From NCBI GenBank assembly GCA_022779945.1, contig JALEYA010000089.1, positions 1-36,684 of the forward strand: a stretch of DNA of 36,684 nucleotides, read 5' to 3'. Shown here one piece after another: positions 1-36,684 of this stretch. Made by a program: the position numbers and the translations under genes. A model generated the notes under the pieces. The model was not told the DNA's origin. It saw only the letters and a list, made by a program, of their open reading frames with translations, and did not search any database. Source of the stretch: Oscillospiraceae bacterium (GTDB taxonomy: Bacteria; Bacillota; Clostridia; Oscillospirales; Acutalibacteraceae). Positions within the stretch are counted from its first letter, which is position 1. Each line of letters opens with the position of its first letter.

Positions 1-173
1 TCTTGCTTTTTTCTTGCTTCTTGTGCTATCATATTCATGAGAAGTACTTCTTTCTTGGTTGATGTTTTGTGGTGAATTCATTATACCATATTTTGAAGTT
101 ACTTCTCTTTTTTATTGGGTCACATCATTTTAACACATACAAAATCGGGCAGATAATTCCCGGAACTGTGTGC

Positions 174-203
174 TTGACAAAATACAGATGATTGTTATAT
201 AAT
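174..203 (+). promoter_or_regulatory. Sigma-A promoter, probably for the rpmH operon
   Basis: TTGACA (174-179), 18-nt spacer, TATAAT (198-203), upstream of rpmH. Confidence 0.7.
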
Positions 204-230
204 GTAGATCTGTAAGTTTGCACTTACAAA

Positions 231-392
231 AGTCAATCTCAAAAACATCCCGGCATTCGTCATAGCACACAACTAATGCCGTCTTTGTCGTTCTCAATCC
301 TTGAAATACACAGAGTATGTCTGCGGATTTTTGCCTAAAATCCGGCATCATTTGTGCACTATGCCAAACGCCGTGAGTTTTTAAGATTGCCT
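231..392 (-). mobile_element. MITE-like element, copy 1 (degenerate terminal inverted repeats)
   Basis: Inverted copy of the element at 3487-3650; ends agtcaatctcaaaaac / gtttttaagattgcct form imperfect TIRs; no coding capacity for a transposase. Confidence 0.65.
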
Positions 393-498
393 GAACCTGA
401 AAAGCGTCGGACTTATGTTGCTATACTTCGTTTACTTCTCGGATTGTGCACTCCGAGCAATATGTCCCGTTTTAATAAATTCAAAGGAGGTAGACAAA

Positions 499-633
499 AT
501 GAAAAGAACCTATCAACCCAAAAAGCGTCACAGAAAGATGGAACACGGCTTCCGTAAAAGAATGTCCACAAAAAACGGCCGCAAGGTTCTTGCCCGCAGA
601 CGTGCGAAGGGCAGAAAGCAGCTTACTTATTGA
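499..633 (+). CDS. rpmH: 50S ribosomal protein L34
   Basis: [54 protein letters not shown]; start internal to ORF 415..633. Confidence 0.98.
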
Positions 634-672
634 TTGGCTGCCACATTAATTTTGGCGTTGGGGTAGATTGAC

Positions 673-1014
673 TTGCTTAAATACGTTACATTAAACCAGA
701 ACAAGGACTTTTTGCGCCTGTATTATCGGGGCAAGTCCTTTGCTAAGCCTGCCATTGTGGTTTACGCTATGAAAAACCGTCATGGCGTTTGCCGCGTGGG
801 AATGACTGCAAGCAAGAAGATCGGAAATGCCGTCGAACGCAACCGCTCCCGTAGGATTATCAGAGCCGCTTATCAGTCTGTGTTCAAGGACGAAACCTTT
901 AACGGCAGCTGGGATCTGGTTTTTGTTGCAAGAACAAAGACGAAATACCGGAAAAGTACCGCCGTAAAAAGGGAAATGACGGAATGTCTGAAAAAGCTGG
1001 GGGTAATAGCGTGA
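673..1014 (+). CDS. rnpA: Ribonuclease P protein component (TTG start)
   Basis: RNase P motif GNAVERNRSRRIIRAAYQ; position between rpmH and yidD. Confidence 0.96.
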   Translation: MLKYVTLNQNKDFLRLYYRGKSFAKPAIVVYAMKNRHGVCRVGMTASKKIGNAVERNRSRRIIRAAYQSVFKDETFNGSWDLVFVARTKTKYRKSTAVKREMTECLKKLGVIA

Positions 1015-1088
1015 ATTCTTATGTGAAAGGAAGAAGCACCGGACTGATAAAAAAGATTCGTCTTTTTGCGGATTTTGTCCGTGTGTGA

Positions 1089-1346
1089 ATGGCGCTTAAA
1101 ATGAAAACATTCCTTTTAAAAGCCATACGCTTTTACAGAAAGCATATTTCACCTCATTTGCCGCCTATGTGCAAGTATTATCCGACCTGCTCGTGCTATG
1201 CGATTGAAGCAATCGAAACGCATGGGGCTTTGAAGGGCGGGCTTCTTGCCTTGTACCGGCTTTTACGGTGCAATCCTCTTTCGGCGGGGGGCTACGATCC
1301 CGTTCCGCCCAAAAAGGACAAGCACAAGAACTGTCCGCACGACTGA
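1089..1346 (+). CDS. yidD: Membrane protein insertion efficiency factor YidD
   Basis: [59 protein letters not shown] signature. Confidence 0.95.
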
Positions 1347-1389
1347 GTGCTCTTTCAGTCAAACGGAATAATTTTACGGAGGAAAACAA

Positions 1390-2373
1390 ATGCTATCTTT
1401 TCTCTATGAGATTTTCGGTTTCCTTTTCCGGATTCTATACGATTTTATCGGTAATTACGGTTTAGCGCTTCTTATTTTTACGCTGTTTTTCCGTATCCTT
1501 ATTCTGCCGTCAAGCATCAAGCAGCAAAAAAGCTCGGCAAAGACGGTCAGAATGCAGCCGAAGATCCGCCGGATTCAGGAAAAGTACAAGGACTATGCAC
1601 CGAATGAAAGAAACCAGAAAATTCAGCAGGAAACCAACGAACTTTATCAGAGAGAGGGCTACAGCGCCATGACGGCCGGTTGTCTGCCTCTTGTGTTCCA
1701 GCTTCCTATTCTTTACGGTCTTTACGGAATCGTCCGTGAACCGCTCAAGTACGTTTTGAAAATCCCCAACGAGCTTATCAATGCTCTGACCGCGGTGGCT
1801 TCCAACGCCATGACCGTCAGCGGCGGAAACAAGGCATACGTGGAAGCGTCGCTTATTGCAAACATTGATCAGCTCGCTTACAAAATCCCCGAAACTGCGG
1901 CGAAATATGCCGCTGATATCGACAAGATCCGGAACTTTGACTTCAAGGTTTTCGGTATTGATCTCGGCGGAATTCCGCAGTTTGATACCTTCAAATCCTT
2001 CGGCACGGCATCAACCGAAGCGAAGATCCTTTTGCTGATCCCGATTCTTTGTTTCGCAAGCTCCATGCTGACAAGCGTACTGACGCAGGTACGCCAGAAA
2101 AAGAGCAATCCGAACATGGAAAATGCGCAGATGATGGGCTGTATGATGCTCATGATGCCGCTGATGTCCCTTTGGTTCAGCTTCCAGTTCCCCGCAGGTA
2201 TGGGTATGTACTGGATTCTTTCGAACCTGATCGCTTTCGTCCAGACGCTGATTCTCGGCCACATCTATTCACCGAGAAAGACGATTGCAAGACTGATGGT
2301 TGACGAAACGATTGAAAAGCGTTCTTACGAAAAGGCAAGAAAAAAAGCCCTTGAGAACGCAAACGAAGATTAA
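1390..2373 (+). CDS. yidC: Membrane protein insertase YidC/SpoIIIJ/Oxa1
   Basis: Hydrophobic segments, YidC motifs, synteny with yidD and jag. Confidence 0.95.
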   Translation: MLSFLYEIFGFLFRILYDFIGNYGLALLIFTLFFRILILPSSIKQQKSSAKTVRMQPKIRRIQEKYKDYAPNERNQKIQQETNELYQREGYSAMTAGCLPLVFQLPILYGLYGIVREPLKYVLKIPNELINALTAVASNAMTVSGGNKAYVEASLIANIDQLAYKIPETAAKYAADIDKIRNFDFKVFGIDLGGIPQFDTFKSFGTASTEAKILLLIPILCFASSMLTSVLTQVRQKKSNPNMENAQMMGCMMLMMPLMSLWFSFQFPAGMGMYWILSNLIAFVQTLILGHIYSPRKTIARLMVDETIEKRSYEKARKKALENANED

Positions 2374-2409
2374 ATGAAAGTTATTATCTGAAAAAACGGT
2401 GGTGATACT

Positions 2410-3414
2410 ATGATACACGAAGCAACAGCAACGGGTGAAACCGTTGAAATCGCGGCGGCGAACGCCATAAAAATGCTTGCCGCTCCGCTTGAGGCCGAAG
2501 TGAGAACCGAAATCCTCGAAATACCGAAGAAAAAGGTGCTCGGTCTTTTCGGCGGTGCTCCCGCCAAGGTAAGGGCCTATTATGAAGCGCCCGACGCACC
2601 GAAAGAGGCTGTCAAAGCAAAGCCTGCACCGAAGGCCGCTCCTGCTCCGACAGCAAAGAAGCCTCAGCCGGTCGCCAAAAAGGCGGAAGCTCCGAAGGCT
2701 CAGCAGCCGCAGGCAAAACCCGAAGAAGTGACGGCTGAACCGGAACGTCAAAAAATCGAAATCGATGCTTCCAAGCCCGGACTTCAGGCGGCAAGAGATT
2801 ATCTTGTACAGATTATTTCACTTATGGGTGCCGAAAAGGTTGATATTGAAGCGTTCCGGCTTGCAGACGGTGAAGTTCTTCTTGAAATCGACTGCGGAGA
2901 CGATTACGGTCTTGTGATCGGCAGACGCGGCGAAACCCTCGATTCGATTCAGTATCTTACGAGACTGACAGCCAACAAAAAGAAGTCGGAAGGCGAATAC
3001 ACAAGAGTTTCCGTAAACGTCGGTAATTACCGTGAAAAAAGAAAGCACACACTCGCTGAGCTTGCCAAAAAGAACAGCACAAAGGTGCTCAAATACGGAC
3101 GCAACGTAACGTTTGAGCCGATGAACCCGTACGAAAGACGCATTATTCATACGACGGTTCAGGAAATTGAGGGTGTAACCTCTTATTCGGTCGGCTCCGA
3201 CGCAGAAAGACGCGTTGTCATCACGCTCGAAGAGGGCGTAAAGCCGACGCATCCGTCAAAGGGCGGTTACAACAACCGTTCAAGAGGCGGCAGAGGTCGT
3301 CAGGGCGGACGCGGTTCGAGAAAGAACAACAGCTATAAGCCGGATGCTCCGACAAGAGCACCGAAAACCGACGCAGGAGCCGAGGGCTTCTCGCTGTACG
3401 GAAAGCTGAACTAA
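2410..3414 (+). CDS. jag: RNA-binding protein Jag/KhpB (Jag-N, KH, R3H) with Ala/Pro/Lys-rich linker
   Basis: Jag N-terminal domain, KH motif GRRGETLDSIQYLT, R3H-like NPYERRIIHTTVQ; downstream of yidC. Confidence 0.93.
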   Translation: MIHEATATGETVEIAAANAIKMLAAPLEAEVRTEILEIPKKKVLGLFGGAPAKVRAYYEAPDAPKEAVKAKPAPKAAPAPTAKKPQPVAKKAEAPKAQQPQAKPEEVTAEPERQKIEIDASKPGLQAARDYLVQIISLMGAEKVDIEAFRLADGEVLLEIDCGDDYGLVIGRRGETLDSIQYLTRLTANKKKSEGEYTRVSVNVGNYREKRKHTLAELAKKNSTKVLKYGRNVTFEPMNPYERRIIHTTVQEIEGVTSYSVGSDAERRVVITLEEGVKPTHPSKGGYNNRSRGGRGRQGGRGSRKNNSYKPDAPTRAPKTDAGAEGFSLYGKLN

Positions 3415-3435
3415 TAACAACCTCTAAAGAAGAAA

Positions 3436-3486
3436 CCGATAAGATGCTTGCTTGACAGGCGGTGCTTATCGGCTTTTGTTTTTTTT
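3436..3486 (+). terminator. Rho-independent terminator after jag
   Basis: ccgataag ... cttatcgg stem followed by ttttgtttttttt. Confidence 0.75.
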
Positions 3487-3650
3487 AGGCAACCTCTAAA
3501 AACTCACGGCGTTTGGCATGGTGCACAAATGATGTCGGATTTTAGGCAAAAATCCGTAGACATACTCTGTGTATTTCAAGGATTTTTAACGACAAAGACG
3601 GCATTAGTTGGGCATTATGACGAATGCCGGGACGTTTTTAGAGGTTGCCT
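3487..3650 (+). mobile_element. MITE-like element, copy 2 (perfect 17-bp TIRs, possible TTTA target duplication)
   Basis: aggcaacctctaaaaac (3487-3503) and its perfect reverse complement gtttttagaggttgcct (3634-3650); TTTA at 3484-3487 and 3650-3653; interior closely matches 231-392 in inverted orientation. Confidence 0.75.
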
Positions 3651-3860
3651 TTAGGTGATATAGTCTCTTAATTTATCGGCGAGCTGTTCAAGCTCGTCTT
3701 TTTCCGTGTAAAGAATCTTCAAAATACCGGATAAGCGGCTGATCTCTTTGAAGTCCGCGCTTTTTTTGGCGTTCTTCATCTTCTTCAGATAGGATTCAAT
3801 CACGTCTTTTTGTGTTTCGATCGCCGATTTGTATTCCGTATAAAGGCGCTCATATTCCAA
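3651..3860 (-). CDS. Small coiled-coil protein of unknown function (probable TTG start; longest ORF 3651..3905)
   Basis: GGAGG then 8 nt then TTG giving (M)EYERLYTEYKSAIETQKDVIESYLKKMKNAKKS...; heptad-like, overlaps the preceding gene only if the upstream ATG is used. Confidence 0.6.
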   Translation of the reverse strand: MEYERLYTEYKSAIETQKDVIESYLKKMKNAKKSADFKEISRLSGILKILYTEKDELEQLADKLRDYIT

Positions 3861-3894
3861 TATTTCTACCTCCGTTATGTAAATGAAAAATCGG

Positions 3895-4539
3895 TTAACA
3901 GTCAATTTTTTTCGGCTTTCCGGTCAAAGGATCCCGGATGGTTCGTTGTTTTCCGAAAATGATGTAGTCCGACGACACCTTGTAAAAGGAAGCGAGCTTT
4001 TTGATTTCGAGCATGGTGGCATCTTTTCCGTTCTTTTCGATTTCACCAAGCCGCTTTTCACCGATTCCTGTTTTTTCGCCGACTTCTTTTCGACTCAGGA
4101 ACTGGCTTTCTCTGATCTGAAAAAGGCGTTTGCCTGTTTCAGCCGATGAAAAGCCGTCGCCGGGACAAACAGTGCTTTGTTTTAAAAGGACTTTTGCCGT
4201 CTTTTCGCTTTCCGTTCCGTAACGGTACTCTATGGCATATTTTAGGCTGTCATAAAGCGTGTTGTTGATTTTATCGAAACGGCGATAGACCGCTGAGCGG
4301 GACATATCGGTCATTTTCGCAATCTCCTCTTTTGAAAAGCCTTTGTACCAATGAAGCCTGACCAACAGCCTGTCCTGCTGACAAAGCTCATTGTGAATCA
4401 CCCGACGAACGAGCTCGTTGAGCTCTGCTTTCCGTTGCCGTATGATATAATCCTCAAGTTCCTGCGCGTCCTTGGCTTGCCAGGCGGCAAAAGCCTGCTT
4501 TGCGTAATAGGCGTCGCTGATATCGAAACTGTTTTCCAT
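3895..4539 (-). CDS. Regulator fusing a sigma-70 region-4-like HTH to a Cro/C1 (XRE) HTH
   Basis: N-terminal LVRLHWYKGFSKEEIAKMTDMSRSAVYRRFDKI resembles sigma region 4; C-terminal LFQIRESQFLSRKEVGEKTGIGEKRLGEIEKNGKDATMLEIKKLASFYKVSSDYIIFG is XRE-like; SD aaaggag. Confidence 0.8.
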   Translation of the reverse strand: MENSFDISDAYYAKQAFAAWQAKDAQELEDYIIRQRKAELNELVRRVIHNELCQQDRLLVRLHWYKGFSKEEIAKMTDMSRSAVYRRFDKINNTLYDSLKYAIEYRYGTESEKTAKVLLKQSTVCPGDGFSSAETGKRLFQIRESQFLSRKEVGEKTGIGEKRLGEIEKNGKDATMLEIKKLASFYKVSSDYIIFGKQRTIRDPLTGKPKKIDC

Positions 4540-4587
4540 AGTATACGTCTCCTTTCGTTCAGGAATAACTGAATGCGTAGATGAAAT

Positions 4588-4639
4588 CGAACAAATGTTC
4601 GAACAATTTCATTTTAGAGCAGTTTTTCCTGTTTGTCAA
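4588..4639 (-). promoter_or_regulatory. Promoter with LexA-like operator for the sigma4/XRE gene
   Basis: Minus strand TTGACA (4639-4634), 17-nt spacer, TAAAAT (4616-4611), then CGAACATTTGTTCG (4601-4588) at the expected start site. Confidence 0.65.
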
Positions 4640-4942
4640 GACCAAACGAAAAAAGGCAAGCTGAGAGTACAAAGATACGGATTTTGAAGGGGAAAACGGA
4701 GAATTTTCGGCTTTTGTTTTAGCTAATGTTAAAGTTAAACAAGTACTATAAAACGGTAAAAAGCAGCTTTTTGGCGCGGCGGCAACGGTTTTTTTGTCAA
4801 TTTGGGTAAATCACTTGCTTTTTTTGCCTGAATAGTATAAAATAATCTTTACGCTTTGGGTGACGTATATAATCGAAAGATTGCTTCTCGTTGCCCTTTA
4901 CAGTCAGCTGTTAGAAAAAATAAGTAAAGGATGAGTTTTCAG

Positions 4943-6853
4943 ATGGCAAAACAAGAAAAATCAGCCGCAGAGCTTTATCGTGAGGAGAGAAAGGCCCGTA
5001 TTGCCAAGTCTGCGAAGAAAAACGCAAAAAAATCAATCAGTGCGGATTCCAGCGCAAAGCTGGCGAAGGTGATTTCCGTTATTCTGGTTCTTGCGCTTCT
5101 CGGCGGTATCGCCGGAATGGGTGTGAATCTTTCGGGCGTTGTTGACCGCAGCCGAACGGCCATGTATGTCGGCGACGTAAAAGTTTCACAGCCGGAATAC
5201 AGCTATTACTACAATAATATGTATCAGCAGTGTGCTCAGTACGCTCAATATGCGGCTTACGGCTATTCAATGTATGATATCGGCTTCGATACGTCTTCGA
5301 CTCCGGACACGCAGGAATATTCAGGCTACTTCGGCGATATCGAAGGCTTCCCTGAGGATAAGACCCCGATGTGGACCGATTATTTTGATTATGCCGCAAA
5401 GCAGAGACTTCAGTATACCAAGGCTTGTGTAAAGGAGGCCGAAAAGCTTGGTCTTACCTTGAGCGAAGAAGATTATGCCTCGATTGACTCCACAATTGAG
5501 GAGATGGAAGCGAGCGCAAAGAAAAATAACTATTCTCTTTCTTCTTATCTTCGTGCAAGTGTGGACAAAGGTATGTCCGTAGGCATTTTCAAGAAGATTC
5601 TTGAAGAAAATCAGCTGGCTCAGCTTGTTGAGAAGACGAAGACCGACGAACTTTCAAAGGGCTACACCGCAAAGCAGGTTGCTGCGGAATACGATAAAAA
5701 CACAATCAATTACGCAACGGTAACCTTCAGATCCTATGTGATCAATGCCGAGACCGTTGAAGATAAAGAAGCCGGCACCTCTGCGGCAACAAAAGAAACC
5801 ATGGCCGCCGCCAAGAAGGTTGCCGATAAGCTCGCCGCCGATTCCAAGGATGAAGCAAGCTTCAAGGCTGCTGTCAGTGAGATTGAAAAGGCAAACAAAA
5901 ACAAGGATTACAAGAAGTTCCTTACCGATGATTCGCTTACGCTTCAAAGTGATGTAAACAATGAAACTCTTTCGCAAAGTGTCAGCGATGAAGGCCTTAC
6001 CAAATGGCTCTTCTCTGCCAAGACCGCAAAGAACTCGACTTACGTTCTTGAAAACGCAGAAACCGGTTATACGGTATATCTGATGGTTGACCCGTCCCAC
6101 AAGGCTCCGGACGCCGACACATATGACGTAAGACACATTCTCATTGAGTTCCCCAAAGAGGAAGAGGAAACGACCGGGACGGAAGAAACAGCAGAGGAAG
6201 CAACAGAAGAATCCGAGGAAACAACCGCCGAGGGCGAGACAACAGCCGAAGCTGCCGATGCAGCCGAGACGACCACCGAAAAGACCACCGAAAAAGAGAC
6301 AACCGCAGCTCCCGAAATTAAGGTTGAAACGCTTGATGTTTCCAAATACAGTGATGTTACAATCGACCTTGCCGTAAACGGCGACACCGCAACGGATAAG
6401 GAAACGTATAAGAAGGCACAGGATATTCTCAAGGAATATCTTGACGGTGACAGAACAGCTGCTTCCTTTGCAAAGCTTGCTACGGAATACACCGCCGACA
6501 GCAACGGCGCTGACGGAGGACTTTATACGGATGTTGAAAAGGGCAAGATGGTTTCTGAATTTGAAGATTGGTGCCTGAAAGACGGACGTAAAGAAGGCGA
6601 CGTCGGCATCGTTGAAACCACATACGGCTATCACATCATGTATTTCGTAAAACGCGGCGTAAAGACATGGGATAAGGATGTAAGAAATGCTCTTGCTTCT
6701 ACGGAAGTTGCAGAATACAGCGAAAACCTTGCAAAAGGAGACAACGTAAAGATTTCTCAGGAAAACGACAAGGCTCTTGCCGCTTCGGAGGAATTCCTTG
6801 TTAAACTTGTCAAGAACAACATCAATAATTCCCAGCAGTCTCTTGCAGGCTGA
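4943..6853 (+). CDS. Membrane-anchored parvulin-type peptidylprolyl isomerase (PrsA/SurA-like)
   Basis: N-terminal TM segment, SurA-N-like helices, parvulin motifs YDVRHILIEF and FAKLATEYTADSNGADGGLY...GYHIMYFVKRG; ORF begins at 4931 but MAKQEK at 4943 fits the SD better. Confidence 0.85.
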   Translation: MAKQEKSAAELYREERKARIAKSAKKNAKKSISADSSAKLAKVISVILVLALLGGIAGMGVNLSGVVDRSRTAMYVGDVKVSQPEYSYYYNNMYQQCAQYAQYAAYGYSMYDIGFDTSSTPDTQEYSGYFGDIEGFPEDKTPMWTDYFDYAAKQRLQYTKACVKEAEKLGLTLSEEDYASIDSTIEEMEASAKKNNYSLSSYLRASVDKGMSVGIFKKILEENQLAQLVEKTKTDELSKGYTAKQVAAEYDKNTINYATVTFRSYVINAETVEDKEAGTSAATKETMAAAKKVADKLAADSKDEASFKAAVSEIEKANKNKDYKKFLTDDSLTLQSDVNNETLSQSVSDEGLTKWLFSAKTAKNSTYVLENAETGYTVYLMVDPSHKAPDADTYDVRHILIEFPKEEEETTGTEETAEEATEESEETTAEGETTAEAADAAETTTEKTTEKETTAAPEIKVETLDVSKYSDVTIDLAVNGDTATDKETYKKAQDILKEYLDGDRTAASFAKLATEYTADSNGADGGLYTDVEKGKMVSEFEDWCLKDGRKEGDVGIVETTYGYHIMYFVKRGVKTWDKDVRNALASTEVAEYSENLAKGDNVKISQENDKALAASEEFLVKLVKNNINNSQQSLAG

Positions 6854-6870
6854 GAACAAGAAAAAGAAAC

Positions 6871-6909
6871 AAGACTGACTTCATTTTGAGGTCAGTCTTA
6901 ATTTTTTTG
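6871..6909 (+). terminator. Rho-independent terminator
   Basis: aagactgacttc attt tgaggtcagtctt followed by aattttttt. Confidence 0.85.
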
Positions 6910-6944
6910 TTCCGCGCTAAATGCGTCAGTTCCTGCTTTTCGTT

Positions 6945-7169
6945 TTATTGATGCTTCCCAATATAATCGAGAACGTCTCCGACGGTCTTAATCATCATTA
7001 ATTCACTGTCCGTAAATTCAATTCCGAACTCGTCTTCGACATCTCCTGCCATTTCCGCAAGAGCGTAAGAGTTTAAGCCCAGATCTCTTAAAATCAAGGT
7101 ATCCTCCGTGATCGTTTTATCGGTTACTTCGGTGTAATTGCTGAGTATGGCAATGAGTCTTTCAAGCAT
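6945..7169 (-). CDS. Acyl carrier protein
   Basis: 74 aa; DLGLNSYALAEMAGDVEDEFGIEF phosphopantetheine site context. Confidence 0.88.
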   Translation of the reverse strand: MLERLIAILSNYTEVTDKTITEDTLILRDLGLNSYALAEMAGDVEDEFGIEFTDSELMMIKTVGDVLDYIGKHQ

Positions 7170-8796
7170 GGACGTTATCTCCTTTTTTGATGGTCTCGTA
7201 TTCTCTTTTAATCTTCATGGTCGGGGTCTTTGAAAATTCATGCTCCCTGATGATGACCCTTTCGATGTTTTTATACGTCGGAACCGACCGGTTATAGGCA
7301 TCAACGGCTTCGTTAACTGTTTTTTCTGTTTGCTCAGCAGTATTCTTTCCCTCGGGAAAAATCTCGGCTGTTATTTTTCCGCCTTTTTCATAAACAACGA
7401 TTTCACGGATGCAGTTGTGATGGCTCAGCGCATTTTCGATCTCTTCGGGCGAAACGTTTTTGCCGTTCGAAAGAATGATGAGGTTCTTTTTTCTTCCTGT
7501 CAGATAAAGAAACCCGTCCATGTCTGTTTTTCCGAGGTCGCCTGTCTGAAACCATCCGTCAGCAGTTTTGCTGTGTTCGCTGTCGGGACTGTCAAGATAG
7601 CCTGAAAAAACGTTTGCCCCCTTAACTTCGATGTTTCCGATTCCGTTTTCGTCCTTGTCGGTGATGCGGATTTCGTTACAGCAAAGGGGCTGACCGACCG
7701 ACAGCGAACGACAGCTGCTTTTTCGGTTGACGCAGACAACGGGAGCACATTCGGTGATGCCGTAGCCGTTGAAAAAATCGATTCCGAAGTCAGAAAAACC
7801 ATTGACACAGTCTTCACTGACCGCAGCGCCGCCGCAGACGATTCCCTCAAGCTCACCGCCGAGAGAAGCAAGTATCTCCCGAAAAATTTTGCGCCGGGCA
7901 TCGATATGAAACTTCAGAAGAAAGCGGCTTAATCGAATCGCACTTTCCATTCTTTTGCTTTTACCCGCAGCTTCGGCGGACGCCCAAATTTTTTTATACA
8001 TCGTTTCTGCCATTATCGGCACGAGAACGAGCGCCTGCGGGCGGAAAAACGCAACATCCTTTGCCAACCGTCGGACACTTGAACTGATAAAAAGCTCACA
8101 GCCCTTGAGCATCGGAACCAGAATGCCGGCAACAAGTCCGAACATATGGTGGGCGGGAAGTATGAGCAGACATTTTTTGTAGTTTTCGACAGCCCGTGCG
8201 GCTGCAACGGCATCGGAAATGATATTCTCATGGCTTAAAAGAACGCCTTTGCTTTGACCGGTCGTCCCTGAAGTGAAAACGACCGCGGCTTCCGTGTCAC
8301 GCGGGAGACAGTCGGGCAGGTGAAAGCCGTCGGGTTCGGTTTTCATGAGTTCTTTGATCCGGCGAAGCGGAAAAAGGCTCAGCTTGTCCTTCCGGACACA
8401 GGCTTCGGTTTTTTCGGCGTATTCCGTCGAATAAATCACGGCCGCACAACCGCTTCTTTTGAAAACAGACGAAAGCTCATTTTCGGGAATCTCCTTGTCA
8501 ACAGGGACAACACTTGCACCGATACAGACAACAGAAAAATAGGAAACGATCCATTCGTAGCTGTTGGCTCCGATCAGGGCGATCCGTTTTCCCGAAAGTC
8601 CGAGACGGGAAAAGGCACCGGAAAGACGGCTGACATCGGAATAAAAACTGTTGAAAGATACCGTTTGCTTTTCTTCTTTGCGTATCCTGAAGGAAAAAGC
8701 CGGAGATTCGCCGAAGTTGTCACGACAAAACAGAAGCATTTCATTAAAGCTGTGCAGATTGAAAACCGGTTCTTTCTTTTCGGCTTTTCGGCTCAT
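7162..8796 (-). CDS. AMP-binding acyl-CoA/acyl-ACP synthetase
   Basis: AMP-binding motif VFTSGTTGQSKGVLLSH, NGYGITECAP, GWFQTGDLG, GRKKNLIILSNGKNVSPEEIE. Confidence 0.92.
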   Translation of the reverse strand: MSRKAEKKEPVFNLHSFNEMLLFCRDNFGESPAFSFRIRKEEKQTVSFNSFYSDVSRLSGAFSRLGLSGKRIALIGANSYEWIVSYFSVVCIGASVVPVDKEIPENELSSVFKRSGCAAVIYSTEYAEKTEACVRKDKLSLFPLRRIKELMKTEPDGFHLPDCLPRDTEAAVVFTSGTTGQSKGVLLSHENIISDAVAAARAVENYKKCLLILPAHHMFGLVAGILVPMLKGCELFISSSVRRLAKDVAFFRPQALVLVPIMAETMYKKIWASAEAAGKSKRMESAIRLSRFLLKFHIDARRKIFREILASLGGELEGIVCGGAAVSEDCVNGFSDFGIDFFNGYGITECAPVVCVNRKSSCRSLSVGQPLCCNEIRITDKDENGIGNIEVKGANVFSGYLDSPDSEHSKTADGWFQTGDLGKTDMDGFLYLTGRKKNLIILSNGKNVSPEEIENALSHHNCIREIVVYEKGGKITAEIFPEGKNTAEQTEKTVNEAVDAYNRSVPTYKNIERVIIREHEFSKTPTMKIKREYETIKKGDNVHA

Positions 8797-9054
8797 GAGA
8801 ATCCTCCGTATGTTACAAATTTCCGATTCTTGTCACATTTAATGTATCACACGGTTATGAAAGAAACGTTAAGAATATTCGTCAGAAGTTTTAATTAACG
8901 ATACAAAAATACCTTTTGTGTTGACGATACTTTCCAAAAGAACGGAAGAACAATATCCCGAGCCGCATTATGCATATTTTTCTTTGTCTCGGAGAAAATA
9001 TCTTTGAAGAAAACCAAAAAAATTCGGCTTTCTTTTCGTCGAAAGGAGTGTATT

Positions 9055-9501
9055 ATGTCGATTTCAAATAAAGAGTACGATAAGATGGCTAAAAAAGCGT
9101 CCCCGAACTCGCCTGTTTTGCTTGACTGTCTGAAGGCGTTTTTGTTCGGAGGAGCTATTTGCTGTTTTGCGGAAGGCTTGAGTCAGGCGTTTAAAAAGAC
9201 AACGATGACGCAGGCGGAAAGCAAGACGCTTGTGCTGACGATTCTGATTGCGATTACGGCCGTTCTGACGGGGTTCGGTGTGTTTGACAAGATTGCGAAG
9301 CACGCCGGCGCAGGCACAATGGTGCCGATTACGGGATTTGCCAACTCGATCGTTTCGCCGGCGATGGAATTTAAAAGTGAGGGCTTTGTGCTCGGAACCT
9401 GTGCGCAGATGTTCCATATAGCCGGGCCGGTCATCGTTTTCGGCTGCGGAAGCGCAGCGGTATACGGTTTTATTATTTATCTGATTCAGCTTTTGAGGTA
9501 A
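9055..9501 (+). CDS. spoVAC: Stage V sporulation protein AC
   Basis: SpoVAC-like MSISNKEYDKMAKKASPNSP...GGAICCFAEGLSQ; followed by spoVAD. Confidence 0.93.
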   Translation: MSISNKEYDKMAKKASPNSPVLLDCLKAFLFGGAICCFAEGLSQAFKKTTMTQAESKTLVLTILIAITAVLTGFGVFDKIAKHAGAGTMVPITGFANSIVSPAMEFKSEGFVLGTCAQMFHIAGPVIVFGCGSAAVYGFIIYLIQLLR

Positions 9502-9506
9502 GAAAA

Positions 9507-10526
9507 ATGGCAATAAGACAGGGAAACAATACGATTCTATTGGAAACAAAGCCCGAAATCATTTCGAATGCCGCCGTCGCCGGTAAAAAGGAAGGCGAGG
9601 GACCGCTTGCCAAATACTTTGATGAAGTCTTTTTTGACGGAACGCTTGGTATGGACTCGTGGGAAAAGGCGGAAAGCAGACTGCTCAAGTCGGCGGCCGA
9701 AAAAGCGATCGCCAAGGCAAATCTTCGGGCAAGCCAGGTGCAGGCGATTTTTTCGGGCGATCTTCTCAACCAATGCACCGGCTCATCGTTCGGTATCAGA
9801 GGGCTGGGAATTCCTTTTGCGGGACTGTTTTCCGCCTGTTCGACAATGTCGCTGAGTCTGGCGTTGGCGTCATTGGCGATGGAAACGGGTGCCTTTGCAT
9901 ACACCGCCGCGGCAACCTGCTCGCATTTTTGTTCAGCGGAAAAGCAGTTCCGACTGCCGCTTGAATACGGAGGACAGCGAACACCGACAGCACAATGGAC
10001 AGTAACGGGGGCGGGAGCGGCGATACTCGGGAAGAGGCAGCATGAGTCAAACCCGTACATTGATGCGGTTCACATCGGAAAAATTGTTGATTACGACATT
10101 ACGGACGCGAACAATATGGGTGCGGCAATGGCACCTGCCGCGTGTGACACCATTTGCGGCTTTTTAAAAGATACCGACACCGTACCGTCCGACTACGATA
10201 TGATTCTGACCGGAGACTTGGGCAAGGTCGGAAGCGAACTGCTGTGTCAGCTGACGGAAAAGGAACACGGTATCAATATCAGAAGTGTTCACCGTGACTG
10301 CGGACTGATGATTTTTGATCTTGACAAGCAGGACGTTCATGCGGGCGGTTCGGGCTGTGGCTGCAGTGCAAGTGTGCTGTGCTCCTATATCTTAAATTCG
10401 ATGAGAAAAAACAAATTCAAGAAGATACTCTTTGCCGCAACCGGTGCGCTGATGTCGCCCGTTTCCTCCCTTCAGGGAGAGAGCATACCGGGTATCTCCC
10501 ATGCGGTAAGAATTCTGAAAGATTGA
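9507..10526 (+). CDS. spoVAD: Stage V sporulation protein AD
   Basis: Thiolase-like SpoVAD sequence, e.g. GLGIPFAGLFSACSTMSLSLALASLAMETG. Confidence 0.95.
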   Translation: MAIRQGNNTILLETKPEIISNAAVAGKKEGEGPLAKYFDEVFFDGTLGMDSWEKAESRLLKSAAEKAIAKANLRASQVQAIFSGDLLNQCTGSSFGIRGLGIPFAGLFSACSTMSLSLALASLAMETGAFAYTAAATCSHFCSAEKQFRLPLEYGGQRTPTAQWTVTGAGAAILGKRQHESNPYIDAVHIGKIVDYDITDANNMGAAMAPAACDTICGFLKDTDTVPSDYDMILTGDLGKVGSELLCQLTEKEHGINIRSVHRDCGLMIFDLDKQDVHAGGSGCGCSASVLCSYILNSMRKNKFKKILFAATGALMSPVSSLQGESIPGISHAVRILKD

Positions 10527-10543
10527 AAAGGGAGGGGTTTAAT

Positions 10544-10732
10544 TTGAATGCGTTTTCGGTTTTTAAAGCGATGTTTTGCCTTTTGAGATGCGGGCATTTC
10601 CTTTATACTGCCAAAAAAATTGTGTCGGTTCTGACAATGATCCTTTTTGTGTGCTCGGTCGGACTTTGTGTTTTCGGCGATAATAAGCGGATGAAGCGTT
10701 TGGCGTCAAAGATGAAGGCGGTGATAAAATGA
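10544..10732 (+). CDS. 62-aa putative membrane protein between spoVAD and spoVAE (TTG start)
   Basis: GGGAGGGG SD then TTG; MNAFSVFKAMFCLLRCGHFLYTAKKIVSVLTMILFVCSVGLCVFGDNKRMKRLASKMKAVIK; ATGA overlap with spoVAE. Confidence 0.6.
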   Translation: MNAFSVFKAMFCLLRCGHFLYTAKKIVSVLTMILFVCSVGLCVFGDNKRMKRLASKMKAVIK

Positions 10733-11094
10733 CGGTCTTTCTGGCTCTTTTAAAGGCCTTTCTGGTCGGCGGTCTGATCTGTGTGATCGGTCAGCTTCTG
10801 ATTGATCTGACAAAGCTGACACCCGGCAAAATTCTTGTGCTGTTCGTTGTTGTCGGAGTGGTTCTCGGGGCGCTCGGTCTTTATGCACCGGTTGTCCGTT
10901 TTGCCGGCTGCGGAGCGACGATACCGCTTGTCGGCTTCGGGTACAATCTTGCGGAAAAAACGAAGCTTGCTGTAAGTCAGGAGGGTCTTATGGGTGTTCT
11001 GACGGGGCCATTGTGTGCGGCTTCGGCAGGAATTATGGCGGCAATCCTCGGCGGACTGATCGTTGCGCTGTTTGCAAAGCCGAAGGAAAAGTAG
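10729..11094 (+). CDS. spoVAE: Stage V sporulation protein AE
   Basis: FLVGGLICVIGQLLIDLTKLTPGKILVLFVVVGVVLGALGLY; operon position. Confidence 0.93.
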   Translation: MTVFLALLKAFLVGGLICVIGQLLIDLTKLTPGKILVLFVVVGVVLGALGLYAPVVRFAGCGATIPLVGFGYNLAEKTKLAVSQEGLMGVLTGPLCAASAGIMAAILGGLIVALFAKPKEK

Positions 11095-11111
11095 AAAGCG
11101 GAACAAAACGT

Positions 11112-11145
11112 GTCCTTTCCGATTCGGGAGGGACTTATTTGATTT
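11112..11145 (+). terminator. Terminator after spoVA operon
   Basis: gtcctttcc gattc gggagggac followed by ttatttgattt; some G-U pairs. Confidence 0.6.
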
Positions 11146-11260
11146 ATTCTTGTGGGTATAGCCGATCAGTTTTAAACAATGGTAATCCGGAACATTCTTG
11201 CTTGTTTTCGACCTTTATTATTTCTTACATAAAAATCTGTAAAAAAAAATCAAAAAACTG

Positions 11261-11289
11261 TTGACAAACGGAAAACACCGTACTATAAT
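11261..11289 (+). promoter_or_regulatory. Consensus sigma-A promoter of the cysteine/sulfur operon
   Basis: TTGACA (11261-11266), 17-nt spacer, TATAAT (11284-11289). Confidence 0.85.
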
Positions 11290-11328
11290 AATACCAACCT
11301 AAACGGTAGGTGGAAAGCAGGTGGCCCA

Positions 11329-11403
11329 ATGCCGAGAGATTTTCAGGAATTATTAAGAGCCAACTTCCGTTTCGGACGAATGTGTTGCTGTTGTAACGCC
11401 TAA
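11329..11403 (+). CDS. Poly-cysteine leader peptide MPRDFQELLRANFRFGRMCCCCNA
   Basis: ATG after gcaggtgg SD-like sequence; 24 codons ending TAA; four consecutive Cys codons (TGT TGC TGT TGT, 11383-11394) upstream of a sulfhydrylase/cysK operon. Confidence 0.75.
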   Translation: MPRDFQELLRANFRFGRMCCCCNA

Positions 11404-11445
11404 AGATTCCGTATAAAAAACACATTTAAAGAAACGAAAGGAAGT
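11363..11445 (+). promoter_or_regulatory. Candidate translational attenuator hairpin sequestering the OAH sulfhydrylase SD
   Basis: ACTTCC (11363-11368)/GGAAGT (11440-11445); GTTTC (11369-11373)/GAAAC (11431-11435); AATGTGTT (11379-11386)/AACACATT (11419-11426); SD GGAAG lies in the 3' strand. Confidence 0.6.
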
Positions 11446-11452
11446 ACTTATT

Positions 11453-12739
11453 ATGTCAAACAATTATAAATTCGAAACCCTCCAGCTTCACGTCGGTCAG
11501 GAAACGCCTGACCCAGCAACCGATTCGCGTGCTGTTCCCATTTATCAGACAACCTCTTACGTTTTCAGAAACTGCGAGCACGCTGCCGCAAGGTTCGGAC
11601 TTGCCGACGCCGGCAACATCTACGGAAGACTGACCAACTCCACACAGGACGTCTTTGAAAAGAGAATTGCCGCTTTGGAGGGCGGTATCGCCGCTTTGGC
11701 TGTTGCTTCCGGCGCCGCTGCTATTACATACACGATTGAGGCACTTGCCCAGAACGGCGGTCACATTGTGGCGCAGAAGACGATTTATGGAGGAAGCTAC
11801 AATCTTTTGGCGCATACGCTCCCGAATTTCGGCATTACCGCAAGCTTCGTCAATATTCACGATCTCAGTGAAGTTGAAGCCGCCATTCAGGATAATACAA
11901 GAGCGATCTACATCGAAACACTCGGAAACCCGAACAGCGATATTCCCGATATCGACGCTTTGGCTTCGCTTGCTCATAAGCACGGACTTCCGCTTGTAGT
12001 CGACAACACTTTCGGTACTCCTTACCTGATCCGACCGATTGAGCACGGCGCAGATATCGTTGTCCACTCTGCCACCAAGTTCATCGGCGGTCACGGCACG
12101 ACCCTCGGCGGCATTATCGTCGATTCCGGCAAGTTTGACTGGGCGGCGTCCGGCAATTATCCCGCAATCGCCGCACCGAACCCGAGCTATCACGGTGTAT
12201 CCTTCACCGCCGCCGCAGGTCCTGCCGCATTTGTTACCTATATCCGTGCGATTTTGCTTCGTGATACGGGCGCAACCATTTCACCGTTTGCCGCTTTCCT
12301 GCTTTTGCAGGGTGTCGAGACACTTTCTCTGCGTCTTGAACGGCACGCGGAAAACACGAAGAAGGTTATAGAGTATCTTGTAAACAATCCCAAGGTTGAG
12401 CACGTCAACCATCCGTCGCTTCCCGATCATCCCGACCATGCACTTTATGAAAAATACTTCCCGCAGGGCGGCGGTTCGATCTTCACCTTTGAAATCAAGG
12501 GCGGAGTCAAAGAAGCGCACACCTTCATCGACAACCTCGGGATTTTCTCGCTTCTTGCCAATGTGGCCGACGTCAAGAGCCTTGTCATTCATCCGGCGAC
12601 CACGACGCATAGCCAGCTGAATGATGCTGAGCTTCTTGACCAGGGAATCAAGCCGAACACGATCCGTCTTTCCATTGGTACGGAAAACATTGATGATATT
12701 ATCGCCGACCTTCAAAAAGGCTTCGACGCTGTTGAGTAA
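11453..12739 (+). CDS. O-acetylhomoserine (thiol)-lyase / sulfhydrylase
   Basis: PLP Cys/Met metabolism enzyme; FETLQLHVGQETPDPATDSRAVPIYQTTSYVF, HSATKFIGGHGTTLGG. Confidence 0.94.
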   Translation: MSNNYKFETLQLHVGQETPDPATDSRAVPIYQTTSYVFRNCEHAAARFGLADAGNIYGRLTNSTQDVFEKRIAALEGGIAALAVASGAAAITYTIEALAQNGGHIVAQKTIYGGSYNLLAHTLPNFGITASFVNIHDLSEVEAAIQDNTRAIYIETLGNPNSDIPDIDALASLAHKHGLPLVVDNTFGTPYLIRPIEHGADIVVHSATKFIGGHGTTLGGIIVDSGKFDWAASGNYPAIAAPNPSYHGVSFTAAAGPAAFVTYIRAILLRDTGATISPFAAFLLLQGVETLSLRLERHAENTKKVIEYLVNNPKVEHVNHPSLPDHPDHALYEKYFPQGGGSIFTFEIKGGVKEAHTFIDNLGIFSLLANVADVKSLVIHPATTTHSQLNDAELLDQGIKPNTIRLSIGTENIDDIIADLQKGFDAVE

Positions 12740-12761
12740 TTCAGAATAGGAGATCAATATT

Positions 12762-13694
12762 ATGTCTAAGATTTATGCATCCGCCGACCAGCTCATCGGC
12801 AAAACACCGCTTCTTGAGCTGACACATATCGAAAAAGCGTTGGGATTAAAAGCAAAAATCCTCGCAAAGCTTGAATATTTCAATCCCGCCGGCTCCGTGA
12901 AGGACAGAATCGCCAAGGCGATGATTGACGACGCGGAAAAAAGCGGAAAGCTGAAGTCCGGTTCGGTGATTATCGAGCCGACCTCGGGCAATACGGGCAT
13001 CGGTCTTGCCGCCGTTGCCGCCGCAAGAGGCTACCGGATCATTATTGTGATGCCCGAAACGATGTCTGTCGAGCGCAGACAGCTGATGAAAGCCTACGGT
13101 GCCGAACTGGTTCTCACCGAGGGCGCAAAAGGCATGAAGGGTGCCATCGCAAAGGCGGACGAGCTTTCGAAAGAAATCCCGAACAGCTTCATTCCCGGTC
13201 AGTTTGTCAATCCTGCTAACCCCGAGGCGCACCGCGAGACAACCGGTCCCGAAATCTTTGAAGACACCGACGGCGAAGTTGATATTTTCGTAGCAGGTGT
13301 CGGTACAGGCGGTACCGTAACGGGTGTCGGTGAATATCTCAAGTCAAAGAAGCCTGAAGTCAAGGTTGTTGCCGTCGAGCCGAAGTCATCTGCCGTTCTT
13401 TCAACCGGTGTTCCCGGCGCACATAAGATTCAGGGCATCGGCGCAGGCTTTGTTCCCGACGTGCTGAACACCAAGATTTACGATGAGATTATCACGGTCG
13501 AAAACGATGACGCTTTTGAAACAGGAAAGCTGATCGGAAAAAAAGAGGGCGTGTTGGTTGGTATTTCCTCCGGCGCTGCGGTTAAAGCGGCAATTGAGCT
13601 TGCCAAGCGTCCCGAAAATGAGGGCAAAACGATCGTTGCGCTCTTACCCGATACGGGTGACCGCTATTTGTCCACTCCGCTGTTTGCGGACTGA
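12762..13694 (+). CDS. cysK: Cysteine synthase A (O-acetylserine sulfhydrylase)
   Basis: [49 protein letters not shown]. Confidence 0.96.
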
Positions 13695-13783
13695 GCCACA
13701 CATCATCAAATTCAGTTAAATACAGCCGACAGAGTCGAGTCCGTTGCGGTTCGGCTCTCGTCTGCTGTCAGAAGGAGAGCATT

Positions 13784-14341
13784 ATGAATATCACAAGAGA
13801 CGAAGCGTTGACGCTTTTGAAGGAATATAACAAGGATCCGTTTCATATCAAGCATGCACGGACCGTTGAGGGTGTTATGCGGTATTTTGCCGAAAAGCTC
13901 GGCTATTCGGACGAAGCCGATTTCTGGGGAATCGTCGGACTGCTGCACGACCTTGATTTTGAGCAGTACCCCGAACAGCATTGTATCAAAGAGCAGGAGA
14001 TCATGCGCGAAAGAGGGCTTGACGAAAGACTGATTCATGCAACGGCAAGCCACGGATACGGTCTTACGGTGGATATTAAGCCCGAGCACGAGATGGAAAA
14101 GGTATTGTATGCCACGGACGAGCTTACGGGACTGATCGGTGCGGTTGCCTTGATGCGACCGTCGAAAAGCGTAAACGACCTTGAACTCAAGTCTGTCAAG
14201 AAAAAGTATAAGAATCTGAAATTTGCCGCCGGCTGTTCAAGAGAGGTTATCGAAAACGGTGCCGGGATGCTCGGCTGGGATCTGGACAAGCTGATTTCGG
14301 AAACGATCCTTGCCATGCGGGCGACGGATGCCGTTGATTAA
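13784..14341 (+). CDS. HD-domain phosphohydrolase-like protein
   Basis: H-A..., LLHDLDFEQYPEQH, ATASHGYG HD-type motifs. Confidence 0.85.
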   Translation: MNITRDEALTLLKEYNKDPFHIKHARTVEGVMRYFAEKLGYSDEADFWGIVGLLHDLDFEQYPEQHCIKEQEIMRERGLDERLIHATASHGYGLTVDIKPEHEMEKVLYATDELTGLIGAVALMRPSKSVNDLELKSVKKKYKNLKFAAGCSREVIENGAGMLGWDLDKLISETILAMRATDAVD

Positions 14342-14364
14342 AGGCACATTAAGGAGATTGTACG

Positions 14365-14760
14365 ATGATTTCAACAAGAGGAAGATATGCACTTCGTGTG
14401 ATGATTGATTTGGCCGAACACAGCGGTGACGGCTATATTCCGATGAAGGACGTTGCCAACCGTCAGGGAATATCTCTCAAATATCTGGAACGGATTCTGC
14501 CTGTCCTTGCCAAAAACAATTATATCCACGGTATGCAGGGTAAGGGCGGCGGCTATAAGCTGACTAAGCCTGCTGAAGAATATCGGGTAGGGGACATTCT
14601 CCGCCTGACCGAAGGCGATCTTGCGCCGGTTGCCTGTCTGCACGGCGGAGAGAATACCTGCGAACGGGCAGACAAATGCAAAACCGTTAAAATGTGGAGC
14701 GATTATTATGAGACAACGAACAAGTTCTTTGACGGGATCACACTGGCAGATCTGATGTAA
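14365..14760 (+). CDS. Rrf2 family transcriptional regulator
   Basis: MISTRGRYALRVMIDLAEHS...ISLKYLERILPVLAKNNYIHGMQGKGGGYKL; Cys-bearing C-terminal segment. Confidence 0.93.
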   Translation: MISTRGRYALRVMIDLAEHSGDGYIPMKDVANRQGISLKYLERILPVLAKNNYIHGMQGKGGGYKLTKPAEEYRVGDILRLTEGDLAPVACLHGGENTCERADKCKTVKMWSDYYETTNKFFDGITLADLM

Positions 14761-14770
14761 CAAAATAGGA

Positions 14771-14816
14771 CAGGGCTGACGCAAAGCGGAAAACCGAAGC
14801 GTCAGCCCTTTGATTT
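14771..14816 (+). terminator. Terminator after Rrf2 gene
   Basis: agggctgacgc ... gcgtcagccct followed by ttgatttt. Confidence 0.75.
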
Positions 14817-14850
14817 TATGGCGATATAGCGGAATAGGCGAAATATGCAA

Positions 14851-14885
14851 AAAGAACCGGCTGTGGCAGTCGGTTCTTTTCTTGC
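14851..14885 (-). terminator. Terminator at the 3' side of the minus-strand lipoprotein gene
   Basis: aagaaccggctg tggc agtcggttctt inverted repeat; flanked by A/T runs on both sides. Confidence 0.6.
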
Positions 14886-14906
14886 AAGGTTTATGCTTTC
14901 TTAGGA

Positions 14907-17012
14907 TCAGTTCTTGATTCCGACATCGGGCAGGGATTCGTTGCCGAGACCTCTTTCAAATCCGGTATAGGTGCAGTTTTCGACAAGAACGGAAAAACCG
15001 TTTTCTGCGCTGGTGTTGCCGATGATTCCGCCGAACCAGTTCTGATAGAACGGGGCGTTCTCGTTGACAATTTCTTTCTTTCCGGTGTTTTTGCAGTCGG
15101 TGATTTTCAAGACTGCGTTTTTCGCCTGAACGTTTTTCTCTTTTGACTCGTCGTGATCGGTTGTCAGAAGAAGACCGCGGCCGACACGGCCGACAATACC
15201 GCCGGCTATCCGCGAAATGGTCATGATTTTGGCCTCTTCTTCTGTCATTTTGTCTGCAGCTGCCGTGATAGAAAGCGTACCGCTGTTGGTGCATTCGGAA
15301 AGAACGGTCGGAATGTCCTTCATTCCCCAGTTGCCGAGAATGCCGCCGATATATCCGTTTGTGGAACCGGTGGTGATTTTACCGCTGTTTTTGCAGTCGG
15401 AAATGGAAACCGAAAGGTTTTTGCCCATGTCAAGGGAAACCGGCATATCCATAAAGCTGATGATACCGCCTGCGTGTAAAGTCGTGTTGATCTCACCTGT
15501 ATTTTCACACTCTTCAATCACAATATGGCTGTTTGACGGCGAACTATCCATCATCCAATAAGAAATGATGCCGCCGCAGTGCTGTCCGTCGGAGGAAAGA
15601 GCGCCGGAGTTTTTGCAGTCCTTGATGGTAACATCGCCCGACGTGCTCATGAAGTTTGAAATAATACCGCCGACCGTGCCTTTGGATAAGTCCGCTGTGT
15701 TTTCACAGTCCCTGATTACGATGCTTTCACCGTCTTTGTTTTTACCGATTGCGTACAAATAACCGATGACACCGCCGGAATACTCGACCGCCGCAACCGT
15801 ACCGCTGTTGGTGCAGTCGGAAACAGTCACCGTGTAAAGGTTACGGTTGTCCGATAACTGACCGATGATGCCGCCGGCGTAAAGCTGTCCTTCAACCGTG
15901 CCGCTGTTTTCGCATTTGTAGACTGCTGCTTCCCGGCTCATGTATTTTTCGCCGCCGGTGGAGGAGAAAAAGAGAGTTCCGATGATGCCGCCGGCAACAG
16001 CATGGTTGCTTTCCTCGGTTGTTTTGCAGCGCAAGGTGCCGGTGTTTTTACAGTCGGACACGGTACCGTCATACATCATACCCGCAATACCGCCGACAGA
16101 ATCGACATTATCGGCGGCGAAGTTGATTGTACCGTTGTTTATACACTTGTCGATATTGCCGTGGCAGCTGCCGATGATACCGCCGAGGTACCATTGTGCA
16201 TGGTCTTTGACTTGTGTAATCGTACCGGTAAAGGTACAGCCGGAAATGGAGGAGTAGCGGGTTTCTCTTTCTTCGTTCTCGTCTTTTTTGTCGTTGAGAC
16301 CGCTTACTACACCGCCGAAAGACTGTCCGACGATACCGCCGGTGAGGGTGTCATAGCATGATATAACGGCACTGCTATTGCAGTTTTCAATGGCTCCGGT
16401 ATCCGTCAGCACGCCGGCAATACTGCCGAGTGTTCCGTTCACTCCCGAAACGGCAAAATAGGATTGGCTGATCGTGACGTTCTTTACCGTACCGGCAACT
16501 CTGGCAAACAGACCGTAATTTTCGCTTGTGTCTTTGCAATTCGTATTGATATAAAGGCCGGAAATCGTGTGTCCGTCGCCGTCAAATACACCTGCAAAGT
16601 CGTCGGTTCCGAATCCGATCGGCTGCCAGCTGTATTCCGGCGCCTTGGTTTCCCACTTGTCAAAATCCGCCGTATCGTTGACAGTAATATCATCGGTCAG
16701 GACATAGCAGGCTTTAACGTAGTCTTTTTTGCGGGTTTCGGAATCGGAAACGATTCTTTCGTGAAGCAACACCAGTTCAGCGGCGTTGGAAATCTGATAG
16801 GGATTGCTTTCGGTTCCGTCGCCGCCGGCAAAGTCGGAAGCCGGTGTGATATACTTGGCTTCGGGCAGTTCACGGACTTCATACTCATATTGTACGGCTT
16901 CGGTCTGAGATTCGTTTGTTGCTTCTTCTGTTGTCTTGCTGTTGCTGCCGCACGCTGTCATAGCGGAAATCAGCAGAACCAGAGACAGGAGAAGGACGAG
17001 GATTCTTTTCAT
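14907..17012 (-). CDS. Surface lipoprotein with GLUG-like/beta-helix repeats
   Basis: Lipobox LLISAMTACGS; about a dozen units alternating C(x)NSG and GGI(I/V)G. Confidence 0.85.
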   Translation of the reverse strand: MKRILVLLLSLVLLISAMTACGSNSKTTEEATNESQTEAVQYEYEVRELPEAKYITPASDFAGGDGTESNPYQISNAAELVLLHERIVSDSETRKKDYVKACYVLTDDITVNDTADFDKWETKAPEYSWQPIGFGTDDFAGVFDGDGHTISGLYINTNCKDTSENYGLFARVAGTVKNVTISQSYFAVSGVNGTLGSIAGVLTDTGAIENCNSSAVISCYDTLTGGIVGQSFGGVVSGLNDKKDENEERETRYSSISGCTFTGTITQVKDHAQWYLGGIIGSCHGNIDKCINNGTINFAADNVDSVGGIAGMMYDGTVSDCKNTGTLRCKTTEESNHAVAGGIIGTLFFSSTGGEKYMSREAAVYKCENSGTVEGQLYAGGIIGQLSDNRNLYTVTVSDCTNSGTVAAVEYSGGVIGYLYAIGKNKDGESIVIRDCENTADLSKGTVGGIISNFMSTSGDVTIKDCKNSGALSSDGQHCGGIISYWMMDSSPSNSHIVIEECENTGEINTTLHAGGIISFMDMPVSLDMGKNLSVSISDCKNSGKITTGSTNGYIGGILGNWGMKDIPTVLSECTNSGTLSITAAADKMTEEEAKIMTISRIAGGIVGRVGRGLLLTTDHDESKEKNVQAKNAVLKITDCKNTGKKEIVNENAPFYQNWFGGIIGNTSAENGFSVLVENCTYTGFERGLGNESLPDVGIKN

Positions 17013-17108
17013 TTTATGCGCTCCTTTTACACCGCCTGTAAATTTACCCTTTCGGTTCAGACGGGAGATAGATGGTTCGTCTTATCAGACTCCATTTTAA
17101 GACGATTC

Positions 17109-17181
17109 ATTATATATATAAATCTCCTGAATTTCAATACAAAAGAAATAAACGGTCATATAAAAGGAATAAACGGTCATA
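17109..17181 (-). promoter_or_regulatory. Promoter with two tandem LytTR-like repeats upstream of the lipoprotein gene
   Basis: Minus-strand ACCGTTTAT at 17177-17169 and 17156-17148 (21-bp period), TTGAAA (17137-17132), 17-nt spacer, TATAAT (17114-17109). Confidence 0.6.
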
Positions 17182-17295
17182 GCTTTACCGGATTTTTGTG
17201 AAAAGCCGGTCTTGCTGCCTTTCGGCCCGGCTTTTGGTTTTGGTTCCTTTTGCCGATGAATTCGAGCTTTGGTAAAGCCTTTCGGAAAACAACAA

Positions 17296-17332
17296 CCGGG
17301 CAACCTGCTTCGGCTGCCCGGAAAGCGTTTTA
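17296..17332 (-). terminator. Terminator of the amino acid ABC transporter operon
   Basis: ccgggcagccgaagcaggttgcccgg inverted repeat followed on the minus strand by ttgttgtttt. Confidence 0.7.
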
Positions 17333-17336
17333 ATTG

Positions 17337-18140
17337 TCAGATAACTTTCGAAAGGAAGTCCTTCGCTCTGTCCGATTTCGGATTGTCAAAAAACTCCTTC
17401 GGATCGGCTTCTTCAATGAATCTGCCCTCGTCCATAAACATGATGCGGGTTCCGACCTCTTTGGCAAAGCCCATTTCGTGCGTGACGACAACCATCGTCA
17501 TGCCCTGATCGGCAACCTCCTTCATCAGGTCGAGTACCTCGCCGACCATTTCGGGGTCAAGCGCTGACGTCGGTTCATCGAAAAGAATCACGTCGGGGTT
17601 CATGGCAAGCGAACGGACAATGGCGACTCTTTGCTTCTGACCGCCGGAAAGACTGGACGGATAGACGTCCGCTTTGTCCTCGAGTCCGATTCTTTTAAGA
17701 AGTTCTCTTGCTCTTTCCTCCGCCTCTTTTGTGATTTGCTTGACGGATTTGTCGGTCAGCTTTTTGCGCCTTGCCTTTTTGCCGACATAGACAGGGGCAA
17801 GCATGATGTTTTCAAGGACGGTTTTGTTGTTGAAAAGGTTGAAGTGCTGGAACACCATTCCCATTTTCTGGCGGTGGACGTTGATGTTGACCTTGGGATT
17901 GGCGATATCGACGCCGTGAAAGATGATACTGCCGCTTGTGGGGTCTTCCATGCAGTTGAGACACCGAAGAAACGTACTCTTGCCCGAGCCGGAAGGACCG
18001 ATGACAACGACCTTTTCACCTTTTCTGATGGTGGTCGTGATACCCTTTAAGACTTCGTTGTCACCGAAAGACTTTTTCAGATCCTTGACTTGGATGAGTG
18101 CACCGCCTTGCCAGACGTCGTTTTTATTTACTTCTTTCAC
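17337..18140 (-). CDS. Polar amino acid ABC transporter ATP-binding protein (GlnQ-like)
   Basis: Walker [10 protein letters not shown], signature [34 protein letters not shown]. Confidence 0.96.
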
Positions 18141-18831
18141 TCTTCCTCAGCCTCCTCTCCATAAGCTTGACAAGCAACGTGATGATGCAGACGATTACGA
18201 TGTAAATGATCGCCATCGCAAGATACGGCACCATGTATTCGTAGGTGGCCGAACCGATATTCTGGAACGCAAGATAAAGATCCTTGGCACCGACAAAGGA
18301 AACGACCGAGGTTTCCTTGATGAGAGCGATAAACTCGTTTCCGAGGGTCGGAAGAATGTTCTTGACCGCCTGCGGAATGACAATTTTGATCATCGCCGCC
18401 GAATAGCTGAGTCCCACCGCACGGGCACCCTCCATCTGACCTGGATCAACCGACAGAATGCCGGCACGCATCATTTCCGAAATATACGCGCCGCTGTTGA
18501 GGCCGAAAACCCAGATAGCAACGACGACCGAGGACAGTTTGACGCCGATAAGCGGCAGAAGAACATAATAGAAAACAAGAAGCTGAACGACCATCGGCGT
18601 ACCGCGGAACAGTCCGACGTAAAAGCTGCAAAAGCCGTCAAGAATCCGCGGCAAAAGCTTATACTTCGGCAAAACACGAATGGTGGCGATGACAAGACCG
18701 ATCAGAATGCCGATCAGAAGACCAGATACAGCAAAAATGACGGTATTGCGAAGGCCGATAAGGACCTCATTGTAACCGCCCAAGTCAAAGAGTATTTCAA
18801 AAAATAGAAATAATTTATCATAAAAATACAT
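18124..18831 (-). CDS. Polar amino acid ABC transporter permease
   Basis: His/Glu/Gln/Arg/opine permease signature [37 protein letters not shown]. Confidence 0.96.
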
Positions 18832-18841
18832 ATGATTTCAT

Positions 18842-18878
18842 CGTGAAAAACAATGCCTCACTGCTGGGCAGCAAGGCA
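18842..18878 (-). terminator. Intra-operon stem-loop between SBP and permease genes
   Basis: Minus strand tgccttgctgcccagcagtgaggca followed by ttgttttt. Confidence 0.6.
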
Positions 18879-18900
18879 CCGTTATTTCATTACTTTTTCA

Positions 18901-19788
18901 TTACTTTCCGTTGTAGGTGTCAACGATACGGCCTGCCGGAGCGGCGTCGATCATAACGTAGTCGATGTTGCCGTTGATCAGATCCTGAACGGCGAGAGCA
19001 CCGTTGTCATAACCCTGACCGGTAACGGCAAGTCCATCGAAGCCCCAGTCAGCGTCGCCCTTTACATAGTACTGAGCGGTGGTGCCGTTCTGATAACCGA
19101 TCTTCTTGGTGCTGTCGAAGCCCTTGAGGATTGCTTCGGCTGCGGCTGCGTCCTTGCAAGCGTCAAAGGTGGTGTCATCTGCCTTTGTGATGAGCATCTG
19201 AGAAGCCTGATAGTAGGAATCAGAGAAGGTCACCTGTTCTTTTCTCTTTTCGTTGACGGTAAGACCTGCCATGGCGATGTCGCACTTATGCTGACCGACG
19301 GAAAGGCAGACTGCGTCAAACTTCATGTTGCTGATAACAAGCTCCATGCCGAGTTCTTTGGCAAGAAGGTCAGCGATTTCCATATCGATTCCGTAGTAGG
19401 AATCTCCCTCCATGTATTCAAACGGCGGGAACTGAGCGTTGGTGGCAACAACAAGCTGCTCTTTCGAGCTGTCCTCTGTTGCGGAAGTAACAGGGGTCGG
19501 AGTGCCGTCGCCGAAATACTTGTTGCAGATTTCGTCAAAGGTGCCGTCCTTCATGATCTTGGCGATGAAGGTGTTGACCTTTTCAAGAAGCTCGGGCTGA
19601 TCCTTGTCAATGCCGAAAGCGTAATCCTCGTCGGTAAGCTTAACGTCAACAAGCTTGACTTTTGCTTCTGTCGCTGCTGCGGTTGTGTCGCCTTCTGCTG
19701 CTGTTGTGGTTTCTCCGCTGTTGCCGCCGCAGGCTGCCAATGAAAGTACCATAACGAGGGCAAGGAGAACGGCTAATACTTTTTTCAT
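18901..19788 (-). CDS. Amino acid ABC transporter substrate-binding lipoprotein with circularly permuted SBP_bac_3-type domain
   Basis: Lipobox LSLAACGG; family C-terminal segment (KLVDVKLTDEDYAFGI...DGTFDEICNKYFG) precedes the family N-terminal segment (LVVATNAQFPPFEY...). Confidence 0.9.
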   Translation of the reverse strand: MKKVLAVLLALVMVLSLAACGGNSGETTTAAEGDTTAAATEAKVKLVDVKLTDEDYAFGIDKDQPELLEKVNTFIAKIMKDGTFDEICNKYFGDGTPTPVTSATEDSSKEQLVVATNAQFPPFEYMEGDSYYGIDMEIADLLAKELGMELVISNMKFDAVCLSVGQHKCDIAMAGLTVNEKRKEQVTFSDSYYQASQMLITKADDTTFDACKDAAAAEAILKGFDSTKKIGYQNGTTAQYYVKGDADWGFDGLAVTGQGYDNGALAVQDLINGNIDYVMIDAAPAGRIVDTYNGK

Positions 19789-19990
19789 GTTCTTTTCCTC
19801 CAAAAAAATAAATTGTACGTCCTCGGGACATTACTATAGCTCATATTCTAACACCGAATCGGGAATAAGTCAACTGTTACTTGCATTATTTTGCAGAAAA
19901 AATGCAATTTTATGTATAATATTCAATTAAATCCACTTCGGGCGGTCAAGAATATGCAATTTAGCTAATAAAAATCGGGGCGAAATCCGT

Positions 19991-21238
19991 TCAGCTGAGT
20001 TTATGAATGAACAAGCCGCTCAAAAGCTTCGGTTCGAACCAAGTCGACTTCGGCGGCATGACCTTTCCGGCGTCGGCGATATCCATCAGCTCGTCAAGCG
20101 AAGTCGGGTACATCGAAAAGGCGATGCGCATATCGGTTTCACACCGTCTTTCAAGCTCCGTAAGACCTCTGATTCCACCGACAAAGTCGATCCGCTTGTC
20201 GGTTCTCGGATCCTCGATGCCGAAAATCGGGGTGATGCAGTTATTCTGAAGAATCGAAACGTCAAGCCGTCCGACGGGGTCGCTTTCGTCAAACGTGCCC
20301 TCTTTCGCGGTGACGCTGTACCATTTTTTGTCAAGGTACATTCCGAAATTGTGTCGGCGGACGGGGCGGTACGGCTCGTTTCCTTTTGCTTCTTCGACGG
20401 TGAAGCTTTCACCGAGCTTCGCGATGAATTCTTCGGCCGAATAACCGTTCAGGTCTTTCATCACACGGTTATAGTCCATGATGGCAAGCTCATTTTTCGG
20501 GAAGGCAACAGCAAGGAAGAAGTTGAACTCCTCCTGACCGGTATAAGACGGATTCTGCTCTCTTCTCTTTTGACCGACCTTGACCGCCGAAGCACAGCGG
20601 TGATGACCGTCGGCGATATAAAGGCTTTCGACCGAATCAAAAAGGGCGCGGAGCTTTTCACTCACTTCCGGGCAGTCCACGACCCATACGGTGTTGCCGA
20701 TGCCGTCGTCGGTCACAAAGTCGTAAACCGGCTCATGCTCGTTTTTCCAGCTGTCGATGATTGTTTCGATCTCCTTGTTTTCGCGGTATGCAAGGAAGAT
20801 CGGACCGGTGTTCGCGTCGCAATAATCAACATGGTTGATTCTGTCTTGTTCCTTGTCCGCTCTTGTGAATTCGTGCTTTTTAATGATGTTGTTCCTATAG
20901 TCGTCAATCGAAGCACAGCCGACAAGACCGGTCTGGCTTCTGCCGTCCATGATCTGACGGTAGATATAAAAGCAAGCGGTGTTGTCCTGCGTGGTGATGC
21001 CGTTTCTTTCGAGGGCATCGAGATTTTCTCTTGCTTTGCGATAGACCTGCTCACTGTAAATATCAACGCTTTCGTCAAGGTCGATTTCCGCCCGGTCAAC
21101 GTGTAAAAAGGAGTAGGGCTTTCCCTTGACCATTTCTCTTGCTTCCTTGCTGTTCATGACGTCGTAGGGAAGTGCGGCGACCGCTTCGGCGTATTTTTCA
21201 GTCGGTCTTACGGCTTTAAACGGTTTAAAAACTGCCAT
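19991..21238 (-). CDS. DUF1015 family protein
   Basis: MAVFKPFKAVRPTEKYAEAVAALPYDVMNSKEAREM...YIADGHHRCASA. Confidence 0.88.
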   Translation of the reverse strand: MAVFKPFKAVRPTEKYAEAVAALPYDVMNSKEAREMVKGKPYSFLHVDRAEIDLDESVDIYSEQVYRKARENLDALERNGITTQDNTACFYIYRQIMDGRSQTGLVGCASIDDYRNNIIKKHEFTRADKEQDRINHVDYCDANTGPIFLAYRENKEIETIIDSWKNEHEPVYDFVTDDGIGNTVWVVDCPEVSEKLRALFDSVESLYIADGHHRCASAVKVGQKRREQNPSYTGQEEFNFFLAVAFPKNELAIMDYNRVMKDLNGYSAEEFIAKLGESFTVEEAKGNEPYRPVRRHNFGMYLDKKWYSVTAKEGTFDESDPVGRLDVSILQNNCITPIFGIEDPRTDKRIDFVGGIRGLTELERRCETDMRIAFSMYPTSLDELMDIADAGKVMPPKSTWFEPKLLSGLFIHKLS

Positions 21239-21309
21239 GATGATAACCTCTTTTCTTTTTGTATATTGTATAAAAAACTTACCGGTTTGTCAATTGAGCG
21301 GTTTGCTCT

Positions 21310-21966
21310 TTACTCTTTTTCAAGCAGTCTTGCAACGGATAAGTAAAGCATACCGAGAGCGCAGCCGAGAACAAGTCCGCCGAGCACGTCCGTCAGCCAG
21401 TGCATACCCGAAAGAAGTCTTCCGGCGGCGGTCAGGACAATGAGGAGTACAAAAGCCACGATCAGTGCGGTGCGAAGCTTCTTACTTTTTACTCTTTTTT
21501 CGGTCTGGAAGATGGCGGCGAGCATAAACGAGCAGACAAGAAGCGTGTGCGACGACGGGTATGACGCTTCTAAAACACCGTCCACAAGGACAGGTCTTTG
21601 GTTGACAAGAATCAGCTCAAAAAGAAGATAGAACACGGCGATCAGTACATAATAGCCGGCAAGGGCATAAAGGTCGCAGTCCACCTTGAAAAAGCTTTTT
21701 CTTTTGATCAGCTGAAAAACGCCGAGAGCGGCAAAACAAACGGCCGACAAAAGCGCCGCTAAAAGACACAGGTCACTGATTTTGTCAAAGACGGCGTTCT
21801 GACCGAATAATTCGAAGGCTGCACCGTTTACCGAAGCGAAGCCGACCGAGGAACCGGCGGGGCCGATTTGCTGTACGTCAACAAACTTAACCAGTAGGGT
21901 GAACACCGCAAACACGGCAAACATGAGCCCGGTCAGGATGAAATTCTGTTTGGATTTTGATTTCAT
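21310..21966 (-). CDS. PAP2 superfamily phosphatase membrane protein
   Basis: YPSSHTLLVCSF and GRLLSGMHWLTDVLGGLVLG motifs. Confidence 0.85.
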   Translation of the reverse strand: MKSKSKQNFILTGLMFAVFAVFTLLVKFVDVQQIGPAGSSVGFASVNGAAFELFGQNAVFDKISDLCLLAALLSAVCFAALGVFQLIKRKSFFKVDCDLYALAGYYVLIAVFYLLFELILVNQRPVLVDGVLEASYPSSHTLLVCSFMLAAIFQTEKRVKSKKLRTALIVAFVLLIVLTAAGRLLSGMHWLTDVLGGLVLGCALGMLYLSVARLLEKE

Positions 21967-22037
21967 ATGTATCGTCTCCTTCTGATTATCATAAAACCGG
22001 CAAGGACTGTTTCATCATTGCCGGTTTAACTTCTTTA

Positions 22038-22748
22038 TTATTTCTTTGTCTTTACCATGATTTTTTTCATCGGCTTTTTTCTTTTGTATGTTTTGGTTTT
22101 CTGAATCGGTGTGGCGATCAGCATATTCGAAAGAATCGTCCAGAGAATAATCAGAATCAAAAGACCGAATACCGAATAGAAACCGGCGGAAAGCGAGGCG
22201 CTTGTTACCGTGAGGATCGCCGTTGCCAGAGCAGCGATTGAGCTGTCGGAAATGGCGGAGACAAGGTCGGTCAGATTGATCTCACCGCTTGTGATCTTCG
22301 CAAAAGCACCGTTGCTGATCAGAATGTCAACAAAAAGGAGAACAAGAGCGCCGACGGAAAGTCCGATGACGGTGTATCTCTTTTTCCGGCTGTCGGAAAG
22401 GGTGCTGACAACGCCGATGGCAAGAACTACCAGAAGAACGATCACAAAAATGATGAAGAATGCCCAAAGATGCGGAATGATCGGGGCGGCCACCTCGGAA
22501 AAGGTTTTGACGTCGTCGCCGGTTTTCGGCTGAGCGGTCGAAATCAGTTTCAGTAAATCGTAAATCGAATATTCAAACGTTGTGCTGACCTTATCGGTAA
22601 GGCTTGCAATGGCATTGATCAGATTTCCAATCGTTTCGTCGGCGTTTCCGACGGTGAAGTAGAACATTTTCAGAAAGATACCGAGCACGACCGATGCCAC
22701 GGCAATGATTGGCGTCACGATTCTGTAAGCGAGTTTCATTGATTTCAT
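22038..22748 (-). CDS. Multi-pass membrane protein of unknown function
   Basis: 236 aa; several hydrophobic segments, basic C-terminus. Confidence 0.65.
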   Translation of the reverse strand: MKSMKLAYRIVTPIIAVASVVLGIFLKMFYFTVGNADETIGNLINAIASLTDKVSTTFEYSIYDLLKLISTAQPKTGDDVKTFSEVAAPIIPHLWAFFIIFVIVLLVVLAIGVVSTLSDSRKKRYTVIGLSVGALVLLFVDILISNGAFAKITSGEINLTDLVSAISDSSIAALATAILTVTSASLSAGFYSVFGLLILIILWTILSNMLIATPIQKTKTYKRKKPMKKIMVKTKK

Positions 22749-22754
22749 CCTTTC

Positions 22755-24410
22755 TTATTTCCATGATGAGTTGAGCTGAACCGTTCTGTTAAATATTATT
22801 TTATCAGAAGTTGATGATTTGTCAACACAGAAATAGCCCTGTCTCATAAACTGGAACGTATCGCCCGGTTTTACATCACGAAGTCCGCCTTCAAGACGGC
22901 AGCCGCTAAGCACGACAAGCGAATCGGGGTTCAGGTTGTCCTTGAAGCTGCCTTTGGATTCGTCGGACGGATTTTCGGCGTTGAAAAGGCGGTCGTACAG
23001 TCTTGCTTCAAACGGTACGCTGTCTTTGGCACTGACCCAGTGAAGCGTGCCCTTGACCTTTCTTCCGTCGGGGGAGTTGCCGCCGCGGCTTGCCGGATCA
23101 TAGGTACAGTGAACGGCGGTAACGTTGCCGTTTTCGTCCGTGTCGTAGCCCACACATTTTACGAAGTAGGCACCTCTGAGTCTGACCTCATTGCCGGGGA
23201 AGAGGCGGAAATACTTTTTGACTGGCTCGATCATGAAGTCCTCTTGTTCTACAAAGATTTCCTTTGAAAACGTCGTTTTTCTGGTTCCCATTTCGGGTCT
23301 GTCCTGATTGACGGGAAGCTCAAGTTCTTCGGTCTGATTTTCGGGGTAGTTGTCGATGATGACCTTCAAAGGACGAAGTACCGCCATGCATCTCGGAGCA
23401 TTCTTGTTCAGGTCATCTCTTACACACGCTTCCAGCAGTCCGAAATCGACCACGCTGTAAGCCTTGGAAACGCCGACGCGGTTGATAAAATCTCTGATTG
23501 CCGCCGCCGGATAACCGCGTCTTCTCATGCCGCAGATCGTCGCCATTCTCGGGTCGTCCCAGCCGTCCACGATGCCTTCTTTAACAAGCTGTAAGCATTT
23601 GCGCTTACTGGTCAGGCAGTAGTTGAGGTTGAGTCTTGCAAACTCGATTTGTCTTGACGGATTCGGGAGTCCAAGCTCCTTTAAGAACCAGTCGTAAAGC
23701 GGTCTGTGGTTTTCAAATTCGAGTGAGCACAGAGAATGGGTCACGCCCTCTTTGGTGTCCGACAGCGGGTGAGCGAAGTCGTAAAGCGGATAAACGCACC
23801 ACTTGTCTCCCGTTTGATGATGCGTAACGTGAGCGATACGGTAAATGACCGGGTCACGCATATTCATGTTCGGAGATGCCATGTCGATTTTGGCTCGAAG
23901 CACTCTTGCGCCGTCGGGGAACTCCCCGTTTGTCATGCGGGCGAACAGATCGAGATTTTCTTCGATGCTGCGGTTGCGGTAGGGGCTTTCCTTGCCCGGC
24001 TCGGTGAGCGTACCTCTGCTTTCCCGGATTTCGTCGGCGGAAAGATCATCGACGTAAGCCTTGCCGAGCTTGATGAGCTTGATTGCACACTCATGGATAA
24101 AATCGAAATAGCTTGAAGCGTAAAGCACTTCGTTCCATTTGTAGCCGAGCCACTCGATGTCCTCTTTGATGGCGTCCACATATTCGGTGTCCTCTTTTGA
24201 CGGGTTGGTGTCGTCAAGCCGGAGATTGCAGAGTCCGCCGTATTTTTCGGCGATGCTGAAGTTGATCTGGATTGCCTTGGCATGGCCGATATGAAGATAG
24301 CCGTTCGGTTCGGGCGGAAATCTTGTCTGCACATGGGTATATACGCCGTTTTTCAGGTCTTCATCAATAAAATCATGGATGAAGTTTGAAGTCACTGTCA
24401 TTTCTTCCAT
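22755..24410 (-). CDS. glnS: Glutaminyl-tRNA synthetase
   Basis: [29 protein letters not shown] (KMSKS-like); start at MEEMTV after aaaggaac. Confidence 0.94.
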
Positions 24411-24429
24411 TGGTCTGTTCCTTTCCGGT

Positions 24430-26094
24430 TTACGCTTTGTAAAATGCAAGAGCGGTTTTCATTCTGGCTTTCACTTTGTCTTCGCCTAAAATCTGCATGA
24501 TGGAATAAAGATCGGGGGTGTTTCTTCTGCCTGTCACGGCAATACGGATTACCGTTGAAACATCGCCGACGTGACCTTTGTAAAGGTCGGGATTTTTCTT
24601 GTATTCCTTGACGTTCGGCGTGTAGCCCAAAGGCTCGCAAAGATCCTTGATTCCTGCGAACCATTCGTCCTTGCTGTCATCGGGCTTATATCTTCCGATA
24701 TAAGCCGAAAGAATCTCTTTCGCCATATCGGCGGTAATATTTTCGGGCATTTCGCTGTAATTGTTTTGATAAAGCTCATCAAAATAATACGCAATATACG
24801 CGCGGATTTCGTTGAATTTTGCGATATCCTTTCTCGGCTTCGGTGTGTCCCGGTCAACCGAGAAGATCGCTTTTGCATACTCTGTATCACGGCTTAACAG
24901 CTCATAAAGCTCGCTGTCAAAGTCCTTCGCCCACGAAAGCGCGTAGGACAGCACCTGTTCGGCGGTCATGACGCTGATGACGTTTTTGCTGACGTCGTTG
25001 AGCTTCGTCAGATCAAACAGCGCACCGCTGACGCTCATCTTTTTCAGATTGAACGGAAACTCACTCTGCGGTGCTTTCGGGTTGGCTCTTCGCCAGTCCT
25101 CAAAGTTCGAGTTGGCAAGCGTCAGCAGGTAGTCGATAACGCTTTCCTTCGGGTAGCCCTGCTCGGCGTAATAGGTGACCGCCGCTTCGGGATCCTTTCT
25201 CTTACTGAGCTTACGCTTTCCGCCGTTTTCTTCTTTCATGATCGGCGAAATGTGCGCATACTTCGGTACACGGAAGCCGCAGGCCTTGAAAAGCTGAATA
25301 TGAAGCGGAACGGAGGAAATCCATTCGTCGCCTCTTATGACGTGCGTTGTTCTCATGAAGTGGTCGTCCACCGCATGGGCAAAATGATAGGTCGGAATTC
25401 CGTCGGTTTTTAAAAGAACCACGTCCTGTATGTTTTCGGCAATTTCAATCTTGCCTTTTATCAGGTCGTCAAATTTGATCTTGCCGTCCTCTCTGCCCGG
25501 TGAGCGAAGCCGTAAGGTGTACGGCTTTCCGCTTTCGATCAGGGCTTTCTGCTCGTCAAAGGTGAGATCGCGGCACTTTGCCCATTTTCCGAAGTAGCCC
25601 TTGATTGCCGTACCCTCTTCTTCCTGCTTTTCACGAAGAGCGGACAATTCTTCTTCGGTGCAGAAGCACGGATAGGCAAGCCCCTCGGTTACCAGTTTCT
25701 TGACAACAACATGGTAAATCCCGGCGCGGTGGCTTTGCTGATACGGACCGTAGTCGCCCTTTTCTTGGTTGAAGCCGACAACACCTTCGTCAACCGTCAC
25801 GCCGAAAGCGTTCAGTCCCTTGATGATTTCGGAAACGCCGTCCTCGATCTCACGCTTTTTGTCGGTGTCCTCGATTCTTAAAATAAACACGCCGTCCGTC
25901 GTCTGTGCGTTCAGCTTGGATATCAGAGCGGCAAACAGTCCGCCGATATGAAGAAAGCCGGTCGGACTCGGGGCAAAACGGGTTACTCTTGCGCCCTCTT
26001 TCAGCGCGCGGGGCGGAAACTGCTCTTCAAGCTGTTCCACCGTTTTATGAACATCCGGAAACAAAAGCTCCGCTAGTTTTTCAAAGTCGTTCAA
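24430..26094 (-). CDS. gltX: Glutamyl-tRNA synthetase (probable TTG start)
   Basis: [31 protein letters not shown] to 26109, GGGAGG SD favours TTG at 26094. Confidence 0.94.
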
Positions 26095-26220
26095 TGTGAA
26101 TCCTCCCATGTATAAACGATTGATTTATAATCCTATCTATTATCTCAAATTTCGGGATAAATAGCAATAGGGTAACGGCAATTTTTCTGTGCTTTTCTTG
26201 AAAGAGCGGACAAAAACCGC

Positions 26221-27585
26221 TTATTTTCCGACGCAAAACTGAGAGAAAACCTCGTCCACAACGGCGTCGGTCGTTTTTTGCCCGGTCAGCTCCAACAGGG
26301 AAGAGATTGCCGAATCAATCGAGACGTTGACCGCGTCGAGCGTGATGCCGGCGGTAAGACCGTCTATGGCCTCTTTCGTCGCCGCAAGGGCATCGAGCGC
26401 ATTTTTTCGCTGACGCTCGGTCGAAAGCATAGCCTGAGAGGTGTCAAGCTCGTCGGTGCAAAGAAGAAGCGCACAAGCTTTTTCGAGTTCTTCGAGCCCC
26501 TTTCCGTCAAGCGCACAAAGTCCGACCGTATAAGCGAATGAGGCTTCGATTGTTCCGGTGTCGGCTTTCGGGGGAAGGTCGCTCTTGTTTAACACGGCGA
26601 CGGCTCGTTTTCCTTTACAAAGGTCAATGATTTTTTCGTCGGCTTCGTCAAGCGGTCTTGATACATCGAAAACCGCAAAAATAAGACCGGCACGCTCGGT
26701 TTTTTCCTTTGCCCGTTCAATTCCGATGGACTCCACAAGATCATCGGTCAGATGAATGCCCGCCGTGTCCGCAAGGTGTAAAAGCAAGTCGCCGAGATTG
26801 ACCGTCTGTTCCACAACGTCTCTTGTCGTTCCGGCAACATCGGTGACGATCGAACGCCCGAAGCCCGAAAGCAGATTCATCAGCGCGGATTTTCCGACGT
26901 TGGGCTTGCCGATAATGGCAGTTTCCACGCCTTTTGTGACGGCACTTCCCGAATCAAAACGGGACAACAGCGATTCAAGCTGCGTTTTTACGTTTTCGAG
27001 CGTATTCAGAAGCGTTTTTTCGTCCAGCTCTTCAATATCCTCGTCGGGATAATCGACCCAGGCGCTCATGTGTGCCGCAACGGACAGAAGCATAGAGTTC
27101 AGTTCGTTCATCTTCCGGCTCAAGGCACCGTCAAGTGCGGTCAAAGCCGCTTTGGCACCCTGCTCGCCCTGCGCATGGATAAGGCTCATGACCGCTTCCG
27201 CTTCGGTGAGGTCAATTTTTCCGTTTAAAAAAGCACGCTTTGTGAATTCACCGGCTTCGGCAGGTCTTGCCCCGGCTTCGAATACCGCCCGAAGCACCTT
27301 CTTTAAGACAAACAGTCCGCCGTGGCAGGAAAGCTCAACCGTGTTTTCGCCCGTGTAGCTTTTCGGTGCGCGGAAAACGAGGGCGATACACTCGTCAACC
27401 GGCTCGTTTTCCAAATAGGCGTGACCGTACGCCGCCGTATAGCCTTTCATGGTTTCAAGCTTTCGTTTGTCGGCGGCTTTGAATACTTTTCCGGCAATTT
27501 CGACAGCGTTTTCGCCGCTGATTCGGATGATACCGATTCCGCCGGTGTTTTGCGGCGTCGCGATGGCCGCTATGGTGTCGGGCAT
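26221..27585 (-). CDS. mnmE: tRNA modification GTPase MnmE/TrmE
   Basis: MPDTIAAIATPQNTGGIGIIRISG, GKPNVGKSALMN, C-terminal CVGK. Confidence 0.97.
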   Translation of the reverse strand: MPDTIAAIATPQNTGGIGIIRISGENAVEIAGKVFKAADKRKLETMKGYTAAYGHAYLENEPVDECIALVFRAPKSYTGENTVELSCHGGLFVLKKVLRAVFEAGARPAEAGEFTKRAFLNGKIDLTEAEAVMSLIHAQGEQGAKAALTALDGALSRKMNELNSMLLSVAAHMSAWVDYPDEDIEELDEKTLLNTLENVKTQLESLLSRFDSGSAVTKGVETAIIGKPNVGKSALMNLLSGFGRSIVTDVAGTTRDVVEQTVNLGDLLLHLADTAGIHLTDDLVESIGIERAKEKTERAGLIFAVFDVSRPLDEADEKIIDLCKGKRAVAVLNKSDLPPKADTGTIEASFAYTVGLCALDGKGLEELEKACALLLCTDELDTSQAMLSTERQRKNALDALAATKEAIDGLTAGITLDAVNVSIDSAISSLLELTGQKTTDAVVDEVFSQFCVGK

Positions 27586-27671
27586 AACAGCACCCCTTTT
27601 CTTAAGATCATCTTATTATACATCCCGGCGTAAATTAAAGCAAGTGTATTCAACGGTGTGGGAACAAAGAA

Positions 27672-27715
27672 ACAGACTGCACCCATGCAAAAGGTACAGC
27701 CTGTCTCTTAAAAAT
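27672..27715 (-). terminator. Terminator after agrD
   Basis: Minus strand agacaggctgtacc ttttgcat gggtgcagtctgttt followed by cttt; G-U containing stem. Confidence 0.6.
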
Positions 27716-27721
27716 CAAACC

Positions 27722-27841
27722 TTATTTCTTCAGTTTCTTCGGCATCTTCGGCTCGTAAGCAACGCCGGAAGAAGCGGCTCCTGCGCCGAGATTGGCGATA
27801 GCCTTAATAACTTCAGCAATTTTTGCACTGATTGCGTTCAT
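27722..27841 (-). CDS. AgrD-like cyclic autoinducing peptide precursor (39 aa, Cys-free)
   Basis: MNAISAKIAEVIKAIANLGAGAASSGVAYEPKMPKKLKK: amphipathic leader, Ser core, charged YEPKxPKxL tail; immediately downstream of AgrB. Confidence 0.85.
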   Translation of the reverse strand: MNAISAKIAEVIKAIANLGAGAASSGVAYEPKMPKKLKK

Positions 27842-28427
27842 TATTTTTAACCCCTTTCTGTTTGATTTTTTCTATAATGATCATTATTGAAACCGAAATA
27901 AAGGACCATGCCGCATTGACGGCGATCTGCTTGTCCGAAGCAAGGACAAAAATCAGAATATAGGTCAAAACATATATACAAACAAGACTTCGTGAAATGA
28001 TCTTGTTTTTTCTCAGTGTCTTTTCCGAGCAAGGATGATTTTCGTTCTGAACGGGAGCAGATATCCAGATAATGACGGCGCTGACCAGAAACAAAACCGG
28101 CATAATGAAAGAAAGCTTCGCCAGCATGATAAGGTAGGTATACGCAACCGTCGAAAGGAAGGTCAGGTTGGTGATGATGAAGCATTTTGCATAGGTGCTT
28201 GCGTGATATCCGCCGCAAAAAAGACGCAGCGAGAAGAAGAACAGCAGAAAGAACAAGGCGTAGCCGATGTGCCCGAGAAGAAGCGACAGTATCGTCACAC
28301 TGCTTAACGAAAAAAGAGTGGAGAACAATATTTCAAAGCCGTAAATATAGACGTCTCTGTCGTCGCTTGCGATGGGATAATACTTTTCAAGCTTTTTGAC
28401 GCAGTAACAAGCGCATCGGTTCAGCAT
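27813..28427 (-). CDS. AgrB-like peptide-processing membrane protease
   Basis: RLFCGGYHASTYAKCFI conserved His/Cys motif; multi-TM. Confidence 0.93.
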   Translation of the reverse strand: MLNRCACYCVKKLEKYYPIASDDRDVYIYGFEILFSTLFSLSSVTILSLLLGHIGYALFFLLFFFSLRLFCGGYHASTYAKCFIITNLTFLSTVAYTYLIMLAKLSFIMPVLFLVSAVIIWISAPVQNENHPCSEKTLRKNKIISRSLVCIYVLTYILIFVLASDKQIAVNAAWSFISVSIMIIIEKIKQKGVKNNERNQCKNC

Positions 28428-28445
28428 AAAGATTCCTCCGTCTGC

Positions 28446-29783
28446 TTAATTAAGTTTGTTGTTCGGCAGCATGGCAACAGATGTGAAATATCCGTTTGCA
28501 TATTCGTTTTTGAGTGTTCCGCCGTATCGGCTGACGGTCCGCATGATGTTTTTTACGCCAAGGCCGTGCATATCGGTATTGTCTGTCTTCGAGCTTTTCA
28601 GTTCCTTTTTCTCGTCGAAGGGATTGCCCGGCGCTGTATTGGTGACCTTGAAAAAGAGAAAGGCTTCCTTTTGCCATATTTTGACCTTGATCGACCGTTC
28701 TTTTCCGTTGTTGATTCTTTTGCAGGCCTCGATGGCATTGTCGATCTGATTGGCGAGAATGGCACAGATGTCGACCGATGAAAGGTAAACAGGGGACGAA
28801 AGCATCACATAATGTTCAAACGGTATGTTTTCGTCCCTTGCTTCTTCAATTTTACAGTTGATGACGGAATTGATGACGTCGTTGTTTGAGTGGCACAGCT
28901 TTGCCTGCTCATAAGAGACGGACAAAAGATCTTCCACATACTTTTTGGCGGGGGAACCGTTTTCAAGCATACCGTTGAGCGTCCGCATATGGTTTTTGAA
29001 GTCATGCACCTGATGACGGACGGCGGTCTGTGCGTTCTGCGTCTGTTCAAAGTTCTTTTTCATCATTTCATTGGTAAGCGACATCAATTCGATTTCACGT
29101 TTTTCGGTTTGGTATTTTGAACTCAAAGAGATCGCAAAAACGGTCATGATGAAAGACAGAACAATAAATACAAGCGCAAAAATCACCGTCAGCTGAATGA
29201 TCCAGAGTGTGCTTGACATGATGAACGCAGTGATAACGGACATGACGATATAAGAACCGGTCGTGATGGCCAAAACGACGCCGAGGTATTTTTGATCCAG
29301 AAGGCGCAGCTTGTCATAAATCTTCCGGCAAAGGATGAAAATAACAATTTCAATCAGTTTGTCGATTGCCAGAAAGACCGCACGCATATTGCCGGAGGAC
29401 ATGACCGTTTCGACGCATTTTGAAATGTCGAGGGAATGTCCTGCAATCATTAAAAAGCAGTAAAAAATAAGGTAGTCGATGGCGTGAAGAGAAAACCATG
29501 CAATCATTGTGGAGGTTGCCTTCAGAAGCAGAGAGCCGCGGGAGGCAAAAGAGGTGATAAGAAAAGTATAAAGGATACAGCAGATTATGGTGACAAAGGA
29601 AAAGACCTTCCAATTGTTCATCAAGGTGACAAACACGGTGTAAAAAATCGTACAGGCAAGAATCAGAAGGATATTTTTCCGTTTGTCTAACTTATTTTGC
29701 GACATTCTGATGGGAACGGACAAGGCCATGATTCCCTCCGAAAAGGTCGCAAATAATTCCATAAATTGGTAAAATACGCTCAT
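28446..29783 (-). CDS. AgrC-like sensor histidine kinase (GHKL)
   Basis: N-terminal TM segments; RHQVHDFKNHMRTLNGML His box; HGLGVKNIMRTVSRYGG. Confidence 0.9.
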   Translation of the reverse strand: MSVFYQFMELFATFSEGIMALSVPIRMSQNKLDKRKNILLILACTIFYTVFVTLMNNWKVFSFVTIICCILYTFLITSFASRGSLLLKATSTMIAWFSLHAIDYLIFYCFLMIAGHSLDISKCVETVMSSGNMRAVFLAIDKLIEIVIFILCRKIYDKLRLLDQKYLGVVLAITTGSYIVMSVITAFIMSSTLWIIQLTVIFALVFIVLSFIMTVFAISLSSKYQTEKREIELMSLTNEMMKKNFEQTQNAQTAVRHQVHDFKNHMRTLNGMLENGSPAKKYVEDLLSVSYEQAKLCHSNNDVINSVINCKIEEARDENIPFEHYVMLSSPVYLSSVDICAILANQIDNAIEACKRINNGKERSIKVKIWQKEAFLFFKVTNTAPGNPFDEKKELKSSKTDNTDMHGLGVKNIMRTVSRYGGTLKNEYANGYFTSVAMLPNNKLN

Positions 29784-29787
29784 ATTT

Positions 29788-30501
29788 TTAAAGTCCCCAT
29801 TGCTCTAATAGAATTTGCTTGACTTCCTGCATGGAACGCCGGCTGATCGGAAGCGAAACTCCGTTTTTCAGCTTCAGGCTGTACCCCGATATCTGGGAAA
29901 TATAATCAATATTGACAAAACAGCTGCGGTCGATGAAGATGAACCGTCTGTCGTTCAGCTCGTCGAAAAACTCCTTGATTCCGCGGTTGTCGGTGATATC
30001 TGCGTAGCTTTCGGTGGAGATGATCAGCTGCCTTGCGACACGATTGACACAGATGATTTCGCTGTACGGAATCCGCCAGTAGTCGTTATACCGGCGAAGG
30101 GTCAGAACGTCCGTATCGGACTTGAAAACCTCTTTGACCGCACAGTCAAGCGCTTCGGGCAGATCCCGCTCCATATTCAGCTTGATGACAAATCGCAGCG
30201 CACGGGCTTTGTAGCCCTCGGCGGCCTGCTCGTCGTGTGATGTTAAAAAAATGATGGCTGAGGTCGTGGAGTATTCCCGGATCTGTCCGGCAAGTTCAAA
30301 GCCGTCCATTCCCGGCATGGATACGTCGAGAATATAGATATCGGAGGTTTTGCCGTCCTTTAGCTCATATAGCAGCAGTTCGGGCTTATAGAAGCAAGTG
30401 AGCGAATATTGAAGATGATTTTTGTTGCCGTAGCGTTCAAGCTCATCTTTGATCAGCTGAATGTCATTCTCACTGTCGTCGCAAACCGTTATTCTTATCA
30501 T
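29788..30501 (-). CDS. AgrA-like response regulator (REC + LytTR)
   Basis: ITVCDDSENDIQLI, YILDVSMPGMDGFELA; C-terminal LytTR domain ...RRFIFIDRSCFVNIDYI. Confidence 0.93.
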   Translation of the reverse strand: MIRITVCDDSENDIQLIKDELERYGNKNHLQYSLTCFYKPELLLYELKDGKTSDIYILDVSMPGMDGFELAGQIREYSTTSAIIFLTSHDEQAAEGYKARALRFVIKLNMERDLPEALDCAVKEVFKSDTDVLTLRRYNDYWRIPYSEIICVNRVARQLIISTESYADITDNRGIKEFFDELNDRRFIFIDRSCFVNIDYISQISGYSLKLKNGVSLPISRRSMQEVKQILLEQWGL

Positions 30502-31031
30502 GAAATATCCTCCTGCGCTTTCAGAGCCTTTGCTTCCGACAACCGGAATGCTTTTTTTCGGTTGATGTCGAAAAAATAGCTTTCGGGGTTTCGGCCGATC
30601 AGAATATACATATCGTTGTAAGCTCTTTTGTCCTTTGTGTTCAGGTTGCTGTTATAAATAAAAACGCCGTCGTCCCGGTTTTGGACGTGCTGTTTCAGCC
30701 GGTCGCAAATATCCTCGATGGATGCGGTACGATAGCGTGAGGACGTCCAGTGAGGAATCATTTTCCGTATCTCCTTGTCCGAATTGATGTCAACGGATAA
30801 AACGGACGGGATATGGTTGATAATACCTATAAGGTTTTGTTGGCTGATAGCGTCGCAGCTTGCAAAAACCGCAAGCGTGTCATAAAAATCACAGCCAATG
30901 TACATCAGATCACAAAAAAGGGTGTCGTTTTCTTCCGACCGTCCGAAACGATGTCCCATCTTGCAGTCATCGGAAAGAATTTTGACAATCATACTTCTTA
31001 TGGGTGCATCAAGATTCAGATTACTGTTCAT
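30498..31031 (-). CDS. Protein of unknown function, first gene of the agr operon
   Basis: Continuous ORF with SD (ggaga) before MNSNLNLDAP; ATGA overlap with the response regulator gene. Confidence 0.75.
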   Translation of the reverse strand: MNSNLNLDAPIRSMIVKILSDDCKMGHRFGRSEENDTLFCDLMYIGCDFYDTLAVFASCDAISQQNLIGIINHIPSVLSVDINSDKEIRKMIPHWTSSRYRTASIEDICDRLKQHVQNRDDGVFIYNSNLNTKDKRAYNDMYILIGRNPESYFFDINRKKAFRLSEAKALKAQEDIS

Positions 31032-31082
31032 ATAAAGTCTCCGTATCAAATTGATTTTAAAGACAGTTTCTTTATTTTACTA

Positions 31083-31152
31083 AGTATAGTCCAAATCAAA
31101 TGAAATTTGTCGATTGTTGTATCAAACGGTAGAAAAATTTGTATCAAACGGT
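31083..31152 (-). promoter_or_regulatory. agr operon promoter with tandem LytTR-like repeats (leftward)
   Basis: Minus-strand ACCGTTTGATAC at 31152-31141 and 31130-31119 (22-bp period), -10 TATACT (31088-31083). Confidence 0.7.
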
Positions 31153-31168
31153 TTATGGGAAACAGTTG

Positions 31169-31238
31169 ACCGTTTGAACATAAAAATCATACCGTTCAGA
31201 CAAAAGCGTCCCTTTTTCAGCATGAAATGTGCTATTGT
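31169..31238 (+). promoter_or_regulatory. Divergent rightward promoter with tandem LytTR-like repeats
   Basis: ACCGTTTGA (31169-31177) and ACCGTTCAG (31191-31199), 22-bp period; TGcTATTGT extended -10 at 31230-31238. Confidence 0.5.
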
Positions 31239-31615
31239 ATAAGCAGTTCTCTTTGCCGTATGAAGTCAACCTTTTCATGACAACTGAATTTTAGCATAAA
31301 CTCAGTTGCAAAACAAGTTGAAGCCTGTCGAGAAACGGGAAATATTTTAAAAAATTTATCTTTTTTCGATTCTTCGGCAGGAATACACGAAACATTGACG
31401 AAAACGGACGCTCAGCGCGGCGGTTTTGTCCGTCATACACCCCAAAATGATTTCCTTCATTCCGGTCAACTCCGCCGCTTTCGAAATTGCTATCACCCTT
31501 GCACCCTTTTCAGCACGGATCTGTCGCTTGGCCGGCAGGTCTGTGTGTTTTTTATACTTGCTTGCAAGGTAACAAATAAAGAAACGGCAGCCTTTTCTCT
31601 GACTGCCGCAAAGTA

Positions 31616-31741
31616 TTATGCCCAAGGGTCGGAGCTTTCGGGCTGATGGATTCCCGTAAGCAGAAACCGCTCCCGGAGATACCATTTTCCGTCTTTGGCT
31701 TTTCGATATTTTTTTAGTAAACAAACTGAAAACAATTCCAA
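31616..31741 (-). CDS. Possible 41-aa ORF (TTG start), unknown
   Basis: (M)ELFSVCLLKKYRKAKDGKWYLRERFLLTGIHQPESSDPWA* followed by a stem-loop (31585-31608) and T-rich tail; no convincing SD. Confidence 0.25.
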   Translation of the reverse strand: MELFSVCLLKKYRKAKDGKWYLRERFLLTGIHQPESSDPWA

Positions 31742-31747
31742 TTGAAC

Positions 31748-31776
31748 TTGACATATCTTTTTGTATACTGTATAAT
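31748..31776 (+). promoter_or_regulatory. Consensus promoter of the symporter gene
   Basis: TTGACA (31748-31753), 17-nt spacer, TATAAT (31771-31776). Confidence 0.85.
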
Positions 31777-31834
31777 TTTTCCGCGTTAAATCGAAAAAAT
31801 CTGTGCGATTTAACGGACTTTTGGGAGGAATTTT

Positions 31835-33319
31835 ATGAAGAACCCTTTTAATCTGCCCACACCCGCCGGCTGGCAGACCGGTAAAAAAGAAAGAATGTGC
31901 TATTACCTGTATTTTGCAGGTCAGAATGCCGTTTATTTTCTGATTGCAACGTATCTGACAACCTATATGATGTTCCAGGGCGTTGACCTGAAAAAGTCCG
32001 CTGCCGTTATGCTTGCGGTCAAGGTCTGGGACGCTGTCAACGACGCTATTTTCGGCGTTATTTTCGATGCCGTTAAATTTAAGAGCGGAAAGAAGTTTAC
32101 GCCGTGGCTCAAGGTTTCCACACCGCTGATTGCCATTACGACCATTCTTCTTTTCATCATTCCGAAGGGTTCGGGCGAGGGTGTGAAGCTTGCCTGGCTT
32201 GCTGTCGCTTACATTCTCTGGGATACCGCTTACACGCTTTGCGACGTTCCGATTTACGGAATCATCACCGCTATGACCGAAAATCTTGACGAAAGAACAT
32301 CCATGCTTTCTTATAAGAGCATCTGGGGCGGCGTCGGCAATGCGCTTGCCACTGTTCTGGCTTCCGTTCTTGTCAGCGAAAAGGTCGGCTCCAGTTATGC
32401 CATTGTTGCTCTTGTTATTGCTGTTTTCTCGTTTGCTACGATGTATCCCGCCGCGAAGAATCTGAAAGAACGCTGCGTACCCGTAAATGAAGAGTCATTC
32501 ACGCTTCGCAATATGTTCAAGTACCTGTTCAGCAACAAGTATCTTCTGATCTACTATCTCGGATACTTCTTCTATTCGTCCGCGAATGTTGCCAACAGCC
32601 TGAATCTTTTTGTTTCCTATTATCTTTTCAACAACTCTTTGTTCTCGCTCGTTGTCGGTGCGCTCGGCGTGGCTCCGATGCTCATCTTCTCACTTCTTGT
32701 ACCGCATATGCTTCGTAAGATTGACAAGATGAAGCTGTATGTAATCTGTACGATTTCGGTAATCGTTTTAAGCGTGTTCAACTGGGTGATCGGCTACGGC
32801 AGTATTGTCATGTTTATTATTCTTACAACACTGCGTTCCATACCGCTTGCGATTATCGGCGTCGTTATGTTCATGTTTACGCCTGACTGTGCCGAATACG
32901 GTAAGTTCAAAACCGGAATCGATGCGAAGGGAATTACGTTCTCGATCCAGACCTTTATGGCAAAGCTTACGGGTGCCGTTTCCGGTGCTCTCGGAATGTT
33001 CATTCTCGGTCTGAAGTCCTCCGAATGGGTCAGCATTGAGGTCGAAAACTTCGAACAGCTTCAGCAAAGCGGCGTAATACAGACGCCGCATGCGCTGAAC
33101 GTGCTCTGGTTCGTTTATATTATGGTTCCGGCAATCGGCTGTATGCTTGCTCTTGCAACCTGGCTTTGTTACCGTCTGAAGGACACGGACGTTCAGATCA
33201 TGGCCGACTGCAACACCGGCAAGATCACCCGTGAAGAAGCGTTCGAAAGGCTTTCGAATCCCTACGGCTGTACGCTTGAAATGAAACAAACCGCAAAAAG
33301 CGGGGAGAAAGCGGAATGA
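31835..33319 (+). CDS. GPH-family (glycoside/pentoside/hexuronide) MFS symporter
   Basis: Twelve-TM-like profile; KVWDAVNDAIFGVIFD, GNALATVLASVLV. Confidence 0.9.
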   Translation: MKNPFNLPTPAGWQTGKKERMCYYLYFAGQNAVYFLIATYLTTYMMFQGVDLKKSAAVMLAVKVWDAVNDAIFGVIFDAVKFKSGKKFTPWLKVSTPLIAITTILLFIIPKGSGEGVKLAWLAVAYILWDTAYTLCDVPIYGIITAMTENLDERTSMLSYKSIWGGVGNALATVLASVLVSEKVGSSYAIVALVIAVFSFATMYPAAKNLKERCVPVNEESFTLRNMFKYLFSNKYLLIYYLGYFFYSSANVANSLNLFVSYYLFNNSLFSLVVGALGVAPMLIFSLLVPHMLRKIDKMKLYVICTISVIVLSVFNWVIGYGSIVMFIILTTLRSIPLAIIGVVMFMFTPDCAEYGKFKTGIDAKGITFSIQTFMAKLTGAVSGALGMFILGLKSSEWVSIEVENFEQLQQSGVIQTPHALNVLWFVYIMVPAIGCMLALATWLCYRLKDTDVQIMADCNTGKITREEAFERLSNPYGCTLEMKQTAKSGEKAE

Positions 33320-34044
33320 CAAAGGGTAAAAAAGCGGCTGTGATTGCTGCGGCGGTTGTAATGGTTCTCTGTTTATCCACAACCGCGCTCGGCGTATATA
33401 TGTACCAAAACGGCAACTTCCGTCAGATTCATCCTTTTACCGAACCGAAAGACGGACAGATAAAAGTTGCCTGTGTCGGGGACAGTATCACCTACGGCTA
33501 CGGAATCAAGGGCTGGAAAGAGAATGCATACCCGGTTGTGCTGGGCAGACTTCTCGGGAACAAGTACTGCGTCAACAATTTCGGCTATACCGGACGCACG
33601 GTTCAGACCGACGCAAACAAGCCGTTTACCAAAGAAAAGCTGTATCAGAAAAGCCTTGCTTACAAGCCGGATATCGTTGTTCTGATGCTTGGCTCGAATG
33701 ACAGCAAGCCGTATAACTGGCACGGTATCGAGGCGTTCAAGACCTCTTACGGTGAAATCATCGACAGCTATATAAGTCTCGAAAGCAAGCCGAAGGTTTA
33801 TCTCATTACGCCTCTTCCGGTCTTTCCGGATAAGGAAGGCAAGATCCGGTATGATCTTGATGCCGGGCTTATCAGCGGCGATATTACGCTTGCGGCAAAG
33901 CAGCTGGCAAAGGAAAAAGGCTTGACGCTGATTGACATGAACGCAGTGTTTGACAACAGAAGCGATCTTTTTTCCGACGGGGCTCACCCGACGGCCGAGG
34001 GCGCAAAGCTGTTTGCCGAAACGGTTTTTGAAGCAATTCAATAA
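33316..34044 (+). CDS. Secreted/anchored SGNH-GDSL hydrolase
   Basis: VACVGDSITYGYG, MLGSNDSKP, DGAHPTAEGAKLFAE; N-terminal TM; ATGA overlap with symporter gene. Confidence 0.92.
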   Translation: MTKGKKAAVIAAAVVMVLCLSTTALGVYMYQNGNFRQIHPFTEPKDGQIKVACVGDSITYGYGIKGWKENAYPVVLGRLLGNKYCVNNFGYTGRTVQTDANKPFTKEKLYQKSLAYKPDIVVLMLGSNDSKPYNWHGIEAFKTSYGEIIDSYISLESKPKVYLITPLPVFPDKEGKIRYDLDAGLISGDITLAAKQLAKEKGLTLIDMNAVFDNRSDLFSDGAHPTAEGAKLFAETVFEAIQ

Positions 34045-34053
34045 GGAAACGGG

Positions 34054-34079
34054 GCAGTTCGGTGTTGAACTGCCCCGCT
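34054..34079. terminator. Strong stem-loop between convergent genes
   Basis: ggggcagttc ggtgtt gaactgcccc. Confidence 0.7.
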
Positions 34080-34094
34080 TGTCATGGCTTCCTA

Positions 34095-34391
34095 TCAGCT
34101 TTTTGCGCCGGTAAGCTTGTATACTTCGCTTTCAATGAGCGTGCATACCTCGTCTACATCAAAGACAATTCCCTTTGACAACAGGAAGTTTACAACATAT
34201 TCCTTTTTTTGGCTTCCTGTTTTACTGCCGTAGAGTTGTTCGGCTGCGCTGACGGCTGTCCGGACCCAGAACTTCAGTGTCTCTGCTTTTTCCGCGGAAA
34301 GTCGTTGCTTTAAAACGGGAAGAATGAAAGCCGTTATGACGGCGGAAAGCAGGCTGATGACAATTTCGATAATTTGGGTATAGTCGTTCAT
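34095..34391 (-). CDS. Phage holin, LLH-like
   Basis: MNDYTQIIEIVISLLSAVITAFILPVLKQRLSAEKAETLKFWVRTAVSAAEQLYG...; SD aaaggag. Confidence 0.82.
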   Translation of the reverse strand: MNDYTQIIEIVISLLSAVITAFILPVLKQRLSAEKAETLKFWVRTAVSAAEQLYGSKTGSQKKEYVVNFLLSKGIVFDVDEVCTLIESEVYKLTGAKS

Positions 34392-34414
34392 TTTCGTTCT
34401 CCTTTCAGATTCGT

Positions 34415-34654
34415 TCAATTCTGAACTTCAAGGTCGTCGATCCTGTGATTTGCGACCTTGATTTTTTCTTCGTGCAGCTTGATGTCCTCTTCAAGCTTAT
34501 AGGTTCGCTCAATCAGATTGTTGTGCTTATTGACCCGGTTTTCCAGCTGTTCAAGCCGGAAGTTTGTCAGCTTGTTGGAAACCAGGATGCCGCCGAACGT
34601 ACCGCCGAGCGTGCCGACAAGGCTTATCAGGGCGACAATTACCGTATCGCTCAA
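34415..34654 (-). CDS. Small phage membrane/coiled-coil protein (XhlA-like position), TTG start
   Basis: (M)SDTVIVALISLVGTLGGTFGGILVSNKLTNFRLEQLENRVNKHNNLIERTYKLEEDIKLHEEKIKVANHRIDDLEVQN; SD aaggaag. Confidence 0.7.
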   Translation of the reverse strand: MSDTVIVALISLVGTLGGTFGGILVSNKLTNFRLEQLENRVNKHNNLIERTYKLEEDIKLHEEKIKVANHRIDDLEVQN

Positions 34655-34685
34655 AATAGTATCTTCCTTTCCATATTGTTGTGTT

Positions 34686-34729
34686 GCACCCCTGAAAGGG
34701 GAGCTGTCACGCAGTGACTGAGGGGTCAT
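34686..34729. repeat. Palindromic repeat, copy A
   Basis: gcacccctgaaaggggagctgtcacgcagtgactgaggggtcat; shares agctgtcacgcagtgactga core with copy B. Confidence 0.8.
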
Positions 34730-35451
34730 AGCACCTCGCAGTAGTCCAGGCATACCCAGCCGCTTGGTGTCTTGCCCCAGTTGAGTGCCGTTTCGGTGAC
34801 GGTGAAAGAAAGACCTTTGACATAGCCGTCAACCTTTTTCCCGGCAAGCTTCATGATTTTCGCCTGCGCACTTGCGGTCAGCTGACTAAATTTCAGCTTC
34901 TTGTACTTCGTACCGGCTCCGGCTCTGACATTGAGCACATCCGCTTTCGTCACGCGGTAATTCCCGGGCATGTACTTCGCTTTGGCTCCCTCTTTGAGGG
35001 AGCTGTCACGCAGTGACTGAGGGAGTTCCCTCCACCACTTTTCCGGGTCAATATATCCGCCGCCGGAAAGCTTCTTCAGCCCAAGGTGCAGGTGAATGCC
35101 GGTCGCCCTGCCGGTCTTGCCGGTGTACCCGAGAACCGTGTTCTTGTTGACGGCTTGCCCTTTCTTGACGCAAATGCCGTCAAGGTGATAGTGAAGCATT
35201 TTTACGCCTAAGCTGTCGTATTTGACCCAGACATACTTTGCACCGCCGAACGCCCAATCGGTTCCGCAGGAAAGCACAACGCCGTCCGTGACAGGGTACT
35301 GTGCAAGCTTCACATTGTAGGTTGCGTAGTCCACGCCGTTATGAAAGCCTGAAGTTGCGCCCTTTGATGTATTCATCGACTTTCTCGGGCCGTACGGTGA
35401 GGAGATGTAGTTGCTATTGTTGTGAAAAATTAAATTTGAAAGTTCTGACAT
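34726..35451 (-). CDS. Phage endolysin: M23 metallopeptidase + SH3-like domain
   Basis: SPYGPRKSMNTSKGATSGFHNGVDYA, HLHLGLKK; SH3-like YRVTKADVLNVRAGAGTKYKKL. Confidence 0.9.
   Translation of the reverse strand: MSELSNLIFHNNSNYISSPYGPRKSMNTSKGATSGFHNGVDYATYNVKLAQYPVTDGVVLSCGTDWAFGGAKYVWVKYDSLGVKMLHYHLDGICVKKGQAVNKNTVLGYTGKTGRATGIHLHLGLKKLSGGGYIDPEKWWRELPQSLRDSSLKEGAKAKYMPGNYRVTKADVLNVRAGAGTKYKKLKFSQLTASAQAKIMKLAGKKVDGYVKGLSFTVTETALNWGKTPSGWVCLDYCEVL
34984..35027. repeat. Palindromic repeat, copy B, inside the endolysin gene
   Basis: ggctccctctttgagggagctgtcacgcagtgactgagggagtt, in frame, encoding LPQSLRDSSLKEGA. Confidence 0.8.
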
Positions 35452-35494
35452 TTTGTTGCTCCTTTTTTAATATAAAAAAACCGCACTCTGTCGG

Positions 35495-35625
35495 TTGACA
35501 AAATGCGTTCTTGTGATATAATAGAGGTACAAAGGGTACTGCGATAAGCGGTTACTCCAAAATGCGATATAATGAGAAACACCGCAATTTGGACGTTGGC
35601 GGTGTTTCTTAATTTTTATGTTCCG
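35495..35625 (+). ncRNA. Candidate antitoxin RNA of a type I TA locus
   Basis: Promoter TTGACA (35495-35500), 16-nt spacer, TATAAT (35517-35522); ends at agaaacaccgc/gcggtgtttct hairpin followed by taattttt. Confidence 0.55.
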
Positions 35626-35642
35626 ACTTTTTTATAAAGCCG

Positions 35643-35726
35643 TTACTTTTTAAAAATCAAGTAACAAAGCGTGATAAGTTGTATCAGCATTACCGTGAAT
35701 GCTACGAGCAATTCGAAAGTAACCAC
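35643..35726 (-). CDS. TxpA/holin-like small hydrophobic toxin (27 aa, GTG start)
   Basis: (M)VTFELLVAFTVMLIQLITLCYLIFKK with SD gggaggtgat; resembles the Hol-Tox/TxpA/BsrG type I toxin pattern. Confidence 0.7.
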   Translation of the reverse strand: MVTFELLVAFTVMLIQLITLCYLIFKK

Positions 35727-35803
35727 TGCTTATCACCTCCCTTGCGGGAGTAACCGCCTACCGTTATGTACAGTACCCTTGGCAGTTTTAAAACTGCACA
35801 CTA

Positions 35804-35832
35804 TTTATATCATAGGTACCGGATTTTGTCAA
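35804..35832 (-). promoter_or_regulatory. Toxin promoter
   Basis: Minus-strand TTGACA (35832-35827), 17-nt spacer, TATAAA (35809-35804). Confidence 0.65.
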
Positions 35833-35868
35833 ATATTGCTATATTCCGCCGCTCGGCGGATTTTTGTT

Positions 35869-36045
35869 TTAGTTGCCTTCTTCGGCTTCGGTTTTTTCGT
35901 CCGTTTCGGTGTACGTTCGTCCGCTGTTTTTCGGATCGACGGCGTCCGAATATTTTACACCGTCACGTTCGATATAGAAGCCGCAGTCGCTGTATGTGCG
36001 GTCAAAGTCCGTGTTGTTGATTGTGATGTTTTCGGTCTGAATCAT
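35869..36045 (-). CDS. Small phage-associated protein, 58 aa
   Basis: MIQTENITINNTDFDRTYSDCGFYIERDGVKYSDAVDPKNSGRTYTETDEKTEAEEGN; SD aggaggt; ATGA overlap with upstream gene. Confidence 0.75.
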   Translation of the reverse strand: MIQTENITINNTDFDRTYSDCGFYIERDGVKYSDAVDPKNSGRTYTETDEKTEAEEGN

Positions 36046-36684
36046 ACTGTACCTCCTGTGACTTCCGGATAATCTTCAATGGCTCTGATCTGTGCGCTGT
36101 ATGCCGTCCAGTTTGTTGCGGCTTTGTATGTATTGACAAGAGCCGACGGTACATAGACGTATCCGGATCCGCTTGAAATCGGCGTATTTCCGAGTGCTCT
36201 TGTGTCCGTAAGTGTACAAAGCGTTTCCCTTCTGATAATCAGCGTTTCAAGCGGCGTAGCCCAGAATGCAAGATTTCCGATTGACGAAAGAGAGCCGAAA
36301 TCCGCTTTTTTCAGTCCGCTGTACCAGAAGCACTGGGTTCCGACATTTTCAAGCTTCGGAAAATTGACCTGCTCAAGTTTTTCGCAATACTGAAATCCGC
36401 CGACGGACGTCACATTCGGAAAGCTTATCTGCTCAAGCTGTCTACAGTAGTTAAAGCTGCTGATTTTCGTGGCGCTGCCGCAGTCAATGCTTTTCAGCGC
36501 AGTATAGGCAAACGAACCGAGTGCCGTTACACCTTCGGGAAACGTAATTTTTTCAAGGCTTGTGCAGTTGGCAAAAGACGGTAATCCCTGCCTGAAAGAG
36601 ATATCCCGTGCAAATGCAACTTCTCTGACCTGCGTTCTGCCGTCAAAACCGGAGCCTATGTTCAATACTTTTGTCCCTGTGTAT
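36042..36684 (-). CDS. Leucine-rich-repeat (LRR_5/BspA-like) phage structural or adhesion protein, partial at the window edge
   Basis: Repeats such as FANCTSLEKITFPEGVTALGSFAYTALKSID; frame stays open to the window end. Confidence 0.8.
   Translation of the reverse strand, partial: YTGTKVLNIGSGFDGRTQVREVAFARDISFRQGLPSFANCTSLEKITFPEGVTALGSFAYTALKSIDCGSATKISSFNYCRQLEQISFPNVTSVGGFQYCEKLEQVNFPKLENVGTQCFWYSGLKKADFGSLSSIGNLAFWATPLETLIIRRETLCTLTDTRALGNTPISSGSGYVYVPSALVNTYKAATNWTAYSAQIRAIEDYPEVTGGTV

Follow-up and report, generated by a model that had tools for sequence, protein, structure and literature searches.

A conserved leader peptide with an invariant CGA-AUG dicodon probably controls metY-cysK by translation attenuation in Clostridia

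The short open reading frame (ORF) found upstream of metY is probably a conserved, cis-acting leader peptide that controls the metY-cysK operon by translation attenuation. Sequence comparison shows the peptide itself, its CGA-AUG dicodon, its placement ahead of metY and MetQ/NlpA genes, and its complementarity to the Shine-Dalgarno (SD) of its own downstream gene. On our best reading, a pause at CGA-AUG-(UGY/UGA) would report methionine/cysteine supply, a signal that we infer, and this pausing is probably assisted by the nascent peptide. A leader-peptide family upstream of metY and MetQ/NlpA in Clostridia is apparently undescribed so far: no earlier description of the FRFGRM family, of a metY leader peptide or of methionine-codon leaders was found in the open-access literature.

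An earlier note on the window (the whole 36,684-nucleotide stretch that was analysed) had pointed to a 24-codon ORF with four Cys codons, to a consensus promoter, and to an O-acetylhomoserine sulfhydrylase/cysK operon downstream. All three were found where it had placed them, the ORF being recognised in relatives as well. The features of the locus are:

11261-11289, + strand: sigma-70 promoter, TTGACA (11261-11266)-N17-TATAAT (11284-11289), 12 of 12 consensus positions matched; transcript leader-metY-cysK
11293-11313, + strand: imperfect palindrome ACCAACCTAAACGGTAGGTGG, directly adjoining the -10 element; predicted operator
11319-11324, + strand: SD-like AGGTGG of the leader ORF, read from the sequence
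11329-11403, + strand: leader peptide ORF, MPRDFQELLRANFRFGRMCCCCNA and stop, 24 codons
11377-11382, + strand: invariant dicodon CGA-AUG (Arg-Met), a predicted ribosome pause site on the basis of codon conservation and hexamer enrichment
11383-11394, + strand: four Cys codons TGT TGC TGT TGT after CGA-AUG; a lineage-specific extension, variable in relatives
11453-12739, + strand: metY, O-acetylhomoserine/O-acetylserine sulfhydrylase (TIGR01326, E 1e-187)
12762-13694, + strand: cysK, cysteine synthase A (TIGR01139, E 2e-138)
14365-14760, + strand: Rrf2-family regulator, IscR/CymR-like (PF02082, E 1e-34), downstream on the same strand

The same promoter arrangement was seen ahead of the leaders in many relatives, and a purine-rich site was present in 58 of 61 of them, at the same spacing from the ATG located 17 codons before the final Met. 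Palindromes of the ACCAACCTAAACGGTAGGTGG type occupy the same place ahead of many clostridial metY leaders, and two hexamers are enriched upstream of metY (AACCTA, 21 versus 4.0; GTAGGT, 13 versus 1.6). The palindrome is probably the operator of the operon's Rrf2-family regulator, an assignment deduced for a protein that scores under both the CymR and the IscR equivalog cut-offs. A gene for an HD-domain protein also lies downstream of cysK, on the same strand. On the other side, the sporulation genes spoVAD and spoVAE (9507-11094) finish just upstream of the leader promoter, and their terminator may be the hairpin found at 11112-11134. An Rfam scan of the window gave no family at gathering score and nothing plausible at E < 5, and NCBIfam holds no family for the 24-mer.

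A search of 85,462 species genomes with a degenerate DNA pattern for RFGRMCCC yielded 53 matches. Twenty-eight were short leaders directly 5′ of metY (20) or of MetQ/NlpA (8), in Clostridia or Bacillota-type records, and the remaining ones were unrelated frames. Among 297 genomes of the order, only the window matched the exact FGRMCCC pattern. Without the Cys requirement, the search upstream of metY revealed a wider leader family, with members in many families of the class Clostridia, the relatives being mostly metagenome assemblies; one cultured carrier is Cuneatibacter sp. NSJ-177 (L047). Fifteen same-genus genomes have a metY that is 79% identical or more; 14 of them had the same 18-residue peptide at the same place, and the 15th had FRNGRM. 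The targets are metY and MetQ/NlpA methionine-type ABC transporter genes, in one case (L044) with MetN and MetI as neighbours. The window's own genome carries a second copy of the leader (L104/L195, G000:C129), ending in FEDLVRQNFRFGRMCG and stop, upstream of a MetQ/NlpA lipoprotein gene; a second promoter, TTGACA-N18-TATAAT, lies between this leader and its gene and could bypass the leader. On one contig (L085), two separate metY genes each have their own FRFGRM leader (RMCCCCC and RMPCFF).

The consensus of the family comprises 18 residues, M-x3-F-x2-L-[LVI]-R-x-N-[FY]-R-F-G-R-M. Positions -6 to 0, counted from the final Met, partly served to select the leaders, so that the independent positions are -8, -10, -13 and -17. 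At these, Arg -8 was found in 61 of 61 leaders, Leu -10 in 53 and Phe -13 in 51, and in 50 of the 61 the distance from the ATG to the final Met was exactly 17 codons. The peptide has a fixed length, with invariant residues at -8, -6, -4, -2 and -1 (from -6 on, partly by selection). Arg -8 and Arg -4 each use all six codons, and the Phe, Asn and Gly codons vary as well. Conservation of the amino acids together with synonymous freedom is a mark of ribosome arrest peptides, and the leader family displays it.

One codon escapes this freedom. When the search accepted every Arg codon, CGA was the last one in 63 of 63 leaders. A second count disregarded the peptide and took every short ORF upstream of metY or MetQ that had an SD and contained Arg-Met; it gave CGA in 67 of 70. 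In the window genes, from which the codon usage background was taken, CGA represents 6% of Arg codons, and 0 of 23 CGA codons precede ATG. A count of over-represented hexamers upstream of 91 metY genes put CGAATG first (50 regions, versus 5.0 in dinucleotide shuffles), above TTGACA (41 versus 6.6), in shuffle statistics which, like the swap statistics given below, are not fully independent since the leaders share descent. In these 91 regions the other five Arg-ATG hexamers showed no enrichment. Some distant leaders have lost the peptide yet kept CGA-AUG (MGECYIFRMCLCCCGK, MKANIQRRYCRM, MFKPEIKKQNYTICCRMR). The tRNA-Arg anticodons recovered from the assembly, which is 91% complete, were ACG, TCT, CCT and CCG, with no TCG, and CGA was read slowly when measured in vivo in an enteric bacterium with a his-leader assay (PMC4046918). 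That CGAAUG is kept through pairing with the SD was ruled out, as these six bases do not pair with it (z +1.3). Its invariance is thus accounted for only by the proposed pause.

The bases around the dicodon are predicted to pair. Three further features of the window are needed here:

11363-11373, + strand: ACTTCCGTTTC, predicted anti-SD arm within the leader (Asn-Phe-Arg-Phe codons), from duplex energy and a hairpin in the fold
11379-11387, + strand: AATGTGTTG, 5′ arm of a second helix with AACACATTT (11419-11427), 8 nt, 100% complementary
11431-11445, + strand: GAAACGAAAGGAAGT, metY SD region, predicted pairing partner of ACTTCCGTTTC from complementarity and fold

The ACTTCCGTTTC/GAAACGAAAGGAAGT duplex was estimated at -13.9 kcal/mol, and only 2 of 74 SD regions pair better. 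The AATGTGTTG/AACACATTT helix is present in the minimum-energy fold, and in the sister species L003/L207 its pairing, as read from the sequence, is kept despite changed bases. The fold of the whole window leader is unremarkable (z -0.72). To go beyond this single locus, a swap test was applied to the 74 leaders located 55-150 nt from their gene, using the leader stretch within about 20 nt of CGAAUG. Pairing was -9.85 kcal/mol with the own gene's SD region and -7.58 kcal/mol with those of the others (z -9.8), these energies being approximate model values and the swapped pairs including related sequences. A control stretch nearer the leader start gave z -2.4, and the preference for the own gene's SD region held after GC matching (p 6e-7 and 2e-5). 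On average over loci, leader and SD therefore co-vary, as in translation attenuators; in 11 of 60 FRFGRM leaders, neither flank of CGAAUG pairs strongly. The position of the arm differs: in some relatives it follows CGAAUG immediately (CGAATGTAACCTTTCTTC versus GAAGAAAGGA; TGATCCTCA versus TGAGGATCA; GGTAAAATCC versus GGATTTTACC), and in others, the window included, it consists of the Asn-Phe-Arg-Phe codons. Conservation of FRF solely as an anti-SD was ruled out for leaders with an AGA or AGG middle Arg codon, where native and swapped pairing are equal. These leaders keep NxRFG with no anti-SD pairing upstream of CGAAUG, and this speaks for selection acting on the peptide.

A paused ribosome was then modelled as a block of 29 nt around the AUG. 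With this ribosome on CGA-AUG, the mean accessibility of the SD and start codon rose from 0.43 to 0.53 (p 2e-7), 16 of 74 loci gained more than 0.2, and none lost. A ribosome placed 45 nt upstream had no effect on SD accessibility in the model. No intrinsic terminator was found between the leader ORF and metY in the window, so classical terminator attenuation is not what the window shows, and the evidence favours sequestration of the metY SD. Of the ribosome-mediated attenuation put forward in the earlier note, control by the ribosome is thus well supported, and the terminator form is not.

The mechanism that we favour is as follows. When no ribosome is paused, the leader codons, or the bases just 3′ of them, would pair with the metY SD and keep translation low. 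A ribosome paused at the end of the leader would cover the anti-SD arm and free the SD. The pause would be set by the slow CGA codon, for which the only recovered reader is the ACG inosine tRNA-Arg, followed by AUG and then by Cys or UGA, and the conserved nascent chain would assist it. Shortage of charged Met-tRNA, of charged Cys-tRNA or of a related metabolite would lengthen it, so that synthesis and uptake of sulfur amino acids would rise on demand. In the lineage of the window, the poly-Cys run would add cysteine sensitivity. In Clostridia, S-box, T-box and CymR-type systems are usually held responsible for methionine and cysteine control; the leaders would add a widespread, unannotated layer of peptide-based control in gut and rumen bacteria. 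Such genes escape six-frame pipelines, and the 18-residue motif gives annotators a search key.

A more specific proposal, which we make tentatively and hold to be possible rather than likely, is that CGA-AUG is itself the sensor, the leaders forming a new class, spread across gut Clostridia, in which a codon pair plus an arrest peptide senses methionine/cysteine supply. With CGA held in the P site by a poor I-A wobble pair, AUG decoding would become unusually sensitive to charged Met-tRNA, and the conserved nascent chain would strengthen the pause. Apart from this proposal, the fixation of one synonymous codon out of six directly before Met is a natural experiment on the way in which a codon pair sets ribosome speed. 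The direct prediction is that a CGA to CGT change alone breaks regulation.

Four other explanations were weighed against translation attenuation. The first, which we regard as unlikely but still as a serious alternative, is an arrest peptide of the TnaC/SpeFL kind, where free methionine, S-adenosylmethionine, cysteine or a relative would freeze the ribosome carrying LLRxNFRFGRM at R-M-UGA/UGY. The fixed length and the invariant residues fit this idea, and so do the stops: where a stop follows Arg-Met, it is UGA in 19 leaders, UAA in 4 and never TAG, and TnaC too stalls on a penultimate Arg that is followed by UGA, which RF2 reads (PMC8429421). A sensor made of peptide only, however, needs no single codon out of six, and CGA-AUG is kept in distant leaders with unrelated peptides such as MGECYIFRMCLCCCGK and MKANIQRRYCRM. 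Moreover, if the SD is released as predicted, an end product that arrested the ribosome would turn metY on, not off.

The second is a classical cysteine-codon attenuator, in which the charging of Cys-tRNA, sensed at the four Cys codons, decides between transcription termination and readthrough; we judge it rather improbable. In its favour, RFGRMCCC forms recur across many genera, and Cys makes up 7.4% of leader residues, versus 1.8% in window genes, so that cysteine sensing may be one input. However, in 60 leaders gathered without a Cys requirement, the residue after Arg-Met was Cys in 26, a stop in 23 and another residue in 11, so that 34 of them have no Cys directly after Met, and Cys runs of at least 3 occurred in only 3. 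Within the genus, Arg-Met is followed by a stop, CRCTN, CPSFC, CKVSC, YGAND or PAFQ. We conclude that the poly-Cys tail is a variable extension. UGN follows the AUG in 45 of 60 leaders. The earlier note had proposed conservation in relatives as the check on its claim. The ORF frame passed it and the Cys codons did not: a conserved, cis-acting regulatory leader of a Firmicute sulfur amino-acid operon is supported, and the poly-Cys run as its defining element is not. The classical attenuator also leaves the invariant CGA-AUG and the conserved peptide unexplained, and the window leader has no terminator.

Terminators do exist elsewhere, and the leaders L155 and L116 indicate that Cys/Met-codon attenuators of metY occur in Clostridia. 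The L155 leader, MIIELVISMDMCMCSMDMHAKKCMSAVF and stop, is Met/Cys-rich, has no CGA-AUG and is followed by a terminator; from its sequence, it looks like a classical Met/Cys-codon attenuator. L124 has a Met/Cys-rich leader with a weak terminator, and L116 reads Cys-Cys-Arg-Met. Strong terminators follow the leaders of L013, L114, L116 and L179. These four, otherwise divergent, place CCCGG[GA]CA at an identical distance, +13 to +20 counted from the C of CGA; it is complementary to the 5′ arm of the terminator and is a predicted antiterminator arm. The same genes thus appear to be under leader-ribosome control through either transcription or translation, with Met/Cys codons recurring. For the translation type, the predicted regulatory sign is clear, a pause giving expression. 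The transcription type leaves it more doubtful, since part of the +13 to +20 arm would be covered by a ribosome holding AUG in its A site. Upstream of more distant clostridial metY genes (L156, L163, L176), S-box-like sequences were recognised by eye. An Rfam search (S-box, T-box and other elements) upstream of 20 leader-less metY genes returned only one c-di-GMP-II match.

The third explanation, very unlikely in our opinion, is that CGAAUG(UG) is primarily a nucleotide motif, the site of an RNA-binding protein or nuclease, the ORF frame being secondary. The enrichment of CGAATG does exceed that of the promoter, and there is one clear exception to the frame rule: upstream of the L118 metY, the frame of CGAATG is not that of the SD-bearing leader (MKFTKILRMRPCGAKDEC and stop). 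This may come from a misassembly or from decay of the leader, or it may point to a role at the nucleotide level. Elsewhere, CGA-AUG is almost always in frame with the leader start, and the adjacent amino acids are conserved although their codons vary freely. Finally, short ORFs are common, 24 codons is small, and the window's ORF list is full of spurious frames, but a chance ORF with no function is refuted by the conservation across families, the constant CGA, the hexamer enrichment and the peptide statistics, and we give it practically no credit.

How does the system compare with those already described? As in trp, his and leu attenuators, the leader ORF contains regulatory codons (four Cys codons and one internal Met codon), but the terminator and competing antiterminator before the first gene are absent from the window. 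The polycysteine leaders of actinobacterial cys genes, cysteine-responsive according to the title of Canestrari et al. 2020 (doi 10.1111/mmi.14498, cited in PMC9094748 and PMC13236596), are described as translation attenuators in PMC13236596, with an earlier account in PMC1262725. They share with our ORF its small size, Cys codons near the stop, a place upstream of cysteine/sulfur genes and, often, no recognisable terminator. They differ in that the mycobacterial ORFs are described as leaderless whereas the window ORF has an SD-like site, in that here the core is the FRFGRM peptide with its invariant CGA-AUG, the Cys run being optional, and in that the targets here are metY and MetQ/NlpA. As polycysteine attenuators are defined by a Cys run conserved in the family, and the run is not conserved here, the leader family falls outside that definition. 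The uORFC-8-2 motif upstream of cysS in Rhodobacterales (PMC8632094) is similar in that the Cys codons of a leader ORF are proposed to sense Cys-tRNA; it is of the transcription terminator type, belongs to alphaproteobacteria and has tandem Cys codons at 14-15, and neither FRFGRM nor CGA-AUG is reported for it (PMC8632094). Like the S-box (SAM-I) riboswitch of Firmicute methionine genes, the leader would control methionine/cysteine genes, but unlike it the window leader matches no Rfam family. With TnaC and SpeFL it shares a fixed short peptide, conserved residues near the peptidyl-transferase centre, a penultimate Arg and a preference for UGA at the stop, and it departs from TnaC by its invariant Arg codon and optional Cys tail. 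Overall, the system works most like a translation attenuator. As in the Erm type (ermC leader), a paused leader ribosome is predicted to free the sequestered SD of the next gene, with the difference that no antibiotic or resistance gene is involved and that the clostridial targets are amino-acid genes.

Follow-up and report, generated by a model that had tools for sequence, protein, structure and literature searches.

The window, by which we mean the whole analysed stretch of 36,684 nucleotides, contains a minus-strand open reading frame (ORF) at positions 18901–19788. It encodes 295 amino acids followed by a stop codon and has no interruption. From the ORF, phmmer, and profile and custom HMM matches, we annotate it as the gene for a circularly permuted SBP_bac_3 lipoprotein, a substrate-binding protein (SBP). 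The ATG start codon lies at 19788 on the minus strand. A ribosome-binding site can be read directly 8 nt before it (19797–19801, minus strand; GGAGG on the coding strand, CCTCC on the forward strand). Residues 1–20 (19729–19788, minus strand) form the signal peptide and lipobox, with LAAC at residues 17–20. The lipobox cysteine, Cys20, is invariant across a 53-sequence alignment. Hence, the SBP has the signal peptide and lipobox cysteine of a lipoprotein. A search of the region upstream of the SBP gene for known RNA elements found none.

Two partner genes share the strand of the SBP gene. The first encodes a single PAAT-type permease (18124–18831, minus strand) that scores 70.3 bits against TIGR01726, the HEQRo 3-TM domain model, for which the cut-off is 42.2. 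The second, recognised by profile matches, encodes a GlnQ-like ABC ATPase (17337–18140, minus strand). Hence, the operon has the HEQRo-type permease and GlnQ-like ATPase of a PAAT importer. An earlier sequence-only reading had described one uninterrupted ORF in an SBP-permease-ATPase operon; both parts of that description hold. Directly 3' of the ATPase gene, on the same strand, a gene at 14907–17012 encodes a 701-residue lipoprotein with GLUG-type repeats (PF07581). Upstream of the SBP operon, at 22755–26109 on the minus strand, are adjacent GlnRS-like and GluRS-like genes for class I E/Q-type tRNA synthetases.

SBP_bac_3 proteins have the collinear segment order D1a–D2–D1b. In the window protein the order is D1b–linker–D1a–D2. 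Briefly, phmmer searches of the PDB aligned residues 112–285 with residues 12–171 of 4zv1 (AncQR), and residues 41–94 with residues 180–233. E. coli GlnBP (1ggg) likewise matched as two swapped pieces, the early window segment corresponding to residues 171–223. We also built an HMM of the canonical order from 23 canonical relatives. This was matched against a 300-residue version of the ORF, the start of which is five residues longer than that of the 295-residue protein. Residues 44–97 of this version matched HMM positions 203–256 (E = 2.6e-12) and residues 107–297 matched positions 28–205 (E = 6.6e-57). Taken together, the two matches form one complete complement in rotated order.

Consistent with this, PF00497 matched the window SBP in two stretches, at 120.3 bits against a gathering cut-off of 26.4. 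The sequence-only reading had placed the normally C-terminal piece behind the lipobox and expected two partial PF00497 matches. Phmmer, PF00497 and the 23-relative HMM all agree with it. A full-length collinear PF00497 match, which that reading had named as contrary evidence, was not found, and no canonical family gave such a match to the window SBP. Domain models silently split permuted SBPs: of the NCBIfam SBP models that matched the window protein, none scored above its curated cut-off. These are GlnH/ArtI/HisJ/LAO-type models, of which TIGR01096 was best (121.2 against 256.35), and the GlnH model scored 110 against 303. In both sequence and fold comparisons, the top matches are type II amino-acid SBPs rather than Type Ic (Tp0684-like) proteins. 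Judged by its segment order, the window SBP is a permuted homologue of SBP_bac_3 that lies outside its canonical membership.

The permuted protein can be divided into four parts behind its signal peptide and anchor. Residues 44–94 (19507–19659, minus strand; phmmer and HMM) are the canonically C-terminal piece, now N-terminal, and comprise a small-lobe strand, hinge 2 and the large-lobe segment D1b. Residues 95–110 (19459–19506, minus strand; alignments) form a linker from the canonical C-terminus to the canonical N-terminus. This linker has a family-wide conserved pattern, (G)DGTPxxVxSAxxDxSK(D/E)Q. Residues 111–191 (19216–19458, minus strand; phmmer and alignments) are the canonical N-terminal large-lobe segment D1a, beginning LVVATNAQFPPFE. 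Residues 192–295 (18904–19215, minus strand; phmmer and HMM) contain hinge 1 (192–196) and the small lobe D2, now C-terminal. In GlnBP, the large lobe spans residues 5–84 and 186–224, the small lobe spans 90–180, and the hinges are at about 85–89 and from 181 (PMC13229503). Through the phmmer alignment, these hinges correspond to window residues 192–196 (hinge 1) and 52–56 (hinge 2). The new N-terminus is within the small lobe, about 10 residues ahead of hinge 2, and the new C-terminus closes with the helix preceding the small-lobe strand into hinge 2. Hence, by alignment, the permuted SBP retains both hinge crossings, and its large lobe is one unbroken stretch, D1b–linker–D1a.

The ligand-contact residues of SBP_bac_3 (Arg, Asp and the G(T/S)T motif) are present. 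Arg182, Thr236/237 and Asp281 do not vary in either the 27- or the 53-sequence alignment, and lie within the regions aligned to AncQR. From knowledge of the family, we take Arg182 to be the arginine that contacts the ligand alpha-carboxylate, Thr236/237 to be the G(T/S)T motif and Asp281 to be the small-lobe aspartate. Among the 53 aligned sequences of the permuted family, Cys161 is invariant and Cys211 nearly so; the window SBP also has Cys169. These three residues possibly form a disulfide or have another role.

AlphaFold2, run with the 53-sequence alignment, gave an overall pLDDT of 89.2 and a pTM of 0.77, with pLDDT of 96–98 for residues 41–80. Low definition was limited to the signal peptide and anchor linker. 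Foldseek matched the model to ArgBP/GlnBP-type amino-acid SBPs, with about 184 of about 226 residues aligned; this alignment is sequential and so blind to permutation. The model supports a single chain that is predicted to form a self-complete flytrap fold. Alternatively, the N-terminal D1b could supply the missing part of the large lobe in an adjacent molecule, generating a functional oligomer by domain swapping. This is topologically possible, and in the multi-SBD arrays described below terminal half-domains must find each other. However, the conserved linker is short (about 16 residues) and spans points that are close together in canonical SBPs, and AlphaFold2 folds the single chain confidently. 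We consider such intermolecular complementation highly unlikely, and favour a chain that completes itself.

A permuted order could arise artificially. The window is a single contig from a draft assembly of 262 and might be an assembly or binning chimera of a metagenome. The sequence-only reading had regarded the permutation as natural and functional, had named misassembly as the result that would overturn this, and had proposed a survey of orthologues. Among 146 related genomes, 29 carry a full-length collinear homologue of the permuted protein. When one genome was scanned for each species, 80 loci with 60–77% identity were retained, and all 80, including that of the cultured Blautia sp. Marseille-P3201, had the same segment order. 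In a class-level scan, homologues of at least 399 bits occurred in 25 of 390 genomes, three of them single-contig assemblies. When 399 genomes were sampled across the phylum, the permuted family was confined to the class of the window. A plasmid search with the window SBP gave partial canonical-type matches only. The SBP-permease-ATPase order was conserved in 78 of the 80 loci; in the other two, one or both partners were absent from the fetched stretch. The same order is thus present in independent genomes of many species, including isolate and single-contig assemblies. This rules out misassembly of the window SBP, and the probability of a chimera is negligible.

A broken gene must also be considered. 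Here, residues 44–94 would be a relic of an upstream SBP, fused to an SBP that is truncated at its C-terminus and does not work. The expected route to permutation, by tandem duplication and loss of ends, could traverse such a state. We compared the window gene with those of four relatives. For the mature protein, pN was 0.13–0.15 and pS was 0.54–0.75, and the relocated D1b segment was constrained like the rest. Hence, the permuted coding sequence is under purifying selection. Furthermore, the segment classification shows that permuted proteins keep exactly one complement. Together, these observations rule out a pseudogene or relic. The family is also spread over many Clostridia families, with the operon kept and a confident model, which makes a broken gene extremely improbable. 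We conclude that the permutation is genuine and natural, since the order recurs in independent genomes, the operon is kept, selection is purifying and the model is confident. The same evidence strongly suggests that the permuted SBP is functional.

We classified ORFs by segment order in loci fetched by similarity to the window protein; in this biased sample, where a few places are counted repeatedly, 154 ORFs were type A (window-like cut), 22 were type B and 29 were canonical. Type A proteins are cut in the small lobe, immediately ahead of hinge strand 2, and mostly start at HMM positions 203–208. The type B cut, at HMM positions 128–134, is in the small lobe right after the strand leaving hinge 1. 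Both clusters of cuts fall inside the small domain of GlnBP, using published domain limits (PMC13229503).

For phylogenetic trees, every sequence was rotated into canonical order beforehand. Permuted proteins were dispersed among canonical ones. Type A proteins formed five groups: the window family, L181–L186, L187–L189, L204/L205 (the same genes as L047/L048) and L049–L053. L181–L186 is sister to canonical L200 (support 100/94), L049–L053 groups with canonical L069 and L132 (100/100), and L204/L205 is nested in canonical orthologues of the same genus (100/98). L069 (G000:C248) is the other SBP_bac_3 protein of the window genome; it is canonical, and sister to the separately permuted L049–L053.

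The trees could mislead. All permuted proteins might descend from one permuted ancestor in a single ancient event, with their scatter an artefact. The type A cut is indeed nearly identical in all groups. In addition, some pairwise AU tests for separate origins gave modest values, which are optimistic since the groups were picked after tree inspection: p = 0.028 for the window family and L181–L186 as a clade, and p = 0.014 for L181–L186 and L187–L189. However, the AU test rejected a single type A clade (lnL difference 364, p = 8e-71) and a single type B clade (p = 0.0049). Strongly supported branches require at least five changes for type A and at least two for type B, and three of the type A groups each join canonical proteins, as described above. 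A single ancient permutation is therefore unlikely. We favour repeated origins: three for type A are secure and five are most likely, while the trees support an origin of type B in at least two groups.

One permutation is recent and occurred within the genus of the window. A single orthologous SBP is canonical in genomes G004, G012, G013, G016, G019 and G028, is permuted in G020 and G022, and has canonical outgroups. The permuted G022 gene, L205, and the canonical genes of G016 (L210) and G013 adjoin the same upstream gene, which by its sequence is probably asnA. BLASTN comparison of G022 with G016 showed collinearity upstream (81.5%), in the promoter and signal peptide (70%), in D1a and D2 (76%) and in the downstream permease region (81%). 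D1b DNA lies at 1264–1388 in G022 and at 2005–2129 in G016. Hence, at the DNA level, D1b of G022 has shifted from the 3' end to directly behind the signal peptide. The linker of the permuted orthologue consists of the canonical C-terminal tail, then the canonical post-lipobox N-terminus. This is the scar expected of in-frame tandem fusion and loss of complementary ends; direct relocation of the segment is also possible. L204 and L205 need not have been permuted separately (monophyly p = 0.23). Recurrence, a second cut point and recently permuted syntenic orthologues in the same genus take the permutation beyond the scope of the sequence-only reading.

Several SBD-permease fusions, in which the SBD arrays have the type B phase, are possible INTERMEDIATES. 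These arrays start mid-SBD, continue with whole inner SBDs and have the complementary half last, before the TMD. L230, L231, L234 and L235 contain one whole inner SBD and L229 contains three; the L234 fusion additionally includes the ATPase. The end halves must complete each other around the inner domains. L046, L194 and L195 are the version with zero inner copies; in these, the permease domain is attached directly to a permuted SBP of type B, so that their TMD is joined via the small lobe. We had considered whether tandem-SBD fusions were mere junction look-alikes. This was dropped, since inspection shows phase-shifted arrays. The series connects tandem SBDs (GlnPQ-like) to single permuted SBPs, and its members look like possible intermediates; the opposite direction, with arrays growing out of an already permuted protein, is just as possible. 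All phase-shifted arrays were type B, with no type A-phase array seen. Among the loci examined, we found no type A intermediate, in which an extra D1b would precede a complete SBP. A separate protein, L232 (G006:C136; 597 residues), has a zinc-ribbon-like motif at its N-terminus as well as two canonical SBDs, with no transporter domain afterwards.

The simplest interpretation of our data, and one we hold with considerable confidence, is that the window gene encodes a complete but circularly permuted type II binding lipoprotein of a polar-amino-acid ABC importer, and that such permutations are recurrent in Clostridia. The conserved linker of about 16 residues joins the canonical C- and N-termini, and the new termini are in the small lobe before the hinge 2 strand. 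By analogy with canonical relatives, a polar amino acid would bind between the lobes, which would close, dock on the permease homodimer and deliver the ligand. Unlike these relatives, the permuted protein would carry its lipid anchor on the small lobe, not the large one. The trees support repeated origins among Clostridia. Two cut points are involved, each in the small lobe beside a hinge strand. The likely route would be in-frame tandem fusion of SBP copies, with complementary end pieces then lost. The idea that the relocated tether is the trait favoured by selection is speculative. More broadly, and with a good deal of doubt, we suggest that in gut Clostridia the type II SBPs for amino acids may fluctuate between the canonical form and two permutations through phase-shifting of arrays, and that permuted forms may be kept for a large-to-small-lobe move of the tether that alters docking or delivery.

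Circular permutations are usually regarded as rare, old, single events. Here, a single family has probably undergone permutation some five times at the first cut point and two or more times at the second, including a recent case within a genus. Recurrence, a recent syntenic case and possible intermediates together open the mechanism and the selective value of circular permutation to direct testing. For the design of SBP-based biosensors, the two cuts are naturally tolerated.

The closest known proteins are GlnBP/GlnH, ArgBP and AncQR (PF00497, type II). The window SBP belongs to the same family, shares their lobes, hinge positions and the residues that contact the ligand, and has the same kind of PAAT permease and ATPase as partners. 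It differs in that its segments are rotated, and in that its termini and lipid anchor are in the small rather than the large lobe. The permuted order was found in none of the best-matching solved chains (phmmer against the PDB, and Foldseek). In GlnPQ-type importers, an array of tandem SBDs is covalently joined to the TMD (PMC8025302), a plausible raw material for permutation. The arrays described here differ from these; they begin and end mid-SBD, in type B phase, so that the two end halves would have to make up one SBD around whole inner ones. Searches of openly licensed literature found no description of a permuted SBP_bac_3, and Tp0684 (TpMglB-2) was the sole natural permuted SBP (PMC4990184). 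Relative to Tp0684, the different fold type, the recurrence and the within-genus variation are new; an earlier mention elsewhere is possible. Tp0684, of Type Ic or Cluster Bc, is a natural circularly permuted and lipid-anchored SBP, also found in Gram-positives, and its authors proposed a connection to membrane tethering (PMC4990184). It is a glucose-binding type I protein with three hinge segments, in which the cut adds a fourth crossover (PMC4990184). In contrast, the window SBP belongs to a type II amino-acid family, has a different cut site and retains two crossovers, and its permutation is recurrent at two cuts.
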